Assembly (NCBI GenBank): GCA_020349025.1
Contig: CP070763.1
Coordinates: 1,521,499 to 1,585,498, forward strand
Reading direction: 5' to 3'
Source of the DNA: Candidatus Latescibacterota bacterium
Lineage (GTDB): Bacteria; Krumholzibacteriota; Krumholzibacteriia; G020349025
Length of the DNA: 64,000 nucleotides
Positions within the stretch are counted from its first letter, which is position 1. The number at the start of each line of letters is the position of its first letter. A program made the translations under genes and the position numbers. This document shows positions 1 through 64,000 of the stretch, piece by piece. The notes beneath the pieces are model-generated. The model was not told the DNA's origin and did not search any database. It worked only from the letters and a program-made list of their open reading frames with translations.

Positions 1-479
1 ATCCGATCGATCGCGTCGGTCCACTCGCTGGAGGGGGCGCTTGCAGCAGCCGAGTGCTGGAAACGCTCCTCCTGCTGGCGCCGCAGGTTCTCTCGCGCGG
101 CGCGCGCCTCAGCGTCGAACGGATCGAGATCGAGGATGCGCTCCAGAATGGCAGCGGCCTGCTCCACCGCACCCGTTTCGTACACCTGCTTGGCGCGGTG
201 TTTGAGGGCGACGAGGTTATCTGGCTCCGCCTCGAGAACGCGCGCGAAGGTCGCCCCCGCGTCCGCGTGCTGCCCCGCCTCCTCCTGGAGCTGGCCGAGG
301 AGAACGAACGCCGAAACGTAATCCGGGTGCGCCGGCGCTGCGCGCTCCAGGAGCTCCACGGCCTGATTCAGATGTCCGAAGCTGCGCAACGCGTCCGCGA
401 GCGCAGCGAACACGCGAGACTCCGGATTGGCGCGATACTCCGCCTGCAATCGCTCGAGATCGAGCGCGTTTCCGGACAC
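1..479 (-). CDS. TPR-repeat protein, C-terminus off the left edge
   Basis: About 159 codons are visible; the stop lies beyond the window. The protein opens with GTG at 479, seven bases after a GGAGG ribosome-binding site and 24 bases after the aroB stop. It is helical and shows TPR-like 34-residue periodicity (for example GHLNQAVELLERAAPAHPDY, then a second unit ending LEAEPDN, then one ending LDLDPFD). No signal peptide or membrane segment is visible in this part. It closes the sigma/anti-sigma/DUF4837/aroB transcription unit. TPRs mediate protein-protein contacts; the partner and function cannot be read from the sequence. Confidence 0.75.
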   Translation of the reverse strand, partial: MSGNALDLERLQAEYRANPESRVFAALADALRSFGHLNQAVELLERAAPAHPDYVSAFVLLGQLQEEAGQHADAGATFARVLEAEPDNLVALKHRAKQVYETGAVEQAAAILERILDLDPFDAEARAARENLRRQQEERFQHSAAASAPSSEWTDAIDR

Positions 480-502
480 GATGCGACCTCCGCTTCAACG
501 CG

Positions 503-1621
503 TCATCGACGCCGGCCCGCCGGGCGAGGCATCAGCACTCCGAGCGCTCGTAGCAGGAGCCGCTCGTCGACGGCGTGCCCCACGCTCACCTCGCCGATGC
601 GCGGGGTGAGCACAAGGTGCGCGACCCCGCGCCGCGCCTTCTTGTCGCGGCGCCACGCACGGCGCAGCCGCGCAACGTGCGGGCGATGCGGCAGGCGTCC
701 GGGCAACCCCAACCGCTCGAGAAGCGCGCGCAAACGCTCCTGCTGCGGTTCGCCGGCCACGCCAAGCTCCTCTGCGACGGCGCAGGCCGCGACCATGCCC
801 AGACCGACCGCCTCCCCATGCGTCAGCCCGGCGCGCCCGTCGCCCTCGAACGCATGCCCGAAGGTGTGGCCGAAGTTCAACGCAGCGCGGATTCCACGCT
901 CCTGCGAGTCCAGCTCGACGAAGCGTGCCTTGATCCGACAGCAGCGCGCCACCAGTTTAGCATCGGCCATGGGGCTTCGTCCTGGAGCATCCGGGGCGCA
1001 GCGCTCCAGCTCGTGGAACAACCTGCGGTTCGCGATCATCGCGTACTTCACCACTTCGCCCAGGCCGCTGCGACGCTCGCGCTCCGGGAGGGTCCGCAGC
1101 CAATCGGTGCCGGCGATCACGACGCGAGGATGGTGAAAGGCACCGATCGCGTTCTTCGTCCGCAGCAGGTTCGCGCCCACCTTGCCACCGACCGCTGCAT
1201 CGACCATGCCGAGGAGCGACGTCGGGGCTGCGACCCAATCGATGCCCCGCATGTAGGTCGCGGCGGCGAAGCCCGCCACATCGGTGACCACGCCCCCCCC
1301 GAGCGCCACGATCAAGCTGCCACGGTCCAGGCCGTGACGCAACAGCGCCCGTAGCAGGGTGGCCCACTGGGTGACGCTCTTGGCGCCCTCGCCGGCTCGC
1401 AGCACTACGGGCGCCGGCACGCTCAAACCGGCACGCCGCAGCGCTTGGGCCACGTCGCTCCAGAGGTGACGTCGAACGTTGCGGTCGGTCACCACGAGCC
1501 AGTGCCGATCCTGGCGCGACAGGTACTCGGCCAGCATCCTGGAGCCGCGCGCCGCGATGTGGATGCTGTACGCCGCATGGCCACCGGGACGCAGGCGCAC
1601 GGAAAGGGCCCGCTGTTTCAA
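503..1621 (-). CDS. aroB: 3-dehydroquinate synthase
   Basis: This is the second shikimate-pathway enzyme: it converts DAHP to 3-dehydroquinate in the cytoplasm using NAD and a divalent metal. The 372 residues fit the family. Visible signatures are the NAD-binding stretch GGGVVTDVAGFAAATYMRG, the KNAIGAFHHP segment, the GEVVKYA segment and the metal-binding NFGHTFGHAFE near residue 240, plus a late DKK. The start is TTG at 1621, overlapping the upstream stop in a TTGA arrangement and preceded by GAGGAGG, so translation is probably coupled to the DUF4837 gene. No other aro gene is visible nearby. Confidence 0.95.
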   Translation of the reverse strand: MKQRALSVRLRPGGHAAYSIHIAARGSRMLAEYLSRQDRHWLVVTDRNVRRHLWSDVAQALRRAGLSVPAPVVLRAGEGAKSVTQWATLLRALLRHGLDRGSLIVALGGGVVTDVAGFAAATYMRGIDWVAAPTSLLGMVDAAVGGKVGANLLRTKNAIGAFHHPRVVIAGTDWLRTLPERERRSGLGEVVKYAMIANRRLFHELERCAPDAPGRSPMADAKLVARCCRIKARFVELDSQERGIRAALNFGHTFGHAFEGDGRAGLTHGEAVGLGMVAACAVAEELGVAGEPQQERLRALLERLGLPGRLPHRPHVARLRRAWRRDKKARRGVAHLVLTPRIGEVSVGHAVDERLLLRALGVLMPRPAGRRR

Positions 1622-2631
1622 GCGGCCTCCTCAATGATCCGGAAGGTGTCGAGCATCGCGCGCAGCTCCCGCATGAACGGGTGCTTCGGACGTCCCGGCG
1701 CGAAGAGCAACGCCTGAACGCCGTAGAGTCGGCCTCGACGTGGATCGTGAACGAAGCGTGTCATGAAGGGTCCGCCACCCACGTCGCGTTCGTTCTGCCA
1801 CACGCCGTGCAGCTGCGCTTCGCCGCCGGCGGGCGAGACGAAGCCGCACTCCGACTCGACGAGTCGGTCCCCGTGCAGGCGCCACATGGCGTCGCGTTGC
1901 AGCCCGCGCAGAAACTGCGGGCTTGTGGCCTGCACGGAGTCGACACCTTCGATCCAGAACACCGTGACGATGCGAGTCGGCGCATCGCGCACGAGCTCCA
2001 CGGCGTTCCCCCAGCGCGGCTGCGCTTGAGCAAATCGCCACGCGGGTGGCACGGCGATGTCGAAGCCGTCGGCTCCCCTGGAGCGCATCGCGCCGCGCTG
2101 CGACAGGCTCTGAATCTCGTGCGTGATGCGCTCGATCGTGCTCTGCTCCAGCGTTTCTCGCACTTGCGCACTGGCGCTGCGCTGCAGCGAGTCCAGAGCT
2201 GCACTCGAGCGCGCGGCGAGAACGACGACGCGCTGCCCGCGCGCGAACACGTCGGCATAGTGGAACCAGCCGGCGCCGGATTCGAGCACTCGCTGTCGAT
2301 GCTCGGGTCGCAGGATGCGCTTCGCGCGCTGCGCCAGCTTGCCGTCGCCGAGGATCACGGCGAGGATGAGGTTCTTGTGGTTGGAGAGTGAGTCGAGCTG
2401 TTCGAAGCCCGCGGCCTGCACGCGAAAGCGGGGCTCCGTCTGCCCCAGGTAGTGCACGGATGCCTCGAGTGTATCGCGCAGGATCGAAACACTCGGCCCT
2501 TCATGCGCGAGGACGATCTCCGCGTACGCCCCCGTCGCGGCAGGCAGGCTCGGGTCCCCGCAACCTACCAGCGGCAGCGTCGTCGCGAGCACAAGCAGCT
2601 CGACGAATGGGAGTGAGGAGAAGAGGCGCAT
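1618..2631 (-). CDS. DUF4837-like lipoprotein
   Basis: A 337-residue protein with a signal peptide ending in a lipobox (LVGC, Cys about residue 24), so it is predicted to be lipid-anchored in the envelope. The body resembles DUF4837, a family of unknown role described mainly in Bacteroidetes and relatives. It has a periplasmic alpha/beta region and a conserved-looking C-terminal part with several Trp residues and a late RFVHDPRRGRLYGV segment. Its stop overlaps the aroB start by four bases, and it follows the anti-sigma gene by 42 bases, so it probably belongs to the sigma-factor operon. Family assignment is by resemblance only; function unknown. Confidence 0.7.
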   Translation of the reverse strand: MRLFSSLPFVELLVLATTLPLVGCGDPSLPAATGAYAEIVLAHEGPSVSILRDTLEASVHYLGQTEPRFRVQAAGFEQLDSLSNHKNLILAVILGDGKLAQRAKRILRPEHRQRVLESGAGWFHYADVFARGQRVVVLAARSSAALDSLQRSASAQVRETLEQSTIERITHEIQSLSQRGAMRSRGADGFDIAVPPAWRFAQAQPRWGNAVELVRDAPTRIVTVFWIEGVDSVQATSPQFLRGLQRDAMWRLHGDRLVESECGFVSPAGGEAQLHGVWQNERDVGGGPFMTRFVHDPRRGRLYGVQALLFAPGRPKHPFMRELRAMLDTFRIIEEAA

Positions 2632-2673
2632 TCTGGCGCAGTCTACGCCGGCGCGCGTCGATGTTGAAGGCCT

Positions 2674-3333
2674 CTAGCGCTGCGGGGGCGCTGGCGGCGG
2701 CGGTGGCCACTGCAGCTCGCGGATCGAGTCCACCGGCACCGTGTTCACGAGCCCCTCCCGCGCACTCGGGTCGCCGAGAATCGACGGCGCGGGGAGGGGT
2801 TGATGCTGCGGCCCCAGGGGCACGCCGTAACGAACGGGCACCGGCCGCGGCCACTGGACCGGCGTCTGCACCGGTGTCTGCACCGGGCTCTGCACGAAGC
2901 TCGCAGGAGGCTGGGCCGGCGTCACCGGCAGCGGCGCCGTCTGGGTCGGCGTCTTCACGAGCCGGGGCCCCGACTCGGGTCCACTCCGCAGCATGTACAG
3001 CCCGGCAACGAGAACCACGCCCGCTGCGAGCGCCGCCGAGACGGCGAACTGCAGCGTCCAAGTGCGTCGCACCGGTTGCGGCTCGAGCGTGAGCCGGGCC
3101 TGCGACTCTTGATCCAGCTTGGACAGGCGCAAGCGCAGGCGCCAATCGAAGCTCTCGGTCGGCTGCGCATCGGGCAAGGCGCGCAGCCACTCAAATGCGA
3201 GATCCATCTCCCGAGCCAGGCGGGAACAGGGCGCGCAGGCGGAAAGGTGCTCCTGCAGGGCCGCTTCCTTCTGACTCGAGGGCACGTCGTCGTGACGCTC
3301 CTGGAGATGTTTCCTCGCGTTTCGACAATTCAT
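2674..3333 (-). CDS. Zinc-finger anti-sigma factor, membrane-anchored
   Basis: About 219 residues from the ATG at 3333, which has AGGAGA upstream. The N-terminus carries a ZAS-type zinc motif: Cys3, then a His-x3-Cys-x2-Cys cluster (HLSACAPC). One transmembrane helix follows near residues 95-115 (AVSAALAAGVVLVAGLYML). The exported C-terminal part is rich in proline and glutamine with short QTPV repeats and ends in a proline run. Members of this family bind and hold an ECF sigma factor until an envelope signal releases it. It sits 68 bases downstream of such a sigma gene, which supports the pairing. The signal sensed is unknown. Confidence 0.85.
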   Translation of the reverse strand: MNCRNARKHLQERHDDVPSSQKEAALQEHLSACAPCSRLAREMDLAFEWLRALPDAQPTESFDWRLRLRLSKLDQESQARLTLEPQPVRRTWTLQFAVSAALAAGVVLVAGLYMLRSGPESGPRLVKTPTQTAPLPVTPAQPPASFVQSPVQTPVQTPVQWPRPVPVRYGVPLGPQHQPLPAPSILGDPSAREGLVNTVPVDSIRELQWPPPPPAPPQR

Positions 3334-3401
3334 GGCGGGTCGGTCTCCTCTTGACTCGCCCTTGCGGGCGCCTTCACGACCGGCGCGTGTGCACGAGCCG
3401 G

Positions 3402-4043
3402 TCACTCCGTATCACCGAGGGCGCGCTGCACCAGGGGCTCCATGATCTGGCGGAAGTGCCCTCGTCCCCGATTGATCCGTGACCGCACCGTACCCAGCTT
3501 GAGGCCGGTGATGGCTGAGATCTCCTCGTAGGTGAAGTGGTTGACCTCACGCAGCACGAAGGCTTCCCGATACTTCGACGGAATTCTCTCGATCCCTTGC
3601 GCCACGAGCCGATGCACCTCTCCCTTTTCGAGGACGCGGTCCGGGAGATCGCCGTCGTCGGGCAGATCGATGCCGCCGCGCTCCTCTTCCTCATCCTCCC
3701 CACGCCCCCAAGAGATCGAGAAAATTTTGGGGGCGGCTCGCAGCTTGCGAATGCGGTTGCGGACCAGGTTGGTCGCGATCGTGTAGAGCCAAGTGGAAAA
3801 CTTGGCCACGGTCCGGTACTTGTCGGCGTTGACGTAGGCGCGAACGAAGGTCTCCTGGGTGACCTCTTCGGCGTCGCTCGGGTCGCGGAGAAGGCGCAGC
3901 AGGTAGTTGTACAGACGCACCTTGTGCCTCTGTACAAGGACGTCGAACGCCGCCTTCTCGCCGCGTGCAACCGCCTGGATGAGATCTTCATCACTGCGAC
4001 CCTCGTCGGTCGCGGCCCGCTTCCTGGCGCTCACTGTGCTCAT
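3402..4043 (-). CDS. ECF (sigma-24/RpoE-like) RNA polymerase sigma factor
   Basis: 213 residues from the ATG at 4043; reading frame upstream of it looks non-coding. Region 2 is clear (FDVLVQRHKVRLYNYLLRLL, then DAEEVTQETFVRAY and FSTWLYTIATNLVRNRIRK). An acidic linker with an EEEERGG stretch separates it from region 4 (IPSKYREAFVLREVNHFTYEEISAITG, then GTVRSRINRGR). No region 1.1 or 3 is present, as expected for an ECF factor. A GGAAC/CGTT pair about 50 bases upstream suggests it transcribes its own operon. The operon includes the anti-sigma factor, DUF4837 lipoprotein, aroB and a TPR protein. Confidence 0.9.
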   Translation of the reverse strand: MSTVSARKRAATDEGRSDEDLIQAVARGEKAAFDVLVQRHKVRLYNYLLRLLRDPSDAEEVTQETFVRAYVNADKYRTVAKFSTWLYTIATNLVRNRIRKLRAAPKIFSISWGRGEDEEEERGGIDLPDDGDLPDRVLEKGEVHRLVAQGIERIPSKYREAFVLREVNHFTYEEISAITGLKLGTVRSRINRGRGHFRQIMEPLVQRALGDTE

Positions 4044-4069
4044 CTCCAGATCCCCGGCTCGGCTTCTTG

Positions 4070-4100
4070 AACGCCCACGCCGGGTGGCAGGTTCCAACCT
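4070..4100 (-). promoter_or_regulatory. Candidate ECF-type autoregulatory promoter
   Basis: On the minus strand GGAACC (4095-4090) is followed 16 bases later by CGTT (4073-4070), the spacing of many ECF promoters. A transcript would start near 4064, about 20 bases before the sigma-factor ATG. The -35 lies inside a 12-base palindrome, AGGTTGGAACCT (4100-4089), which could be an operator. No consensus for this sigma factor is known, so this is inference. Confidence 0.35.
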
Positions 4101-4216
4101 TGGGGCGGAGCCCAAGTCGCGCCCCGCGGGCTCGCCTGGACCCCGCGCCGGGGCATGGGCGGCGCCTGAGGCCCGCCGGAGCCTGCACGGGGTCCCGCGA
4201 AGCAACCCGAGCGGGC

Positions 4217-5071
4217 TCAGTACACCTCGAAGTCGCGAGCGGTGAAGTCCGATCGAGGCTCGACTCGATCAAGGACCACCTCGGCCTCCAGATCGGTCCC
4301 GCGCACCCGCAGTCGGCCGGGTTGCTCCCCCACCGCCAAGGGGCGCCAGCGATCGTACCGCACCTCGAGCCGACGGACGCCGCCCACCCACCACTCGAAG
4401 CGCTCCACGCGTTGGCGCTGCAGGCGGATGCGAAAGAGCTGCGCCTCCTCGAGCCGGACTTCGAAGTCGAGCTTGGCGCCGTCATCCTCCTCCGCGACGA
4501 CGCGTAGCCGCTGCGCCAGATCGGATGGGGGCGTGCCGCGCGGCCAGGGGGGGCTGCCCGCCGTCAGGGCAAAGAGCCCGCGCATCGAGCGCCCCGGCAC
4601 GAGGTCCGCGAGGCGCGACTCCGCAAACGGCAGCCGCTCGAGCATGTCGGAGCGCTCGCGGTAGAAGAGGACGTGACCATCGCCGGGCAGGGAGACGACC
4701 ACACGCTCGCCCACCATGCCGAAGAGCGCCTTCGAGACGATCTCGACCCGCGCGCGCTGCGGCGGGTCGACATGGGCACGCAGCTCCCCCTCCACGTCCC
4801 CCTCCGGGAGCAGCACTCGCGCGTGGCCCTGCGCGCTCCAGGCCACGGGCGTGGAATCGCGCAGCGCGTCGAGCAGGCGTGTCGTTTCGTTGGAGGTCGG
4901 CGCGCGGTCGATGCGCTGCGGCGGCCCACACGCGATCACGAGGAGGAGGAGCGTCGCGGCCCCGGTGCTACGGCTTGCCCAGCTGCGACTCGATGTCGCT
5001 GATCTTCTCGAGCAGATCCGGGTTGTCCGGCTCCAGCTCGCGGGATTGCACGTACGCGCGGTAGGCGCCAT
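4217..5071 (-). CDS. DUF4292-like lipoprotein
   Basis: The mature part begins after a short hydrophobic stretch with a lipobox (LLLLVIAC, Cys at about residue 48 from the first ATG) and runs to the stop at 4217. It resembles DUF4292 (LolA-like fold), with alternating beta strands, an ARVEIVSKALFGMVG segment and a WWVGGVRRLEVRYD strand pair near the end. The start is unclear. The only ATG (5071) lies about 100 bases inside the upstream TPR gene and would give a long basic n-region; an ATC at 5017 is an alternative. It is read as the second gene of a TPR-lipoprotein/DUF4292 pair. The role is probably envelope biogenesis or lipid handling (inference). Confidence 0.65.
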   Translation of the reverse strand: MAPTARTCNPASWSRTTRICSRRSATSSRSWASRSTGAATLLLLVIACGPPQRIDRAPTSNETTRLLDALRDSTPVAWSAQGHARVLLPEGDVEGELRAHVDPPQRARVEIVSKALFGMVGERVVVSLPGDGHVLFYRERSDMLERLPFAESRLADLVPGRSMRGLFALTAGSPPWPRGTPPSDLAQRLRVVAEEDDGAKLDFEVRLEEAQLFRIRLQRQRVERFEWWVGGVRRLEVRYDRWRPLAVGEQPGRLRVRGTDLEAEVVLDRVEPRSDFTARDFEVY

Positions 5072-6746
5072 CCAAACGACCCATCTTCAGGTAGGCGTCG
5101 CCCAAGTGTTCGAGGATGATCGGGTCTTGTCTCTCCGTCAACGCCACGGCACGTTCCAGCTCCGCGGCGGCCTCCTCGTACAGGCCCATCTGATAGAACA
5201 CCCAGCCGAGACTGTCGACGAAATAGCCGTTCTCGGGCTCGGCCTCCAGGGCCCTGCGGATGAGCGCCTCGCTGCTCTGCAACTCCAAGCCGCGCTCGGC
5301 GAGAATATACCCGACGAAGTTGAGCGCTGCCGGGTTCTCCGGTTCGAGGTCGAGCACATCGCGCCCGTAGCGCAGCGCGGTGTCGAAGTCGCCCAACTCC
5401 TGATGCGCCATGGCGAGATTGAAGAGGATGTCCGTGTTTCCCGGGTCGAGGTTGTAGCTCGCTTCCAGATGCGGGACCGCCGCCTCGAAGTCGCGCAGCT
5501 GCCCGTAGGCGAAACCGAGCAGGGCGTTGCAGCGCAGCTCTCCAGCCGGCGTCATTTCCGAGGCGGCGTGGAGCACGGCGCGCAGCGAATCCGCCGCCAC
5601 CCCGTGGCGCTGCAGCCGTCCCGAATCGTCACGCAAGCGCTCCATCAACACCGTCGCCAAGCTCACATACGCACCACAATCGTCCGGCCGCTGATCGATC
5701 GCGGCGCGGAAGTGCGCTTCCGCATCCGCGGTCCGCTCCTGCCGCATCGCAACCTCGCCGAGAAGCGATTCGATCCCACGCACTCCGTGCTCCGAGAGCG
5801 GCTTCAGGACTTCGTCCGCCTCCGCGAGGCGGTCGAGCTGCAGCAGCATCCAACCGAGCACGTACTGCTGACGGGGGTCGAGCGTGGCGTGGGCCTGGTA
5901 GGAGCGCAGAAGCTCCACGCCATCGGCGTAGCGCTGCTCCTGGATGTAGAGCTCCAGCAGGCTGTCCACGGCCTCCCGGTCTTCTGGTTCCAGAACGTAG
6001 GCGTCGCGATAGAGCGCAATCGCGTCCTCGAGACGGCCGCTCGAGCGGTAGAGGCGCGCCAGCGCTTCACGTGCCGAGCGCAAGCCGGGGTCCAGCTCGA
6101 GCGCACGCCGGTAGGCGTGCGCGGCCTCCTCTGGCCGCTCGAGGCCCTGGTAACTGTCACCCAGCCGCATCGATGTGGTCGCCTGGTAGGGTCGCAGCAC
6201 GTCGGCACGCTGGAAGCTCACCAGAGCTTCCTCGTAGCGCTCCGAATCGAGGAGAACCCTCCCCTTCAGGGACCAGATCTCCGCGTTGTCCGGCTCCTTC
6301 GCGACCGCCTGCTCGAGCTGCACAAGCGCCGCATCGTCTTCTCCAGCGGCCACGCGCAAGCGCGCCAGGAGGAGGTGCTCCGCCGCAGAGGCGTCGTAGC
6401 GTTCGACGAAGCTCTCGAGCAGACGTTTCGATTCGGGCAGCGCCCCCATCTCGAGATGCTGGCGTGCCAACGCCAGGCGCAGTCCGGCATCCTCAGGGTG
6501 CAATCGAACAGCTTGAGTGAAGCGGTGCAGGGCGCCGCGCAGGTTGCCCTGCTCGCGCATGTAGACGCCCTCGACGTAGGCCACGAACGCCGCCTCGCGC
6601 ATCGCAGCCTGGCGCTCGACCTCCTCCTCGGAGGCCGGCGTCGTCGGGTCGAGTTCCGTCTGTGCACCGCCTGGCGACGCACACCCTGAGCCGCTCAGGC
6701 ACAAGGCCAGGGCGCAGAGAATGCCACCAAGCCACCGCTTCGCCAT
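4968..6746 (-). CDS. TPR-repeat lipoprotein
   Basis: 592 residues. The N-terminus is a lipoprotein signal peptide (MAKRWLGG..., lipobox SGSGC, Cys22). Nearly all the rest is tandem TPR units, recognisable from the recurring G/A/Y spacing and the repeated ELDP, NLDPGN and DLEPENPA ends; roughly a dozen units fit. The last units retain the YFVDSLGWVFYQMG signature seen in many Gram-negative TPR lipoproteins. The ATG at 6746 has GGAGAAG upstream. It overlaps the reading frame of the downstream DUF4292-like gene, so the two are probably co-expressed. Likely an envelope scaffold; partners unknown. Confidence 0.85.
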   Translation of the reverse strand: MAKRWLGGILCALALCLSGSGCASPGGAQTELDPTTPASEEEVERQAAMREAAFVAYVEGVYMREQGNLRGALHRFTQAVRLHPEDAGLRLALARQHLEMGALPESKRLLESFVERYDASAAEHLLLARLRVAAGEDDAALVQLEQAVAKEPDNAEIWSLKGRVLLDSERYEEALVSFQRADVLRPYQATTSMRLGDSYQGLERPEEAAHAYRRALELDPGLRSAREALARLYRSSGRLEDAIALYRDAYVLEPEDREAVDSLLELYIQEQRYADGVELLRSYQAHATLDPRQQYVLGWMLLQLDRLAEADEVLKPLSEHGVRGIESLLGEVAMRQERTADAEAHFRAAIDQRPDDCGAYVSLATVLMERLRDDSGRLQRHGVAADSLRAVLHAASEMTPAGELRCNALLGFAYGQLRDFEAAVPHLEASYNLDPGNTDILFNLAMAHQELGDFDTALRYGRDVLDLEPENPAALNFVGYILAERGLELQSSEALIRRALEAEPENGYFVDSLGWVFYQMGLYEEAAAELERAVALTERQDPIILEHLGDAYLKMGRLDGAYRAYVQSRELEPDNPDLLEKISDIESQLGKP

Positions 6747-6785
6747 CTCTTCTCCTCATCCCGGGCGCACACGCCCATTATGGAG

Positions 6786-6814
6786 AGTATAAGTTCTTCC
6801 CGCTCTTCGGACCA
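6786..6814 (-). promoter_or_regulatory. Candidate promoter for the TPR-lipoprotein unit
   Basis: TATACT (6791-6786) lies 17 bases after a weak TGGTCC (-35) in the 175-base gap between rnc and the TPR lipoprotein. The predicted start is about 30 bases before the ATG. The -10 is good and the -35 poor. Confidence 0.35.
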
Positions 6815-6921
6815 CGGAGGCGCACGAGCCACGACCCGCCCCCACGGGAAACAGCAGCGCTCCCCAGCCAGTTCCGCCGTATTTCATGCAAGACACGTAC
6901 GCGCGGGGTTTCAGGGCGGCG

Positions 6922-7707
6922 TCAAGCGTCCGGGAAGAGATCGGGGTTGTCGGAGAGCGTCCGCAGCGCCTCACGAGCCGCTCGCTGCTCCGCCAGCTTC
7001 TTGCTGTTCCCCTCCCCTTTGCCGAGGACCCGGCCGCGAACCAGGACCTCCACGACGAAGCGCTTGGCGTGGTCCGGTCCGGAGGTCGAGTGCACCTTGT
7101 ATCGCGGTGGCGTCTTCAGCCGCGCCTGGATCTTCTCCTGCAACTGACTCTTGTAGTTCGCCAGGCGGTGGTCGCCGAGGGTCTCCTCGAGCGAATCGAG
7201 CAGCTCGCGGGAGAGGAAGCGGCGCACCGGCTCCAGCCCTCCGTCGAGGTACACGGCCCCCAGAACGGCTTCGAAGGCGTCGGAGAGAATGGATGCGCGC
7301 TTGCGTCCCCCGGCATCGACCTCGCCCGGAGCCAGGATCAGGTGGCGCCCGAGGTCGATGCTCTCGGCGGCGCGCCCGAGGACGGTGCGGCTGACGATGA
7401 GCGATTTGATCTTGGTGAGCTCCCCCTCACTGCGCTCCGGGAAGCTCTGATACAGGTGCTCGTTGACGATGAGGCCGAGGATCGAATCGCCGAGGAACTC
7501 CAGCCGCTCGTTCGACTGCACGCGCTCCTGACCGGCGCGGTAGACGTGCGAGCGATGCGTCAAAGCGGTGCGCAGGAGATCCGAGTCCGTGAAGGTATAC
7601 CCGAGCTTCTGCTCCAGCTCAGGGAGAGCGAATGACTGCTCCGAAACCCCCGTGTACTGGCTCGGGCTGACGCGCCGCAGGCGTTGCAGCCATGCGCGGA
7701 GCCCCAT
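6922..7707 (-). CDS. rnc: Ribonuclease III
   Basis: Double-strand-specific endoribonuclease that processes rRNA precursors and structured mRNAs. The 261-residue protein has the catalytic signature NERLEFLGDSILGLIV in the first third. A second acidic cluster, SDAFEAVLGAVYLDGG, supplies the distal catalytic Asp and Glu. A C-terminal dsRNA-binding domain follows (DYKSQLQE-like NYKSQLQEKIQ through GKGEGNSKKLAEQRAAREAL). The ATG at 7707 has a GGAGGGGTGA upstream. It is the last gene of the fatty-acid operon, 36 bases after fabF, a common fab-rnc linkage. Confidence 0.95.
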   Translation of the reverse strand: MGLRAWLQRLRRVSPSQYTGVSEQSFALPELEQKLGYTFTDSDLLRTALTHRSHVYRAGQERVQSNERLEFLGDSILGLIVNEHLYQSFPERSEGELTKIKSLIVSRTVLGRAAESIDLGRHLILAPGEVDAGGRKRASILSDAFEAVLGAVYLDGGLEPVRRFLSRELLDSLEETLGDHRLANYKSQLQEKIQARLKTPPRYKVHSTSGPDHAKRFVVEVLVRGRVLGKGEGNSKKLAEQRAAREALRTLSDNPDLFPDA

Positions 7708-7743
7708 GAAACGCCTCTCACCCCTCCATCAGCCCGGAGCTTC

Positions 7744-8988
7744 CTACTCCTCGAATCTCCTGAACAGAATCGAAACGTTGTGTCCCCCGAAACCGAAGGA
7801 GTTCGAGAGCGAGTAGCACACGTCGCGCTCGCGGGCCACGTTCGGAATGACGTCGAGATCGCACTCCGGATCCGCTTCCTCCTGGTTGATCGTCGGCGGC
7901 AGCTTGCCCGACTGCAGCACGTGCAGTGAGATGACCGACTCGACTCCGCCCGACGCACCGAGGAGGTGACCGATCATCGACTTGGTGGAGCCCACCGCCA
8001 TCTTGTAGGCGTGGTCGCCGAACACGGTCTTGATCGCCTGCGTCTCGTTCTTGTCGTTGTACGGCGTCGACGTCCCATGTGCGTTGATGTAGTCCACGAC
8101 GGTCGGCCCGACTCCAGCCATGTCCAGGGCTGCTTGCATGGCGCGCGCCGCCCCTTCCCCCTCCGGCGCCGGCGCCGTGATGTGATAGGCGTCGCCGGTC
8201 ATCCCGAAGCCCACGATCTCGCCGAGAATGGGAGCACCCCGCTCCCGCGCCACGTCGAGTCGCTCGACCACGAGGACACCCGCCCCCTCGCCCATCACGA
8301 AGCCGTCGCGGCGTGCGTCGAAGGGTCGGCTTGCGGCAGGCGGATCGTCGTTCTGCTCCGACATCGCTTTCATGGCGCAGAATCCTGCCATCGACATCGG
8401 TGTGATTGCGGCCTCGCTGCCTCCGGTGAGCATGACGTCGCACTGCCCCGCTTTGATCAGAAGGTAGGCGCTGCCGATGGCGTTGGCCGCAGAGGCACAA
8501 GCGGAGACGGCGCAGAAGTTCGGCCCCTTGTAGCCGAAGGTCATCGACACGAGGCCGGAAGCCATGTCGGAGATCATCATCGGAATGAAGAACGGGCTGA
8601 CGCGAGTCATTCCTTTGCCGAGCATGTTGCGGTGCTGCGTCTCGAACGTCTCGATGCCGCCGATCCCGGAGCCGATGAGCACGCCGATCCGGTTCGGATC
8701 GATGCCGGAGTCCGCGAGTCGCGCCTGCTCCACCGCCTCGCGTGATGCCGCGATCGCCATCTGCGCGTAGCGGTCGGCACGCTTCGCATCCTTGCGCTCC
8801 ATGTACTGCGCCGGGTCGAAGTCGACCACCTCGGCGGCGATCTGCGTCGGTAGCTCGGATGGGTCGAAGCGCTGGATCCGGACGACCCCCGGTACACCGT
8901 CGTAAAGCGCCTGCATCATCGCAGCGGTGTCGAGGCCGACGGCCGAGATCGCCCCCATGCCGGTCACAACGACTCGGATGTCATCCAT
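7744..8988 (-). CDS. fabF: 3-oxoacyl-[ACP] synthase II
   Basis: Elongating beta-ketoacyl-ACP synthase of type II fatty-acid synthesis. The Cys-His-His triad is intact: Cys164 in VSACASAANA, His304 in INAHGTSTPYND and His341 in MIGHLLGASGG, with Lys336 close by. The C-terminal NSFGFGGHN motif is also present. Length (414) is normal. The ATG at 8988 has only a weak ribosome-binding site. It is encoded after acpP, with a 110-base gap, and before rnc. Because fabH is absent from this cluster, initiation must be provided elsewhere. Confidence 0.97.
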   Translation of the reverse strand: MDDIRVVVTGMGAISAVGLDTAAMMQALYDGVPGVVRIQRFDPSELPTQIAAEVVDFDPAQYMERKDAKRADRYAQMAIAASREAVEQARLADSGIDPNRIGVLIGSGIGGIETFETQHRNMLGKGMTRVSPFFIPMMISDMASGLVSMTFGYKGPNFCAVSACASAANAIGSAYLLIKAGQCDVMLTGGSEAAITPMSMAGFCAMKAMSEQNDDPPAASRPFDARRDGFVMGEGAGVLVVERLDVARERGAPILGEIVGFGMTGDAYHITAPAPEGEGAARAMQAALDMAGVGPTVVDYINAHGTSTPYNDKNETQAIKTVFGDHAYKMAVGSTKSMIGHLLGASGGVESVISLHVLQSGKLPPTINQEEADPECDLDVIPNVARERDVCYSLSNSFGFGGHNVSILFRRFEE

Positions 8989-9098
8989 AGCGGAGTCCCG
9001 CCCTCCCGGTCAGCCGGCGCCGACTCATCCGGCTCCCGGGCGCGCGCCATCCGGCGCCGCCCGGCGGCGGCTGCGCGCGCCCTCGGTCGCACGCGACC

Positions 9099-9341
9099 TC
9101 AGGCACCGACCTTCTGCTCGAGGTATTCGATCGCAGATGCCACGTTGGTCATCTTTTCGGCGTCCTCATCCGGGATCTCGATGTCGAACTCCTCTTCCAG
9201 AGCCATCACGAGCTCGACCGTGTCGAGGGAATCCGCGCCGAGATCATCGATGAACGCAGCATCGTCCGTCACCTGCTCGGCACTCACGCCGAGCTGCTCC
9301 TCGATGATCTTCTTGACCTTGTCGGCAATCTCACTGGCCAT
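9099..9341 (-). CDS. acpP: Acyl carrier protein
   Basis: 80 residues, very acidic. The phosphopantetheine attachment site is Ser38 in [19 protein letters not shown], the family hallmark. The start chosen is ATG 9341 ([11 protein letters not shown]), matching usual ACP N-termini. An in-frame ATG ten codons upstream has no good ribosome-binding site, whereas GGGGGTGAG precedes 9341. ACP carries growing acyl chains between FabD, FabG and FabF, all encoded alongside. Confidence 0.96.
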
Positions 9342-9421
9342 GTGTGGAGAGCTCACCCCCTCTTTCATCACTCGAGTTCACGACGGGGCTGCAGGTGTGC
9401 ACACCCCTCCCTGGTGGGATC

Positions 9422-10159
9422 TCAGGAGTGCATCCACATGCCGCCGTCGCAGTTGACAACTTGACCGGTCACGTACGCCGCGGCGTCGCTCAGAAGAAAC
9501 GCGACCACCCCGGCCACGTCCTCCGGAGCGCCGAAGCGCTGCATCGGAATCTGTCGCGCCAGGCTGTCGCGCGCCTTCTCGTCCAGGGACTCGGTCATCG
9601 CCGTGTCGATGAAGCCCGGTGCGACCGCATTCACCGTGATGTTGCGCGTCGCAAGCTCCCGGGCCGCCGCCTTCGTCAAGCCGATGATGCCGGCCTTGCT
9701 GGCGGCGTAGTTCGTCTGTCCCGGATTGCCCATCTGCCCGACGACAGAGGTGACATTCACGATCCGGCCGAACTTCTGGCGCATCATAACCTTGGCCACC
9801 GCGCGGGTCCAGTTGAAGGTCCCGGTCAGGTTCACGCCGAGCACCTCGTCCCACGCATCCTGAGACATCCGCGCCAGGAGTCCGTCGCGCGTGATGCCGG
9901 CGTTGTTGACCAACGCGTGCACCGCGCCCATGTCGGCCAGCACGCGCTCGACCGTTTCCTGCACCTGCGTCGGATCCTCAACGTGGCAGGCATAGCCGCG
10001 CGCCGCGTCACCCAGATCCGCGGCCACAGCGGCAACGGTCTTCGCATTGCGCGCGACGACGGCGGTCCGGGCACCATGCTCGAGGCAACGACGCGCGACC
10101 GCAAGGCCGATTCCACGGCTGGCACCGGTCACGACGACGACGCGCTCCGCAAGCTCCAT
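9422..10159 (-). CDS. fabG: 3-oxoacyl-[ACP] reductase
   Basis: NADPH-dependent reductase of the fatty-acid elongation cycle, short-chain dehydrogenase fold. Visible features are the nucleotide-binding TGASRGIG at residues 11-18, NNAG at about 85, and the catalytic set Ser138, Tyr151 and Lys155 (NYAASKAG). PGFIDTAMT follows. The length of 245 is standard. It lies between fabD (23-base gap) and acpP (80-base gap) in the usual order. Confidence 0.96.
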   Translation of the reverse strand: MELAERVVVVTGASRGIGLAVARRCLEHGARTAVVARNAKTVAAVAADLGDAARGYACHVEDPTQVQETVERVLADMGAVHALVNNAGITRDGLLARMSQDAWDEVLGVNLTGTFNWTRAVAKVMMRQKFGRIVNVTSVVGQMGNPGQTNYAASKAGIIGLTKAAARELATRNITVNAVAPGFIDTAMTESLDEKARDSLARQIPMQRFGAPEDVAGVVAFLLSDAAAYVTGQVVNCDGGMWMHS

Positions 10160-10182
10160 TGCAGCGCCTCCGGGCGCCTAGA

Positions 10183-11130
10183 CTACTCCGCCTGTGCTGG
10201 ATGACGGTAGCGCTTTTTGAACGCCTGCAGCGACTCGAGGTCGCCAATGGAGGTGCAGCTAGCGCCACGGTCGATCCGGCGCAGCAGGCCGCGCAGGACG
10301 TTGCCCGCTCCCACCTCCAGCACCGGCCCCTGCCACTCGGCGCGCATCCGTTGCATCGCGTCGCTCCAGCGCACCGGGGATGCGATCTGGCGTTTCAACA
10401 ACTCGCGCAGCTGTGCGCCCTCCTGCTCCAGCTCGGCCGTGACGTTCGGCACGACCGGAACTTCGGCTCTGCGGAACTCGAACTCGTCCAGGTAACGCGC
10501 CAGCTGGATGGCGGGCTCGTGCATGAGCTCCGAGTGGAAGGCTCCGCTCACGTTCAAGCGCTTGACGACGCGCGCTCCTGCGTCTTGGAGCCGCGGAAGG
10601 GCCGCTTCGATCGCAGCCACGGCGCCGGAGACCACGATCTGGTCGGGAGCGTTCAGGTTCGCCAGGTCGCACACGCCGGCATCGCGCACCTGCGCACAGA
10701 CGCGCTCGACCTCCGCGGCTGGGAGGCCGACGACCGCCGCCATCGTCCCGGGCTCGCGCTCCCCACTCTCGAACATCAGCTCGCCGCGCCGCCGCACGAT
10801 GCGGAGCGCGTCGTCGAAATCGAGAACGTTCGCTGCAACCAGCGCCGTGTACTCCCCGAGGCTGTGACCGGCGGCGATGGCGACCTCCGCACCCGCTTGC
10901 TGCAGCAGGCGAAGCACGGCGACCGCGTGCACCAGCAGAGCGGGCTGCGCGTTGCGCGTTTCGGTCAGTGTCTCCGCGGGGCCTTCGAAGCAGATCCGGG
11001 CCAGCGGGAGCCCCAGAACCGCGTCCGCTTCCTCGAAGGTGCGACGCGCCTCCGCCGAGGCGGCCACAAGGTCCGCGCCCATGCCGACACATTGGGATCC
11101 CTGACCCGGAAACAGCATGGCGAATTGCAT
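10183..11130 (-). CDS. fabD: Malonyl-CoA:ACP transacylase
   Basis: Transfers malonyl from CoA to ACP, supplying the two-carbon donor. The start is ATG 11130 (MQFAMLFPGQGSQ), five bases after GGAGG; codons further upstream look non-coding. The nucleophile is Ser90 in the GHSLGEY motif and the catalytic His199 is in SGAFHSELM. GQGSQ at 9-13 forms the oxyanion loop. Length 315 is typical. plsX lies immediately upstream, where fabH would normally intervene. Confidence 0.96.
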   Translation of the reverse strand: MQFAMLFPGQGSQCVGMGADLVAASAEARRTFEEADAVLGLPLARICFEGPAETLTETRNAQPALLVHAVAVLRLLQQAGAEVAIAAGHSLGEYTALVAANVLDFDDALRIVRRRGELMFESGEREPGTMAAVVGLPAAEVERVCAQVRDAGVCDLANLNAPDQIVVSGAVAAIEAALPRLQDAGARVVKRLNVSGAFHSELMHEPAIQLARYLDEFEFRRAEVPVVPNVTAELEQEGAQLRELLKRQIASPVRWSDAMQRMRAEWQGPVLEVGAGNVLRGLLRRIDRGASCTSIGDLESLQAFKKRYRHPAQAE

Positions 11131-11168
11131 GAAGTCCTCCCGATGACGGCGCCGAGACGTGCGCGATC

Positions 11169-12206
11169 TCACGCAGGCCCCGACGGCGATTTCTCTGGAT
11201 CACCCGAGACGTGGGCGCCGATCTCCTGAAGCAGCTCCGAAGTCTGACGCGGCAGGTCGTTGGCCACCAACTTCGCCGCGAGCTGCACGGCGTTCTCGAT
11301 AGCCCGCTCCGAGCTCGAGCCGTGGGCGATGATGACGACCTTGTTGATCCCGAGCAGCGGAGCCCCACCCTCTTCCTCGTAGTCGATGCGCCGACGCAGC
11401 TCCAGGAAGGCGGGACGCATGAGCAGAGCGCCGATCCTGGCGCGCCACGAGCGACGCACCTCGCTGCGGACCTGACGCGTGAGGAAACGCAGCATGCTCT
11501 CACCGAACTTGAGCACGATGTTGCCGACGAAGCCGTCGCAGACGACCACGTCGGTGCGTCCGGCGAGAACATCGCGTCCCTCGACGTTACCGACGAAGTT
11601 CAAGCCACTGTCACGCAGCAGCGCGTGCGTCGAAACGGCAAGCTCGTTTCCCTTGCTCTCCTCCTCACCGATGTTGAGCAGGCCGATACGCGGCCGCGGC
11701 AAACCGAGATGGATGTGGGCGTAGACCGCTCCCATCGCCGCGAACTGCAGGAGGTGCGACGGCTTGCAGTCGGAGTTGGCACCCACGTCGACCACAACGC
11801 AGCGCGAACGGTCGGTCGGAAAGAGGGTCGCGATCGCCGGCCGCTGCACGCGGCCGATCCGCCCCAGCGCCAGAAGGCCACCTGCCACCACCGCGCCCGT
11901 GCTGCCGGCGCTCAGAATGGCGTCCGCCTGCCCCTCCTTGACCTGCCGCAGGGCGCGGGCGAGAGAGGAATCCGGCTTGCGACGCACCGCCGTCGCCGGC
12001 GACTCGTGCATCGACACCTCGTCCGGCGCGTGCTCGATCGTCACACGCGCGGGCAGATCGCCGCGGCACGCGGCAAGAATGCGTTCCTCCTGTCCGAAGA
12101 AGGCGATCTGGGTGTCTGCTGGAAGCTTGGCGAGAGCGCGGAGCGTGCCTGGAACGACCACGCGCGGGCCGCGATCACCCCCCATGGCGTCGACGGCGAG
12201 GCGCAC
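11169..12206 (-). CDS. plsX: Phosphate acyltransferase
   Basis: Makes acyl-phosphate from acyl-ACP, the first committed step of the PlsX/PlsY route to phosphatidic acid. The 345-residue protein opens with the family motif VDAMGGDRGP and has HESPATAVRRKPDSSL, SAGSTGAVVAGGLLALGRI, NIGEEESKGNEL and CDGFVGNIVLKFGE. The start is GTG at 12206, preceded by GGGGGTGAAAG. It follows rpmF closely, the conserved DUF177-rpmF-plsX order. Confidence 0.96.
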   Translation of the reverse strand: MRLAVDAMGGDRGPRVVVPGTLRALAKLPADTQIAFFGQEERILAACRGDLPARVTIEHAPDEVSMHESPATAVRRKPDSSLARALRQVKEGQADAILSAGSTGAVVAGGLLALGRIGRVQRPAIATLFPTDRSRCVVVDVGANSDCKPSHLLQFAAMGAVYAHIHLGLPRPRIGLLNIGEEESKGNELAVSTHALLRDSGLNFVGNVEGRDVLAGRTDVVVCDGFVGNIVLKFGESMLRFLTRQVRSEVRRSWRARIGALLMRPAFLELRRRIDYEEEGGAPLLGINKVVIIAHGSSSERAIENAVQLAAKLVANDLPRQTSELLQEIGAHVSGDPEKSPSGPA

Positions 12207-12231
12207 GCTTTCACCCCCGGTGGACTCGCGT

Positions 12232-12414
12232 TCACTCCGTGGTGGTGGACACCACTTGCCGACCCGCGTAGTGGCCGCACCCGGGGCAGACGCGGTGGGG
12301 AATTCGTGGGCTCCCGCACTCGGCGCACGTGGACATGCTCGGGCGTTCGAGCTTCCACTGGGCGCGACGCTTCAGCTTCCGCGATCGCGATGTTCTGCGT
12401 TTCGGAACCGCCAA
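12232..12414 (-). CDS. rpmF: Ribosomal protein bL32
   Basis: Large-subunit protein. The best start is TTG at 12414 (read MAVPKRRTSRSRKLKRR), just downstream of a strong GAGGAGGAG; the ATG further upstream adds residues foreign to the family. The 60 residues carry the basic N-terminal tail and a zinc ribbon with two Cys-x2-Cys pairs (CAEC and CPGC). It is therefore the zinc-binding form of L32. It overlaps no neighbour and sits between DUF177 and plsX. Confidence 0.93.
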   Translation of the reverse strand: MAVPKRRTSRSRKLKRRAQWKLERPSMSTCAECGSPRIPHRVCPGCGHYAGRQVVSTTTE

Positions 12415-12449
12415 GTTGCTCCTCCTCGATTCGGTGCACGCCGGGTGCA

Positions 12450-12962
12450 CTACCTGCTCTTCATCTTCTCCGACAAGCGTCGCAAATCGTCCCAGCGCGG
12501 GTCTTCCGGCGGCGCACAGTCACAGGAGCCCTCGTTTCGATCCTGGCCGCACTGCGCGCACAGCCCCGCACACTGCTCCCGGCACAGGACCCGAATCGGC
12601 TCTTCGAGGATCAGGCTCTCGCGCACTAGTGGCGTGAGATCGAACTCCAGCGCCGTTTCGGCCACGACGACGACCTCGTCGCCGGGGCTCGTGCCACCCC
12701 GCTGCAGCACGAACTCGAAGCGTGTCTCCACCTGTCGCTGAAATGGCTTCAGGCACCGGTGACACTTCGATTCGGCCCCACCCACGATGTGGCAGCGGAC
12801 GTGGACGCGGCGCCCGAGCGGCTCCAGCGTCGAGCTCACGCGCACGTTGTGGCGTTCCTCGTCGCCCGCCGCGTCGCGAATGGCGCACGTCGCCGTGCCC
12901 TCCTGGCGCGTCTCACCGGCGTCCAAGCGCCCGAGATCGAGTGTGATGCCCCCCGTGGACAT
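12450..12962 (-). CDS. DUF177 (YceD) family protein, 23S rRNA accumulation factor
   Basis: 170 residues. YceD-family proteins are linked to 23S rRNA accumulation and are nearly always encoded beside rpmF, as here. Two Cys-x2-Cys pairs are visible: KCHRCLKPF near the middle, and LCREQCAGLCAQCGQDRNEG followed by CDC near the C-terminus, which may bind a metal. The ATG at 12962 has no ribosome-binding site. A strong promoter ends six bases before it, so this first gene of the rpmF-plsX-fab operon is probably translated from a leaderless mRNA. Confidence 0.85.
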   Translation of the reverse strand: MSTGGITLDLGRLDAGETRQEGTATCAIRDAAGDEERHNVRVSSTLEPLGRRVHVRCHIVGGAESKCHRCLKPFQRQVETRFEFVLQRGGTSPGDEVVVVAETALEFDLTPLVRESLILEEPIRVLCREQCAGLCAQCGQDRNEGSCDCAPPEDPRWDDLRRLSEKMKSR

Positions 12963-12968
12963 GCCGCG

Positions 12969-12997
12969 ACTGTAGGGGCCGAGTCGCGGCCTGTCAA
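12969..12997 (-). promoter_or_regulatory. Promoter of the DUF177-rpmF-plsX-fab operon
   Basis: TTGACA (12997-12992), exactly 17 bases, then TACAGT (12974-12969) on the minus strand. Transcription would start at or within a base or two of 12962, the A of the DUF177 ATG. The -35 is a perfect sigma-70 consensus. Confidence 0.7.
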
Positions 12998-13065
12998 GGG
13001 AAGTCCCTGTAGGACATGCACTTGGGCAGCCATCCTGGGGCCGTCATGCGGGCATTCCGGGGCCG

Positions 13066-13467
13066 TCAGCCGGGAAAGATGATGCCCAGCTCACGCTCCG
13101 CGGAGGCATCGCTGTCGGAAGCGTGGACCGCGTTCTCCTGCAGGCTGGTGCCGTACATGGCTCGGATCGTTCCCGGCGTCGCTTGCGCCGGGTTGGTCGC
13201 ACCGACCAGCTGGCGCAGCCTCGGAACCGCGTCCTCCGCCTCGAGACGTACCGCGATGACGTCGCCCGAAGTGATGTACTCGATCAGGTCGGAGAAGAAC
13301 CCCTTCCCCTCGTGCTCCGCGTAGAAGCGCTGTGCAACATCGCGTGACATCCGCCGCATTTCCAAACGGCGCACCCGAAACCGGTTGCGCAGAACGATCT
13401 GGAGGATGTCGGGCCACACGCTCGCGCGCACAGCCTCCGGCTTGATCATGAGATAAGTCTGCGTCAA
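13066..13467 (-). CDS. ndk: Nucleoside diphosphate kinase
   Basis: Equilibrates NDP and NTP pools through a phospho-histidine. The start is TTG 13467 (read MTQTYLMIKPEAVRA) six bases after AGGGGA; this gives the canonical N-terminus, and longer versions run into sucD. The 133-residue protein contains the active-site His115 in ENAVHASDSDASAERE and the GDVIAVRLEAEDAV segment. It lies ten bases downstream of sucD, so GTP or ATP made by succinyl-CoA synthetase can feed it. The last codons lie in an imperfect 22-base tandem duplication (13031-13074). Confidence 0.94.
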   Translation of the reverse strand: MTQTYLMIKPEAVRASVWPDILQIVLRNRFRVRRLEMRRMSRDVAQRFYAEHEGKGFFSDLIEYITSGDVIAVRLEAEDAVPRLRQLVGATNPAQATPGTIRAMYGTSLQENAVHASDSDASAERELGIIFPG

Positions 13468-13477
13468 GTCCGTTCCC

Positions 13478-14353
13478 CTATTGGATCGAGAGCTTGCTGC
13501 GCATGCACTCCACGACACCACTCGGTGTCTCGGCCACCTCGACGCCGGCAGCCTGGAACGCCTCCACCTTGGCGGCCGCCGTCCCGGAGCCGCCCGAAAC
13601 GATGGCGCCGGCGTGTCCCATACGACGTCCCGGGGGCGCGGTCCGCCCGGCAATGAACGCCACGACCGGCTTGCTCATCTTCGAGGCGATGAACTCGGCG
13701 GCTTCCTCTTCGTCGGTTCCTCCGATCTCGCCGATCAGCACCACCGCGCGCGTGCCAGGGTCCTCTTCGAAGAGTTGCAGCACATCGATGAAGCGTGTGC
13801 CGATCAGCGGATCGCCACCGATTCCGATGCAGGTGGATTGTCCGATCCCCGAGCGCGTGAGCTCGTAGACCACTTCGTAGGTGAGCGTGCCGCTGCGTGA
13901 CACGACGCCGACGTCGCCCGGTGTGCAGATGTTCCCGGGCAGGATCCCGATCTTGCCAGCACCCGGCGTGATGACACCCGGACAGTTCGGTCCGACGAGA
14001 CGCGCATTGTGGGCGTGCACCAGGGGAAGAGTGCGCACCATGTCTTGAACCGGGATGCCTTCGGTGATGCAGACCACGAGCTGGATCCCGGCAACGACCG
14101 CTTCGCAAATGGCATCGGCCGCGACCAGAGGTGGGACGTAGACGACGCTGGCGTTGGCGTCGGTTTCCCGCGCGGCGCTCGCCACCGTATCGAAGATCGG
14201 AACGTCGTGCACGCTCTGCCCGCCCTTGCCGGGAGTCACGCCACCGACGACGCGCGTGTCGTAGGCGATCATCTGCTGCGTGTGGAAGCTGCCGTCGCGT
14301 CCGGTGATTCCCTGCACCAGCACCCGTGTCTTTGCGTCCAGGAGAATGCTCAT
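13478..14353 (-). CDS. sucD: Succinyl-CoA synthetase (ADP-forming), alpha subunit
   Basis: 291 residues from the ATG at 14353, which overlaps the sucC stop by four bases. The CoA-binding Rossmann domain comes first ([21 protein letters not shown]), then the ligase domain. The phosphorylated catalytic histidine is His247 in [17 protein letters not shown]. The enzyme interconverts succinyl-CoA and succinate with substrate-level phosphorylation in the TCA cycle. Codons upstream of 14353 belong to sucC in another frame. Confidence 0.96.
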
Positions 14354-15498
14354 GACGCCTCCCCGGCGCTGCGGGCCGCGGCGATCGCCTTCTGGACGAC
14401 CTCGTCCATGCCCGATGCCGTCTCCAGTTTCGCGCCCGCCAACATCTCGCGAGCGCGTTCTTCGTTCGTACCGATCAGGCGCACCACGAGCGGCACACGC
14501 GGCGGACTGGTCTCGATCACGGTGAGAAGCCCCTGTGCCACGTCGTCGCAACGGGTGATGCCACCGAAGATGTTGAACAGGATCGCCCGCACGTTGGGGT
14601 CACTCTGGATGATCTCGAGCGCAGTGGTCACCTTCTCCGGATTCGAGCTGCCGCCGATGTCGAGAAAGTTGGCTGGGCTGCCCCCGTAGTGCTGGATGAG
14701 ATCCATGGTGGCCATGGCCAGCCCGGCGCCGTTGACGACGCAGGCCACGTCCCCATCGAGATGGATGTAGGAGAGGCCTCGCGCGCGCGCCTTGCGTTCG
14801 CGTGCATCCTCGGCATCGAGATCGCGCAGCGACTCGAGCTTGGGATGACGCGTGAGCGCGTTGTCGTCCAGGTTGATCTTGGCATCGATCGCCAGAATGT
14901 CGCCTGCCGTCGTGACGACGAGCGGGTTGATCTCGACCAGCGTCGCATCGAGAGCGGCGAAGGCTGCAGCCAATCGCAGACACACACGCGCCAGGCCCAA
15001 CGCGGCGCGCCCCTCCGAAAAGACCTGGAAGCTCGCGGCTCGGGCTGCAAACGGCTGCAACCCCCGCACCGGATCGAGATGCGTCCGCACGATCTTCTCC
15101 GGTGTGAGGCGCGCAACCTCTTCGATATCGACGCCGCCTTCGGCGCAGAGCATGAGCACCGGTCGCGCCGCAGCGCGGTCGAGCGTGATGCCGACGTAGA
15201 CCTCACGCGCGATGTCGACGGCCGGGGCCACGAGTACGCGGCGCACGTCCAGTCCTTTGATTTGCATGCCGAGGATCTCCTCGGCGCGCGCACGCGCGTC
15301 ATCGACACTCTGGGCGAGTTTGACGCCGCCCGCCTTTCCACGCCCACCGGCGTGGACTTGCGCCTTCACCACGACGGGAGTGTCGAACTCCCGGGCAGCG
15401 TTGGCGGCTTCCTCCGGAGTCGAGGCGACGACCTGCGGCGGCACAGGAAGATCATGCCGGCGCAAAAGGTCGCGTGCCTGGTATTCGTGTATGTTCAT
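14350..15498 (-). CDS. sucC: Succinyl-CoA synthetase, beta subunit
   Basis: 382 residues, ATP-grasp fold. Signatures are [15 protein letters not shown] at the N-terminus, [15 protein letters not shown] in the nucleotide-binding lobe, EINPLVVT, and [11 protein letters not shown] near the C-terminus. It pairs with the sucD product; the two genes overlap ATGA. The ATG at 15498 has GAGGA upstream. The leader between the promoter and this start contains a terminator-like hairpin, described separately. Confidence 0.96.
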
Positions 15499-15548
15499 GA
15501 GTCCTCGCTGGAGATTACGATCGCACGCGGTGGGCTGCGCTTGCGGAC

Positions 15549-15588
15549 AAAAGAAAAGGGGCCCCGCATCGCGCGCCCCGCACGCGCG
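15549..15588 (-). terminator. Terminator-like structure in the sucCD leader
   Basis: On the minus strand GGGGC (15579-15575) can pair with GCCCC (15562-15558) around a 12-base loop, followed at once by TTTTCTTTT (15557-15549). A competing stem, CGCGCG (15588-15583) with CGCGCG (15575-15570), overlaps it. The element lies downstream of the predicted sucC start site. It may attenuate sucCD or simply end read-through from the gene upstream. Confidence 0.4.
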
Positions 15589-15590
15589 GC

Positions 15591-15619
15591 ACTGTAGCGA
15601 AGGGTTGCAGGGGTGTCAA
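15591..15619 (-). promoter_or_regulatory. Promoter of sucC-sucD-ndk
   Basis: TTGACA (15619-15614), a 17-base spacer and TACAGT (15596-15591). These are the same boxes as at the fab operon promoter. The predicted start near 15584 leaves an untranslated leader of about 85 bases. Confidence 0.7.
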
Positions 15620-15642
15620 GCGCGTGGAGGGGTTCGGGTGGC

Positions 15643-17292
15643 TCACGCCTCGAGCTGGCGCAGCGTGGCGTAATAGCGCTCCGAGGGGGCCACGGAGGGG
15701 TCCAGCAGCACGAGGTCGCGCAGGAGCGCCGCGTCGATGCGGCCGGCGTCGACCGCGGCGACCAGACGCTCGCCGAGCATGTAGCCGAGCGCGTGCGTCA
15801 CCTCGAGCACGACATCGAGATCCTGTTCGTAGATCTGCTTCAAGCGACCACGCCGACCGGCGAGGCGGGCGCGCTCGTGCGCCTTGTGCTGCACGACGAA
15901 GCGGGCCACCAGCTTGCGGAACGCAAGGCCCGGTTCGTGCAGACGGCGAGAGGCGGAGCGCAGGAAGGAGCGGAACTCGTCGGCGCGCGTGGCCACGCGG
16001 CGCGGATTCACGAGCTTCGAGATGCAAAAGCCGAGGGCGGCGTTCCAGGCCCGGGCGTAGAACTCCTCGACCTCATCCTCGTAGGCGCTCACGCTGCCGG
16101 CGTGACGCACCTGCAAGACGTGCAACGCCTCCTCGCACGCGTGGTTCACCGAGAAGAAGGGAAGGTAGACCACGTTCACTTCCGGGACGTAGCAGCTGCG
16201 GTTCGCGAACGCGAGGAGGTGGACCTCGCGCACGCGCTTCTCATCGATGGCGGTGGAGTTCTCCACCACCTCGAAGAAGTGCTCGTCAAGATTCGTGAAC
16301 ACCTCGCACCCCGCTTCGACGGGCGGCAGCTCGAGAAACCGTCCCATCTGCCGCACCAGCGCCTCGAAAACGCTGGTGTAGGACGCCTCGACCAGCAGCT
16401 CGTCCGCTTCCCCGTCGACGTGTAGCCGCTCCACCGCCTGCTCCCAGCTCAGATACGACTGCAGCTTCACGTGGGGCGGCACCTCCATGACACAGAAGCG
16501 GTCCACGCCGAGGCGCACCACGTGCGCATCCGCGTCCTCGCCACGCTCCGCCAGCGTCCAGTACAGCGTATCGCTGTTCTGATAGACGACCAGCTTGCGG
16601 CGCTGCAACCCCACCGCCTGCAGGCGCAGATCGAGCGCGCGCGGGAGATGGTTCGACGCCAGGTGGAGGTCGCCGATGAGCACCATGAAGCGCGCCGCCG
16701 GCCATTTCAGCGTGTCCTCCACGAGTGAGCTGGCAATGGCTTCGTCGCGCGCGTGCATCCCCTGGCCGGCGGCGGCGTGGTTGATGCCCACGAGGCGCAC
16801 CCCGAGACGCCGCGCCGAATCGAAGAGAGGCTTGTAGTTCTCCCAGTTGAAGTTCCACGTCAGGTCGTACTGCACGCGCTGGAGAAAGTCCGCCTCGCGG
16901 ATCTCCCCGCGCATGTACGCATCGAGATGCACCTGGTGCTCACGCCGCACCATCTCGAGAGCCAGAACGAGCGGCCGTTCGTCGTGGGCGGCGCGCTCGA
17001 GCAGGCGCCGCGCCAGCTCCTGCGACTGCCGCAGCGTGTGGTAGTCGCCGACGAAGAAGAGATCGACGTCGAGAATCGACTGGTTCAGCTCGCCGAAACT
17101 GGTCAGGGAGTGCTGGCTGCGGAAATCGCGAATGTACTCGCGGTAGTAGCGCTCGAGCGCCGGCGTGTTGCCACCCGTGTAGGCGCGCACTTCCGCCTGC
17201 AGCAGGCGCTGCACACCCCGCTGCAGGCGTAGAACCGCCTGGCGTGATCCGGCAGGATCACCAGGAGCGGTGCGAGTGATGCGATCGCCCAT
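15643..17292 (-). CDS. ChaN/TraB/Tiki-fold protein with long helical C-terminus
   Basis: 549 residues from ATG 17292 (an in-frame GTG lies four codons upstream). The first half matches the ChaN/haem-binding-uptake and TIKI/TraB/PrgY superfamily, whose fingerprint is two GxxH motifs and a Glu. Here these are GDYH (about residue 87), LALEMV (about 110) and GDLH (about 217). The second half (about 330-549) is predicted helical and I recognise no domain in it. There is no signal peptide, so a cytoplasmic site is likely. ChaN proteins bind haem and Tiki proteins are metalloproteases, but the activity here is unknown. It stands alone between sucC and tatA. Confidence 0.7.
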   Translation of the reverse strand: MGDRITRTAPGDPAGSRQAVLRLQRGVQRLLQAEVRAYTGGNTPALERYYREYIRDFRSQHSLTSFGELNQSILDVDLFFVGDYHTLRQSQELARRLLERAAHDERPLVLALEMVRREHQVHLDAYMRGEIREADFLQRVQYDLTWNFNWENYKPLFDSARRLGVRLVGINHAAAGQGMHARDEAIASSLVEDTLKWPAARFMVLIGDLHLASNHLPRALDLRLQAVGLQRRKLVVYQNSDTLYWTLAERGEDADAHVVRLGVDRFCVMEVPPHVKLQSYLSWEQAVERLHVDGEADELLVEASYTSVFEALVRQMGRFLELPPVEAGCEVFTNLDEHFFEVVENSTAIDEKRVREVHLLAFANRSCYVPEVNVVYLPFFSVNHACEEALHVLQVRHAGSVSAYEDEVEEFYARAWNAALGFCISKLVNPRRVATRADEFRSFLRSASRRLHEPGLAFRKLVARFVVQHKAHERARLAGRRGRLKQIYEQDLDVVLEVTHALGYMLGERLVAAVDAGRIDAALLRDLVLLDPSVAPSERYYATLRQLEA

Positions 17293-17657
17293 GGCAGCCG
17301 GCACCTTTCTGGCGGCGCGACACCCTCACGGCACGTCCCCCGATCGCGCACGGAGCACCCGTGTGGAGCGGTACAGAGCGCGTCGGTCGATCGGGGATGG
17401 GCTCAGGGGAGCAGGTTCCGGACCACCGACTTCCGGCGCGCGTCTGGAGGCGCGCGTCGCATGGTGACCTCCCTTCCCCCGCGCAACGTGCGGGGTGCCC
17501 ACCGCTTTAACACGTGGCCCTCGAGAATCGCATCGGCGAATTTTCAACCCTTTTCATGACAACGAGTTAAACGTGTAATCGGTGTGGGATTCCAGGCACG
17601 TGGAGGTTGCGCTCAATGCAAGGTGCGCCAGGGGGACGCGGGAAGCCCGGGAGCGCG

Positions 17658-17686
17658 TTGACAGCATACACGTCGGCCCCTAGGTT
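17658..17686 (+). promoter_or_regulatory. Orphan plus-strand promoter
   Basis: A perfect TTGACA (17658-17663), 17 bases, then TAGGTT (17681-17686). The predicted start is near 17693. No plus-strand gene follows for 1.5 kb, so it would drive a small RNA or antisense to tatA-moaC. Confidence 0.4.
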
Positions 17687-17692
17687 GGGTTC

Positions 17693-17790
17693 GGGGCCAG
17701 GTACGAGAAGTCTGCTAGGGGGACTTGACTGCTTGGTTGGGATGCGACGCGACTCAGCACGATCTCACCGGCGTCTCGGTCAAGTCTGAT
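17693..17790 (+). ncRNA. Candidate small structured RNA
   Basis: Downstream of the orphan promoter, GACTTGAC (17722-17729) is perfectly complementary to GTCAAGTC (17779-17786), extendable by G-U pairs. A nested GACGC/GCGTC stem lies inside with a loop of about 20 bases. No tRNA features (no GTTCRA arm) and no open reading frame. No known family recognised; the minus-strand copy would fold equally well as a structure downstream of tatA. Confidence 0.25.
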
Positions 17791-17831
17791 GATCCGACAC
17801 CTCCAGGAGAACCGGACCTGGCCTCAACACA

Positions 17832-18041
17832 TCAGCTCTTCGCCGACTTCGCGTCGTCATCGGAGATCGCTTTCTGCTTCGGCTCCTCCTCTTCCTCCTC
17901 TTCGCGCAGACTCTTCTTGAACCGCTTGATGCCGAGCCCCAGGCCACGCCCGATCTCGGGGAGTCGACTCGCTCCGAAGAGCAGGAGAATGAGCAGCGCA
18001 ATCAGCATCAGCTCGGTGGGACCCAATCGACCGCAGGTCAT
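17832..18041 (-). CDS. tatA: Sec-independent translocase protein TatA/TatE
   Basis: 69 residues: one N-terminal transmembrane helix (ELMLIALLILLLFGASRLPEIG), the FGASRLPEIGRGLG hinge with its conserved Phe-Gly, an amphipathic helix (IKRFKKSLREE) and an acidic tail with seven Glu in a row. This is the pore-forming component of the twin-arginine pathway. The start ATG 18041 follows AGGAAGGA; the longer frame upstream runs into the moaC 3' region. tatB and tatC are not in the window. It is 31 bases after moaC, suggesting co-expression with molybdenum-cofactor genes. Confidence 0.92.
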   Translation of the reverse strand: MTCGRLGPTELMLIALLILLLFGASRLPEIGRGLGLGIKRFKKSLREEEEEEEPKQKAISDDDAKSAKS

Positions 18042-18072
18042 GCGGAAATCCTTCCTCTGGGGACAATCCGGT

Positions 18073-18561
18073 TCAATCGTCGCTCCGGGTCCAGTGGCCA
18101 CTGCGGCCGCCGGACTTCTCGATCAGCTCGATCTCCTCGACGCGAATGCCGCGCTCTACGCTCTTGCACATATCGTAGACCGTGGCCGCGGCGATCGACA
18201 CCGCAACGATGGCTTCCATTTCGGCGCCCGTGGCTGCGCGACACGCAACGCTCGCTTCAATCGTCACGCCACAGCGCTCGCGATCGACGCGCACGTCGAC
18301 GTCGACGTGATCGAGTGGCAACACGTGGCAGAGCGGAACGAGGTGCGGCGTCTGCTTTGCGGCCTGGATCCCGGCCAAGCGTGCCACCGCAAGAACGTCG
18401 CCCTTCGCGAGCGCGCCGTCCGCGACCAGCTCCAGCGTGGACGCCGCCATGCGCACGAATCCGCTGGCACGCGCGCGACGCGGGCTGGCTGGCTTTTGGC
18501 CCACGTCGACCATGCGCGCTCGTCCCTCGCGATCGAGATGCGTGAGCTTCCTTTTCATCAT
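18073..18561 (-). CDS. moaC: Cyclic pyranopterin monophosphate synthase
   Basis: Second step of molybdenum-cofactor synthesis, with MoaA. 162 residues from ATG 18561, which overlaps the mobA stop (ATGA). Conserved segments are LTHLDREGRARMVDVG at the N-terminus, the catalytic TPHLVPLCHVLPLDHV region, TGAEMEAIVAVSIAAATVYDMCK and the C-terminal LIEKSGG. moaA, moaE and moeA are not seen in the window. Confidence 0.95.
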   Translation of the reverse strand: MMKRKLTHLDREGRARMVDVGQKPASPRRARASGFVRMAASTLELVADGALAKGDVLAVARLAGIQAAKQTPHLVPLCHVLPLDHVDVDVRVDRERCGVTIEASVACRAATGAEMEAIVAVSIAAATVYDMCKSVERGIRVEEIELIEKSGGRSGHWTRSDD

Positions 18562-19166
18562 GTCACCCGGCGCCTGGCGATGTACTGCGCCCACGCGTCT
18601 GCCGTGTTGATGTTCTGAAGCGTTGAGATCTCCATCGGGCCGGGCTCCCACGGCGCCAGTCGGGCGCGCTGCACCCAGGTGCGTGCCGTGAGTCCCCACT
18701 CGGGGCGCATCGCCGCGCGCAAATCTCTATGCCACAACGAGGGCAGAGGCTCGAGCCCCCGAGCCTCATCCAGCCGCGGGCAGCTCCCCAAGGCACCGGT
18801 TCGCTGCGCCGTGTGCCACAGCGCCGACAGCAGCGCGGGTCCGACGTCCGGCATGTCGCACGCGAGCAGCAGTCGCCACGCGGGACCGCTCGACTCGAGC
18901 ACGGTGCGAATGCCATGAACGAGCGCGTGCTCCGGCGTCGCGTCGCACAGGAGCGGCATCCCGAGATCGCGATACTCCGACTCCCGCTTCACGACCAGAC
19001 TGACCGACGCGACGTGGGGCGCGAAGCGCCGGGCCAGAACTCGCGCGACTGCTTCGCCATCCAGCTCCAAGCGCGCCTTGCTATGCCCCATGCGCCGGCT
19101 GGCTCCACCCGCGAGGATGTAGACGCCGACGTCGCGCGCAGCGGGGAACGGTGCATCCGCAACCAT
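18558..19166 (-). CDS. mobA: Molybdenum cofactor guanylyltransferase
   Basis: 202 residues from ATG 19166, with GGGAGGAG just upstream; frames beyond it look non-coding. The nucleotidyltransferase signature is at the N-terminus (YILAGGASRRMGHSKARLELDG), followed by LLLACDMPDVGPALL carrying the metal-binding Asp. It attaches GMP to molybdopterin to form the bis-MGD cofactor. It is coupled to moaC by a four-base overlap. Purine-transferring relatives (MocA) share the fold, but the gene order supports MobA. Confidence 0.88.
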   Translation of the reverse strand: MVADAPFPAARDVGVYILAGGASRRMGHSKARLELDGEAVARVLARRFAPHVASVSLVVKRESEYRDLGMPLLCDATPEHALVHGIRTVLESSGPAWRLLLACDMPDVGPALLSALWHTAQRTGALGSCPRLDEARGLEPLPSLWHRDLRAAMRPEWGLTARTWVQRARLAPWEPGPMEISTLQNINTADAWAQYIARRRVT

Positions 19167-19188
19167 GCTCCTCCCTCGTGCCCCTTCG

Positions 19189-19217
19189 ACTATACACCCC
19201 AGCGAGCACTGCATCAG
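19189..19217 (-). promoter_or_regulatory. Candidate promoter of mobA-moaC-tatA
   Basis: TATAGT (19194-19189) lies 17 bases after CTGATG (19217-19212) in the divergent region shared with the GT87 gene. The -10 is good, the -35 weak. Confidence 0.35.
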
Positions 19218-19223
19218 CCGAGG

Positions 19224-19252
19224 TTGCCACCCGGAACGCCTTCTTCTATCCT
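19224..19252 (+). promoter_or_regulatory. Promoter of the GT87-like gene
   Basis: TTGCCA (19224-19229), 17 bases, TATCCT (19247-19252). The predicted start near 19259 precedes the TTG start codon by about 19 bases. It overlaps the minus-strand mobA promoter region. Confidence 0.5.
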
Positions 19253-19277
19253 GCCCGCTCGTCCGCTGGAGGTGGAC

Positions 19278-20537
19278 TTGAAGGCCGGCACCGCGCAACC
19301 GGGAGCGGGATTCGCCCGTGCGCTCCTGCTGCTCCTCCTCCTCTACTTCGCGCTGGCCGGTCTTCTGCGCCCGCTCCTGCGACCCTACGTCTACTCCGAT
19401 TTCGTCACCTTCTACAGCGCCGCCGAAGCGTTCGCCGAAAGGCGCAGCCCGTACGCGCTCGACTCGTTGCGGCGTGCGGACACGGCCTTCGAGGGCTGGG
19501 TTGGGCGTTACTTCTACCCACCCCCGTTCGCCGCGGTGATCATGCGACCGTTTCTGCTCCTCCCGTTCGACCTCGCACGGCGTCTCTGGGTGCTGGTCGA
19601 AGCGGCAGCCTACCTGAGCGCGGCCGTCGTCTTGGGCAAGCTCGCCTTCGGCACCCTGCGCCTGCCGCACTGGGCGGCGCTCGGCCTCCTCTTTCTACCC
19701 TTCGCGCCTTTTCATCTCGACCTCAAGCTCGGCTCCGTGTCGGGGGTCCTGCTGCTCCTCCTCACGCTCTTCCTGCGGGCCTACCAGCGCGGCCACGCCT
19801 GGCGGGCGGCCGGGGCGCTGGCGGCCGCCATCTTGCTGAAGGTGGCGCCGGCGTTCCTCTTGGCCTACCTGTTCTTGCGCGGCGAGCGGCGACTGGTCGG
19901 GCGGACGCTGACCATGCTGGCCGCCTACGTCGTTGCCACGCTTCCCTGGTCGGGAACCACCGCGTACACGGAGTACGTGACCCGAGTGATCCCGTATCTC
20001 GCCACGGCGAACTTCTCCTGGTTCACGAACCAATCGATCGATGCCGTCTTCTGGCGGCTGTTCATGCCGAATCCCGACACCACGCCGTGGGTGGAGAGCG
20101 CTCTCCTGTACCGTCTCGGAACCCTCCTGCTCGGCGCTGCCATCGTCGTCGCTCTGGTGCGCGTGGCGCGACGCCGGAAGGGCATGCAGCGCGACGCCTG
20201 GGGGCTGGGTCTGGCCCTCGTGGCGAGCCTCCTCCTGGCAAGGGTCACTTGGGAGTACATGGTCGTCTTGACGCTGCCGAGCTTCGTTCTCTGGTTGCGC
20301 GCCGCGTGGAACGGCGAGGTGAAGCAGCCACTTCTTTGGGGGGCCGGCATCGCGTACGCCTTGTGTGCGCTGCCCTTCCCGTACGCATCGGATCCGCTGC
20401 GCTCAGGCGTCGGTCTTCTGCTCGAGGCGCCGCGCTTTTGCGGCATGCTCCTGGCGTTCGGCGTTGGTTGTGGTTCGCAGAATGTGTCCGGTGCCAGCGG
20501 ATGCGGGGCACCTCGGCAAAGCTCGGAACCGATCTAG
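19278..20537 (+). CDS. GT87/DUF2029-type membrane glycosyltransferase
   Basis: 419 residues from TTG 19278, five bases after GGAGG; no ATG fits. It is a polytopic membrane protein with roughly ten hydrophobic helices. The first extracytoplasmic loop carries YVYSDFVTFYSAAEAF and GRYFYPPPFAAVIMRP, typical of GT87 (polyprenyl-phosphate-mannose-dependent) transferases. An Asp in the first loop is the usual catalytic base of the fold. It probably moves a sugar from a polyprenyl donor in the envelope. The last two dozen residues are encoded by the left arm of an inverted repeat and look unlike the rest of the protein. Confidence 0.75.
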   Translation: MKAGTAQPGAGFARALLLLLLLYFALAGLLRPLLRPYVYSDFVTFYSAAEAFAERRSPYALDSLRRADTAFEGWVGRYFYPPPFAAVIMRPFLLLPFDLARRLWVLVEAAAYLSAAVVLGKLAFGTLRLPHWAALGLLFLPFAPFHLDLKLGSVSGVLLLLLTLFLRAYQRGHAWRAAGALAAAILLKVAPAFLLAYLFLRGERRLVGRTLTMLAAYVVATLPWSGTTAYTEYVTRVIPYLATANFSWFTNQSIDAVFWRLFMPNPDTTPWVESALLYRLGTLLLGAAIVVALVRVARRRKGMQRDAWGLGLALVASLLLARVTWEYMVVLTLPSFVLWLRAAWNGEVKQPLLWGAGIAYALCALPFPYASDPLRSGVGLLLEAPRFCGMLLAFGVGCGSQNVSGASGCGAPRQSSEPI

Positions 20538-20663
20538 CTGGCGTAGGTGAGCCGATGCAACCGGGGCGCAGGGATCGCCCGGGTCACGGTCTGGTGCCGG
20601 TAGTAGCGCCGCAGCCGTGTGCGGCTGGGTCTCGGAGTGCGAGACATTCTACGAACCACAACC
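20466..20663. repeat. 198-base segment bounded by inverted repeats
   Basis: The arms GGTTGTGGTTCGCAGAATGT (20466-20485) and the reverse complement of 20644-20663 match at 19 of 20 bases, with a few more matches inward. The left arm is inside the GT87-like gene. The right arm abuts the stop codon of the convergent peptidase gene. The interior contains further small hairpins. It could be a MITE-like remnant or a long RNA stem; no target duplication is evident. Confidence 0.55.
20612..20645. terminator. Two tandem hairpins between convergent genes
   Basis: CAGCCG-TGTG-CGGCTG (20612-20627) and GTCTCG-GAGTG-CGAGAC (20629-20645) are perfect six-base stems lying between the convergent GT87 and peptidase genes. 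No U-run follows on either strand, so if they terminate transcription they do so imperfectly or with Rho. Confidence 0.35.
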
Positions 20664-23138
20664 CTAGCGCAGGAGCAGCAGACGCCGCGTCCAGGTCTGC
20701 GAACCGACACGCAGCCGTGCCACGTAGTGACCGGACGCCACGCCGCGACCCGTATCGTCGCGTCCATCCCAATCGACCGCGTGGCGACCAGCGGGCCTCG
20801 TTCCGGACCAGAGGCGGCGCACACGCCGCCCCCTCACGCTGACCACGTCGAGCTCTGCATAAGCCGAATGCTCGAGCTCGAAGTGCAAGCGGGTCGATGG
20901 ATTGAACGGGTTCGGGGTGGCCACGTCGAGGAAGGTGCGCGCCGACACTTCGACCACCCAGGGACCCCAGAGGCGCTCTCCATCGCGATCGGCGCCGCGA
21001 AGCAGGAGCACGTGCCGCCCCGGCTCGAGCTGGAATGGAAGCCGAACCTCGCCCGGCATGGTGACGCGCGTGCTCGCTACCAGGCGGTGGCGACGACTGC
21101 CCCACTCCTCCGCGACACCGAGTGCGGAGTCTCTGACGTCGAGCGCGCGTGTCCACACCTCGAACAGTGCATCCGAGCTCGAGGCCACGCGCCAGCGCAG
21201 CTCTGCACGTCGCCCTTCAACGTGGACTCGTATGTCGCTGATTCCGACGGCAACGACCTCGGGGATGTAGAACCAGGCGAGGTCGCTGTCGCTGCGCTGA
21301 CCCTCGGCGTCGACTGCCGTGACGCCGTACGCGAACAGCCCGGGGCGCTCAGCCACCAGTGTGTAGGTCGTGTCCCGCACGTCGGGAACGAGCACACGCC
21401 GCGTCTCCGTGAGCGTCTGCGCCACGTCGAGACGGGCACGCAAGGCGACATCGGTGGGAGAATCGGGATGCGCATCGATGCGCACCGCCACGTCGACCCG
21501 CTCTCCAGCGAAGCGAGCCGCGTCGAAGCGCGCCGTTCGCGCCAGCCAACCGGTGATGCCCGCACCCTGGTTGCGGCCGGTCGGATTGGCCTCGCGTGTC
21601 ACCTCACCCGACAGCGACACCCACGCCCCGGAACCGAGGCGCCGCACTTCGACATAGGCGTAATCCCAAAGCGGCTCGAGTCGCGTCTCGAGATCCAGAA
21701 CGAGGTCGCCGCCGCTCGGAACGCGCAAGTCGCTGGCGACGAGGGTGCGGCCGCTCGCATGCAGCGTCGTCGAGGTCCCTTTCGGCGGGCTCGGTTGCCC
21801 GATCGGATCGATCTCGAAGATCTCGAAGTGATCGATCGGATTGTGCTCGTCCCCGGTGTCGCTCCAGCTCATGTAGATGATGCGAGGATCCTCCCCATCC
21901 TGGACTGCCGTGAGAAGTGGTGGCGGAGGGGGCGTCGCTGCGCGCACGTTGTCCGCGACGCGGATGGCGTACAGGTTCAACGACAACAGCAGTTCGCAGG
22001 TTGGACGGATCAGATCTTCAGAGGGCCAGAAGCCTCCCTGCGCCATCGAGTTGAGCTCGACCGTGAAGGAGAAGGTGCGGGTCTCCTTGGCGTCGTTGCG
22101 CTCGCCGTACATGTAATCGCCGAAGGCTCCGTTGGTGATGTAGATCGCGCCGGAATAGGCGTTGCCGGGCCGGTAGCCGCTGTCGCGCACCATGCTGTCG
22201 GCCAACGCCACGAAGACGCTGTGATCCGGGGTCACCATGTTGCGGGTCCAGCCCCACGGGTAGAGGAGAAGCTGACCGAAAGAGTGGTAGCTGATCGCAA
22301 GTTTGAACTCCTGTCTCTCGCTGAGCCTGCGGATGGCGTCACTTTCCGGCTCCGAGAAGGCGTGGCTGCCGCGATAGGTTTGGCTCAGAGGATCGGGGGA
22401 GCTGCCCGTGTCGTCGAATCCCCACAGGTAGGAGTAGTTGCGGTTCAGGTCCACGCCCATCACGTCGTCACCGAGACGTCGTCGATTCTTGCGCCAGCCT
22501 GGCTGAAGCTGCGTCTCCTCCTGGTAGACGTGGCCATCGGCATTCAGCAACGGCACGATCCAGATCTCGCGCTCGTCGACCAGCTGCGTCGTCCGTGGCG
22601 CCCGCCCATACTGCTCGAGCAGGTGTCTTGCGACGTGCAGCGGCACCTCCACCGACATCAGCTCGCGCGCGTGATGGTTGCCGACGATGAGGACGTCGGC
22701 CTCCGCGGGATCGTCGAAGCTGGCGTCGTCGGAGATCTTGAGCGCCGGGATGTCGCGCCCTTCTAGACTCTGACCGATCACTTCGAGGCGCGTGATGCTC
22801 GGGAAGGTGGCGTGCAACGACTCCAGCTCCGCGACCGTCTCGCTCCAAGTGTGGTAGAGCCCCAGACCCGGGATCTCCTGTAGCTCGCGCAGCCGCGCTT
22901 TCCAGTCCGGCTCCACGGTGGAGAACGTGAAGCTGCGCTCGCGCAGCCGCCGCATGTCGTCGCGGCTCGCAATCAGGTAGGTGAGGCCACTCTGCGGATC
23001 GTGGCTGACGAGCTCGAGGCCGAGCCCCTCGAGCTCACGGAGCGTCCACGGGCTCGTCGGATGCACGGCGATCAGGCTGTTCGCCACCAGCTCGCACGGG
23101 ACGAGAAGCAGCATGAGGAGGAACGAGAGGGTGCGCAC
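20664..23138 (-). CDS. Secreted M14 zinc carboxypeptidase with FlgD-like C-terminal domain
   Basis: 824 residues from GTG 23138, which has GGAGG eight bases upstream and gives a clean signal peptide (VRTLSFLLMLLLVPCELVANS). The M14 catalytic domain spans about 95-390. Its zinc ligands are His156 and Glu159 (GNHHAREL) and His285 (SYHSFGQ); DLNRNY is the substrate-binding motif and Glu361 (FTVEL) the catalytic acid. Beta-rich modules follow. The end is an FlgD-Ig/T9SS-like module (TPNPFNPSTRLHFEL ... GRRVRRLWSG ... GRGVASGHYVARL), typical of secreted proteins of FCB-related lineages. A secreted or surface protease; substrate unknown. Confidence 0.88.
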   Translation of the reverse strand: MRTLSFLLMLLLVPCELVANSLIAVHPTSPWTLRELEGLGLELVSHDPQSGLTYLIASRDDMRRLRERSFTFSTVEPDWKARLRELQEIPGLGLYHTWSETVAELESLHATFPSITRLEVIGQSLEGRDIPALKISDDASFDDPAEADVLIVGNHHARELMSVEVPLHVARHLLEQYGRAPRTTQLVDEREIWIVPLLNADGHVYQEETQLQPGWRKNRRRLGDDVMGVDLNRNYSYLWGFDDTGSSPDPLSQTYRGSHAFSEPESDAIRRLSERQEFKLAISYHSFGQLLLYPWGWTRNMVTPDHSVFVALADSMVRDSGYRPGNAYSGAIYITNGAFGDYMYGERNDAKETRTFSFTVELNSMAQGGFWPSEDLIRPTCELLLSLNLYAIRVADNVRAATPPPPPLLTAVQDGEDPRIIYMSWSDTGDEHNPIDHFEIFEIDPIGQPSPPKGTSTTLHASGRTLVASDLRVPSGGDLVLDLETRLEPLWDYAYVEVRRLGSGAWVSLSGEVTREANPTGRNQGAGITGWLARTARFDAARFAGERVDVAVRIDAHPDSPTDVALRARLDVAQTLTETRRVLVPDVRDTTYTLVAERPGLFAYGVTAVDAEGQRSDSDLAWFYIPEVVAVGISDIRVHVEGRRAELRWRVASSSDALFEVWTRALDVRDSALGVAEEWGSRRHRLVASTRVTMPGEVRLPFQLEPGRHVLLLRGADRDGERLWGPWVVEVSARTFLDVATPNPFNPSTRLHFELEHSAYAELDVVSVRGRRVRRLWSGTRPAGRHAVDWDGRDDTGRGVASGHYVARLRVGSQTWTRRLLLLR

Positions 23139-23202
23139 GGGGGATGCCTCCACGCTCGGCGTCTGGCGCTCGGCGGCTGTGTCGGAAGTGTGCTCCGTAC
23201 GC

Positions 23203-23231
23203 AAGTTACGGGGTTGGCGAGGGGGGCGCAA
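23203..23231 (-). promoter_or_regulatory. Weak candidate promoter of the M14 peptidase
   Basis: TTGCGC (23231-23226), 17 bases, TAACTT (23208-23203). Each box keeps only three consensus bases, but the spacing matches better promoters in this window. Confidence 0.25.
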
Positions 23232-23276
23232 GCCTTTGGCGGCAATGAGGTTCCGTGGAGCCTGCGGGCGTCGCGC

Positions 23277-24092
23277 TCAGCAGTTCTCGGAGCGCTTCGT
23301 TTGCGCGAGACGCGCTTCCTCACTGCCGGGGAAGCGCCGGATCAGGTCCTCGAAGACCTCGCAGGCGTCGGAGTTGCGGCCGAGGTGCTGCAGGCAGAAG
23401 CCGGTCTTGAGCAGCGCTGCGGGAACCTTGTCACCGGTCGAGAATTGCTCCGGGACCTTGCGAAACTCGCTCAGAGCCTGCTCGTAATTACCCTGATCGT
23501 AGTAAGTTTCACCGATCCAGTATTGCGCGTTGTCAGCCAGCTCGCTCTCGGGAAACTGCGACAACACCTCTTCGAACCCCATGAGTGCGAGCCCGTGGTT
23601 GCCGCGTGTGAGGTCCTGGTACGCGGCGTCGTAGAGGGAGCGCGGTGTGACTTGCGTCTGCGGCGCCGTGTCGCCGCTCGCTGCCGCCGAGCCGGCAGCA
23701 GCGCCCGCAGCGGCGCCGGCTGCCAATGCTGCCCCGGGACTGATCCCCTGCTCGTAGCGCAAGCGATCCTTGAGCTCGCGGATCTCCGCGTTGGCCGCGT
23801 CGAGCTCCGACTGCACGGCTTGCAGCAGGCGCTCGACTTCGGTGAGCCGGTCCTGGTTGCTGGCGCGCCGGTTTCGAACCTCGCGCGTCTGCTCTTCGAC
23901 CAGGGTGCTCAGGCTGTCCACGACTGCGGAGAGCCGCTCCTGCGAGCGCTCCAGCGTCGCCACCTGATCTTGTAGCCGCGCGGTATCCAGCTGCACCTGC
24001 TTGAGCTGCTTGCTGTTGCAGCTTGTTACAAGCAAAAAGGCGGTTGCCACAACCGCCCACGGCTTCCCCATGCGTGGTCGCACCCTGCGCAT
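23277..24092 (-). CDS. cpoB: CpoB/YbgF-like Tol-Pal system lipoprotein
   Basis: About 271 residues. A lipoprotein signal (AVVATAFLLVTSC) is followed by a coiled coil (about 30-130, KQVQLDTARLQDQVATLERS onward) and an Ala/Gly-rich hinge. The C-terminal TPR domain contains YWIGETYYDQGNYEQALSEFRKV and GRNSDACEVFEDLIRRFP. This is the architecture of CpoB/YbgF, which links Tol-Pal constriction with peptidoglycan synthesis. Start ATG 24092 gives a basic n-region; ATG 24071 is an alternative. It follows pal directly, closing the tol cluster. Unlike E. coli CpoB it appears to be lipid-anchored. Confidence 0.85.
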   Translation of the reverse strand: MRRVRPRMGKPWAVVATAFLLVTSCNSKQLKQVQLDTARLQDQVATLERSQERLSAVVDSLSTLVEEQTREVRNRRASNQDRLTEVERLLQAVQSELDAANAEIRELKDRLRYEQGISPGAALAAGAAAGAAAGSAAASGDTAPQTQVTPRSLYDAAYQDLTRGNHGLALMGFEEVLSQFPESELADNAQYWIGETYYDQGNYEQALSEFRKVPEQFSTGDKVPAALLKTGFCLQHLGRNSDACEVFEDLIRRFPGSEEARLAQTKRSENC

Positions 24093-24166
24093 TCCATCCC
24101 ACGAACGCTCGGGTGCCGCGGTGACGGGGGCCGTGGCGCGAACGACCCCCGTACCCGGCACCGCTC

Positions 24167-24673
24167 TCATTTCACCACGAAGTGGGCGCGGCGATTCTGC
24201 GCCCAGGCTTGCTCGTTGCTTCCTGTCGCGAACGGTCGGCTCTCGCCGTAGCTGATCGTGTCGATTCGCATCGACTCCACGCCGTAGCTGATCAGGAAGT
24301 CCTTCGCGGCGATCGCGCGCCGGTCGCCGAGCGCCAGGTTGTACTCGTGCGTGCCGCGTTCGTCGCAATGACCCTCGATGAGGATCGTGGCGCCGCGGAC
24401 CTCCATCAGCTTGCTCCCGTTCTGAGTCAGCGTCGCCTCCGCATCGCTGCGTATCTCCGACTTGTCGAAATCGAAGAAGACGTCACCCAGATCGCCCTGC
24501 ATGAGCTCGGGCTCGGGTGGCGGCGGCGGTGGCGGCGGCGGTGGTGGCGGTGGCTCAGGTGGCGGCGGCGCCGGAGCCGGCGGCTCCGGTGGTGGTGGCG
24601 GCTCGCCTCCGCATCCACCCATGATTCCGAGACTCACGACAGCCACGAGGCTGACGAGAAGAATCCGACGCAT
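24167..24673 (-). CDS. pal: Peptidoglycan-associated lipoprotein Pal
   Basis: 168 residues from ATG 24673 with GGGAGGT upstream. The signal peptide ends in a lipobox (GGC). An extremely proline-rich spacer of roughly 35 residues follows, including a run of 13 prolines. The OmpA-like peptidoglycan-binding domain then has FDFDKSEIRSDA, the GHCDERGTHEYNLALGDRRA signature and a C-terminal AQNRRAHF. Pal ties the outer membrane to peptidoglycan and docks TolB, encoded just upstream. Confidence 0.94.
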   Translation of the reverse strand: MRRILLVSLVAVVSLGIMGGCGGEPPPPPEPPAPAPPPPEPPPPPPPPPPPPPEPELMQGDLGDVFFDFDKSEIRSDAEATLTQNGSKLMEVRGATILIEGHCDERGTHEYNLALGDRRAIAAKDFLISYGVESMRIDTISYGESRPFATGSNEQAWAQNRRAHFVVK

Positions 24674-24715
24674 CTGGATCCGACCTCCCTCTGACAAGGC
24701 GTCCCGCGAGACGTG

Positions 24716-26050
24716 TCAGTCACGTGACCACGCCGGAGTGATGGCATCTCCGGTGCCCGAGGTCAAGCGCCTTTCAAGCCCGGTATAGATGTCCACCACG
24801 TAGATGGCTCGCGACCCACCTCTCAACGAGCTGAAAGCGATGTGCCTGGAGTCCTTGGCCCAGGAGGGACCGTCATTGAGTCCCGCGCTGACCACGACAC
24901 GCTGATTCGTTCCATCCGGCTTCATCAGCCGCAGCTCGATGTTCCCCTCCCATCGCGCCACGTAAGCGATCCAGCGTCCATCGGGTGACCAGGCGGGCGA
25001 ATCGCTGTAGCGGTTGTGGTAGGTCAACCGCCGCACGTGCCCCCCATCGCCATCCATCGCGTAGATCTGCGGGACACCGGATCGATCCGATGTGAACGCA
25101 ATCTGGTCACCGCGCGGCGACCACGTGGGAGCTGTATCAATCGCGGGATGGTGCGTCAATCTTTTTAGCCGACTCCCATCCTCGCGCATCGTGTAGATCT
25201 CCGCGTTCCCCTCGTGCGACAGCGTGAGGGCAAAAAAACTGCGCTCCTGACACCAGTCGGGCGCCGTGTTCAGGCCCGGGCGACGACTCACGACGCGCAG
25301 CCGGCTCGAGCCCTGGTCCACCCGGTACAGGTTCGGGTTCTCGTCGACGTAGCTGGTGAAGGCGATCCAGCTGCGCCCGACACCCCAAACCGGCGAGTGT
25401 GTGAGCGTGCTGCGGTCGGTCACCTGGCGCTCGCCGAAACCGTCGTAGTCGACGGTGTAGATCTCACCCCTGCCGCCGCGGACACGCGCGAATGCAATCT
25501 TCGTTTGCGCCGTGCCATCCACGCCGGTCAAACGCTTCACCACTTCGTCGGCGAAGTGGTGCATTGCACCGCGAACGTCGTTGGCGTCGACTTTGTAGCG
25601 TTTGCCAGCAATCTGGGTGCCGAGCGCGTCGAGCAAACGCATCTCGGAACGGAACTCGCCCTCTTCGATGCGCCAAAGGGCCGCGATCTCGTGCGGTCGA
25701 CGCTCCGGTTGCTCGTTGGCCACGTTCCAGGCTCGCGATACACCACGTGGCAGGTAAGGGCTCGCCCACTGGTCGGTGACGAAGAAGAGACCCGTGTAGA
25801 TCAGGTCACGCGCAAGCGTTTCGCGCGCTTCGTTCGCGGCTTGACGCAAGGCCGCGTTCGAGCCGTCGATTTCCGGTTCGAGGATCTTCAGCGTAATGCG
25901 CCGGTATCCATCGCGCTGGATCTCGATCCGGTACGGAACCGACTGCCCCGCCGCCACGAGCGGCAGAAGGAGAATCAGGAGAGCGCACGTGAGAGCGCAC
26001 AGGCGTGCGCCCGCTCCGGGCAGGACTGCAATTCGGTGCTCGAGCGACAT
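24716..26050 (-). CDS. tolB: Tol-Pal system beta-propeller protein TolB
   Basis: 444 residues with an N-terminal signal peptide, a TolB N-domain (DLIYTGLFFVTDQ) and a six-bladed WD40-like propeller. The blades end in repeated motifs such as SPVWGVGRSWIAF, APTWSPRGDQIAFTSDRSG and SPAWSPDGRWIAYVA. TolB is the periplasmic partner of Pal and TolA. It lies 21 bases downstream of the tolA-like gene and 42 before pal. Confidence 0.95.
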   Translation of the reverse strand: MSLEHRIAVLPGAGARLCALTCALLILLLPLVAAGQSVPYRIEIQRDGYRRITLKILEPEIDGSNAALRQAANEARETLARDLIYTGLFFVTDQWASPYLPRGVSRAWNVANEQPERRPHEIAALWRIEEGEFRSEMRLLDALGTQIAGKRYKVDANDVRGAMHHFADEVVKRLTGVDGTAQTKIAFARVRGGRGEIYTVDYDGFGERQVTDRSTLTHSPVWGVGRSWIAFTSYVDENPNLYRVDQGSSRLRVVSRRPGLNTAPDWCQERSFFALTLSHEGNAEIYTMREDGSRLKRLTHHPAIDTAPTWSPRGDQIAFTSDRSGVPQIYAMDGDGGHVRRLTYHNRYSDSPAWSPDGRWIAYVARWEGNIELRLMKPDGTNQRVVVSAGLNDGPSWAKDSRHIAFSSLRGGSRAIYVVDIYTGLERRLTSGTGDAITPAWSRD

Positions 26051-26071
26051 CCGCGGTTTCTCCTCGTGGCA

Positions 26072-26863
26072 CTAGTACTGCTGCGTAAAGGTCAACACGA
26101 TCGCAATCGAGTCCGTTCCCAGCTCATCGGGAAGGGGTGGAAGCGGCGAGGCCTCCAGAATCGCCCGCATGGCGGCGCGGTCGTAGAGCCGGTTCTCCGA
26201 AGTGGCGGCAGACTCGAGGCCCGCGACCGAGCCATCCGATTGCACCTGGAACTGGAAGCTGGCCTTGACCGTTCCGGCACGACCGATGGCTGCGGGCGGG
26301 CGCCAGTTCGCCGAGATCTTGTCGCGCAGCTGCACGAGATACCACGGCGCATGCGCTCCCAGGACCCCTCCCTCCACTCCGATGCCGCTTCCGGAGCCGA
26401 CGCCCGCGTCGCCGGCGCCGGCGCCGCTGGCATCCGCATCGGCAACGGGAGCCACGCCATCGTCCGCACCGAGCGGAGCGTCGGGCAGGGGTGGCGGCGG
26501 CTCCTCCGGCACCGGCTCCGGGTCGCGCTCGCGCGGGCGCTCCGAGGGAATGGGGTCCTTCGGCGGCGGCAGGATTCCATCGGGATCGGTCTCCTTGACG
26601 ACGTTGAGCTCCGGCTGTGGGCGTCGCCTCTCCTCAGGCGGCGGCTGCGGCCGGCGCTCCTCGGGCGGCTCTTCATCGCGCGGCTCCTCCGCGCGCAGCG
26701 GTGCCGGTGCGCCCGAGCCGGGCCCCGTGCCGGCCGGCGGCAGCACGATGTGGATGCCGTCCACGAACAGGTTGGGGCGATGCAGGGCGGAGAAGAGCAT
26801 CAGCAGTGCGAGCACGCCAAAGTGCCCGAACGCAGAGATCCAATACGGACTGCGCAGGCTCAC
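26072..26863 (-). CDS. tolA: TolA/TonB-family energy-transducing protein
   Basis: 263 residues: a short cytoplasmic N-terminus and a transmembrane helix (ISAFGHFGVLALLMLFSAL). A long periplasmic spacer rich in Pro, Glu and Arg, then Gly/Ala, follows. The C-terminal TonB-like domain is about 165-263 (WYLVQLRDKISANWRPP, then FQVQSDGSVAGLESAATSENRLYDRAAMRAILEASPLPPLPDE). It is overlapped by tolR (ATGA), so it takes the TolA position between TolR and TolB. Sequence alone does not separate TolA from TonB; context favours TolA. Confidence 0.85.
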   Translation of the reverse strand: MSLRSPYWISAFGHFGVLALLMLFSALHRPNLFVDGIHIVLPPAGTGPGSGAPAPLRAEEPRDEEPPEERRPQPPPEERRRPQPELNVVKETDPDGILPPPKDPIPSERPRERDPEPVPEEPPPPLPDAPLGADDGVAPVADADASGAGAGDAGVGSGSGIGVEGGVLGAHAPWYLVQLRDKISANWRPPAAIGRAGTVKASFQFQVQSDGSVAGLESAATSENRLYDRAAMRAILEASPLPPLPDELGTDSIAIVLTFTQQY

Positions 26864-27312
26864 TGCTCAAACCAATCCTCTCGTCCCGAGTCGGTCATCA
26901 AGCCGATGTCCAGCACACCGGCGCCGCGGATCTCGGCCATCACGGCGACGATGGAGCCGTACGGGACTTTGCGATCCGCCTTGAGATACACGGGCCGGAC
27001 GCCCGCGCCGATCGCCGCCTGCAACACCGACCGCAGCTCCTGCAAGCCGGGGACCACTTCGTCGCCCACGGCGAGGCGCTTGTCGATCGACAGCGTCACG
27101 ACGATCGGGTCGGTCTCCTGCTCCAGGCCGGGCGTGTCCGCCTTCGGCAGGTCGACGTCGAACCCGGCACGCAGGTACTGCGAGGTCATCATGAAGATGA
27201 TGAGCAGCACCAACAGGATGTCGACGAACGCGGTGATGTTGATCTCGGTCATCCCACGCATGCCGCGTCTGCGGCCCCAGCCGGTGGGGACGCCGGTGTC
27301 CACGCCCATCAT
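26860..27312 (-). CDS. tolR: ExbD/TolR-family proton-channel protein
   Basis: 150 residues (start at 27312 or the next ATG). A cytoplasmic N-terminus (MRGMTEINITAFVDILLVLLIIFMMTS) carries the transmembrane helix, with the conserved membrane Asp in FVDILLVLL. The periplasmic ExbD domain follows (PVYLKADRKVPYGSIVAVMAEIRGAGV). With TolQ it uses the proton gradient to drive TolA. It overlaps both tolQ and tolA by four bases. Confidence 0.94.
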   Translation of the reverse strand: MMGVDTGVPTGWGRRRGMRGMTEINITAFVDILLVLLIIFMMTSQYLRAGFDVDLPKADTPGLEQETDPIVVTLSIDKRLAVGDEVVPGLQELRSVLQAAIGAGVRPVYLKADRKVPYGSIVAVMAEIRGAGVLDIGLMTDSGREDWFEQ

Positions 27313-28028
27313 CGCGCGACCTGCTGGGCTCGGACCTCACGCTCGAGGAGGTCCACGATCGATATGGAAAAGCTCTGCATCTCGCCCTCCAGCTTGCGCA
27401 GGCGACTCGTCAACATGTTGTAGAACACCAAAGCCGGGATGGCAGTGCCCAGGCCTGCGATCGTGGCGATGAGCGCCTCGGCGATACCGGGCGCGACCAC
27501 ATCGAGTGAAGCGGAGCCGGCCTGGCCGATGTTCACGAAGGAGATCATGATGCCCCAGCAGGTGCCGAGGAGACCGAGAAACGGGCTCACGGTCGTCGTC
27601 GTCGACAACACGACGAGGTTCTTCTCGAGCACGGAGAGAGCATCGAGCGCCGCCTTCTCGCTGGCGCGCTGGAAGTCGGCAATCAGGTACTCGCGCCCTG
27701 CGACGTTCTCCCCCATGCGCTGCAGCACCTTCTGGCTCTCGCTGATGATCCCCATGAGGGGCCCGGAGAAACCGCTCCCCATCAGGTCGGAGAGCTCGTG
27801 AACAGAACGCATGCGCGACACGCTGGAGCGGATGGCACGGGTCTGCGCTTCGACGCGCTTGAACAGACTCCACTTGTCGTAGGCGACACCCCACGAGAAG
27901 ATCGACAGCAGGAGCAGGAGCAACAGGATGAACTTGGCGAACAGGCCCGCCTCGGCAATGAGCCTGAGGTAGGTGTTGTCTACGCCCAAGAAGGAGAAAA
28001 GCGGCGACACCACGGCCGCAACGTCCAC
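27309..28028 (-). CDS. tolQ: ExbB/TolQ-family proton-channel protein
   Basis: 239 residues from GTG 28028, which follows a strong GGGAGGT by six bases. Longer readings to ATG 28043 or GTG 28115 add low-complexity Gly/Ala, and the latter would start upstream of the predicted transcript. Three membrane helices are visible: FAKFILLLLLLLSIFSWG, TTTVSPFLGLLGTCWGIMISF, and AEALIATIAGLGTAIPALVFYN. The last two carry the family's channel-lining Thr and Ala/Pro residues. It forms the TolQR motor of the Tol-Pal machine. Confidence 0.93.
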   Translation of the reverse strand: MDVAAVVSPLFSFLGVDNTYLRLIAEAGLFAKFILLLLLLLSIFSWGVAYDKWSLFKRVEAQTRAIRSSVSRMRSVHELSDLMGSGFSGPLMGIISESQKVLQRMGENVAGREYLIADFQRASEKAALDALSVLEKNLVVLSTTTTVSPFLGLLGTCWGIMISFVNIGQAGSASLDVVAPGIAEALIATIAGLGTAIPALVFYNMLTSRLRKLEGEMQSFSISIVDLLEREVRAQQVAR

Positions 28029-28105
28029 GTCCGCACCTCCCATACCACCACCGGCAGCCGCAGCCCCGCCCCACTTCGGGGATCGCGGAGCGCACGAGTC
28101 GGGCG

Positions 28106-28134
28106 ACGCTAACACCGCCCCCTGAGGGTGTCAA
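28106..28134 (-). promoter_or_regulatory. Promoter of the tol-pal operon
   Basis: TTGACA (28134-28129), 17 bases, TAGCGT (28111-28106). The predicted start near 28099 supports a tolQ start downstream of the GTG at 28115. Confidence 0.5.
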
Positions 28135-28371
28135 ACCTTGACTGGGTCAGCCGGTTCCGGGTCTTCCAGGCTTGCGTCAACGCCCCGCCGCGGGTCGGCG
28201 CACCCCAGGCGCAGGCACACTCCGCCGGCGCAATGCCGTCTGGAATGCTGTCCGATTCTCGCCCCAGCGGCGCCGCGGCGCAAGCCCCACCCCCCGTGCC
28301 GCCAGGCCTTTCGAGGCCGCGAGGGCGATGCTATCGTGGGCCGCGCCGGCTCAGGCGCTCGAGGAGGCGAC

Positions 28372-29646
28372 ATGCTCGACATCCGCTTCATCCGCAACAA
28401 CCCGGAAGCCGTGCGGCGCGCCGCGGCGCTCAAGCACATCGATTTCGACATCGATCGGCTCCTGGAGGTGGACGTCGAACGTCGCCGGCTCATCCAGGCC
28501 AGCGAGGAGATGAAGGCGCATCAGAACCGCACCTCCAAGCAGATCTCAGGCCTCCAGGGAGAGGAGCGCCAGGTGCGGATCCGCGAGATGCAGGAGCTGG
28601 TCGCGAACATCAAGCGCATGACCGAAGAGCTGAAGGAGCGCGAGGCGGAGTTCGACGACCTGATGCTCCAGGTGCCCAACATCGCGGCCGACGAGGTTCC
28701 GGAAGGGGAGACGGATGCGGACAACGTCGAGCTGCGCCGCTGGGGTGCACCCCGAACCTTCGACTTCGAGTTCAAAGACCATGTGACGCTCGGGCTCGAG
28801 CTTGGGCTGATGGATTTCGAGCGCGCCGCAAAGCTGGCTGGCTCGCGTACCTATTTCCTGCGCGGCGCCGGCGCCCTGCTCGAGATGGCGGTGCTTCGAC
28901 TCGCTTTCGACCACATCCAGTCGAAGGGTTTCGAACCGATGCTGGTGCCGCATCTCGTGCGGCCCCTGGCGATGACGGGCACCGCGTACTACCCCGGCGG
29001 AGAAGAGCAGGCGTATCAGATCGAACGCGACGGGCTGTCGCTCATCGGCACGTCGGAAGTGCCGCTCACCTCCTTTCACGCCTCCGAGGTGCTCGCGGAA
29101 GCGGAGCTTCCCAAACGCTACGCCGGCTGGTCGGTCTGCTTCCGGCGTGAGGCGGGCACATACGGCCGCGACACGCGCGGGCTCTACCGCATCCACCAGT
29201 TCCAGAAGATCGAGCAAGTGGTCGTGTGTCGTGCGGACGCCGAGGAGTCGCTGCGTTGGCACCACGACATCCTGAAGAACTCCGAAGAGGTTTTGCAGAT
29301 GCTCGAACTCCCCTACCGCGTCGTCAACGTCTGCGGCGGCGACCTGGGACGTCCGCAGATTCAGAAGTTCGACCTCGAGACCTGGATGCCATCGCGCGAT
29401 TCCTACTCGGAAACGCACAGCGCCTCGCGCTTCCACGACTTCCAATCGCGCCGGCTGGACATGCGCTACCGTGGCGCCGATGGCAACGTGCACTTCTGCC
29501 ACACGCTGAACAACACCGTCATTGCCTCGCCACGCATCCTGATTGCTATCCTGGAGACCCATCAGCAGCCGGACGGCAGCATCGTGCTGCCGCCGGCGCT
29601 CAGACCCTATTTGAACGGGATGGAGAGGATCGGACCGAAGGCGTAA
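28372..29646 (+). CDS. serS: Seryl-tRNA synthetase
   Basis: 424 residues from ATG 28372, preceded by GAGGAGG; upstream in-frame codons look non-coding. The N-terminal coiled-coil arm that holds tRNA-Ser is clear (residues about 30-100). The class II catalytic core has motif 2 (SVCFRREAGTYGRDTRGLYRIHQFQKIEQ) and motif 3 (NNTVIASPRILIAILETHQ). TSEVPLTSFH binds the serine. It attaches Ser to tRNA-Ser, and also to the selenocysteine tRNA where one exists, relevant given the nearby selD. Confidence 0.97.
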   Translation: MLDIRFIRNNPEAVRRAAALKHIDFDIDRLLEVDVERRRLIQASEEMKAHQNRTSKQISGLQGEERQVRIREMQELVANIKRMTEELKEREAEFDDLMLQVPNIAADEVPEGETDADNVELRRWGAPRTFDFEFKDHVTLGLELGLMDFERAAKLAGSRTYFLRGAGALLEMAVLRLAFDHIQSKGFEPMLVPHLVRPLAMTGTAYYPGGEEQAYQIERDGLSLIGTSEVPLTSFHASEVLAEAELPKRYAGWSVCFRREAGTYGRDTRGLYRIHQFQKIEQVVVCRADAEESLRWHHDILKNSEEVLQMLELPYRVVNVCGGDLGRPQIQKFDLETWMPSRDSYSETHSASRFHDFQSRRLDMRYRGADGNVHFCHTLNNTVIASPRILIAILETHQQPDGSIVLPPALRPYLNGMERIGPKA

Positions 29647-29656
29647 CGGCAGCGCC

Positions 29657-30184
29657 TTACTGCCCCTCTTGGGCTCGTCGCTGCTCCGCTTTCACGTACT
29701 CGCGATCGTGCACGTATTCGAGCGCCTTGATGAAGCGCTCGGCCGGGATGTAGCCGGGAATGTTGGCGAGCCGCGTGCCGTCGGGTCTCAGGAACCAGGT
29801 CATCGGAAAGGAGCGCACGCCATACTGCTGCGCCAGCTGCTGCCCGGACATCTCGGTGTCGCCGACGGCGAATTTGCGTTTCGACTCGGCGTTGATCTTG
29901 GCGATCAAGAAGTTCTCGTTCAGCATCTCGACCACGGCCGGGTCGGTGTAGGTCTTCTTGTCCATCACTTTGCACCAGCCGCACCAGCTGGTGTAGAAGT
30001 CGATCAGGATGTGCTTGTCTTCCGCTTCGGCGCGCTCCAGAGCCTCACCGTACGGGACCCAGGCGAGCTGTGGTTTGGCGCCGTTGTTCTTCTTCTCCTC
30101 CTTGCCGTCGCCGGCCCACGCCAGAGTGTAAACGCCGCACGCCGCCATCAGCGTTGCGAGACGAATCCCGCGTGAAAGTCGCAT
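29657..30184 (-). CDS. Exported thioredoxin-fold protein
   Basis: 175 residues from ATG 30184, five bases after AAGGAGGA. A signal peptide (about 1-24, ending AWAG) directs it to the periplasm. The thioredoxin fold follows, with the redox motif SWCGWCKVMDKKTY (Cys-Gly-Trp-Cys) near residue 67 and a cis-Pro in YGVRSFPMTWFL. This looks like a DUF255/thioredoxin_7 or SoxW-type periplasmic thiol oxidoreductase. It converges with serS at a ten-base distance. The partner protein is unknown. Confidence 0.85.
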   Translation of the reverse strand: MRLSRGIRLATLMAACGVYTLAWAGDGKEEKKNNGAKPQLAWVPYGEALERAEAEDKHILIDFYTSWCGWCKVMDKKTYTDPAVVEMLNENFLIAKINAESKRKFAVGDTEMSGQQLAQQYGVRSFPMTWFLRPDGTRLANIPGYIPAERFIKALEYVHDREYVKAEQRRAQEGQ

Positions 30185-30230
30185 CCAGGTCCTCCTTGCC
30201 AGGCGTCTGGCAGTGTGCAAACGAGGCGCC

Positions 30231-30239
30231 ATTATATCA
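30231..30239 (-). promoter_or_regulatory. Extended -10 promoter of the thioredoxin-fold gene
   Basis: TGATATAAT on the minus strand is a perfect extended -10 element; no good -35 accompanies it, as is usual for such promoters. The predicted start is about 40 bases before the ATG. Confidence 0.5.
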
Positions 30240-30306
30240 CACACGCTTCGGCGGCTCTGAGTTCCCACAACCAGCGCTCATGATGCGATATTCCAGCCGC
30301 CTCTCG

Positions 30307-31110
30307 TCAGCTCGAGCCGGCGTGATGCAATTCCCGCAGCAGGTTATCGTGCAGGAGCGCATTGCTGGCCACCAGGTCGCCGCTCCAGAGGAACTCGGAG
30401 CCACCGCGCGGATCGCTGAGACGCCCTCCGGCTTCCCGCACCAGAAGCGCGCCAGCCGCGAGATCCCACGGCCCGAGCCGGAACTCCCAGAAGGCGTCGA
30501 AGCGCCCGGCGGCGACCCATGCCAGATCGAGTGCGGCGGCCCCGCAGCGCCGCAGGCCGCGACAGCGCACGGCCAGATGCGACCACTCGCGCAGGTTCGT
30601 GTGCGTATGCGTGCGGATGTCGTACGGGAAACCGGTCGCGAGCAGGGCGCTGTCCAGATCGGCGCGCGTCGAGACATTTAGCCGCTCCGAGCCGAGCCAA
30701 GCGCCGCCGCCGCGCGCGCCCCAGTACAGCTCCCCGAGAAGCGGCGCGTAGACCATGCCGCAATCGAGAGCACCGTCATGCAAGCGTGCGACCGAGATGG
30801 CAAAGAGCGGCAGCCCGTGAACGAAGTTGGTCGTGCCGTCGAGCGGGTCGACGAGCCACTGGAAGCCGGCGCGAGCCCGACGCTCCTCGCTCCCCTCCTC
30901 GGCCAGGATCGGCTGCCCCGGGAAGGCGCGCTGCAACCCCTGGTGCAGAATCGCCTGCGACTCGAGGTCGACGTGTGTCACCAGGTCGATGATCCCTTTG
31001 CGATCGACGTGCTGCGCCTCGAGCGTTCCCCACGAAGCCACGAGATGTTCGCCGGCACGACGAACGATCGGCTCCAGGAGGTTGCGTACATGCGCGCCCT
31101 CGGCGCTCAA
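30307..31110 (-). CDS. suhB: Inositol monophosphatase family protein
   Basis: 267 residues from TTG 31110, which overlaps the selD stop in a TTGA arrangement; there is no suitable ATG. Metal-binding motifs are in order: LAEEGSEE (about 71), WLVDPLDGTTNFVHGLP (about 92-108) and the late FWEFRLGPWDLAAGALLVREAGG (about 215-237). It dephosphorylates inositol or similar sugar phosphates; SuhB homologues also act in rRNA antitermination. Coupling to selD is unusual and may be only operon convenience. Confidence 0.88.
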   Translation of the reverse strand: MSAEGAHVRNLLEPIVRRAGEHLVASWGTLEAQHVDRKGIIDLVTHVDLESQAILHQGLQRAFPGQPILAEEGSEERRARAGFQWLVDPLDGTTNFVHGLPLFAISVARLHDGALDCGMVYAPLLGELYWGARGGGAWLGSERLNVSTRADLDSALLATGFPYDIRTHTHTNLREWSHLAVRCRGLRRCGAAALDLAWVAAGRFDAFWEFRLGPWDLAAGALLVREAGGRLSDPRGGSEFLWSGDLVASNALLHDNLLRELHHAGSS

Positions 31111-32180
31111 AGGGAGACCGCCTGCCGCAGTCGACCGCGGATCCGGATGCGCCCCTCGGCGCCCGCCGCAGCGTCGACGATCTGCCCGATGACGGCATGA
31201 GCAGGCACCCGGCGTGCGGCAAGATCCTCCACGAGTTGCGTTTCGTCCTCTTGTGCCACCGCGATCAGGAGTCCGCCCGAAGTCTGGGCGTCGGCCAGGA
31301 CCAGACGCTCCGCTGGCGCAAGCTCCCCCCAGTCGACGTGCGGCTCCACGGCGCGCAGATTGGCGTGCGTGCCCCCGGGAACGCATCCCTGCTCCGCCAG
31401 CGCGAGGACGTCGGAGACGAAGGGGATCTGGGTCGCATCGATCTGCGCCCCCACGCCGCTGCCGCGCAGCATGTGACCCAGATGTCCGAGCAGACCGTAG
31501 CCCGTGACGTCGGTGCAAGCGTGCACGCGCTGCGCGAGCATCGCTGCGGCTGCGTCGCGGTTCAGGGTCGCCATCAGCTCGACGATCGCGGGCTCGCGCG
31601 CCGGCGACAGCAGATCTCGCTTCAGCGCGGTGGTGAAGATGCCGGTGCCGAGCGCTTTCGTCAAAACGAGCCGATCACCCGGCAGTGCGCCGACGTTGCG
31701 CACGATGCGCTGTGGATGCACGCGACCGGTCGCTACCAGACCGTACTTCGGTTCCGGGTCGTCGATGGAGTGCCCACCCAGGATCTGGATTCCCGCCTCG
31801 CGCACCTTGTCCGAACCGCCGCGCAGGATCTCTCCCAGGATCTCGAACGGTAGTTTCTTGGCCGGGAAGGCGACGATGTTGAGCGCCAGAAGTGGCTCCG
31901 CTCCCATGGCATAGAGATCGGACAGCGCGTTCGCAGCCGCGACGGATCCAAAGCTGTAGGCGTCATCCACGAGGGGCGTGAAGAAGTCGAGCGTTTGCAC
32001 GATTGCGGTGTCGTCGCCGAGCGCGTACGCGGCCGCATCGTCGAGCGTCGCGGTCCCGACGAGAACACGTGGATCGTCAACCTCCGGAAGCGCGCGCAGC
32101 ACCTGCGCGAGGTCTTCCGGGTGCAGCTTGCACGCTCAACCGGCACCGTGGCTGAGCGCCGTCAGTCGCACACGTTCCAT
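31107..32180 (-). CDS. selD: Selenophosphate synthetase, itself a selenoprotein (in-frame TGA = Sec)
   Basis: Makes selenophosphate, the selenium donor for Sec-tRNA, from selenide and ATP. Translation should begin at ATG 32180 (AAGGAG five bases upstream) and read MERVRLTALSHGAG, then TGA (32138-32136), then ACKLHPEDLAQVL. This aligns with the SelD active-site loop (HGAGCGCK in E. coli), so TGA falls on the catalytic Cys/Sec position, residue 15, with the catalytic Lys at 18. The rest is a normal AIRS/PurM fold: LDDAAAYALGDDTAIVQTLDFFTPLVDD, GGHSIDDPEPKYG, TDVTGYGLLGHLGHM, DAQTSGGLL. Total 357 residues. Reading the TGA as a stop would give a broken gene lacking its catalytic loop. Confidence 0.92.
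32099..32138 (-). promoter_or_regulatory. Sec codon and candidate bacterial SECIS stem in selD
   Basis: The TGA at 32138-32136 is followed after 11 bases by GCACC (32124-32120), which can pair with GGTGC (32103-32099) around a 16-base loop. The apical part begins about 16 bases after the UGA, within the range for bacterial SECIS elements. Alternative pairings exist, so the exact fold is inferred. Confidence 0.4.
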
Positions 32181-32202
32181 GCACGCTCCTTGGCCAGCCC
32201 GG

Positions 32203-32231
32203 AAGGTAGCTGAGTCCTCCGAACCTCGCAA
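32203..32231 (-). promoter_or_regulatory. Candidate promoter of selD-suhB
   Basis: TTGCGA (32231-32226), 17 bases, TACCTT (32208-32203), ending about 23 bases before the selD ATG. It is divergent from the DUF507 promoter. Confidence 0.35.
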
Positions 32232-32241
32232 TGGCCACGCA

Positions 32242-32270
32242 TTGACGCTCTCGCGTCGCCCGACTATCCT
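32242..32270 (+). promoter_or_regulatory. Promoter of the DUF507 gene pair
   Basis: TTGACG (32242-32247), 17 bases, TATCCT (32265-32270). Only six bases separate the -10 from the ATG at 32277, so the transcript is probably leaderless. Confidence 0.6.
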
Positions 32271-32276
32271 GGCCCC

Positions 32277-32558
32277 ATGCGAGTCTCCGACCGCAAGATC
32301 GAATCCCTCGCCGGCAAGATCGTGCAGTGGATGGAGAAGAATCCCGACATCGAGCTCCTCGCTGACGTCGGTGCGATCGGCGCCGCAATCGTCGACGAGT
32401 TCATGCAGGAGAAGGAGATCGAGCGCCAGCTCGACGACGACGTCGACCGGATCCTGCAACAGAACGAGGCGCGCATGCGCATCGAGGGCGTCGACACGTG
32501 GGTCATGCGCAAGAAGATCCGCCAACAGCTGGCGCGTGAGCGCGGGATCATCCTGTGA
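32277..32558 (+). CDS. DUF507 family protein (first of two)
   Basis: 93 residues, mostly helical and strongly charged, starting MRVSDRKIESLAGKIVQWM and ending in a basic helix (MRKKIRQQLARERGIIL). It matches DUF507, a small family found in Acidobacteria, Deltaproteobacteria, Nitrospirae and similar lineages, often as adjacent gene pairs. No signal peptide, membrane segment or catalytic motif is evident. The function is unknown. The ATG has no ribosome-binding site and lies six bases after a -10 box, suggesting leaderless translation. Confidence 0.8.
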   Translation: MRVSDRKIESLAGKIVQWMEKNPDIELLADVGAIGAAIVDEFMQEKEIERQLDDDVDRILQQNEARMRIEGVDTWVMRKKIRQQLARERGIIL

Positions 32559-32566
32559 GGTAGAGC

Positions 32567-32848
32567 ATGCGCATGTCGCAGGAGAAGATGGCCCACGTCG
32601 CCAGCCGCATCGTCGGACGCCTCTGGGATGACGACCTGATCGACTTCAAGATGACGGAGCGGGACTTGCAGCACAAGATCAGTCAAGTTCTCGAGGAAGA
32701 TCTGCGGATCGAGGACGAAATCTCCGCGGAAGCGATTGAACGCATCGAGAGCTACAAGCGCGACATCCCCTACGGCTCCGACGAGTGGCGCATCCTCTAC
32801 GATCGTTTCTTCGGCGAGATTGCGCAGCGGCGCGGCTATACCGTGTGA
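32567..32848 (+). CDS. DUF507 family protein (second of two)
   Basis: 93 residues, the same length as its upstream neighbour and clearly a diverged paralogue: both open with M-R-(V/M)-S, a Lys-rich helix and an 'I-V-x-x-(L/M)' core, and carry an acidic middle (LEEDLRIEDEISAEAIERIE). The C-terminus differs (YGSDEWRILYDRFFGEIAQRRGYTV). It begins eight bases after the first gene's stop, with a GAGG upstream (GTGAGGTAGAGC), so unlike the first gene it has a leader. The pair may form a heterodimer (inference). Function unknown. Confidence 0.8.
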   Translation: MRMSQEKMAHVASRIVGRLWDDDLIDFKMTERDLQHKISQVLEEDLRIEDEISAEAIERIESYKRDIPYGSDEWRILYDRFFGEIAQRRGYTV

Positions 32849-32869
32849 GGTCGTGGCGTCGAACGCGCC

Positions 32870-34267
32870 CTAGCGGCTGGCGGTGAAGGGCGTGAATTCG
32901 TCGAAACGAGGCACGAGCAGACGCGGCTGGGCACCATCCTCGACGAACCAGATCTCCGAGTAGATCCCGTTGGCGCCGCGCAGATGGCGGACGAAGGCGC
33001 CCGCTCCGGAGCCTGTCGGCGTCCAAGCGAATCCCATCTCGACGGCGAGCTCCTCAACGCGGCCGGAGCGTACGCGCGCGTCGGGGAAACCGCTGCGGCG
33101 CAAACCCTCGGCCCGTCGCTGCGCCTCCTCGCGCGCGTAGCCACCGCCCACCTGCACTTCGAACGCGGCCTGCAGATCGAAGATCCCCGCGTCGAGGCCC
33201 GCTTCGCCGAGACGCGCCGCGGCGTCGCGCGCGGCCTCCACGCTTCCGACCTCGGCGGCGATGACGCGATAGATGCTGGAACGCACGGGTGTGGCGACGG
33301 CGCCGACCACGGTCTGGGCGCCCGGCGGATCGGTCCGCAGCTGAAAGAGCTGCCCGGCCGCATCGGCCCAAAGCAGGTTCCGACGGTCGACCCAGTAGGC
33401 CGATGTCTCCTGCCGCCGACGCACGTCGCGCAATCCCGGTAACAACGTCTCGTAGACGCGCGTCGCCCCGTCCCAATTGGCGACCCAGGCGGAGAGCACC
33501 TCGCTGCGTCCGCCGTCATCGACCTCTTCGAACAAGCCGACGACCACGCGGCTGCTGTCGGGCGAAGGGGAGACGCCCGCAGGTGCGCAACGGTTCTGCA
33601 ACACCTCGATTCCGCCCGGTGCGCCCATGGTCATGCGGAAAAGCGGGCTCCGACCTGTGGCGCCCATCAGGTTCTCGAGACAGAGCTTGTCCTTCCGGCG
33701 TGGACGACGCACGCAGGTGCTGCGTACGAACTGACCGCCGACCCTGCGGAAGGAGCGCGAGGCGTTGCGCTGGTCCCAGAGGCGCAGCGCCTCCGGACCC
33801 GTCAGCTGGCCCGGCACGCGATCCCACGTCGTGGTGCTCTGCATCCAGATCGCATGCTCGCCGAGACGGCGCTCGTAGGTCCATACCAGCAGACGACCGC
33901 GCGCGTCGGCGCCGTAGTCGCGCAGGAACAGGCTCGAGAGATCGGGGAGGAAGAGGAGCATGCGCGGTGCGCTCTCTTCGGGCGCGATCTCGAAGATTCC
34001 GAAGAGATCGTGGAAGAGCACGCGTGCACGGGCGCCAGCCCAGCGTGGATCGTGCACCCGTGCGTCGAGACAGGCGATCGCACCGCTAGCGACGTCGACC
34101 TGGAGAGTTCGGAGATCCTCGCCCGAGCCCGCCAGGAAGCGCAGCTGGCCGTCCCCGGGAGCCCACTCCAGATCGCTGAAATAGCACCCCTGCGACAGCG
34201 CCGTGCCCGGCAGGAGAAGGCCTGCGACCACACCGGCCAGCAACATCTGACGCCGCGGTGCGGACAT
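32870..34267 (-). CDS. Exported beta-rich protein with SPOR-like domain
   Basis: 465 residues. The signal peptide is MSAPRRQMLLAGVVAGLLLPGTALS. Residues about 28-330 have propeller-like strand repeats (SDLEWAPGDGQLRFLAG, HDPRWAGARARVLFHDLFGIFEI, GVSPSPDSSRVVVGLFEE). Residues about 335-410 look like a SPOR domain (YRVIAAEVGSVEAARDAAARL, then FEVQVGGGYAREEAQRRAEGLRRSGFPDARV), the fold that binds denuded septal peptidoglycan. A C-terminal strand region (IYSEIWFVEDG) follows. Probably a periplasmic, division-associated protein; no named family recognised. It converges with the DUF507 pair. Confidence 0.7.
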   Translation of the reverse strand: MSAPRRQMLLAGVVAGLLLPGTALSQGCYFSDLEWAPGDGQLRFLAGSGEDLRTLQVDVASGAIACLDARVHDPRWAGARARVLFHDLFGIFEIAPEESAPRMLLFLPDLSSLFLRDYGADARGRLLVWTYERRLGEHAIWMQSTTTWDRVPGQLTGPEALRLWDQRNASRSFRRVGGQFVRSTCVRRPRRKDKLCLENLMGATGRSPLFRMTMGAPGGIEVLQNRCAPAGVSPSPDSSRVVVGLFEEVDDGGRSEVLSAWVANWDGATRVYETLLPGLRDVRRRQETSAYWVDRRNLLWADAAGQLFQLRTDPPGAQTVVGAVATPVRSSIYRVIAAEVGSVEAARDAAARLGEAGLDAGIFDLQAAFEVQVGGGYAREEAQRRAEGLRRSGFPDARVRSGRVEELAVEMGFAWTPTGSGAGAFVRHLRGANGIYSEIWFVEDGAQPRLLVPRFDEFTPFTASR

Positions 34268-34294
34268 GCAACCTCCGAGCGAAACCGACGGGGC

Positions 34295-34323
34295 ACTTTA
34301 GGTGGCGCTCCGTCCGCTGTCAA
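34295..34323 (-). promoter_or_regulatory. Promoter of the SPOR-domain gene
   Basis: TTGACA (34323-34318), 17 bases, TAAAGT (34300-34295). The predicted start is about 20 bases before the ATG at 34267, next to a CGGAGGT ribosome-binding site. Confidence 0.65.
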
Positions 34324-34347
34324 TCGCAGCATCGAGCGCACGCCGTC

Positions 34348-34710
34348 TCATTCTGCGAGCGCTCCGCGCAAGTGCCGCAGGTACAAAGCCCCATCCTGCG
34401 GATGCCAATCGATCGCCACGACGTCGATGCGCAACGTCTGCGCCCATGCGTGCCGCGACAGCAATGCACGTGCCGCACGCACGAGGCGACGCCCCTGTCG
34501 CGGTCTCACCGCGGCAGCCGCCCCTGCCCAGGAGCGTTGCCGCAGCTTCACCTCGACCAACAAGAGACAGGAGCCGTGACGGGCGACCAGATCCACCTCC
34601 ACGTCGGCCCAGCGCGCATTGCGCTCCAGGATGCTGCACCCTTGCAGCTCCAGGAAGCGAGACGCGAGCTCTTCGCCGATGCGACCGCGTCGTTTGCGTT
34701 CCGGTTCCAT
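34348..34710 (-). CDS. yraN: UPF0102 (YraN) family nuclease-fold protein
   Basis: 120 residues from ATG 34710; longer readings enter rnhB. YraN proteins have a restriction-endonuclease-like fold. The recognisable elements are GRIGEELASRFLELQGCSILERNAR, then DVEVDLVARHGSCLLLVEVKLR (the Asp...Glu-x-Lys core), then VRPRQGRRLVRAA. The function is not established; it typically sits beside rnhB, as here (52-base gap). No clear ribosome-binding site precedes the ATG. Confidence 0.85.
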   Translation of the reverse strand: MEPERKRRGRIGEELASRFLELQGCSILERNARWADVEVDLVARHGSCLLLVEVKLRQRSWAGAAAAVRPRQGRRLVRAARALLSRHAWAQTLRIDVVAIDWHPQDGALYLRHLRGALAE

Positions 34711-34762
34711 CGAAATGCGGAGGTTCGCAGGGGATGTCGTGCGGCCGCGCTGTTGCCGCGCT

Positions 34763-35500
34763 TCAAGCCGGGCGTGGCGAGACGAGCCTCCCGGGGTCGC
34801 TCGCGCCCACCTCCCAAGGGAGCTGCATCTGACGCGCCAGCTCGGCCTCCTCGCGCAGCCAGCCGCAGAAGCTGCGTCGATGCACCGGCGACAACCCGAG
34901 CCTTCGCACCGCGTCGCGGTGCGCCGCGGTCGCATAGCCCTTGTGCTGGGCGAAGCCGTACCCCGGGTAGCGCCGATCCAGGCGCAGCATCGAGCGGTCG
35001 CGCGTCGACTTGGCGAGCACCGAAGCGGCGGCGATCGCCAGCGAGGAGCGATCGCCCGCGACGACCGTGCGCAAGCGCGAGCGCCACGACGGCGGCAGCT
35101 CGGGGCTGCGATTGCCGTCGACCAGAATCGTCCAGGGGCGGACTCGGAGCTGCTCCAAGGCGCGACGTTGGGCGCGGAGCGTGGCGTTGAGAATGTTCAC
35201 GCGATCGATGCGCCGCGGCGAGACCCACGAAACGGCAAAGTCAACCGCTGCGGCGCGAACGGCGGCTTCACAGCGCCGGCGCTCGGCGGCGGTCAGGCGC
35301 TTCGAATCGTACAGCGCGGTGAGTTCGAAGTCGGCGGGCAAGATGACGGCGGCGGCAACCACGGGGCCGGCCAGCGGCCCGACCCCCGCCTCGTCCACGC
35401 CGGCAAGCCGACCGCTTCTCCACGCCGTCGGATCGCTGTCGTGATCGAAGGCGCGCAGACGAGCGAAGCGACACTGCCGATCCTCCGCCCGTCGTCCCAC
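34763..35500 (-). CDS. rnhB: Ribonuclease HII
   Basis: Removes RNA from RNA-DNA hybrids and single embedded ribonucleotides. The 245-residue protein begins with GTG 35500 (GAGGTG upstream). Catalytic acids lie in AGVDEAGVGPLAGPVVAAAVIL (Asp35, Glu36) and TILVDGN (about 126). Conserved DSKRL, AKSTRDR and HKGYAT segments are present. The GRG of most family members reads GVG here, a small deviation in the substrate-contact motif. It lies 18 bases after rplS. Confidence 0.93.
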   Translation of the reverse strand: MGRRAEDRQCRFARLRAFDHDSDPTAWRSGRLAGVDEAGVGPLAGPVVAAAVILPADFELTALYDSKRLTAAERRRCEAAVRAAAVDFAVSWVSPRRIDRVNILNATLRAQRRALEQLRVRPWTILVDGNRSPELPPSWRSRLRTVVAGDRSSLAIAAASVLAKSTRDRSMLRLDRRYPGYGFAQHKGYATAAHRDAVRRLGLSPVHRRSFCGWLREEAELARQMQLPWEVGASDPGRLVSPRPA

Positions 35501-35518
35501 ATCCGCACCTCGTCTGGT

Positions 35519-35863
35519 TCAGGTGCTGCGCTCGCGAATGCGCGCAGCCTTGCCACGTCGCTCGCGCAGATAGTAGAGACGCGCGCGGCGCACGCGCCCC
35601 CGACGGATCACCTTGATTCCGGAGACGTTCGGCGAATGCAACGGGAAGACGCGTTCCACGCCGATGCCGCCACTGATCTTGCGCACCGTGAACGTGGCGC
35701 GGTTGCGCGAGTTGGCTTTCTGGATCACCACGCCCTGGAAGGGCTGCAGTCTTTCCTTGCTTCCCTCGATCACCTTGACGCTGAGACGTACGGTGTCTCC
35801 GACCTCGAAGTCGGGGACCGACGCCTTCATCTGCTGGGCTTCGAGGGCATCGACAATGTTCAT
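35519..35863 (-). CDS. rplS: Ribosomal protein bL19
   Basis: Large-subunit protein at the 30S-50S interface. 114 residues with [31 protein letters not shown], then [24 protein letters not shown] and the C-terminal [23 protein letters not shown], all diagnostic. Its ATG overlaps the trmD stop by four bases, the conserved rpsP-rimM-trmD-rplS order. Confidence 0.97.
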
Positions 35864-36630
35864 GAATTGTTCCTCCGCTCCGGTTGCGCCGCGCGTCCGC
35901 TGCGACCCGCAGCCGGGTCCTCACCCGCTTGCGAAGACTCCGGCGATTCGAGGTCGGGGCGACGTGTTCGCGTGCGCACCTCCGCCTCGCGCTGCCGCCA
36001 CTCCGCGATCCGGGCGTGATGCCCTGAAAGCAGGACCTCGGGAACCTGAAGTCCCCGATACTCCGGGGGCCGCGTATAGTACGCACAATCGAGCCCGCCT
36101 CGCCACCCCTGGCTGAAGGAATCGCTCGCGGCCGAATCGCCATCCCCCAGAGCACCTGGCAGCAGTCGGACCACGGCATCGATCAGCATGAGCGCCGCCG
36201 CCTCGCCGCCGGAGAGCACGTAGTCCCCGACCGAGAGTTCCTCGGTGACCACGAGCTCGCGGACGCGCTCGTCCATCCCCTTGTAGCGCCCGCACAAGAG
36301 CACCATCTCTGGCCACGCCGCCATCGCCACGGCCTTCTCCTGCTCGAAGCGCTGCCCCTGCGGCGACAGCAGCACCACCGGGATGCCGTCGGGGTTGCCC
36401 GGACGCGTGATGCTCTCCACCGCATCGACGATCGGCTCGGGCCGCAGAATCATGCCGGGGCCACCCCCATACGGGTAGTCGTCGACGGTGCGATGGCGGT
36501 CGTGCGTGAAGTCTCGCGGATTGACGAAACGGAAGTGCACGAGACCCTTTTCACCCGCCCGGTGTAAGAGCGCGGCGCGCAGCGGTGACTCGAAGAACTC
36601 CGGAAAGAGGGTCACCACCGAGATGCGCAC
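35860..36630 (-). CDS. trmD: tRNA (guanine-37-N1)-methyltransferase
   Basis: SPOUT-class enzyme that methylates G37 next to the anticodon to prevent frameshifting. 256 residues starting with GTG 36630 (read [13 protein letters not shown]). Signatures: [45 protein letters not shown] and the knot loop [18 protein letters not shown]. The last 30 residues are a charged, low-complexity extension beyond the usual end. Six bases separate it from rimM. Confidence 0.96.
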
Positions 36631-36636
36631 GACGCG

Positions 36637-37152
36637 TCAGAGCTCCAGCAAACCGGGAATCGGCTCGATCCGCATGCGTTTCGCGCTCCAGTCGATTTCT
36701 CGCACGATGTGCGGCGTGTCCGGAATCAGATACTCCTGCGCGCCGTCGCGGACGACGAAGACCGCATGCGCCGGCATCTGCATGAGGTCGACGACACGCC
36801 CGAGAACGCTGTCGTCAGGCAGCACGACCTCCAGATCGAGCACCTGGAAGCGCCGGCGCTCCGCCGGTTCCGGCACGTCGAGCTCGTCGGCATCGATGAC
36901 GAGCTCGGCACCGACGACGGCCTCGGCGGCGGTGCGATCCGCGACGCCCTCGAGGTAGAGTGCGCGCATGCCCGGAGTGTGGACGCGAACGCGCTGCACG
37001 CGCACACGGCGCTGCTCGTCGGCCTGCACCAGCTGCAGATGCTCGCTTTCCAGCGCCGCGGGCCAGAAGTCCTCCGACTCCCGCAGCTTCAGCTCGCCGC
37101 GAAGCCCCAACGGCTTGACGAGTTGGCCCAACACGACGGCGGCCATCTTCAC
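36637..37152 (-). CDS. rimM: 16S rRNA processing protein RimM
   Basis: Assembly factor for the 30S head. 171 residues: an N-terminal beta-barrel (LGQLVKPLGLRGELKLR) and a C-terminal PRC-barrel domain (VFVVRDGAQEYLIPDTPHIVREIDWSAKRMRIEPIPGLLEL). It overlaps the khpA stop by four bases and precedes trmD, as in most bacteria. Confidence 0.94.
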   Translation of the reverse strand: MKMAAVVLGQLVKPLGLRGELKLRESEDFWPAALESEHLQLVQADEQRRVRVQRVRVHTPGMRALYLEGVADRTAAEAVVGAELVIDADELDVPEPAERRRFQVLDLEVVLPDDSVLGRVVDLMQMPAHAVFVVRDGAQEYLIPDTPHIVREIDWSAKRMRIEPIPGLLEL

Positions 37153-37379
37153 TCCTTGATCTCGAGCACGGCCTTGCAGCCGCGGCGCTGCGCCGAAGCC
37201 GAAAGCAGGAGCCGCAGCGCGTGCGCGGTGCGACCGTGCTTCCCGATCACCTTGCCGACATCGTCTCGCGCCACGTGCAGCTGGTAGACAATGGTCGTCT
37301 CCGTCTTCTGTTCATGCACGCGCACCGAGGCGGGATCGTCGACGAGGGAGCGCGCCACGAACTCGATGAGCTCACGCAT
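37149..37379 (-). CDS. khpA: KH-domain RNA-binding protein KhpA (YlqC)
   Basis: 76 residues from ATG 37379, sharing one base with the rpsP stop (TGATG). A single type II KH domain is visible with the RNA-contacting loop VGKVIGKHGRTAHALRLLL. KhpA, usually with KhpB, binds many RNAs. The rpsP-khpA-rimM-trmD arrangement is conserved. Frames upstream of the ATG lie inside rpsP. Confidence 0.93.
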   Translation of the reverse strand: MRELIEFVARSLVDDPASVRVHEQKTETTIVYQLHVARDDVGKVIGKHGRTAHALRLLLSASAQRRGCKAVLEIKE

Positions 37380-37774
37380 CACGATCCGGCGTCTGCAGCC
37401 GCCTCCGCCTTGGCGCGTGCCTTCTTCGACGGACGCGTACGCGCCGGCTTGTCGGGACGCGCCTCGAGGAACTCCGCCACGCGCTTGGTGGCTTCTTCGG
37501 GCGACACACCCTGCTTGAGCAGGTGCCACTTGTGCAGGATTCCGTGCTGCTGCAGGAGCTGACGCACGGTGTCGGAGGGTTCCGCACCACGATCGAGCCA
37601 GCTCAGAATCGGCTCCTCTTTGAGGTGCGTCACCGCCGGCTTCTTGATCGGATCGTAGTAGCCGACCTCCTCGATCGCGCGTCCGTCACGACGCCTGCGG
37701 CTGTCGATGACGACCACGCGATAAAAGGGGCGGTTCGTGTTCCCCATGCGTCTCAGTCGCAGCTTGACCGACAC
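37379..37774 (-). CDS. rpsP: Ribosomal protein bS16
   Basis: 131 residues from GTG 37774, six bases after GGAGGT. The core is VKLRLRRMGNTNRPFYRVVVIDSRRRRDGRAIEEVGYYDP, followed by LDRGAEPSDTVRQLL. A C-terminal tail of about 50 residues rich in Lys, Arg and Ala extends beyond the minimal S16, as in several GC-rich lineages. It lies 38 bases after ffh. Confidence 0.96.
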   Translation of the reverse strand: MSVKLRLRRMGNTNRPFYRVVVIDSRRRRDGRAIEEVGYYDPIKKPAVTHLKEEPILSWLDRGAEPSDTVRQLLQQHGILHKWHLLKQGVSPEEATKRVAEFLEARPDKPARTRPSKKARAKAEAAADAGS

Positions 37775-37812
37775 TCTTCGACCTCCATTGCAATGCCAAT
37801 CGCAGCGCCGCC

Positions 37813-39213
37813 TCAACGCCGACGCCGTTTGCGTTTGCTGCCGTAGCGACGCCGGCCTTGGCCGGCTGCCACCTTGCGCGTCGCGACTCGCGCTGCGCGG
37901 CTCGAGCCCCCGCCCGATCCACCCGTCATGCTCTTCATCATGCGCTTCATCTGATCGAACTGTGACAGGAGCTGATTGACCTCCTGCACGCTGGTACCAC
38001 TGCCGCGCGCGATCCGCCGTCGCCGTGAACCGTCCAGCAAGCGCGGGTTGCGGCGCTCCGCAACGGTCATCGAGTGCACGATCCCCTGGACGCGATCGAG
38101 CTGACGCGCATCGATGCGCTCGCGCGCCTGCGACAGCGACTTGGCGTCGACGCCGGGAACCATCCCGAGGATCTTGTCCAGCGGCCCCATGCGCTTCACC
38201 GCCTGCAGCTGCTCGAGAAAATCCTCAAGCGTCAACGCCTGCCGGCGCACTTTCTTCTCGAGCTCGGCCGCCTGCTCTTCGTCGACGACCTCCTGCGCCT
38301 TCTCGACGAGGGTGAGAACGTCCCCCATCCCGAGAATCCGCTGCGCCATGCGATCTGGATGGAAGGCCTCGAGATCGTCGAGCCCCTCGCCGACCCCCAC
38401 CAGTTTGATCGGCTTGCCCAGGACGGTGCGCAGCGAAAGCGCAGCACCACCGCGAGCGTCGCCGTCGAGCTTGGTGAGCGCAACACCCGTGAGTGGAATG
38501 CGCCGATCGAACTCCTGCGCCACGTGCAGCGCTTCCTGTCCGGTCATCGCGTCGAGGACCAGAAGCGTCTCGTGCGGCGGCACCGCGCGCCGCACGCTCT
38601 CGAGCTCACGCATGAGCTCGTCGTCCACGTGCAGCCGCCCCGCGGTGTCGACCACGAGCACGTTGCACAGTTCCTGGCGCGCCGCGGCATGCCCGCGCTC
38701 CACGATTGCCGCGACGTCTTTTTCGTCCGGCTGCGCGAACACCGGGACTTCGAGCTCGGCACCGAGCACCTGCAGCTGCTCGATTGCGGCGGGACGGTAG
38801 ACGTCCGCGGCCACGAGCATCGTCTTGCGCCCACGCTTGCGCATCGAGCTCGCAACCTTGGCTGCGAGCGTCGTCTTTCCAGAGCCCTGCAGGCCGACGA
38901 GGAGGAGGACCGCGGGCGGCCCACCGCCCAGCTGCAGCTCGGCGGTCTCGCCGCCGAGAAGCGCGACGAGCTCCTCGTGCACGATCTTCACCAGTTGCTG
39001 GCCAGGCTGCAGCGTGCGCAGCACGTCGTGCCCGAGCGCTTTCTCGCGCACGCGCTCGACGAAATCGCGCGCCACCTGGATTTGGACGTCCGCTTCGAGA
39101 AGCGCCCGCCGCACCTCGCGCATCGACTCGCCGACGTTCTCCTCCGTGATGCGCACCTGATTGCGCATCTTGCGCAGAGCGCCGTCCAGCCTTTGGCTCA
39201 GGACCTCGAACAT
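37813..39213 (-). CDS. ffh: Signal recognition particle protein Ffh
   Basis: GTPase that targets nascent membrane proteins. 466 residues: N domain, then the G domain with GLQGSGKTTLAAKVA (P-loop), DTAGRLHVDDELM and TKLDGDARGGAALS. The M domain then has the methionine-rich finger (MGPLDKILGMVPG, QFDQMKRMMKSMTG). The C-terminal end is unusually basic (RRRYGSKRKRRRR), probably contacting 4.5S RNA. The ATG at 39213 starts the ffh-rpsP-khpA-rimM-trmD-rplS-rnhB-yraN unit. Confidence 0.97.
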   Translation of the reverse strand: MFEVLSQRLDGALRKMRNQVRITEENVGESMREVRRALLEADVQIQVARDFVERVREKALGHDVLRTLQPGQQLVKIVHEELVALLGGETAELQLGGGPPAVLLLVGLQGSGKTTLAAKVASSMRKRGRKTMLVAADVYRPAAIEQLQVLGAELEVPVFAQPDEKDVAAIVERGHAAARQELCNVLVVDTAGRLHVDDELMRELESVRRAVPPHETLLVLDAMTGQEALHVAQEFDRRIPLTGVALTKLDGDARGGAALSLRTVLGKPIKLVGVGEGLDDLEAFHPDRMAQRILGMGDVLTLVEKAQEVVDEEQAAELEKKVRRQALTLEDFLEQLQAVKRMGPLDKILGMVPGVDAKSLSQARERIDARQLDRVQGIVHSMTVAERRNPRLLDGSRRRRIARGSGTSVQEVNQLLSQFDQMKRMMKSMTGGSGGGSSRAARVATRKVAAGQGRRRYGSKRKRRRR

Positions 39214-39266
39214 CGTGCCTCTTGCGGGGAAGGAAGAACGACGAGACCTCAGAATGCAAACGGCTC

Positions 39267-39295
39267 ATCCTAGCAGGGGGTCGCGGCATCCTCAA
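39267..39295 (-). promoter_or_regulatory. Promoter of the ffh-rpsP unit
   Basis: TTGAGG (39295-39290), 17 bases, TAGGAT (39272-39267). It overlaps the last codons of rpe; the leader to the ffh ATG is about 47 bases. Confidence 0.5.
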
Positions 39296-39999
39296 GTGGA
39301 AAGTCGACGGGCGGCCCCGCGCAGAGCGGCGATGCGCGCCGCGTATGGAGGGTGACGGAAGATGGCGCTGCCGGCCACGAGAACGTCCACTCCCGCGCGT
39401 CGCGCCAGCGTCGCGCTCTCCGGATCGATCCCGCCGTCGATCTCGATGGCGAAGCGCAAGTTCCGCGCCCGCCGCAGCCGCGCCGCGCGCTCCACCTTCG
39501 GCAGCACCTCGGGACGAAAAGACTGGCCGCCGTGCCCCGGTTGCACGCTCATCACCAGCAGCAAGTCGATCGAGTCGAGAAGCGCTTCGTACGGTTCGAG
39601 AGGCGTTGCGGGGTTGATCGACAATCCCACCTCTGCGCCCGTTCGCCGCACGGCATCGAGCGTGCGCGCGAGGTCCGCGGTCGCCTCTGCGTGTACCGTG
39701 ATGCCGTCCGCGCCCGCCTTGCGAAAGGCGTCCACGTAGCGCTGCGGCTCGGTCACCATGAGATGCGTGTCCAGGAAGAGCGATGCCAACTTGCGAATGC
39801 CGCGGATGACGACGGGCCCCATCGTGATGTTGTCGACGAAGTCGCCATCCATGACGTCGAGGTGCAGCAGATCGGCACCGGCAGCCTCGACCGCGCGGAT
39901 CTCCTCCCGCAAGCGGCTGAAGTCCGCAGCAAGAAGCGACGGCGCGATCGCGGCTTCCTCAGTCGGGTGTGGCCGCAACCAGGTCAATCGATTCTCCAC
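39292..39999 (-). CDS. rpe: Ribulose-phosphate 3-epimerase
   Basis: Interconverts ribulose-5-P and xylulose-5-P in the pentose phosphate pathway. A TIM barrel with IAPSLLAADFSRLREEI, HLDVMDGDFVDNITMGP (metal His and catalytic Asp), THLMVTEPQRY, MSVQPGHGGQSF and EIDGGID. 235 residues if GTG 39999 is the start. In-frame TTG codons a few residues later are also possible and would reduce the 41-base overlap with the upstream PASTA gene. Confidence 0.95.
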   Translation of the reverse strand: MENRLTWLRPHPTEEAAIAPSLLAADFSRLREEIRAVEAAGADLLHLDVMDGDFVDNITMGPVVIRGIRKLASLFLDTHLMVTEPQRYVDAFRKAGADGITVHAEATADLARTLDAVRRTGAEVGLSINPATPLEPYEALLDSIDLLLVMSVQPGHGGQSFRPEVLPKVERAARLRRARNLRFAIEIDGGIDPESATLARRAGVDVLVAGSAIFRHPPYAARIAALRGAARRLST

Positions 40000-40678
40000 G
40001 CAGAATGAGAGCGCCCCCTGCCGGATAGTGCTCGAGCACGGTCCCGGGGTAGACGCCCTTCTTGCTCCGGTAGGTGACGCGCCCGATGCGGAAGCCGCGC
40101 GTCTCGATCAGTTCGCGCACCTCCTCGAGCGCGCGCCCGACGAGATTCGGCATCAGAAAGGGCTCGGCCCCCTCACCCACCGCCACCAGCAAGTCGACCG
40201 GTTTCCCGGCGACCGTTCCGCTCCCGGAGCGCGGCCGCGTGGCCTGAACGACTTGGCCCCCCTCGCCAACGTAGATGCGCGAGATGCGCCCCAGATCCAG
40301 GTTGGCGTTGTCGAGCTGCAGCGATGCCTGCCGCAACGTCATCCCGCGCACGTCGGGAACGGTGACGAGCTGCGCTCCGAGGCTCACGTGTACGCGCACC
40401 GTGCGGCCGCGCTTCACCGACATCCCGGCACCGGGTGCCTGGTTCAGCACCTGGTTGGGTGCCACACCTTCGCTGTAACGCCGATCCTCGATCTGGAGGT
40501 TCAGGCCGAGTTGATCGCAGCGCTCCTGCGCCTCGTCGAGATCGATCCCGACCAGGCGCGGCACGCGCACGGTGACGTTGTGTTGTACGAGCCGCGGCAT
40601 GATGACGAAGTTAAACAGCGCCACTCCGAGCACGAAAGCCCCGAGAAGGCCGCCGAGGATGAGAAGAACCGCGCGCAC
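39959..40678 (-). CDS. Membrane-anchored PASTA-domain protein
   Basis: 239 residues from GTG 40678 (GAGGTGA upstream). One N-terminal transmembrane helix (VLLILGGLLGAFVLGVALFNFVIM) is followed by three PASTA repeats, at about 37-100 (VPRLVGIDLDEAQERCDQLGL), 103-170 (VPDVRGMTLRQASLQLDNANL) and 172-237 (MPNLVGRALEEVRELIETRGF). PASTA domains bind peptidoglycan fragments and usually belong to Ser/Thr kinases or PBPs; here neither is attached. It is encoded between rsmB (four-base gap) and rpe. Likely a periplasmic cell-wall binding protein. Confidence 0.88.
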   Translation of the reverse strand: MRAVLLILGGLLGAFVLGVALFNFVIMPRLVQHNVTVRVPRLVGIDLDEAQERCDQLGLNLQIEDRRYSEGVAPNQVLNQAPGAGMSVKRGRTVRVHVSLGAQLVTVPDVRGMTLRQASLQLDNANLDLGRISRIYVGEGGQVVQATRPRSGSGTVAGKPVDLLVAVGEGAEPFLMPNLVGRALEEVRELIETRGFRIGRVTYRSKKGVYPGTVLEHYPAGGALILRGESIDLVAATPD

Positions 40679-40682
40679 CCGA

Positions 40683-42041
40683 TCACCTCGCTCGCGAGCC
40701 GACGCGCCAGCGCGCGACGAAACCGCCGTCGACGTCGTGACGCTGGGGAAAGAAATACAGAATCCCCGGGGCGTATCGCAACGCCTCAGGTGCCTGGCCC
40801 GATTCCAGCGCCAGCTCCGGGTTGGCGGCCATGAAACGTTCCACGACGCCGGTCGTCTCCTCCGGCTCGAAGCTACAGACGCTGTACAGGAGCACTCCGC
40901 CCGGAGTCACGCGGCGGCGTGCCGACTCGAGCAGGCGCAGCTGCAGCTCCGCCAGGCGCTCCAGATCGCCAGGTCGCTTGCGCCAGCGTGCGTCGGGGCG
41001 CCGAGACAGGACGCCCAAGCCGGAGCAGGGTGCGTCGAGGAGCACGCCGTCCGCGCTCGGGGTCTCGATCTCGAGCGCGTTCCCCTCCGCCGCGACGATG
41101 TTCTCGAGAGCGAGACGCACCGCGTTGTCGCGAATGCGCTGCACCTTGTGCGCGCCGACGTCGTACGCCAGCACGCGGCCCGCGTCGCCGACACGCTCGG
41201 CCAGATGGCACGCCTTGCCTCCGGGCGCCGCAGCCAGATCGAGCCACACCTCTCCCGAGCGGGGTGAAGCCTCCTCGGTGACCAGAACGGCGCTCTCATC
41301 CTGCACGCTCACCCAGCCCGACTCGAGGAGAGGGCGTACCTGCTCCCATCCGTGCTCCGGAGCGCGCACGACGTCGGCCGACCAGAATCCGGAGAGGGCT
41401 TCGGGAAGGCGCTCGCGCACCTGCGTCGCAGTGGCGCGTTGCCGGTTCACGCGCAGCGACAGGCGCGGCCGGCGGTTGTTGTAGGCGCACAGATGCAACG
41501 TCTCTTCAGCGCCGAAGCGTCGCAGCCAACGATCCACGATCCACTCCGGGTGGGAGCCTGCGGTCACCAGGTGGGATCTCGGGTCGCGCTCGGGGGCGGG
41601 AAACTCGATGTCGCGAGCCGCACGCAGAAGCGCGCGCAGAACCGCATTGACCAGCGCCGTGGCGCGCGGAGAGACGCTCTTGGCGAGCTCCACCGTGGCA
41701 TGTACCGCCGCCCCATCGCGGACGCGATCCATCTCGAGGAGCTGGTAGGCACCGAGACGCAGCACGTCGAGGACGTCCGGCTGCAGCTCGGCAAGCGCGC
41801 GCTTGCAGTGGCGCTGCAGCACGAAGTCGAGCCGTGCGCGCAAGCGCACGACACCGCTCGCCAGCTCCATGGCAAAACGTCGGTCGAGTGAGCCGCTCGC
41901 AACCGCACGCCCGCGGCGTTCCCACGCTTGCTCCCAGGTGCGCCCGCGTCGCACTTGCCGCACCACCTCGAACGCCGTGCGCCGGGCGACGTCGACCGCG
42001 CTCGCGCGCGGCGCCTCTCTCTGCGGAGAAGCCACCTTCAC
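40683..42041 (-). CDS. rsmB: 16S rRNA (cytosine-967-C5)-methyltransferase
   Basis: 452 residues from GTG 42041, which overlaps the fmt stop (GTGA). An N-terminal NusB-like domain (about 15-140) is followed by the Rossmann methyltransferase domain. SAM binding is seen in DLAAAPGGKACHLAE. The catalytic cysteines are in DAPCSGLGVLSRRPDARWR and LLYSVCSFEPEET. The fmt-rsmB pairing is widespread. Confidence 0.94.
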   Translation of the reverse strand: MKVASPQREAPRASAVDVARRTAFEVVRQVRRGRTWEQAWERRGRAVASGSLDRRFAMELASGVVRLRARLDFVLQRHCKRALAELQPDVLDVLRLGAYQLLEMDRVRDGAAVHATVELAKSVSPRATALVNAVLRALLRAARDIEFPAPERDPRSHLVTAGSHPEWIVDRWLRRFGAEETLHLCAYNNRRPRLSLRVNRQRATATQVRERLPEALSGFWSADVVRAPEHGWEQVRPLLESGWVSVQDESAVLVTEEASPRSGEVWLDLAAAPGGKACHLAERVGDAGRVLAYDVGAHKVQRIRDNAVRLALENIVAAEGNALEIETPSADGVLLDAPCSGLGVLSRRPDARWRKRPGDLERLAELQLRLLESARRRVTPGGVLLYSVCSFEPEETTGVVERFMAANPELALESGQAPEALRYAPGILYFFPQRHDVDGGFVARWRVGSRAR

Positions 42042-43000
42042 GACTCCATCCTCGATGCCTTCTTCACGCGGCTGCCGAGCCGCATCCCGGTTCTGAGCTT
42101 GCGCCCGCTCACCAGCTCTGTCGCTGCGGTGGCGGCTCGCCCCGGCAGCTGCACTTCGAGAAGCGCCAGGGTGCCGCCACCGCACGCGACCCGAACGCCG
42201 TCGCGCGCGTCGGCGTAGAGGACGCTCCCCGGCGCCGCCGATGGCAACAGATCGAGCGGCTTCACGGCGTGCACCTTGAGACGCTCCCCGTCGAGCTCGG
42301 TGTAGGCACCCGGCCAGCCGTAGAGCGCCCGCACCTGTCGCCAGATCTGCAGCGGATCCTCACCCCAGTCGATCTGCCCCTCCTCCTTCTGCAGGCGCGG
42401 TGCGTAAGACGCCTCCGCGTCGTTTTGCTCCACGCTCGGCAGCGCCCCCTCCACCCACGACTGCAGGCGAGCTGCGAGCAGCTCTGCACCCACATCGGAG
42501 AGCTTGCGCGCGAGCGTGACGCGCGTGTCCTCCGCTGCGATCGGCACGATGCGCTGCGCCAGCATCGCTCCCGTATCGACTCCGGGGTCGATCGCCATCA
42601 GCGTCACGCCGGTGACCGATTCACCCGCCCACAGCGCACGTTCGATCGGCGCCACGCCTCTCCAGCGCGGCAGCAGCGAGGCGTGCACGTTCACGGCGCC
42701 GCGACTCGCGGTCGCCAGCGTCGATGGCTTGAGAATGTGGCCGAACGCCACGACCACGAGCACGTCGAGCTCCAGATCGGAGAGGCGCGCATCGACCACC
42801 CGACGTCGCGCCGGCTCGTAGATCTCCACCTCGAGACCCAGCTCTTGCGCCGCGGTACGCACGGCCGTAGGGGCCAGGCGTCGTCCGCGTCCCGCCGGCC
42901 GGTCCGGCTGGGTGACGACGAGCGCCACGCCAAAGCGAGACACCAGGGCGTGCAGAGAGGGCACCGCGAAGGCAGGGCTTCCGAGGAAGGCCACACGCAT
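42038..43000 (-). CDS. fmt: Methionyl-tRNA formyltransferase
   Basis: Formylates initiator Met-tRNA. 320 residues from ATG 43000 (MRVAFLGSPAFAVPSLHALV). The catalytic region contains NVHASLLPRWRGVAPIERALWAG, with Asn and His of the hydrolase fold, and GVTLMAIDPGVDTG. The C-terminal OB-like domain runs from about residue 205. It starts five bases after def, whose product removes the formyl group later. Confidence 0.95.
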   Translation of the reverse strand: MRVAFLGSPAFAVPSLHALVSRFGVALVVTQPDRPAGRGRRLAPTAVRTAAQELGLEVEIYEPARRRVVDARLSDLELDVLVVVAFGHILKPSTLATASRGAVNVHASLLPRWRGVAPIERALWAGESVTGVTLMAIDPGVDTGAMLAQRIVPIAAEDTRVTLARKLSDVGAELLAARLQSWVEGALPSVEQNDAEASYAPRLQKEEGQIDWGEDPLQIWRQVRALYGWPGAYTELDGERLKVHAVKPLDLLPSAAPGSVLYADARDGVRVACGGGTLALLEVQLPGRAATAATELVSGRKLRTGMRLGSRVKKASRMES

Positions 43001-43005
43001 CGGAA

Positions 43006-43533
43006 TCAGGAACGGGCAGCGTCTGCGAGCTGCTTGAGCCTCTTGCGCAGGAGCTGCTTCTTGATCAGGGACAAGCGATCGACAAAAAGAACGCCATCGA
43101 GATGATCGAGCTCGTGTTGCACCACGCGTGCAAGCAAGCCGGCCGCATCGTGCTCCCGGCGCACGCCATCGAGATCGGTGTAGGCGAATTGGATCGCGCG
43201 TGGGCGCTCGACCACTTCGGTGATCTCGGGCACGCTGAGGCACCCCTCCTCATATGGAACCCGCTCTTCCGAGAACCAGGTGATCTCGGGGTTCACGAGC
43301 ACGAGACGCGCTCCGATGTTCTCCCCTTCGTCGTCGTCGGCGACGGGGGCGATCACGACCAGACGCTTCGACACACCGACCTGGGGCGCCGCCAGACCGA
43401 TCCCGGGCTCGTCGAACATGGTCTCGAACATGTCGTCCACGAGCCCCTTCAACAACTCGAGCGGCTCTTCGACCGCGGCCGCCTTCAGGCGCAAGACGGG
43501 ATCCCCGTAGGTGCGGACAGGGCGAATTGCGAT
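43006..43533 (-). CDS. def: Peptide deformylase
   Basis: Removes the N-formyl group from new proteins. Motifs: EPGIGLAAPQVGVSKR, EGCLSVPE with the metal Cys, and QHELDHLDGVLF with the HExxH-type HELDH. The start is debatable. The usual deformylase N-terminus (IRPVRTYGDPVLR) is reached from an ATC codon at 43533, seven bases after a clear GGAG. The first standard start, GTG 43590, adds 19 atypical residues and has no ribosome-binding site, though it lies two bases after the yajC stop. About 175 residues from the ATC. Confidence 0.93.
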   Translation of the reverse strand: MAIRPVRTYGDPVLRLKAAAVEEPLELLKGLVDDMFETMFDEPGIGLAAPQVGVSKRLVVIAPVADDDEGENIGARLVLVNPEITWFSEERVPYEEGCLSVPEITEVVERPRAIQFAYTDLDGVRREHDAAGLLARVVQHELDHLDGVLFVDRLSLIKKQLLRKRLKQLADAARS

Positions 43534-43592
43534 GGCTTCACTCCCGCGCGTGACCGTCCCCAGCGAACGGGCTGCCCACGATGGTAGCACAA

Positions 43593-43937
43593 TCAGGACG
43601 CATCCGTTTTTTCACCCGAGGAGACGATCGAAGCCACCGCGGGTCTCGCCATTTCAACGCGGACGTTCTCGGCGATCTTCACCACCAAGACATCGTTGCC
43701 GCGCGTACTGACGATGGTGCCGTAGAGACCACCCGTCGTGACGATCCGATCGCCCTTGCCGACCTTCTTGAGCATCTGGTCACGCTCCTTCTGGCGTCGC
43801 GCCTGCGGACGGATCATCAGGAAGTAGAGCACGAGAAAAACGAGAAACATCGACAGCAGCGGAAACATCGAGCCGGGCTCACCGGCAACCGCGGGGATCA
43901 GCCCCATCGGGTCGACACGCATTGTCTCGAAAGTCAT
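43593..43937 (-). CDS. yajC: Preprotein translocase subunit YajC
   Basis: Accessory subunit of the SecDF-YajC complex. 114 residues: one transmembrane helix (FPLLSMFLVFLVLYFLMIRPQ) ending in the diagnostic MIRPQARRQKERDQML. A soluble part follows (GKGDRIVTTGGLYGTIVSTRGND). The ATG at 43937 has GGAGGGAGGA upstream. tgt-yajC is a common pair; secD and secF are not in the window. Confidence 0.94.
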   Translation of the reverse strand: MTFETMRVDPMGLIPAVAGEPGSMFPLLSMFLVFLVLYFLMIRPQARRQKERDQMLKKVGKGDRIVTTGGLYGTIVSTRGNDVLVVKIAENVRVEMARPAVASIVSSGEKTDAS

Positions 43938-43964
43938 AGATCCTCCCTCCGCGCGCAGCGCGAC

Positions 43965-45098
43965 TCAAGCCGCCGCGGCGTCGTACGATTCGAAGAACTT
44001 CGCTTGCCAAAGCGCAAAGCATCCGGCCGTAATCGCCTCCCGCATCTCGCGCATGAGCCCCAGGTAGAAGTGCAGGTTGTGATAGGTGACCAGGCGCAAA
44101 CCAAGGATCTCGCCGGCATGCAGGAGGTAGCGCACGTAGGCGCGCGAGTAGCGCCGGCAGACCCAGCAGTCGCAGTGCGGATCGAGTGGCTCCGACGCGC
44201 GCGCGTAGGCCGCGTTGCGGATGACCAGCCGTCCCTGGCGCGTGAACGCCATGCCGTTGCGAGCGTTACGCGTCGGCAAGACACAATCGAAAAGATCCAC
44301 TCCGCGCGCCACGCAGTGGACCAGATCATCGGGGTACCCCACACCCATCAGGTAGCGTGGCGACTCCTGCGGCAGCAACGCATCCATCTGCTCGACGGTC
44401 TCGAGCGTCGCCGCTTTCGGCTCGCCGACGGCGAGCCCGCCAATCGCGTAGCCGCCGAAGTCGAGATCGACGATCTCCCCCACCGACCGACGTCGGAGCT
44501 CCGCGTGGATCCCACCCTGGACGATGCCGAACAGCGCCTGAGGATAGTCGTAGGTGCTGAAATGCGCGCCATAAACGTCGCGGCAGCGGCGCGCCCAGGC
44601 GCTCGTTCGACGCACCGCCACGAGGTGCGCTGCGCGATCGGAGTTCGCCGGCAGACATTCGTCGAGACACATGACGATGTCTGCCCCGAGGCGCGCCTGC
44701 ACCTCGGTCGTGCCCTCCGGGGTGAAGCGATGCGACGAGCCGTCCAGATGACTGCGAAACGTCACGCCATCTGCGTCGACACGGTTGAGGTCGGCGAGGC
44801 TCATCACCTGGAAACCACCACTATCGGTCAGGAGTGCCGCATCGAGCGCCATGAAGCGGTGCAGACCACCGGCTTCCGCAACGAGATCGACGCCCGGGCG
44901 CAGGTAGAGATGATAGGTGTTGGCCAGCGCGATGCGGGCACCGAGCCCCTCGAGGTCCTCGCTGCCGAGCGTCTTCACCGTGCCACGCGTACCGACCGGC
45001 ATGAAGGCGGGTGTAGAGACCTCCCCATGGCCGGTGTGCAGGACGCCCCGACGCGCACGCCCATCCCGCGCCACCAGTTCGTACTCGATCCGCGTCAT
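43965..45098 (-). CDS. tgt: tRNA-guanine transglycosylase
   Basis: Exchanges G34 for preQ1 in queuosine tRNAs. 377 residues from ATG 45098. TIM barrel with LTDSGGFQVMSLADLNRVDADGVTF (catalytic Asp), FGIVQGGIH and YLMGVGYPDDLV. The zinc site comes near the C-terminus (HCDCWVCRRYSRAYVRYLLHAGE). It follows queA by 114 bases; QueA acts next in the same pathway. Confidence 0.96.
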   Translation of the reverse strand: MTRIEYELVARDGRARRGVLHTGHGEVSTPAFMPVGTRGTVKTLGSEDLEGLGARIALANTYHLYLRPGVDLVAEAGGLHRFMALDAALLTDSGGFQVMSLADLNRVDADGVTFRSHLDGSSHRFTPEGTTEVQARLGADIVMCLDECLPANSDRAAHLVAVRRTSAWARRCRDVYGAHFSTYDYPQALFGIVQGGIHAELRRRSVGEIVDLDFGGYAIGGLAVGEPKAATLETVEQMDALLPQESPRYLMGVGYPDDLVHCVARGVDLFDCVLPTRNARNGMAFTRQGRLVIRNAAYARASEPLDPHCDCWVCRRYSRAYVRYLLHAGEILGLRLVTYHNLHFYLGLMREMREAITAGCFALWQAKFFESYDAAAA

Positions 45099-45212
45099 GG
45101 CGTCCCCCGAGCCCTCCTTGATACCCGCTCCACGCAGCGGCTGCAACTGCTCCGTTGCGCGGCACAAGCTCGCGCGGCGCGCAGCTGCCGTACGCCGCCC
45201 CGGCCGTCACGC

Positions 45213-46268
45213 TCACTCGATGAGCATCGCATCCCCGTAGCTGAAGAAGCGAAACCGGCGTGCCACGGCCTCCGCGTACGCGGCGCGGATTGCAGGACGC
45301 CCGGCGAGCGCATCGACGAGAAGGAGAAGGGTCGAACGCGGCAGGTGGAAGTTGGTGAGGAGCGCGTCGACGCTGCGAAACTCGTGCGGCGGGCGGATGA
45401 AGAGTCGCGTGCGCCCGCGCACGCGCCCTTCGAGCTCCTCCAACTCGACCTCGCCGCGACGTTCATGCCGCCACGCGAGTGACTCGAGGACGCGTGCAAC
45501 CGTCGTTCCGACGGCCACGATGCGTCCACCCGCAGCACGCGTCGCCTCGATGCGCCGCAGCTCCGCGCGTCGCACCTCGAAACGCTCCCAGTGCATGCGA
45601 TGCTGCAACGGGTCGGAGACGCGAATCGGCTCGAAGGTCGCAAGCCCGATGTGCAGCAACAGGTCGGCGCACTCGATGCCGCGCTCGTGCAACCGGCCCA
45701 GCAGCGCGTGGGTGAAATGCAAGCCGGCGGTCGGTGCCGCGACGCTGCCCGCCTCGCTGGCGTACACCGTTTGATACGCCTCGGCGTCGCCCGGTTCGGC
45801 CGCGCGACGGATGTAGGGTGGCAGAGGCGTCGAGCCCAAGCGCTCCGCCACCTGGAGTGGATCGAGGTCGGCCGGAAACTGCAGCAGACGCGCCCCCGCC
45901 TCCCCCGTCGCCAGCACACGGATGCGCGTGCCATCCGCGAGGCGCACGACGGAGCCCGGCGGCAGCTTGCGCGCCGGACGCGCCAGCGCCCACCAACGCC
46001 CCGGCTCCTCCGGGTCGGTGAGCAGCAACTCGCACCTCGCACCTCCCCCCTCCTTCTCCCCGTGCAAGCGGGCTGGCAACACCCGGCTCGTGTTGCGGAC
46101 GAGAAGGTCACCACGCTGCAGCAGCGTCGGCAGGTCGTGGAAGCGGTGCTCGCTCCTGCTGGAGTCGGCCCGGCGCAGATGCATCAAGCGACAGGCGTCG
46201 CGCTGCGCCGCAGGGTGCTGTGCAATCAGCTCCTCGGGCAGGTCGAAATCGAGGTCCTCAAGCTGCAT
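45213..46268 (-). CDS. queA: S-adenosylmethionine:tRNA ribosyltransferase-isomerase
   Basis: Adds the ribosyl part of SAM to preQ1-tRNA to form epoxyqueuosine. 351 residues starting MQLEDLDFDLPEELIAQHP. Conserved stretches: TAGLHFTHALLGRLHERGIECADLLLHIGLATFEPIR, TRLFIRPPHEFRSVDALLTNFHLPRSTLLLLVDA and the C-terminal RFFSYGDAMLIE. It lies 11 bases after ruvB and before tgt, a queuosine pair inside the ruv cluster. Confidence 0.95.
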   Translation of the reverse strand: MQLEDLDFDLPEELIAQHPAAQRDACRLMHLRRADSSRSEHRFHDLPTLLQRGDLLVRNTSRVLPARLHGEKEGGGARCELLLTDPEEPGRWWALARPARKLPPGSVVRLADGTRIRVLATGEAGARLLQFPADLDPLQVAERLGSTPLPPYIRRAAEPGDAEAYQTVYASEAGSVAAPTAGLHFTHALLGRLHERGIECADLLLHIGLATFEPIRVSDPLQHRMHWERFEVRRAELRRIEATRAAGGRIVAVGTTVARVLESLAWRHERRGEVELEELEGRVRGRTRLFIRPPHEFRSVDALLTNFHLPRSTLLLLVDALAGRPAIRAAYAEAVARRFRFFSYGDAMLIE

Positions 46269-46279
46269 CGGTCGGCGGC

Positions 46280-47299
46280 TCAGTCGAACAGGCTGCCCGG
46301 CGTTCGGCGCACGCCGAGGTGCTCGAATGCGAGCCGCGTGGCTTCGCGCCCGCGCGCCGTCCGCGCCAGAAAGCCTTCCTGGATCAGATATGGTTCGTAG
46401 ACGTCCTCGAGCGTCTCGACGTCTTCGCTCAGTGCCGAGGCGAGCGTCGCCACGCCCACCGGGCCGCCATCGAACTTCCCGACGATGGTCTGCAGCAGCC
46501 TGCGATCCATCTCGTCGAGTCCGCGCGCGTCGATATCGAGCCGCTCCAGACTGTAGCGCGCCACGTTCAGATCGATGGCTCCTCGATGCTCCACCTGGGC
46601 GAAGTCGCGTGCTCGCCGCAACAAGCGGTTCGCAATGCGCGGAGTCCCGCGCGAACGGCGCGCGATTTCGGCGGCCCCGTCGTCGCTGACCTCGATCTCG
46701 AGCAGGCGAGCCGAACGCTGCACGATCTGCTTCAGGTCGTCCGGCCCGTAGTAGTCGAGGCGGATCACCATGCCGAAGCGGCTGCGCAGCGGCGCGGTGA
46801 GCATCCCCGGGCGCGTGGTCGCGCCCACGAGCGTGAACGGCTCCAGCGCCAGACTGTAGTGGCGCGCGTTCGGTCCCTTGTCGACGATGAGCTCACATCG
46901 ACGCTCCTCCATGGCGGGGTAGAGGTGCTCTTCGACCACGCGGTTGAGGCGGTGGACCTCGTCGATGAAGAGGACCTGCCGGCTTTCGAGATGCGACAAC
47001 ACGCTCAGAAGGTCGGCCGCGGTGGTGAAGACCGGACCGGAAGCCACCTTGATTGCGCTCTCCATGCAGTGGGCGAGAATGTGTGCCAACGTGGTCTTAC
47101 CGAGACCGGGAGGCCCACACAGAAGAACGTGATCGAGCGGCTCACCGCGCTGGCGCGCCGCCTCGATGAAAACGCGCAGGTTGCCCTTGACGCGCTCCTG
47201 GCCGACGTACTCCTCGAGCGTCGTGGGGCGCAGACGCGCTTCGCTCTGCAGCTCGCCGTCGAACTGCTCCGGGCTGAGGACGCGAACCGATCGTGTCAT
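46280..47299 (-). CDS. ruvB: Holliday junction branch-migration helicase RuvB
   Basis: AAA+ motor of the RuvABC resolvasome. 339 residues: Walker A GPPGLGKTTLAHILA, Walker B LFIDEVHRL, sensor 1 LVGATTRPG, the arginine finger region RSRFGMVIRLDYY and a winged-helix C-terminus (GFLARTARGREATRLAFEHLG). ATG 47299 has GGAGGAGATG upstream. Confidence 0.97.
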   Translation of the reverse strand: MTRSVRVLSPEQFDGELQSEARLRPTTLEEYVGQERVKGNLRVFIEAARQRGEPLDHVLLCGPPGLGKTTLAHILAHCMESAIKVASGPVFTTAADLLSVLSHLESRQVLFIDEVHRLNRVVEEHLYPAMEERRCELIVDKGPNARHYSLALEPFTLVGATTRPGMLTAPLRSRFGMVIRLDYYGPDDLKQIVQRSARLLEIEVSDDGAAEIARRSRGTPRIANRLLRRARDFAQVEHRGAIDLNVARYSLERLDIDARGLDEMDRRLLQTIVGKFDGGPVGVATLASALSEDVETLEDVYEPYLIQEGFLARTARGREATRLAFEHLGVRRTPGSLFD

Positions 47300-47314
47300 C
47301 TCCTCCTCCAGCGC

Positions 47315-47902
47315 TCACGACTTCACTTGTAGCGCCGCCTTCACGATCTCCTCCACGCGCGGTGCCTTACCGAAGCGGGAGCGATCGATGCTTTCCACCG
47401 CGTCGCGCGCCGCACGCTGCGTCAACCCGAGCGAGGCCAGCGCCAGGACCGCCTCGGCGAAGAGCGGCTCGTGATCCACGCGCGCCGCCTCCTGCGGCTC
47501 CAGCATCGACACCTTCCCCTGCAGCTCCACGATCAAGCGGGCCGCCGTCTTGCGCCCCAGGCCGGGAAGCCTCACCAGGTACGCCTCGTTGCCCTCGTGC
47601 AGCGCGCGCTCGATCTCCTCCAGCGGCGCGCTCGAGAGCAGCGTCAGCGCCAAGCGCGGCCCGATCCCACTGACGCCCAGCAGAAGCAGGAAGAGGGCGC
47701 GCTCGCGCGCCGCCGTGAAGCCGTACAACGTCAGCCGATCTTCGCGCACGTGCAGATAGGTCAGGAGCGAAACCTCGTCACCCAACCCCGGGAGCTGTGC
47801 AGCGGTTCGCGCCGAGACGTTGACGCTCAGGCCGAGCCCCCCGACTTCCACCACCACCGCCGGCTCGCGCCCGGCCAGGCGTCCTCGCAACGTCGAGATC
47901 AA
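47315..47902 (-). CDS. ruvA: Holliday junction DNA-binding protein RuvA
   Basis: Tetrameric junction-binding partner of RuvB. 195 residues: OB fold (MISTLRGRLAGREPAVVVEVGGLGLSVNVS), helix-hairpin-helix pair (FLLLLGVSGIGPRLALTLLS, VRLPGLGRKTAARLIVELQGK) and a C-terminal UBA-like domain (AVLALASLGLTQRAARDAVES). It lies between ruvC and ruvB. Confidence 0.95.
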   Translation of the reverse strand: MISTLRGRLAGREPAVVVEVGGLGLSVNVSARTAAQLPGLGDEVSLLTYLHVREDRLTLYGFTAARERALFLLLLGVSGIGPRLALTLLSSAPLEEIERALHEGNEAYLVRLPGLGRKTAARLIVELQGKVSMLEPQEAARVDHEPLFAEAVLALASLGLTQRAARDAVESIDRSRFGKAPRVEEIVKAALQVKS

Positions 47903-47918
47903 GCATGCCTCCAGGGTG

Positions 47919-48404
47919 CTACCCGAACAGCCGCAGTGGCTTGCGGGTTTCGATCAAGCAAATCGCCACCGCCAGAGCATCGCAGGCATCGGGCGCGCTC
48001 TCGCTGAAGTCGTCCAGCAGGCGTGCCACCATGAACCCCACCTGCTGCTTGTCGGCGGCGCCGTTGCCGGTGAGCGACCTCTTCACCGTGGCCGGCGCCA
48101 ACTCGACGACATCGAGTCCATGCGCCGCCGCCGCCAACAGACATACACCGCGCGCATGCCCGAGCAGCAGGGCGCTGCGCGCGTTGCGGTGCTGAAAGAG
48201 GCCTTCGACGGCACACGCCGTCGGGGTGTAGTTGTCGATGAGACGAGTGAGCTCGGAGTGCAGGTGGGCGAGCCTCTGCGGCAGCGGCGCGCGTCCCAGC
48301 TCGACGGTGCCGCTCGCGACGCGTCGCAGGCGCGATCCGTCGCGCCCGACGATTCCGAAGCCGGTCCGCACCGTCCCCGGATCGATTCCCAGCACCCGCG
48401 TCAT
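47919..48404 (-). CDS. ruvC: Crossover junction endodeoxyribonuclease RuvC
   Basis: Resolves Holliday junctions. 161 residues from ATG 48404 (MTRVLGIDPGTVRTGFGI); frames upstream look non-coding. The four catalytic acids are recognisable: Asp in GIDPG, Glu in CAVEGLF, and the pair in APDACDALAVAIC. LFQHRNARSALLLGHARGV and KRSLTGNGAADKQQV are family hallmarks. It completes a ruvC-ruvA-ruvB operon after yebC. Confidence 0.95.
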   Translation of the reverse strand: MTRVLGIDPGTVRTGFGIVGRDGSRLRRVASGTVELGRAPLPQRLAHLHSELTRLIDNYTPTACAVEGLFQHRNARSALLLGHARGVCLLAAAAHGLDVVELAPATVKRSLTGNGAADKQQVGFMVARLLDDFSESAPDACDALAVAICLIETRKPLRLFG

Positions 48405-48451
48405 CCCCACCCTCCGCGGCGCGCTCCCGCTTCGCGCACTCCGCCGCGCGA

Positions 48452-49198
48452 TCATTGCGCCTTCGCCATCTCCTCCTCGGAGATGTCGAAGTTGGCGTAG
48501 ATCCTCTGCACGTCGTCCAGATCCTCGAGGCCATCCATCAGGTGCAGCATCGTGTGCGCCGGCTTCCCTTCCAGCGTGACGGTCGTCGAAGGGATGCGCG
48601 CGACCTCGGCGCTGTCGAACTGCAACCCCGCGGCGCGCAGCTTCGCCGACACCGCTTCCAGCTCCCCCGGATCCGTCAGTACCTCGAAGAGATCGCCATC
48701 GTTGCGCACGTCCTCGGCGCCGGCCTCGATCGCCGCGGCCATGACCGTGTCCTCGTCCACGTCGTCGCCGGCGACCATGATCGTACCCATCGTCGTGAAC
48801 AGATGCGACACCGAGCCGCTCGTCGCCAACTTGCCGCCATGGCGATCCAGCGCGTGGCGGATGTCGCTCACGGTGCGGTTGCGGTTGTCGGTGAGTGTTT
48901 CGATCAGCATGGCGACACCCCCCGGGCCGAAGGCCTCGTACACCACCTCTTCGTAGTGCACGCCCTCGAGCTCGCCGGTGCCCTTCTGAATTGCGCGCTT
49001 GACGTTGTCGGCGGGCATGTTCGCCTCGCGTGCCTTCGCGATCGCGAGTCGCAAGCGCGGATTGCCTTCCGCATCGCCTCCGCCGAGGCGCGCCGCCACC
49101 GTGATCTCCTTGATCAGCTTGGAGAAGATCTTGGAGCGCTGTGCGTCCTTCGCGCCCTTCTTGCGCTTGATCGTGCTCCATTTGGAATGACCCGACAT
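48452..49198 (-). CDS. yebC: YebC/TACO1 family protein
   Basis: 248 residues beginning [21 protein letters not shown], the family signature. [32 protein letters not shown] and [28 protein letters not shown] follow. The family has been described both as a transcriptional regulator near ruvC and as a translation factor that relieves ribosome stalling. It sits directly upstream of ruvC, the usual place. Confidence 0.95.
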
Positions 49199-49241
49199 CT
49201 CTCCTGCCCCCGCTTCGCTCTGGCGTCCCGGCGCCAGCGTG

Positions 49242-51326
49242 CTACGACTGCGCCTGCGCCGCGGCTTTGTGCTCGGCGATGATCGTGTCTGCGATCTCGC
49301 GAGGAACCTCTTCGTAGTGGGAAAAGTCGCGCTCGTGCGCAGCGCGTCCTTGCGTCAGCGAACGCAGGACGGTGGCGTACTCGTAGAGAGAGGCGAGGGG
49401 CACCTCGGCGCGCACCACCTGGTACGGCCCTTCCTGCCCCATCCCCTGGATCCGCCCGCGCCGCGACGACATGTCGCCCATCACGTCTCCCATGTACTCC
49501 TCCGGCACCCGCACGACCACCTTGTAGATCGGCTCCAACAGCACCGGCTTGGCTTTGGGGAACGCCGCCTTGAAGGCCTGTGCCGCGGCCATCTTGAATG
49601 CGGCCTCGGAGGAATCGACGGCGTGGAACTTGCCGTCGTTCACCGTGACCTTGACGTCGACGACCGGGAAGCCCGCCATCGGACCATCCGACATCGCCTC
49701 GCGCACACCCTTCTCGACCGCGGGAATGAACTTCGTCGGGATGACGCCGCCGACGACGGCATTGACGAACTCGAAGCCGCCGCCGCGTGGCAGCGGCTCG
49801 AGGAGGAGATTCACCTCGCCGAACTGACCACGCCCCCCCGTTTGCTTCTTGTGGCGGTAGCGCTCCTCCGACTTGCCACGTATGGTCTCGCGGTACGGAG
49901 TCCTCGGCGGTTCGGTGTCCACCTCGACGCCGAACTTGCGCTTCAGCTTGGCCAGCAGCACGGCGACGTGGGTGTCCCCCTGCGCCATCAAGATGGTCTG
50001 GTGCGTTTCCGGATTGACCTGCACGCGGAAGCCGACATCCTCTTCGTGCAGACGCCCGAGCCCGTTCGAGAGCTTGTCCTCGTCCCCCTTCGCCCTCGTC
50101 TTGATGGCGATGTGTGCGAGCGGCTCTGGAATGTCGGCAAATGGCAGCACGATCGGGCTGCCACGGTCGCACAACGTGTTGCTGATGTGCGTGTGCTTCA
50201 GCTTCACCGCCGCACCGATCTCACCGGCACCAATGGCCTCGTGGTCGACGCGCTGCTTGCCGTTCAAGAGAAAGACTGGCCCGATGCGCTCGGAGTCGCC
50301 GTTCGTGGAGTTGACGACGTCCATGCCCTGGCTCATGCTGCCGGAAAAGACGCGCACGTAGACGTAGTCGCCCACGTTCGCCTCGGAGAGCGCTCCAAAC
50401 GCCAGCGCCGCCAGCGGCGCCGACGCAACGGCCGCGCGGCTCACCGGATCGCTGCCGCCGGGAAGCGTTCCGGTCACCTCGCCGACGTCAGCGGGACTCG
50501 GTGCAAAGCGCCGCACCACGTCGAGAATCGTGGCGACACCGAGACCCTCGCCGCCGCACGCGGCCACCACCGGATAGACGCTGCCCGTGGCGATGCCGCG
50601 CGAGAGCCCCATGTGGAACTCCTCCTGCGACAGCTCACCCGACTCGAGGAACTTCTCCACCAGCTCGTCCGACGTTTCTGCCGCCGCGTTCATGAGCTCT
50701 TCACGCGCTTGTGCCACCGCCGCGGCCATGTCGTCCGGCACGGCGCCCTCCTTCGGGGCGCTCCCTTTCGCCAGCATCCACGCCTTGCCCTCGACCACGT
50801 CGACGACACCCTTGAACGCCGTGCCGTGCCCGATCGGCAGGAGCAACGGTACCACGTTGTGGGAGAGACGCTGGCGCAGCTGCTGCACGACCCGATCGAA
50901 GTCGGCGTGCTCGCGATCCATCTTGTTGACGATGATGATGCGCGGCTTGTTGAGCAACTCGAGGGCGCGCCAGGCACGCTCCGTCCCCGGTTCGAGATCG
51001 GCGTCGGAGCTGGCAAAGAGAAGAGCGGTTTCCACGGCAGCGATCGCGCCCATGCGATCGGCGACGAAGTCGTCGTAACCGGGCGCATCGACGAAGTGCA
51101 TCCGGTATCCATCCCACTCCGCCGCGACGAGCTTCGAACGCACCGAGATGCGGCGCTCGATCTCCTCCGGGATGAAGTCGAGGTTCGAATTGCCGTCGTC
51201 GACTCGACCCAATCGGTTCGTCACCTTCGTTTCGAGCATCACAGCCTCGAGGAAGCTGGTCTTGCCCGTGTCCTGGTGCCCCAGGAGCGCAAGATTGCGG
51301 ATCTTCTCGACTGGAACCTTGTTCAA
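49242..51326 (-). CDS. Elongation factor G paralogue
   Basis: 694 residues from TTG 51326, six bases after GGAGGC; longer readings run into the promoter. Translational GTPase motifs: G1 [11 protein letters not shown]3 DAPGYDDF, G4 NKMD. EF-G domains follow, with [24 protein letters not shown] and the domain IV/V end [40 protein letters not shown]1 differs from canonical EF-G (GHxDxGKTT) and no str operon surrounds it, so this is an EF-G2-like paralogue rather than the housekeeping fusA. Role probably in stress translation or recycling (inference). Confidence 0.88.
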
Positions 51327-51409
51327 GAACGCGCCTCCCTGGCAAGTGAGCGTACGGCGGTCGACGACGTGGGTGCACGACGGCTGACGTGTCCCGAAAC
51401 CGACGCGCG

Positions 51410-51438
51410 AGTCTAGCATCGGCCCTGGGGGGTGTCAA
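51410..51438 (-). promoter_or_regulatory. Promoter of the EF-G paralogue
   Basis: TTGACA (51438-51433), 17 bases, TAGACT (51415-51410). The start near 51403 leaves a leader of about 77 bases before the TTG codon at 51326 and rules out the in-frame ATG at 51419. Confidence 0.7.
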
Positions 51439-51541
51439 ACGCGAGCGTCCTCGTATCTTCCCTGTTCAGTGAAGCTTGCGATGACCGTCTCACCCGCGGC
51501 CGGATCCGGATGCGGGTCGTGGCCTGCACCCGAAGCGCCGG

Positions 51542-51570
51542 TTGTCGGGTGCGCGGAGCCTGACTACACT
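51542..51570 (+). promoter_or_regulatory. Promoter of the plus-strand GT4 glycosyltransferase
   Basis: TTGTCG (51542-51547), 17 bases, TACACT (51565-51570). The predicted start near 51577 lies downstream of every standard start codon available to the gene. Confidence 0.5.
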
Positions 51571-51603
51571 GCGCCCGAAAGCGTCCGTTCCACGGAGACA
51601 CCC

Positions 51604-52740
51604 ATCGCGTCGCGATCCGTCATCCTGCACCTGGGACCCGTCCCGCCCCCGATCGAAGGTGGAATCTCCGTCTATGTCGACGGCCTTCTGCGCTCGACGC
51701 TGGCGCGCCGCTTCGACCTGCGCACGTACGACGTCACCGTCACGCTGCGATACCGTCGCCATCGGATCTTGCGCCCCTTCCTCAGCCTGCGCTTCCTGCG
51801 CGGCGTGCAGCGCCAGCTCCGCAGCCACCGCCCCGACCTCGTCCACATCCACACCGCCGGGCACGCCGGCTTCTGGGAAAAGGCGCTCTTCGGCGCCATG
51901 GCCCGTGCGCGGGGCGTGCCGTACGTCATGCACCTGCACGGCGGCGATTTCGATCTCTTCCTGCAGAACCTCCGCCCCAGGATGGCGCGCTACGCTGCGC
52001 GCAGCCTCGGCCACGCCGCAGCCGTGATCACGACCACGGCGCGATGGGGGCCGCTGCTCGAACGCTTCGTGCCGCGCGAGCGCATCGTCGTGGTTCCGAA
52101 CGCGATTCACGTCGACGATTTCACGCGCGTCGCGCAAGCGCGGCGAGGCCCTTCGGTCCGCCTCCTGTTTCTCGGCATGGTCAGCGCTCGCAAAGGACTG
52201 GACGAGCTCGCACAGGCACTTCTCGAGCTCCTGCGCCACGGGTGCAGCCGCTTCGAGCTGGACGTCGCAGGGGGTGAGGAAGTGCCGGGCGAGCTGCTGC
52301 GGTTGCGCCGGCTCTACGCCACGCCGGGTCTGCGTGAGCGCGTCCGTTTCCATGGTCCGCTCTTCGGAGCCGACAAGCTGCGCCTCCTGCAAGGCGCGGA
52401 TGTCTTCGTTCTGCCGTCGCGCAACGAGAGCTTCGGCATCGCCAATCTCGAAGCGATGGCATGCGGCCTGCCGCTGGTGTCGACGCGCACCGGGGCGATC
52501 CCCGACTACCTCGTGGATGGTGTCAACGGTTTCCTGGTCGAGCCGCGCGACGTCGACGCTCTCGCGCAGGCGCTCGCTCGGCTGATCTCGGACGCGCCGC
52601 TGCGTCAGCGCATGGGGGAGGAGGGGCGACGGCGCGTGCGTGCCTACGACTGGGAGCAGGCCGTGCCGCTGCTGGCGACGCTCTACGAGCGGTGCGTGGC
52701 TGCGACGCCGAAGCGCGACGCCGTCAGCTCTCCGGAGTGA
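51604..52740 (+). CDS. GT4-family glycosyltransferase
   Basis: About 378 residues from an ATC codon at 51604, six bases after GGAG. Frames from GTG 51469 or ATG 51481 add some 40 residues of non-conserved sequence and begin upstream of the predicted transcript. The GT-B fold is clear: SVILHLGPVPPPIEGGISVYVDGLL at the N-terminus, VMHLHGGDFD, VVPNAIHVDDF, LFLGMVSARKGLDELAQAL, and the donor-binding VLPSRNESFGIANLEAMACGLPLVSTRTGAIPDYL. Probably builds a surface polysaccharide. Its 3' end overlaps the convergent small membrane protein gene by 17 bases. Confidence 0.85.
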   Translation: MASRSVILHLGPVPPPIEGGISVYVDGLLRSTLARRFDLRTYDVTVTLRYRRHRILRPFLSLRFLRGVQRQLRSHRPDLVHIHTAGHAGFWEKALFGAMARARGVPYVMHLHGGDFDLFLQNLRPRMARYAARSLGHAAAVITTTARWGPLLERFVPRERIVVVPNAIHVDDFTRVAQARRGPSVRLLFLGMVSARKGLDELAQALLELLRHGCSRFELDVAGGEEVPGELLRLRRLYATPGLRERVRFHGPLFGADKLRLLQGADVFVLPSRNESFGIANLEAMACGLPLVSTRTGAIPDYLVDGVNGFLVEPRDVDALAQALARLISDAPLRQRMGEEGRRRVRAYDWEQAVPLLATLYERCVAATPKRDAVSSPE

Positions 52741-53278
52741 GCGGGCGCGGCCGGAAGAGGACGACGCCGATCGAGTCCGCCAACACGCGCCCGAGTCGAT
52801 TCAGATCCTTCTCCACGGCACGCACGCTGTGGACTTCGCGTTCCGGCGCAACCTCCCAGACCGAGAGCGAGCCGTCGAACTGCAAACCAGCTCGCATCAA
52901 GACGGGGTGCAGCCAGTAGCGTACGTTGAGATTGCGCGTCGCGCGCATCCAACGCTGCGGGTCGGGGGGTGCCGCCGCTCCGAGGACGGCCCGAAGCCGG
53001 CGCTGCACGCTTTCCTCTGCGACCAGGGTGAGCTCCCGTTGCGCCGCCAGTCCAGCGCGCAAGCCGGCCGCAAACTCCTCACGCGCCGAAGCAGAGAGGC
53101 CGGTCCCGCGCAGTGGTCCAATCGCGACACGCAGCTCGCGCGCGTGATTGTAGAGTGCTTCCTCGGAAGTGGCCTGGAGAATCGCGAAGAGAAGTGCTGC
53201 AGCAGCGAGCCAGAGCGCGGGAACCCACAGGAGCGCCCCGCGCTCGAAGCTGATCAGAGCCAAGAGACGCCGGCGCAC
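52724..53278 (-). CDS. Small membrane-anchored protein, possibly TolB-N/FlgO-like
   Basis: 184 residues from GTG 53278 with GAGGGG upstream. One N-terminal transmembrane helix (GALLWVPALWLAAAALLFAILQA) is followed by a periplasmic domain of about 140 residues. The stretch ATRNLNVRYWLHPVLMRAGLQFDGSLSVWEV, then a helix to LADSI, vaguely recalls the TolB N-terminal/FlgO/LpoB fold, where an 'A-R-x-L-x-V-(R/D)-Y' helix-strand is common. No firm family. It begins nine bases after the Wzz gene, so it may assist polysaccharide export (inference). Confidence 0.6.
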   Translation of the reverse strand: MRRRLLALISFERGALLWVPALWLAAAALLFAILQATSEEALYNHARELRVAIGPLRGTGLSASAREEFAAGLRAGLAAQRELTLVAEESVQRRLRAVLGAAAPPDPQRWMRATRNLNVRYWLHPVLMRAGLQFDGSLSVWEVAPEREVHSVRAVEKDLNRLGRVLADSIGVVLFRPRPLTPES

Positions 53279-53287
53279 CGTGACCCC

Positions 53288-54502
53288 TCACTTTACGACG
53301 AGGCGTTCGAGCGAGCGAATCCATCCCGGCATGCGCTCCCACTCCTCACGCAACGCCTGCAACCGGGCAGCCTCGGCGGCGCTCTCGCGACGCTCGCGCA
53401 GCTTCTCGACGAAGACGGCGAAGATTGCGACCCAGGCAAATGCCGCCAGCGCCGCGACGACCACGATGCGCACGCGTTTCGGGAACACACGCTGCTCGCT
53501 CGGCACCGCCGAATCGAGCACCGAGAGAACGCGCGTGTTCTTCTGCTCCTCCATGCGCGCCTGCTCCAGCTGCTGCAAGAGCATCGTGTACAGGGCCGTC
53601 TGCACCTTCACCTCGCGCAGCAGACGCATGTACTGGAGTGCCAGATCGGGCACCTCCTCGAAGCGCGGGAAGAGGTGCTCCATCGGCTCCGTCAGAGGTG
53701 CCTGCGAGTCGAGGGGCGGACCCGAGTCGCCCAGGAGCCTCTGGTAGCTGTCGCGCAAGATGCGCAGCTCCGCCTCCTTCGCCTTCACTTCGTGTGCGTC
53801 GGGAAGCGCATGCTGCCGTAGCAGTTCGAGTTCGACTTCCTTGGCCAGGATGCGACCCTGTATCTCGGCGGCGATCGCCAACGCGCCCTCCGTCTGCGCA
53901 TCGATTTCGATGGCGCGATGCTGGAGCTGGAAATCGCGCAGGCGCTCCTCGGCTCGTGCCAGGTCGCCGAGACAACGCTCCACCTGCCCCTCGACGAAGA
54001 CACGTGTATCTCCGGCGCGCGACGCGTTGATCTCCTGAATGAAGCGGTCGAGGTGGCGCACGTAGGCATTGGTCACGTTGGCGGCACGCGTTGCATCGGG
54101 ATCCTCGAAGCCGACGAGGAGGATGCCCTCGTCGGTGTACTTCAGGAAGGTGCGCTTGCGGAGCGCCTGGAGGTTCGCCTCCTCCGTCGCGCCGCCGAAG
54201 AGGGGCCGTAGATCGAATTCGTCGAGGATTTGCGTCGCCATCTTGCGGCTGCCGATGATCGAGGCGTACAGCGTCGGCAGAAAGGGGGTCACCGTGCCGC
54301 CCGGAATCGGGATCTGGTACTGCTGCAACACCTGGGAGATGCCACCGAAGCCCGGATTGTCATGGGGGGGAAGGATCGACGCCTGCGAGTAGTAACGCGG
54401 CGTCAGCAGCATGGAGACCCCCGCCGCGACAGCGGCGGCGACCAGGCACCAGACCACGAGGGGCCGGCGCCAGCGAAGCAGAATACGCAAAAGGTCAAGC
54501 AT
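53288..54502 (-). CDS. Wzz/GumC-type polysaccharide chain-length protein
   Basis: 404 residues from ATG 54502, one base after the GT4 stop. Two transmembrane helices flank a large periplasmic part: near the N-terminus (RPLVVWCLVAAAVAAGVSMLL) and near the C-terminus (IVVVAALAAFAWVAIFAVFVEKL). The Wzz-like N domain includes YYSQASILPP. A long coiled coil follows at about 150-270. The helix before TM2 carries LDSAVPSEQRVFPKR, the family's PxxP-like region. No tyrosine-kinase domain. It sets the length of a surface glycan made by the neighbouring transferases. Confidence 0.85.
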   Translation of the reverse strand: MLDLLRILLRWRRPLVVWCLVAAAVAAGVSMLLTPRYYSQASILPPHDNPGFGGISQVLQQYQIPIPGGTVTPFLPTLYASIIGSRKMATQILDEFDLRPLFGGATEEANLQALRKRTFLKYTDEGILLVGFEDPDATRAANVTNAYVRHLDRFIQEINASRAGDTRVFVEGQVERCLGDLARAEERLRDFQLQHRAIEIDAQTEGALAIAAEIQGRILAKEVELELLRQHALPDAHEVKAKEAELRILRDSYQRLLGDSGPPLDSQAPLTEPMEHLFPRFEEVPDLALQYMRLLREVKVQTALYTMLLQQLEQARMEEQKNTRVLSVLDSAVPSEQRVFPKRVRIVVVAALAAFAWVAIFAVFVEKLRERRESAAEAARLQALREEWERMPGWIRSLERLVVK

Positions 54503-54503
54503 T

Positions 54504-55736
54504 TCAGTGGCTTTCCGCCACCACCTCGCGCAGCAGATGGAGATAGGCGTCGGCGAGCTGGTCACGGCAGAAGTTGCGGCGCACGTAGCTGCGACCGTTG
54601 CGCCCGAGCGCCGTCGCGAGGTCCGGGTCGCGGTAGAGCTGCAGAATCGCCTCCGCCATCGAGCGCGGGTCCTCGGGTCGGACACAGAGCCCGGCACCCG
54701 CTGCCTCCACCGCGGCACGCGCCTCGCCCTCGACGCCGAGAATGATCGGACGGGAGCACCCCATGATCTCGAAGAGCTTCGAGGGAAGCACCTTCTGGAA
54801 GAGCGGCTTGCGGCGCAGTGGCACGAGCGAGACGTCGGACGTGGCGAGGTAGTCCGGGATGCGTTCGCGCGGCTGCACGCCGACGAAGTGGACGTTGTCG
54901 AGTCGAAGCTCGCCGGCTCGCCGGATCAGACCCTCGCGTTCGGCTCCATCTCCTACGAACAGAAACGCAATGTCGTCGTTGCCTCGCAAGCGATCGGCGC
55001 ACTCGAGAACGGTCTCGAGTCCATGCGCCATCCCGTGTGTCCCGACGTAGGAGACGACGAACTTGCGCCCGAGGGAGAGGTTCTCGCGAATGCCGTTGTA
55101 CTTCTCGAGCTGGCGGAAGACCTCGCCATCCGCTCCGTTTGGAATGATGACGACCTTCTCCGACTCGATGCCGCGACGCACCAGCTCACGCCGCGTCGAG
55201 TGCGCAACCCCCACGACACGCGCGGCGTGGCGATAGAGCATCATCTCGAGCCGGCGCAGGAATCGCAGCACCGCGCCCTCGCGCATGACGCCGAGCTCGG
55301 CGATCGAGTCGGGCCACAAGTCGCGCACCTCGAAGACGAAGGGGGCATTGAGCAGCTTGCTCGCGGTCCAACCCGACAGCCCGACGAGGAATTGCGGCGA
55401 GGTGGCGACGACGACATCCGCGGGCCCGGCGCGTCGCACGCCCTGCGCCAGCGAACTCAACATGAAGGAGGTGTAGTTCAGACTGCGGCGCCAGAAGCCG
55501 CGATTTGCAGCCGCGTAGATCCAGGTGCGTAGCACGCGGATGCCCTCGATCTCCTCTTCGTAGAGCTTCTTTTCACGGTAGGCGGCCGGGACGATCCCGT
55601 TGGGGTGGTTTGGGATCGCGGTCACCACGGTCACGTCTGCGCCCGCCGCCACCCAACGGCGCGCCAGCTCGTAGGTGCGTGCTGCCGGAGCCCCCATCTC
55701 TGGAGGAAAGTATTGGCTGATGAAGAGGACGCGCAT
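54504..55736 (-). CDS. WbuB-like GT4 glycosyltransferase
   Basis: 410 residues from ATG 55736 (MRVLFISQYFPPEMGAPAARTYEL). The N-terminus, with a Gly-Ala-Pro-Ala-Ala-Arg loop, resembles WbuB-type GlcNAc/FucNAc transferases. VFEVRDLWPDSIAELGV, VVIIPNGADGEVFRQL, FVVSYVGTHGMAHGLETVLECA and LFQKVLPSKLFEIMGCSRPIILGVEGEA cover the GT-B core and donor site. It heads a three-gene unit with Wzz and the small membrane protein, after a leader of about 180 bases. Confidence 0.87.
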   Translation of the reverse strand: MRVLFISQYFPPEMGAPAARTYELARRWVAAGADVTVVTAIPNHPNGIVPAAYREKKLYEEEIEGIRVLRTWIYAAANRGFWRRSLNYTSFMLSSLAQGVRRAGPADVVVATSPQFLVGLSGWTASKLLNAPFVFEVRDLWPDSIAELGVMREGAVLRFLRRLEMMLYRHAARVVGVAHSTRRELVRRGIESEKVVIIPNGADGEVFRQLEKYNGIRENLSLGRKFVVSYVGTHGMAHGLETVLECADRLRGNDDIAFLFVGDGAEREGLIRRAGELRLDNVHFVGVQPRERIPDYLATSDVSLVPLRRKPLFQKVLPSKLFEIMGCSRPIILGVEGEARAAVEAAGAGLCVRPEDPRSMAEAILQLYRDPDLATALGRNGRSYVRRNFCRDQLADAYLHLLREVVAESH

Positions 55737-55925
55737 GCTTCGCTCCGCAGTCCCCCTTCTCCCCACGACACCCGTCTGGCAACGACTGGAAGCCCACGGG
55801 GGGACCATCCACTGGTGACGCTGTGACCGGGAAGTCGGAAACGTGATCCGGTTGCATCCGTCCCGGTCCGAGTCGAGTAGCGAGATGCGCTAGGTCCTCC
55901 CTGGTGACAGGCGGAGCACTCGGCC

Positions 55926-55954
55926 ATCCTACGTGCCGCCGTCGCTCGGAGCAA
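55926..55954 (-). promoter_or_regulatory. Candidate promoter of the GT4-Wzz unit
   Basis: TTGCTC (55954-55949), 17 bases, TAGGAT (55931-55926). A start near 55919 would give a 183-base untranslated leader (55919-55737), long enough for regulation; I recognise no known riboswitch or JUMPstart element in it. Confidence 0.35.
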
Positions 55955-55977
55955 GCAACTCCGCTGCCAATGATCGC

Positions 55978-56745
55978 CTAGAAAATCCGCACCATGAATC
56001 CCATGCTGACCACGATGTCGGCCTGGAACTCCGGCTCGGCCGCGGCCACGGCGAGTCCCACGTCGCGGAAGCCCACGATCTTGTCCGAATCTTCGCCCGC
56101 GAACTGGTTGTCGAAGTGGAAGTTGTACATGAAGGTGCGGGCTTCGGCCCGGATGTCGAGGCGGTCGTGCGCGCGGAACTGGATCCCGGCGCCGACCTGG
56201 AAGGCGGCGTCGCGGAGCGGATCGGTCTTGATGGCCCCTTTCTGACGCAGGTCCATCAGGTTACCGCCGACACCGAAGGTGAAGTAGGGGTGCACGTAGG
56301 CCCACGGACCGACGTAGTAGTTCAAGTTCAAGAACAGCCGCAGGATGCGCGCATCCATCGTCGTGGTTTCTAACTGCGGCTCGCCCTCCTCCTGCTCCTG
56401 CTCTTCCGGCGGCAGGATCTCGAGCATCTGGATGACGAACACGGAAATCCCGAAGCTGAACTCTGCTTCGATCTGCAGGCGACGGGTGATGTCGTACTCG
56501 TAGCGCAGCCCGGTGTAAAGGCCAGGATCGAGCGAGATCTGTGTCAGCACGGGGTTCGCGGCCTCGTGGTCGCACGGCAACTCTGACGGAAAGCCGCAAC
56601 GGTCTATCGGGACGGTGGATTCGAGCAGCTTCTGCGTTGCGAATTGCGCACCCACGGCCGGCATGATGTGATGCGAGCCGGGCGTGAGCTGGGCACTCAC
56701 GACGGCGGGCAGGAGCATGAAGAAAAGGAAGAGGGATCGCCTCAC
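55978..56745 (-). CDS. Outer-membrane beta-barrel protein
   Basis: 255 residues from GTG 56745, five bases after GAGGAG. The signal peptide is VRRSLFLFFMLLPAVVSAQ. The mature part is alternating amphipathic strands: YTGLRYEYDITRRLQIEAEFSFGI, RILRLFLNLNYYVGPWAYVHPYFTFGVGG, AAFQVGAGIQFRAHDRLDIRAEARTFMYNF. It ends with a strand terminating in Phe (VVSMGFMVRIF), the Bam recognition pattern. An acidic loop (PPEEQEQEEGEP) and two Cys (CGFPSELPC) are noted. It looks like an OmpA/OmpW-sized barrel; function unknown. Confidence 0.8.
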   Translation of the reverse strand: MRRSLFLFFMLLPAVVSAQLTPGSHHIMPAVGAQFATQKLLESTVPIDRCGFPSELPCDHEAANPVLTQISLDPGLYTGLRYEYDITRRLQIEAEFSFGISVFVIQMLEILPPEEQEQEEGEPQLETTTMDARILRLFLNLNYYVGPWAYVHPYFTFGVGGNLMDLRQKGAIKTDPLRDAAFQVGAGIQFRAHDRLDIRAEARTFMYNFHFDNQFAGEDSDKIVGFRDVGLAVAAAEPEFQADIVVSMGFMVRIF

Positions 56746-56900
56746 GCACACTCCTCGGCTGATCGGGGGACTCTCCCACCGGCAAAGGCAGGCCCGGGCG
56801 CAGAACGCCGTAAGATGCCACATGCGAACGCGTCGCGCAACCGTGCCGACACCGCTCCCGTCTGGCACGGGTCGTGAACCACCTGGAGGCGGAGGTGCGT

Positions 56901-58184
56901 ATGCGTCGCTCGGGAGTCCTTCTCGCTCTGCCCCTGCTGGTCGCAGCCCTGCTCCCGGGCGTCGTGCGTTCCGGTCCCGATGCGAGCGCCGAGGAGGCGG
57001 AGCACGCCCTGACCGAGGCGGTCGTGGATTGGGCCCGCGACCACTGGCGCGCGCGGATGCTCGGAGACCCGGCGCTCGCGAGCGCCGCGCGCGAGCACAG
57101 TGAGGTTCTCGCAACGGGCGCACGCCTGGACACACACGAGTTCCTGCGCCAGGCGCTCTCGAGCCACAGTGTCCTCGACCCGTTTCCATACGTCTTCTAC
57201 GGCTCGGGGCCGCCGGAGCGGCTGCGCGAGATCGAGTCGCAGCTCCTGCAGCACCTGGCGCGACTGCCTGCGGTGGAAAGGCGTTTCTACACGCACGCGG
57301 CGATCGGCATCCACGAACGCGTCGAGCGCCGCTTCCTGCGCCAGAGGCGTGAGTGGTTCGTCACCGTGCTGCTGACCCAACGTGCGATGAGCTTCAGCCC
57401 CATTCCAGAAGGGTTGCGTCCGGGCGACCGCTTTCTGTTCGAGGGGGAGATCCATCCCCCCTTCCGACAGCCGGAGCTTCTGCTCACGCGACCGGACGGT
57501 AACACCGACGTGTTGGAGAACTACGCCGTCGACCCCGGACACTTCCGCACCTACGTCCACCTCGGGGAGCAATGGGGCGAGTACCAGCTCGAGGTGATGG
57601 GCCGGTACGATATGGGACCGCGCGTGCTCGGCCTGTGCAGTCTGTTCCTGCGGGAGCCGGGACAGCCGCTGCATTACGAGCGCCTGCTTGCGGCGGCTCG
57701 CGCCGGCACCCTGGAACCGTCGCGCGTTTCGGGACAGGCAGAAGGCGGAAGAAGCGAGCGCGAAGCGGAAGAGATCCTGTTGCGACTCGTGAACCGCGAC
57801 CGCGAGAAGGCGGGGGTCGAGCCGCTCCGCGAAGACGAACGCCTCTCGAACCTCGCCCGTGCGCACAGCATGGACATGCGCGACCGGCGCTTTTTCGCGC
57901 ACGTGTCGCCGACGAGCGGGCGCCTGTCGGAGCGTGTCGAGAAGAGCGACATCGCGTTCCGGCGCATCGGCGAGAACATCGCGATCGGCTCGAACGTGTA
58001 CGAGGCGCAGGAAGCACTCATGCGCAGCCCGGGTCATCGCATGAATCTGCTCGATCCGGACTTCACGCACGTCGGCCTGGGAGTGGTCTTCGACCAGGAT
58101 CCGGAAGGTCGGCGCCGCATCTACCTGACCCAGAACTTCCTCGTTCCCCTGCGCCGGCCGTCGAGACGAGGGGTCAACAACTAG
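56901..58184 (+). CDS. Exported CAP (SCP/PR1-like) domain protein
   Basis: 427 residues from ATG 56901, after GGAGGT. A signal peptide (MRRSGVLLALPLLVAALLPGVVRSG) is followed by a family-unassigned region to about 290. That region holds a beta-rich central part (GDRFLFEGEIHPPFRQPELLLTRPDGN) and FLREPGQPLHYERL. The C-terminal CAP domain is clear: LVNRDREKAGVEPLREDERLSNLARAHSMDM, FFAHVSPTSG, GENIAIG and LMRSPGHRMNLLDPDFTHVGLGV, including the conserved His and Glu. Bacterial CAP proteins are extracellular, sometimes proteolytic or lipid-binding; role unknown. It overlaps the convergent HAD gene by four bases. Confidence 0.85.
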   Translation: MRRSGVLLALPLLVAALLPGVVRSGPDASAEEAEHALTEAVVDWARDHWRARMLGDPALASAAREHSEVLATGARLDTHEFLRQALSSHSVLDPFPYVFYGSGPPERLREIESQLLQHLARLPAVERRFYTHAAIGIHERVERRFLRQRREWFVTVLLTQRAMSFSPIPEGLRPGDRFLFEGEIHPPFRQPELLLTRPDGNTDVLENYAVDPGHFRTYVHLGEQWGEYQLEVMGRYDMGPRVLGLCSLFLREPGQPLHYERLLAAARAGTLEPSRVSGQAEGGRSEREAEEILLRLVNRDREKAGVEPLREDERLSNLARAHSMDMRDRRFFAHVSPTSGRLSERVEKSDIAFRRIGENIAIGSNVYEAQEALMRSPGHRMNLLDPDFTHVGLGVVFDQDPEGRRRIYLTQNFLVPLRRPSRRGVNN

Positions 58185-58822
58185 ACCGGCCTCGGCAGAC
58201 CCAGGAGTGCACGCAGCTCGCCGGGGCTCGACAGGGTCGGCGCCTCGACACCGCTGCGTGTGACATCGCTCATGAACCAGGTGGCAAGACGCGCGTCGGT
58301 GCCGGCGGCCGACGCGGCGCGCAGGTCGAGTGGCGAGTCGCCAACGAGCAGGGCCTCGCGCGGCGCGCAGCGTAGCCGCTGGAGTAGAGCCAGGACACCG
58401 TTCGCCGCCGGCTTCGGCGGCGCGTGGTCTCCCGCCACGATCGCGTCGAAGCACGCCACCAGATCGAGCCTCTCCAGAATGAGTCGCGTGGAGTCACTGC
58501 CGCGCCCGGTGAACAGACCGCGCCGCACCCCCTGAACCTGGCAGTCGTGCAACAGCGTGCGCACCTCCGCCTGCACTTCGAGGGCGTGCACGTGCTCTGC
58601 GTAGTAGTGCTGCAGGCGCGCGTACGCAACCTCGACGTTGTTCGCACCGACGAGCCGGCGCAGGATCACACCTTCGTCGGGACCGAAGGCGGCGTGGATC
58701 GATGCGTCGTCGGGACGCACGCCGAACGGCGCGCAGGCGTGCCGGATCGCCGCGAAGGTGTAGTCGTGGGAGTTCACGACGGTGCCGTCGAGATCGAGGA
58801 TCAGGCAGCGGTAGTTCGTCAT
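58181..58822 (-). CDS. HAD-superfamily phosphatase (phosphoglycolate-phosphatase-like)
   Basis: 213 residues with the four HAD motifs: I DLDGTVVNS (nucleophile Asp), II FTGRGSDST, III the Lys in PPKPAANG, IV GDSPLDLRAA. A helical cap lies between I and II. The cytoplasmic hydrolase type is most like Gph/PGP, but substrates of this family vary widely. The ATG is one base downstream of the ferredoxin gene stop, so the two are co-transcribed. Confidence 0.85.
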   Translation of the reverse strand: MTNYRCLILDLDGTVVNSHDYTFAAIRHACAPFGVRPDDASIHAAFGPDEGVILRRLVGANNVEVAYARLQHYYAEHVHALEVQAEVRTLLHDCQVQGVRRGLFTGRGSDSTRLILERLDLVACFDAIVAGDHAPPKPAANGVLALLQRLRCAPREALLVGDSPLDLRAASAAGTDARLATWFMSDVTRSGVEAPTLSSPGELRALLGLPRPV

Positions 58823-58823
58823 C

Positions 58824-59165
58824 TCAGCTGTCGGCGTCCGACGCGGTCTCGTCGGTGTGGAGCAGGCGTTCCACCACCTCGCCGCCGATCACGTGACGCC
58901 TGAAGATCTCGTCCACGTCCGCGACGGTGACACCAACGTACCACACACCCTCCGGATAGACGACGATGCTGACACCGAACTCGCACTGGTCGAGGCATCC
59001 GGCGGCGTTGGCGCGCACGCGGCCATGGAGAGCGTGTTCGTGAACGAGACGCTTGAGACGGGCACGCACCTCGCTGGCGCCCTTGTCGGCGCAGCAGCCG
59101 CGTGGATGCCCCGAAGCGCGGCTGTTCTCGCAAACGAAAATGTGGCGCTCGTAGCCCGGCATCAC
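58824..59165 (-). CDS. Thioredoxin-like 2Fe-2S ferredoxin
   Basis: 113 residues starting YERHIFVCENSRASGHPRGCC, then NAAGCLDQCEFGVSIVVYPEGVWYVGVT. The Cys pattern (one early Cys, a Cys pair and a C-x3-C) is that of the thioredoxin-fold [2Fe-2S] ferredoxins also seen in NuoE. It is expected to carry electrons in the cytoplasm. The partner cannot be read from context. It is divergent from the Smr gene and upstream of the HAD phosphatase. Confidence 0.87.
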   Translation of the reverse strand: MMPGYERHIFVCENSRASGHPRGCCADKGASEVRARLKRLVHEHALHGRVRANAAGCLDQCEFGVSIVVYPEGVWYVGVTVADVDEIFRRHVIGGEVVERLLHTDETASDADS

Positions 59166-59211
59166 TTCCCCGCAAGAAACGACGTGCGTTCCCGACCCAG
59201 CATACTAGAAT

Positions 59212-59628
59212 GTGGATGTGTGGTGGTTGGTCGCAACGTTGCTGCTTCTCCTCCTTCTCTCCTGGCTCGGGAAGCGCTTGCTTTCCGGGTCGCGATCGAG
59301 TCCCCCCGCGCCCCTCCCCGCGGAGCCGCCGCCAGGGATCCCGATCGACCAGCCGATCGGCGACGAGCTCGACCTCCATGGCGTGCCGCCGCGCGAGGTG
59401 ACGGAACTGGTCGCGGCCTTCATCGACGAGGCGCTGCTCCAGGGCCGCCCGCGCGTGCGCATCGTGCATGGAAAAGGAACGGGGGTGCTGCGTGCCCGCA
59501 TCCGCGCCATTCTCGCCGCCCACCCTGGAGTACGTGCCTTTGCCGATGCCCCACCGCCCAGCCATTGGGGAGCGACCGTCGTCGAGCTGCAGCCGCCGGC
59601 AGTTGAACCGGACTCCACTTCCGAATAG
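59212..59628 (+). CDS. Membrane-anchored Smr-domain protein
   Basis: 138 residues: an N-terminal transmembrane helix (WWLVATLLLLLLLSWLG), a short Pro-rich linker, then a Smr (MutS2 C-terminal) domain with the hallmark ELDLHGVPPREV and VRIVHGKGTGVLRARI. Smr domains cut or bind branched nucleic acids, but a membrane-tethered single Smr is less common. Start is GTG 59212 or GTG 59218; the latter lies six bases after TAGAAT, so a leaderless start is possible. It precedes the flippase by 36 bases. Confidence 0.83.
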   Translation: MDVWWLVATLLLLLLLSWLGKRLLSGSRSSPPAPLPAEPPPGIPIDQPIGDELDLHGVPPREVTELVAAFIDEALLQGRPRVRIVHGKGTGVLRARIRAILAAHPGVRAFADAPPPSHWGATVVELQPPAVEPDSTSE

Positions 59629-59664
59629 GTTGGCGCGACGACCAGCGCAACGCGGGGAGAGCGC

Positions 59665-61143
59665 ATGAGCTTGGCGCGTGCAGTCGCCTGGAACACGCAC
59701 GTCCAGATCGTTGGCCGACTCGTCGGGCTCCTGGCGTCGATCGCGCTCACGGCGCTCATCATCCGCCATCTCGGCACGGCGACGTATGGCCAGTACACGG
59801 CTGCCTCGGCGTACGTCTCCCTCTTCATGATCCTGGGTGAGTTCGGCCTCTACCTGGTCGCGATCCGGCGCGCCTCACAGGAGCCGGAGCAACGCGCGCG
59901 GATCCTCGGTACGGCGCTGGGCCTACGCCTGACGTGGACGCTCGTCCCGCTCGGGATCGCGGTCCTGGGTGCGCAGCTGATCCCTTCGCAGCGCTACCCG
60001 ACCTACGAGCCCGTGGTCAAATCGACGATCGCAATCCTCGCATTGAACGAGTACGTGCGACTCCTCTGCCAGTTCCTGACCGGTGTGTTCCGCATGCACC
60101 TGCGCATGGAGTTGGCGGTCGTGGGAGAGGTGGGATCGCGCGTCCTGGCCCTGCTGGGTGTGGGACTCGTGGCGCAAGCGGGTGGTGGGTTGAGATGGGT
60201 GGCCGCAGCGCTTCTGGTGGCGAACTCGGCCAACCTCGTGTGGGCGTGGCTCATGTCGCAGCGCCTCGAGAGGTTCCGTGCGCAGCTGCACTCGCCCCTG
60301 GTGCGACAGCTGGCACGAGAGGCGGTCGTCGTCGCCGGCGTCCTCGTTCTGAGCCTGCTGCGCGGACAGATCGGCATTCTGCTGCTGTCTCTGATGCGCC
60401 CCACCGAAGAGGTTGGAATCTACGGCGTCGCCATCAAGGTGTACGAAGTCCTGATCACTTTCCCGGGAATGCTGATCGCGCTCCTCTACCCGGTGCTCTC
60501 GCGTCTCGCCAGCGAGGATCGCGAACGCCTGCGCCGCATCTTCCAACGCACCTTCGACGTCATGCTCCTGGCCGCAACAGGCCTGTGCCTGCTGCTCGAG
60601 GTGCTCGCGCCACAGATCGCTGCGATCCTCGGCGAGCCGCGCGCCAGCCAGCCGATGCGCGTCCTGGCGCTGGCGCTCCCCGGTGCTTTCGTCGGCATGA
60701 GCTTCGCGCATCTGGTGCTGGCGGAGGGGCGTCAGAGCTTGATCCTGCGTCTCTATCTTTTTCTCGCCATCGCCAGCACGGCGGCCAACGTGCTTCTGAT
60801 CCCGCGCTTCTCCTACATGGGCGTCGGTGCGATTCTGGTGGCAACGGAAACGAGCGTGATGCTGACGCTGGCGCTGTACTGGACCCGCATCCGCGACCTG
60901 AAGCTGCAGCTGCGCACACTCTGGAGCCCGCCCATCGCGGTCGCCATCGGCTGGCTCGTACACCGCCTCGCGGCTGCGTGGATCGACGCCCCGGGGCTCG
61001 ATCTTCGCTGGCGCCTCCTCGTCGTCGTCGGGCTCGGGCTTGTGATCGTGGCGAGCTACGTCGCCGCCGTCCTGGGCCTCCGGCTCGTGCAGATGGAGGT
61101 CGTCCGCAGCCTGCTGCCAGGTGGAAACACGGCCGACGGGTGA
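59665..61143 (+). CDS. Polysaccharide flippase (MATE-like, Wzx family)
   Basis: 492 residues with 12-14 hydrophobic helices spread along the whole length. The N-terminal pattern (ALIIRHLGTATYGQYTAASAYVSLF) is typical of oligosaccharide flippases of the MOP superfamily, which move lipid-linked glycan units to the periplasmic face. ATG 59665 has GGGGAGAG upstream. Together with Wzz and the two GT4 genes nearby it suggests a Wzx/Wzy-type pathway; no Wzy polymerase is visible in the window. Confidence 0.88.
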   Translation: MSLARAVAWNTHVQIVGRLVGLLASIALTALIIRHLGTATYGQYTAASAYVSLFMILGEFGLYLVAIRRASQEPEQRARILGTALGLRLTWTLVPLGIAVLGAQLIPSQRYPTYEPVVKSTIAILALNEYVRLLCQFLTGVFRMHLRMELAVVGEVGSRVLALLGVGLVAQAGGGLRWVAAALLVANSANLVWAWLMSQRLERFRAQLHSPLVRQLAREAVVVAGVLVLSLLRGQIGILLLSLMRPTEEVGIYGVAIKVYEVLITFPGMLIALLYPVLSRLASEDRERLRRIFQRTFDVMLLAATGLCLLLEVLAPQIAAILGEPRASQPMRVLALALPGAFVGMSFAHLVLAEGRQSLILRLYLFLAIASTAANVLLIPRFSYMGVGAILVATETSVMLTLALYWTRIRDLKLQLRTLWSPPIAVAIGWLVHRLAAAWIDAPGLDLRWRLLVVVGLGLVIVASYVAAVLGLRLVQMEVVRSLLPGGNTADG

Positions 61144-61368
61144 TCCGCGCCGCCCGGCGTCGCCCACCCCATCTCGCCATACGCCTCGAAGCGTGGTAGA
61201 AGTGACGGGACCCTGGACGCTCCCCGCATGCTGCGCCCGCCGAGGTGCTCTCCGGCCGCCGGCCGCCGCTGGCACCCGACTTGCGCCGCGCGGCAGCGCC
61301 GCTCCGGTGTCGACGCGGCCTGAGACCCGCTCGAGCAACACGTTCAGCCCCATCCGACGGAGGCCGAG

Positions 61369-63315
61369 ATGTCCGATATCGATTCGGTTCTGCGTGAAGA
61401 TCGTGTCTTCCGACCACCCGCTGGCTTCAGCGCCGACGCCCACTTGAACAGTCTGGAAGAGTACGAACGCCTCTACAAACGCTCAATCGAGCAACCCGAG
61501 GAGTTCTGGAGCGAACGCGCCGAGGAGCTGCACTGGTTCGAACGTTGGAGCCGAGTCCTGGAATGGGACTGCCCGTGGGCCAAATGGTTCGTTGGTGGCA
61601 AGACGAACGTGTCCTACAACTGCCTCGACCGCCATCTCACGACCTGGCGGCGCAACAAGGCTGCGATCCTCTGGGAGGGAGAGCCTGGCGACACGCGCAC
61701 CCTCACCTACGGCGAGCTGCACCGCGAAGTGTGTCGCTTCGCCAACGCACTGAAGAAGCTCGGTATCGCGCCGGGCGATCGCGTTGGCATCTACATGCCG
61801 ATGGTGCCGGAAGCGGTGATCGCGATGCAGGCGTGCGCGCGCATCGGTGCAACGCACAGCGTCGTTTTCGGGGGCTTTAGTGCCGAAGCCGTGGCCGATC
61901 GGATGAACGACGCACGGGCGAAGCTGCTCGTGACGGCAGACGGCGGCTATCGCCGCGGCGGTGTGGTGGAGCTCAAGAATGCCGTCGATCAGGCGCTGGC
62001 GCAGTGTCCGACCGTCGAACACGTCGTGGTCCTTCGACGCACCAAGACCAAGGTCAAGATGCAGGCGGGACGTGACCACTGGTGGCACGAGTTGATCGCA
62101 TCGGCCGACGAGAAGTGCGAGGCCATGCCCCTCGATTCGGAGCATCCGCTCTTCATCCTCTACACCAGCGGTACGACCGGACGTCCGAAGGGAGTGGTGC
62201 ACACGACCGGCGGTTACATGGTGGGGACGGGTCTGACCTCGAAGTACGTCTTCGATCTACGTGAGGAGGACACTTTCTGGTGCACCGCAGACGTTGGCTG
62301 GGTCACGGGGCACAGCTACATCACCTATGGTCCTCTCCTGAACGGGGCCACGACGGTGATCTACGAGGGGGCCCCCAATCATCCGCAGCCTGACCGTTTC
62401 TGGGAGATCGTCGACCGTCACCACGTCACCATCTTCTACACCGCACCCACCGCCATCCGAGCCTTCATCAAGTGGGGGGAGCAGTGGCCGTTGCGTCACG
62501 ACCTCTCCAGCTTGCGGCTTCTGGGAACCGTCGGAGAGCCGATCAACCCTGAAGCGTGGGTCTGGTACCAGAAGGTGATCGGAAAGCAACGCTGCCCGAT
62601 CGTCGACACGTGGTGGCAGACCGAGACGGGCGCCATCATGATCACACCGCTGCCCGGGGTGACAGCGACGAAGCCGGGCTCGGCGACGCGCCCCTTCTTC
62701 GGTGTCCTCCCGGACATCGTCAACCAGGATGGCACCTCCGTGGGCGACGCGGGAGGCGGGCTGCTGGTGCTCCGCAAACCGTGGCCTTCGATGTTCCGCA
62801 CTCTCTACGGTGATCCGCAGCGCTTCAGGGAGCAGTACTGGAGTCAGATCGACGGCTGCTACTTCACTGGCGACGGCGCGCGGCGTGACGCCGACGGCTA
62901 CTACTGGATCATGGGGCGCGTCGACGACGTGATCAACGTCAGCGGGCACCGACTCGGAACGATGGAGATCGAAAGCGCCATCGTCAGTCATCCGCGCGTT
63001 GCCGAGTCCGCCGTCGTCGGTCGGCCCGACGATCTCAAGGGCCAGGCGATCGTGGCCTTCGTCACCCTCGAGCAGGAGCAGACGCCGAGCGAAGCGCTGC
63101 GCGAGGAGGTGCGCAACCACGTCGTGCAGGAGATCGGTTCGCTGGCACGACCGGACGACGTGCGTTTCACCGACGCCTTACCGAAGACGCGCAGCGGCAA
63201 GATCATGCGGCGTTTGTTGAAGGACATTGCGGCGGGGCGCGAGACGGTCGGCGACACGACGACGCTCGAAGATTATTCGGTGCTGGCGAAGCTGCGCGAA
63301 GCCGAGGAGGGCTAG
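61369..63315 (+). CDS. acs: Acetyl-CoA synthetase
   Basis: Activates acetate to acetyl-CoA through acetyl-AMP. 648 residues, the usual length. Motifs: [11 protein letters not shown], the phosphate loop [82 protein letters not shown], and the catalytic lysine in [15 protein letters not shown], which is also the site of regulatory acetylation. ATG 61369 follows CGGAGG. A 225-base gap upstream shows no clear promoter. Confidence 0.97.
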
Positions 63316-63334
63316 TCACGCGACCTGCCTCCTC

Positions 63335-64000
63335 TCAGCGGCGGCGCAGTCGTGTCTTCTGCGGCACCAGCGTCTCGAGCTCGTGGGCCACGAGCGTCCG
63401 CAGACGCCGCAGCTCGCCGTACGGCTCGCGACACGCCTTCGCCCCCGCCGCAGCGTTTGCGAAGCGCAGCGCCGCCTCCGCGCCTGCGCCCTCGAGCATG
63501 GCGTAGGCGAAGCTGGCACCGAAGACGTCACCGCACCCCGTCGGATAGGCACGCTGCGGGGTCTGTGCCGCGGGAAGTCGGCGTGAATGCCGCACGCGCC
63601 CCTGCCACACGCCCAGACATCCCTGACTGCCGAGCGTGATCAGGACGCCGCGCGCCCCCAGGCCGAGAAGCCGGAGGGCGAAGTCGTCGAGCGGCTCGTC
63701 ATCGCCGAGGAGCCGTGCCTCCGTCTCGTTCATCTGCACCCAATCGGCGCAGGCGATCCACCTCTGCCACGATTGCGGCTTCTCCAGCACGCGACGACCG
63801 CCCTCCGCGAACCCCAACGTCAAACTGTGGACGTCGAGTTGCAGAGTGCGCACGCCCCCTCGACGCAGAGCCTCCAGCGTTTCGAGCTCGACGTCGCGCC
63901 CCGAGGTGAGGTTCACGATGATCCAGTCCGCGTCCGCCGCCGCCGCGAGGTGCTCGAAGCCGACGGGGGGGACGAGGCCCTTCAGGATCTCCTCGCGCTC
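63335..64000 (-). CDS. PfkB-family sugar kinase, N-terminus off the right edge
   Basis: About 221 residues of the C-terminal part are visible and stay open to the window edge. They include MNETEARLLGDDEPLDDFALRLLGLGARGVLITLGSQGCLGV and the anion-hole/catalytic-base motif TGCGDVFGASFAYAML with its Asp. The gene is convergent with acs (19-base gap). The substrate cannot be told: the N-terminal sugar-binding lid lies outside. Possible activities include ribokinase-, fructokinase- or nucleoside-kinase-like. Confidence 0.82.
   Translation of the reverse strand, partial: EREEILKGLVPPVGFEHLAAAADADWIIVNLTSGRDVELETLEALRRGGVRTLQLDVHSLTLGFAEGGRRVLEKPQSWQRWIACADWVQMNETEARLLGDDEPLDDFALRLLGLGARGVLITLGSQGCLGVWQGRVRHSRRLPAAQTPQRAYPTGCGDVFGASFAYAMLEGAGAEAALRFANAAAGAKACREPYGELRRLRTLVAHELETLVPQKTRLRRR

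Follow-up and report, generated by a model that had tools for sequence, protein, structure and literature searches.

The selD gene of the window (the whole stretch of 64,000 nucleotides analysed here) almost certainly encodes the selenoprotein form of selenophosphate synthetase (SelD), with selenocysteine (Sec) predicted at the catalytic position from an in-frame UGA. Judged by its sequence, the product is a complete, normal bacterial SelD family protein read through a single TGA. The gene adds a new example to a well-known arrangement, one that genome comparison shows to hold across most of the source phylum.

The selD reading frame and its TGA

The selD frame starts at ATG 32180, downstream of a good ribosome-binding site (Table 1), and stays open past the TGA at 32138-32136 to a stop TGA at 31109-31107. 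The former, the single in-frame TGA of the gene, sits within SHGAG-TGA-ACK. When read through, the gene scored 398 bits against the SelD equivalog model TIGR00476 (cut-off 125) and 381.6 bits against PRK00943, with AIR synthase-like domains spanning the full length of the product (AIRS 93 bits, AIRS_C 77.5 bits). The product also aligned with the solved SelD structure PDB 3u0o (283 bits over residues 3-343), SHGAG-U-ACK facing SHGAGCGCK, such that residue 15, encoded by the TGA, matched the catalytic Cys and the following Lys was aligned as well. The preliminary description had placed the start, its ribosome-binding site, a TGA at the catalytic Cys/Sec and the continuation as a normal SelD in the same way, and each of these points was confirmed.

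Codons at the catalytic column were compared in 168 homologous selD stretches from the source phylum and other phyla. TGA was present in 133, TGC in 18 and TGT in 16, the latter two in Cys homologues, and one stretch was without a resolved codon. The in-frame UGA thus aligns with Cys of homologues and is flanked on both sides by coding sequence, as in selenoprotein genes. TGA at this column was also seen in many other phyla, and Sec-SelD was found in 66 of the 80 searched genomes of the phylum (counted from search tables). In the nearest relative (G001, same family; SelD 75% identical) the TGA is unchanged; of the differences in the 14 codons upstream of it, seven are synonymous and one is non-synonymous.

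Mechanical ORF calling, as had been anticipated, cuts the gene, yielding a 331-aa ORF from GTG 32102, which is precisely what a true stop at the TGA would give, whether the gene were a pseudogene or encoded a SelD starting at that GTG without the catalytic loop. This reading is nevertheless very improbable: the 14 codons leading up to the TGA show protein-level constraint, the TGA is held at one column across phyla, the gene is the sole SelD found in a genome that has SelA, SelB and tRNA-Sec, and GTG 32102 is itself the loop of the hairpin described below. Gene callers that miss the catalytic residue of SelD would cause annotation of the phylum systematically to lose or truncate SelD and other selenoproteins.

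Reassignment of TGA throughout the genome, to Trp or Gly, rather than recoding at selD, has nothing in its favour beyond the in-frame TGA itself and is barely credible, given that TGA is the commonest stop in the window (31/45 predicted genes, selD included), that the UCA anticodon is that of tRNA-Sec, and that the in-frame UGA sites found occupy Cys positions. An error for TGC or TGT, conceivable in a single read set, is ruled out because the same TGA recurs in the independent genome of the nearest relative (SelD 75% identical) and, within the phylum, in 64 more; the covariation of the hairpin also speaks against it.

Table 1. Positions of selD, its signals, the downstream gene, the Sec-decoding genes and two further genes with in-frame TGA. 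Positions prefixed C1 are those in the source genome; all others are window positions.
Feature	Position	Strand	Details
selD, selenophosphate synthetase	31107..32180	(-)	357 residues, predicted Sec at position 15; TIGR00476, PRK00943, AIRS/AIRS_C, PDB 3u0o
In-frame TGA (Sec15), catalytic Sec/Cys codon	32136..32138	(-)	homologue column alignment
Shine-Dalgarno AAGGAG	32186..32191	(-)	5-nt spacer to ATG 32180; sequence
Bacterial SECIS apical hairpin, CGCGCAG[GUG]CUGCGCG	32093..32109	(-)	bSECIS model fit and covariation
Inositol-monophosphatase-family gene	30307..31110	(-)	Inositol_P 212 bits; downstream of selD
tRNA-Sec (selC), anticodon TCA	C1:851755-851847		76 bits
SelB	C1:200511-202394		375 bits, cut-off 242; GTPase, beta-barrel and wing (winged-helix) domains
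SelA	C1:1031675-1032754		418 bits; N-terminal domain present
Peroxiredoxin-like (AhpC/TSA) gene	C1:2385824-2386384, locus L213:1471-2034	(+)	in-frame TGA, RHLR-U-LPC, first position of UxxC
Secreted thioredoxin-like protein	around C1:2008312-2008596, locus L226	(-)	403 residues; in-frame TGA, EW-U-SSC (UxxC)

The hairpin downstream of the TGA

The folded RNA downstream of the UGA contains a hairpin with a 7-bp stem and a GUG loop that begins 33 nt past the UGA (-10.4 kcal/mol). These values fall within the bSECIS model, which specifies a 3-9-nt loop that has a G at one of its first two positions, an upper stem of 4-16 bp, a UGA-to-loop distance of 16-37 nt and an energy of at most -7.5 kcal/mol (PMC13188914). 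An Rfam scan of window 32000-32250 gave no SECIS match. By itself the hairpin is unexceptional for a gene so rich in GC, its energy being matched by 26 of 100 synonymous recodings, and the case for a SECIS element therefore rests on the comparative signal. Across 68 aligned Sec-SelD genes the helix was paired in 90.1% of cells, compared with 27-50% for slid controls; compensatory changes, with both sides altered, were present at 6/8 pairs, and the covariation score was reached by none of 500 shuffles. Moreover, hairpins at or below -7.5 kcal/mol followed the codon in 69% of 132 UGA-SelDs versus 10% of 31 Cys-SelDs. On this comparison, which is decisive, the window hairpin is a bacterial SECIS element, and the expectation in the preliminary description of such a fold after the TGA held, with strong covariation. 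In other Sec-SelDs of the phylum the hairpin lies at different sites, chiefly 17 or 20 nt past the UGA. The covariation-backed SelD SECIS may be usable for finding more selenoproteins.

Sec decoding, self-dependence and gene neighbourhood

The source genome, a single contig of 3.84 Mb with an estimated completeness of 87%, encodes tRNA-Sec, SelB and SelA (Table 1), as is characteristic of genomes with selenoprotein genes and as the preliminary description had implied; the three genes are distant from selD and from one another. SelB exceeded its cut-off in 73/80 genomes of the phylum, and tRNA-Sec was detected in 72/80. Judged by sequence, the combination of Sec-encoding SelD, SelB and tRNA-Sec is near-universal among the 80 phylum genomes examined.

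The protein families and the parts present suggest how these components would act together. SelB, with GTP and Sec-tRNA-Sec, would bind the SECIS hairpin and insert Sec at the selD UGA; Sec15, in a flexible N-terminal loop, would capture selenide together with Lys18, ATP being used to form selenophosphate. SelA would then consume selenophosphate to make Sec-tRNA, so that SelD would support its own synthesis and that of at least two redox selenoproteins. Because the selenium donor for this Sec would come from SelD itself, the enzyme would be self-dependent, and, as it is the sole SelD found in the genome, its synthesis would need its own product. A Cys-SelD backup was looked for in the source genome and none was found, the only other match (33% identity) reading as a ThiL-like kinase rather than a second SelD. 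SelD here, with no detectable Cys backup, may be a natural case of an enzyme requiring its own product for its making.

SelD as the only selenoprotein of the genome is ruled out by two further genes with in-frame UGA, one peroxiredoxin-like and the other thioredoxin-like (Table 1), recovered by a search of the selenoproteome that was done family by family and is not exhaustive. SECIS-like hairpins follow the UGA in both genes and in relatives of the former. In the thioredoxin-like gene a bSECIS-like hairpin, GUUCACC[CGUGA]GGUGGAC, lies 21 nt downstream of the UGA. The peroxiredoxin-like gene is the weakest hairpin case, just at -7.5 kcal/mol; its relatives in G001 and G006, two other genomes of the phylum, share the UGA site (RHFG-U-IFC and RHFG-U-MFC), with hairpins 25 nt past it. 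Formate dehydrogenase was rejected as a partner, since none of the six Molybdop_Fe4S4 proteins had UGA in the domain; by reading, none of the six molybdopterin oxidoreductases of the genome resembles a UGA-containing FdhA. Searches of the source genome for YbbB, which would indicate selenouridine use, and for a SelW-like protein found neither. Within the window, five other candidates for TGA readthrough, picked by codon bias, all resemble ordinary stops beside another gene.

The stop of selD overlaps the TTG start of the inositol-monophosphatase-family gene by 4 bases (TTGA, window 31110-31107), and in G001 the same overlap reads GTGA. The two genes are probably co-transcribed. The overlap of the downstream start codon with the selD stop in both genomes makes it conceivable, though speculative and unlikely, that translation of the downstream gene is coupled to Sec decoding in selD. 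Were that so, output of the downstream gene would track selenium supply, and the pair would form a simple selenium-dependent switch atop the self-dependence loop of SelD.

Other genes lie near selD. One reads as a seryl-tRNA synthetase (window 28138-29646, (+)), the enzyme that charges tRNA-Sec, and another is thioredoxin-like (29657-30268, (-)); the order of these two and selD is kept in G001, possibly by chance. Two adjacent DUF507 genes (32277-32558 and 32567-32848, (+)), each matching half of the Pfam model, are also conserved beside selD in G001.

Comparison with known selenophosphate synthetases

A quick LG+G4 tree grouped the window SelD family with SelDs of other phyla. A horizontal origin of the gene was not upheld under a mixture model, in which an AU test did not reject a single clade uniting it with the other Sec-SelDs of the phylum (p 0.567), and no transfer is therefore claimed.

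Several other genomes of the phylum carry a second, Cys-type SelD with about 400 additional N-terminal residues (loci L018-L032), and most of these also carry Sec-SelD or SelB. The C-terminal SelD module of this extended form is about 50% identical to the window SelD; the extended form differs in its N-terminal addition and in having Cys in every case seen, and it was not found in the source genome. SelD fusions with NADH-dehydrogenase-like domains are known to carry Cys (PMC4561486). In two genomes, G016 and G018, whose other SelD is the extended Cys form, a divergent SelD (loci L135 and L136) carries its Cys within an unusual sequence context, TVEYGGCSAKLPA.

Cys-type SelD of the E. coli type (PDB 3u0o) shares its fold and active-site layout with the window SelD, to which it aligns over the full length, but has Cys in place of Sec, and the Cys-SelD genes examined mostly have no hairpin. 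Among the papers searched, none links selenocysteine with Krumholzibacteriota or Eisenbacteria. The finding is genuine yet ordinary, because Sec-SelD is already, with FdhA, one of the two most abundant and widespread bacterial selenoproteins (PMC1794560), and the surprise expressed in the preliminary description was overrated, Sec-containing SelD being classic. The window gene resembles known Sec-SelDs in its predicted N-terminal catalytic Sec, in the SECIS shortly downstream and in the presence of SelA, SelB and tRNA-Sec in the genome; it differs from them in nothing of kind, and within its phylum the trait is near-universal.
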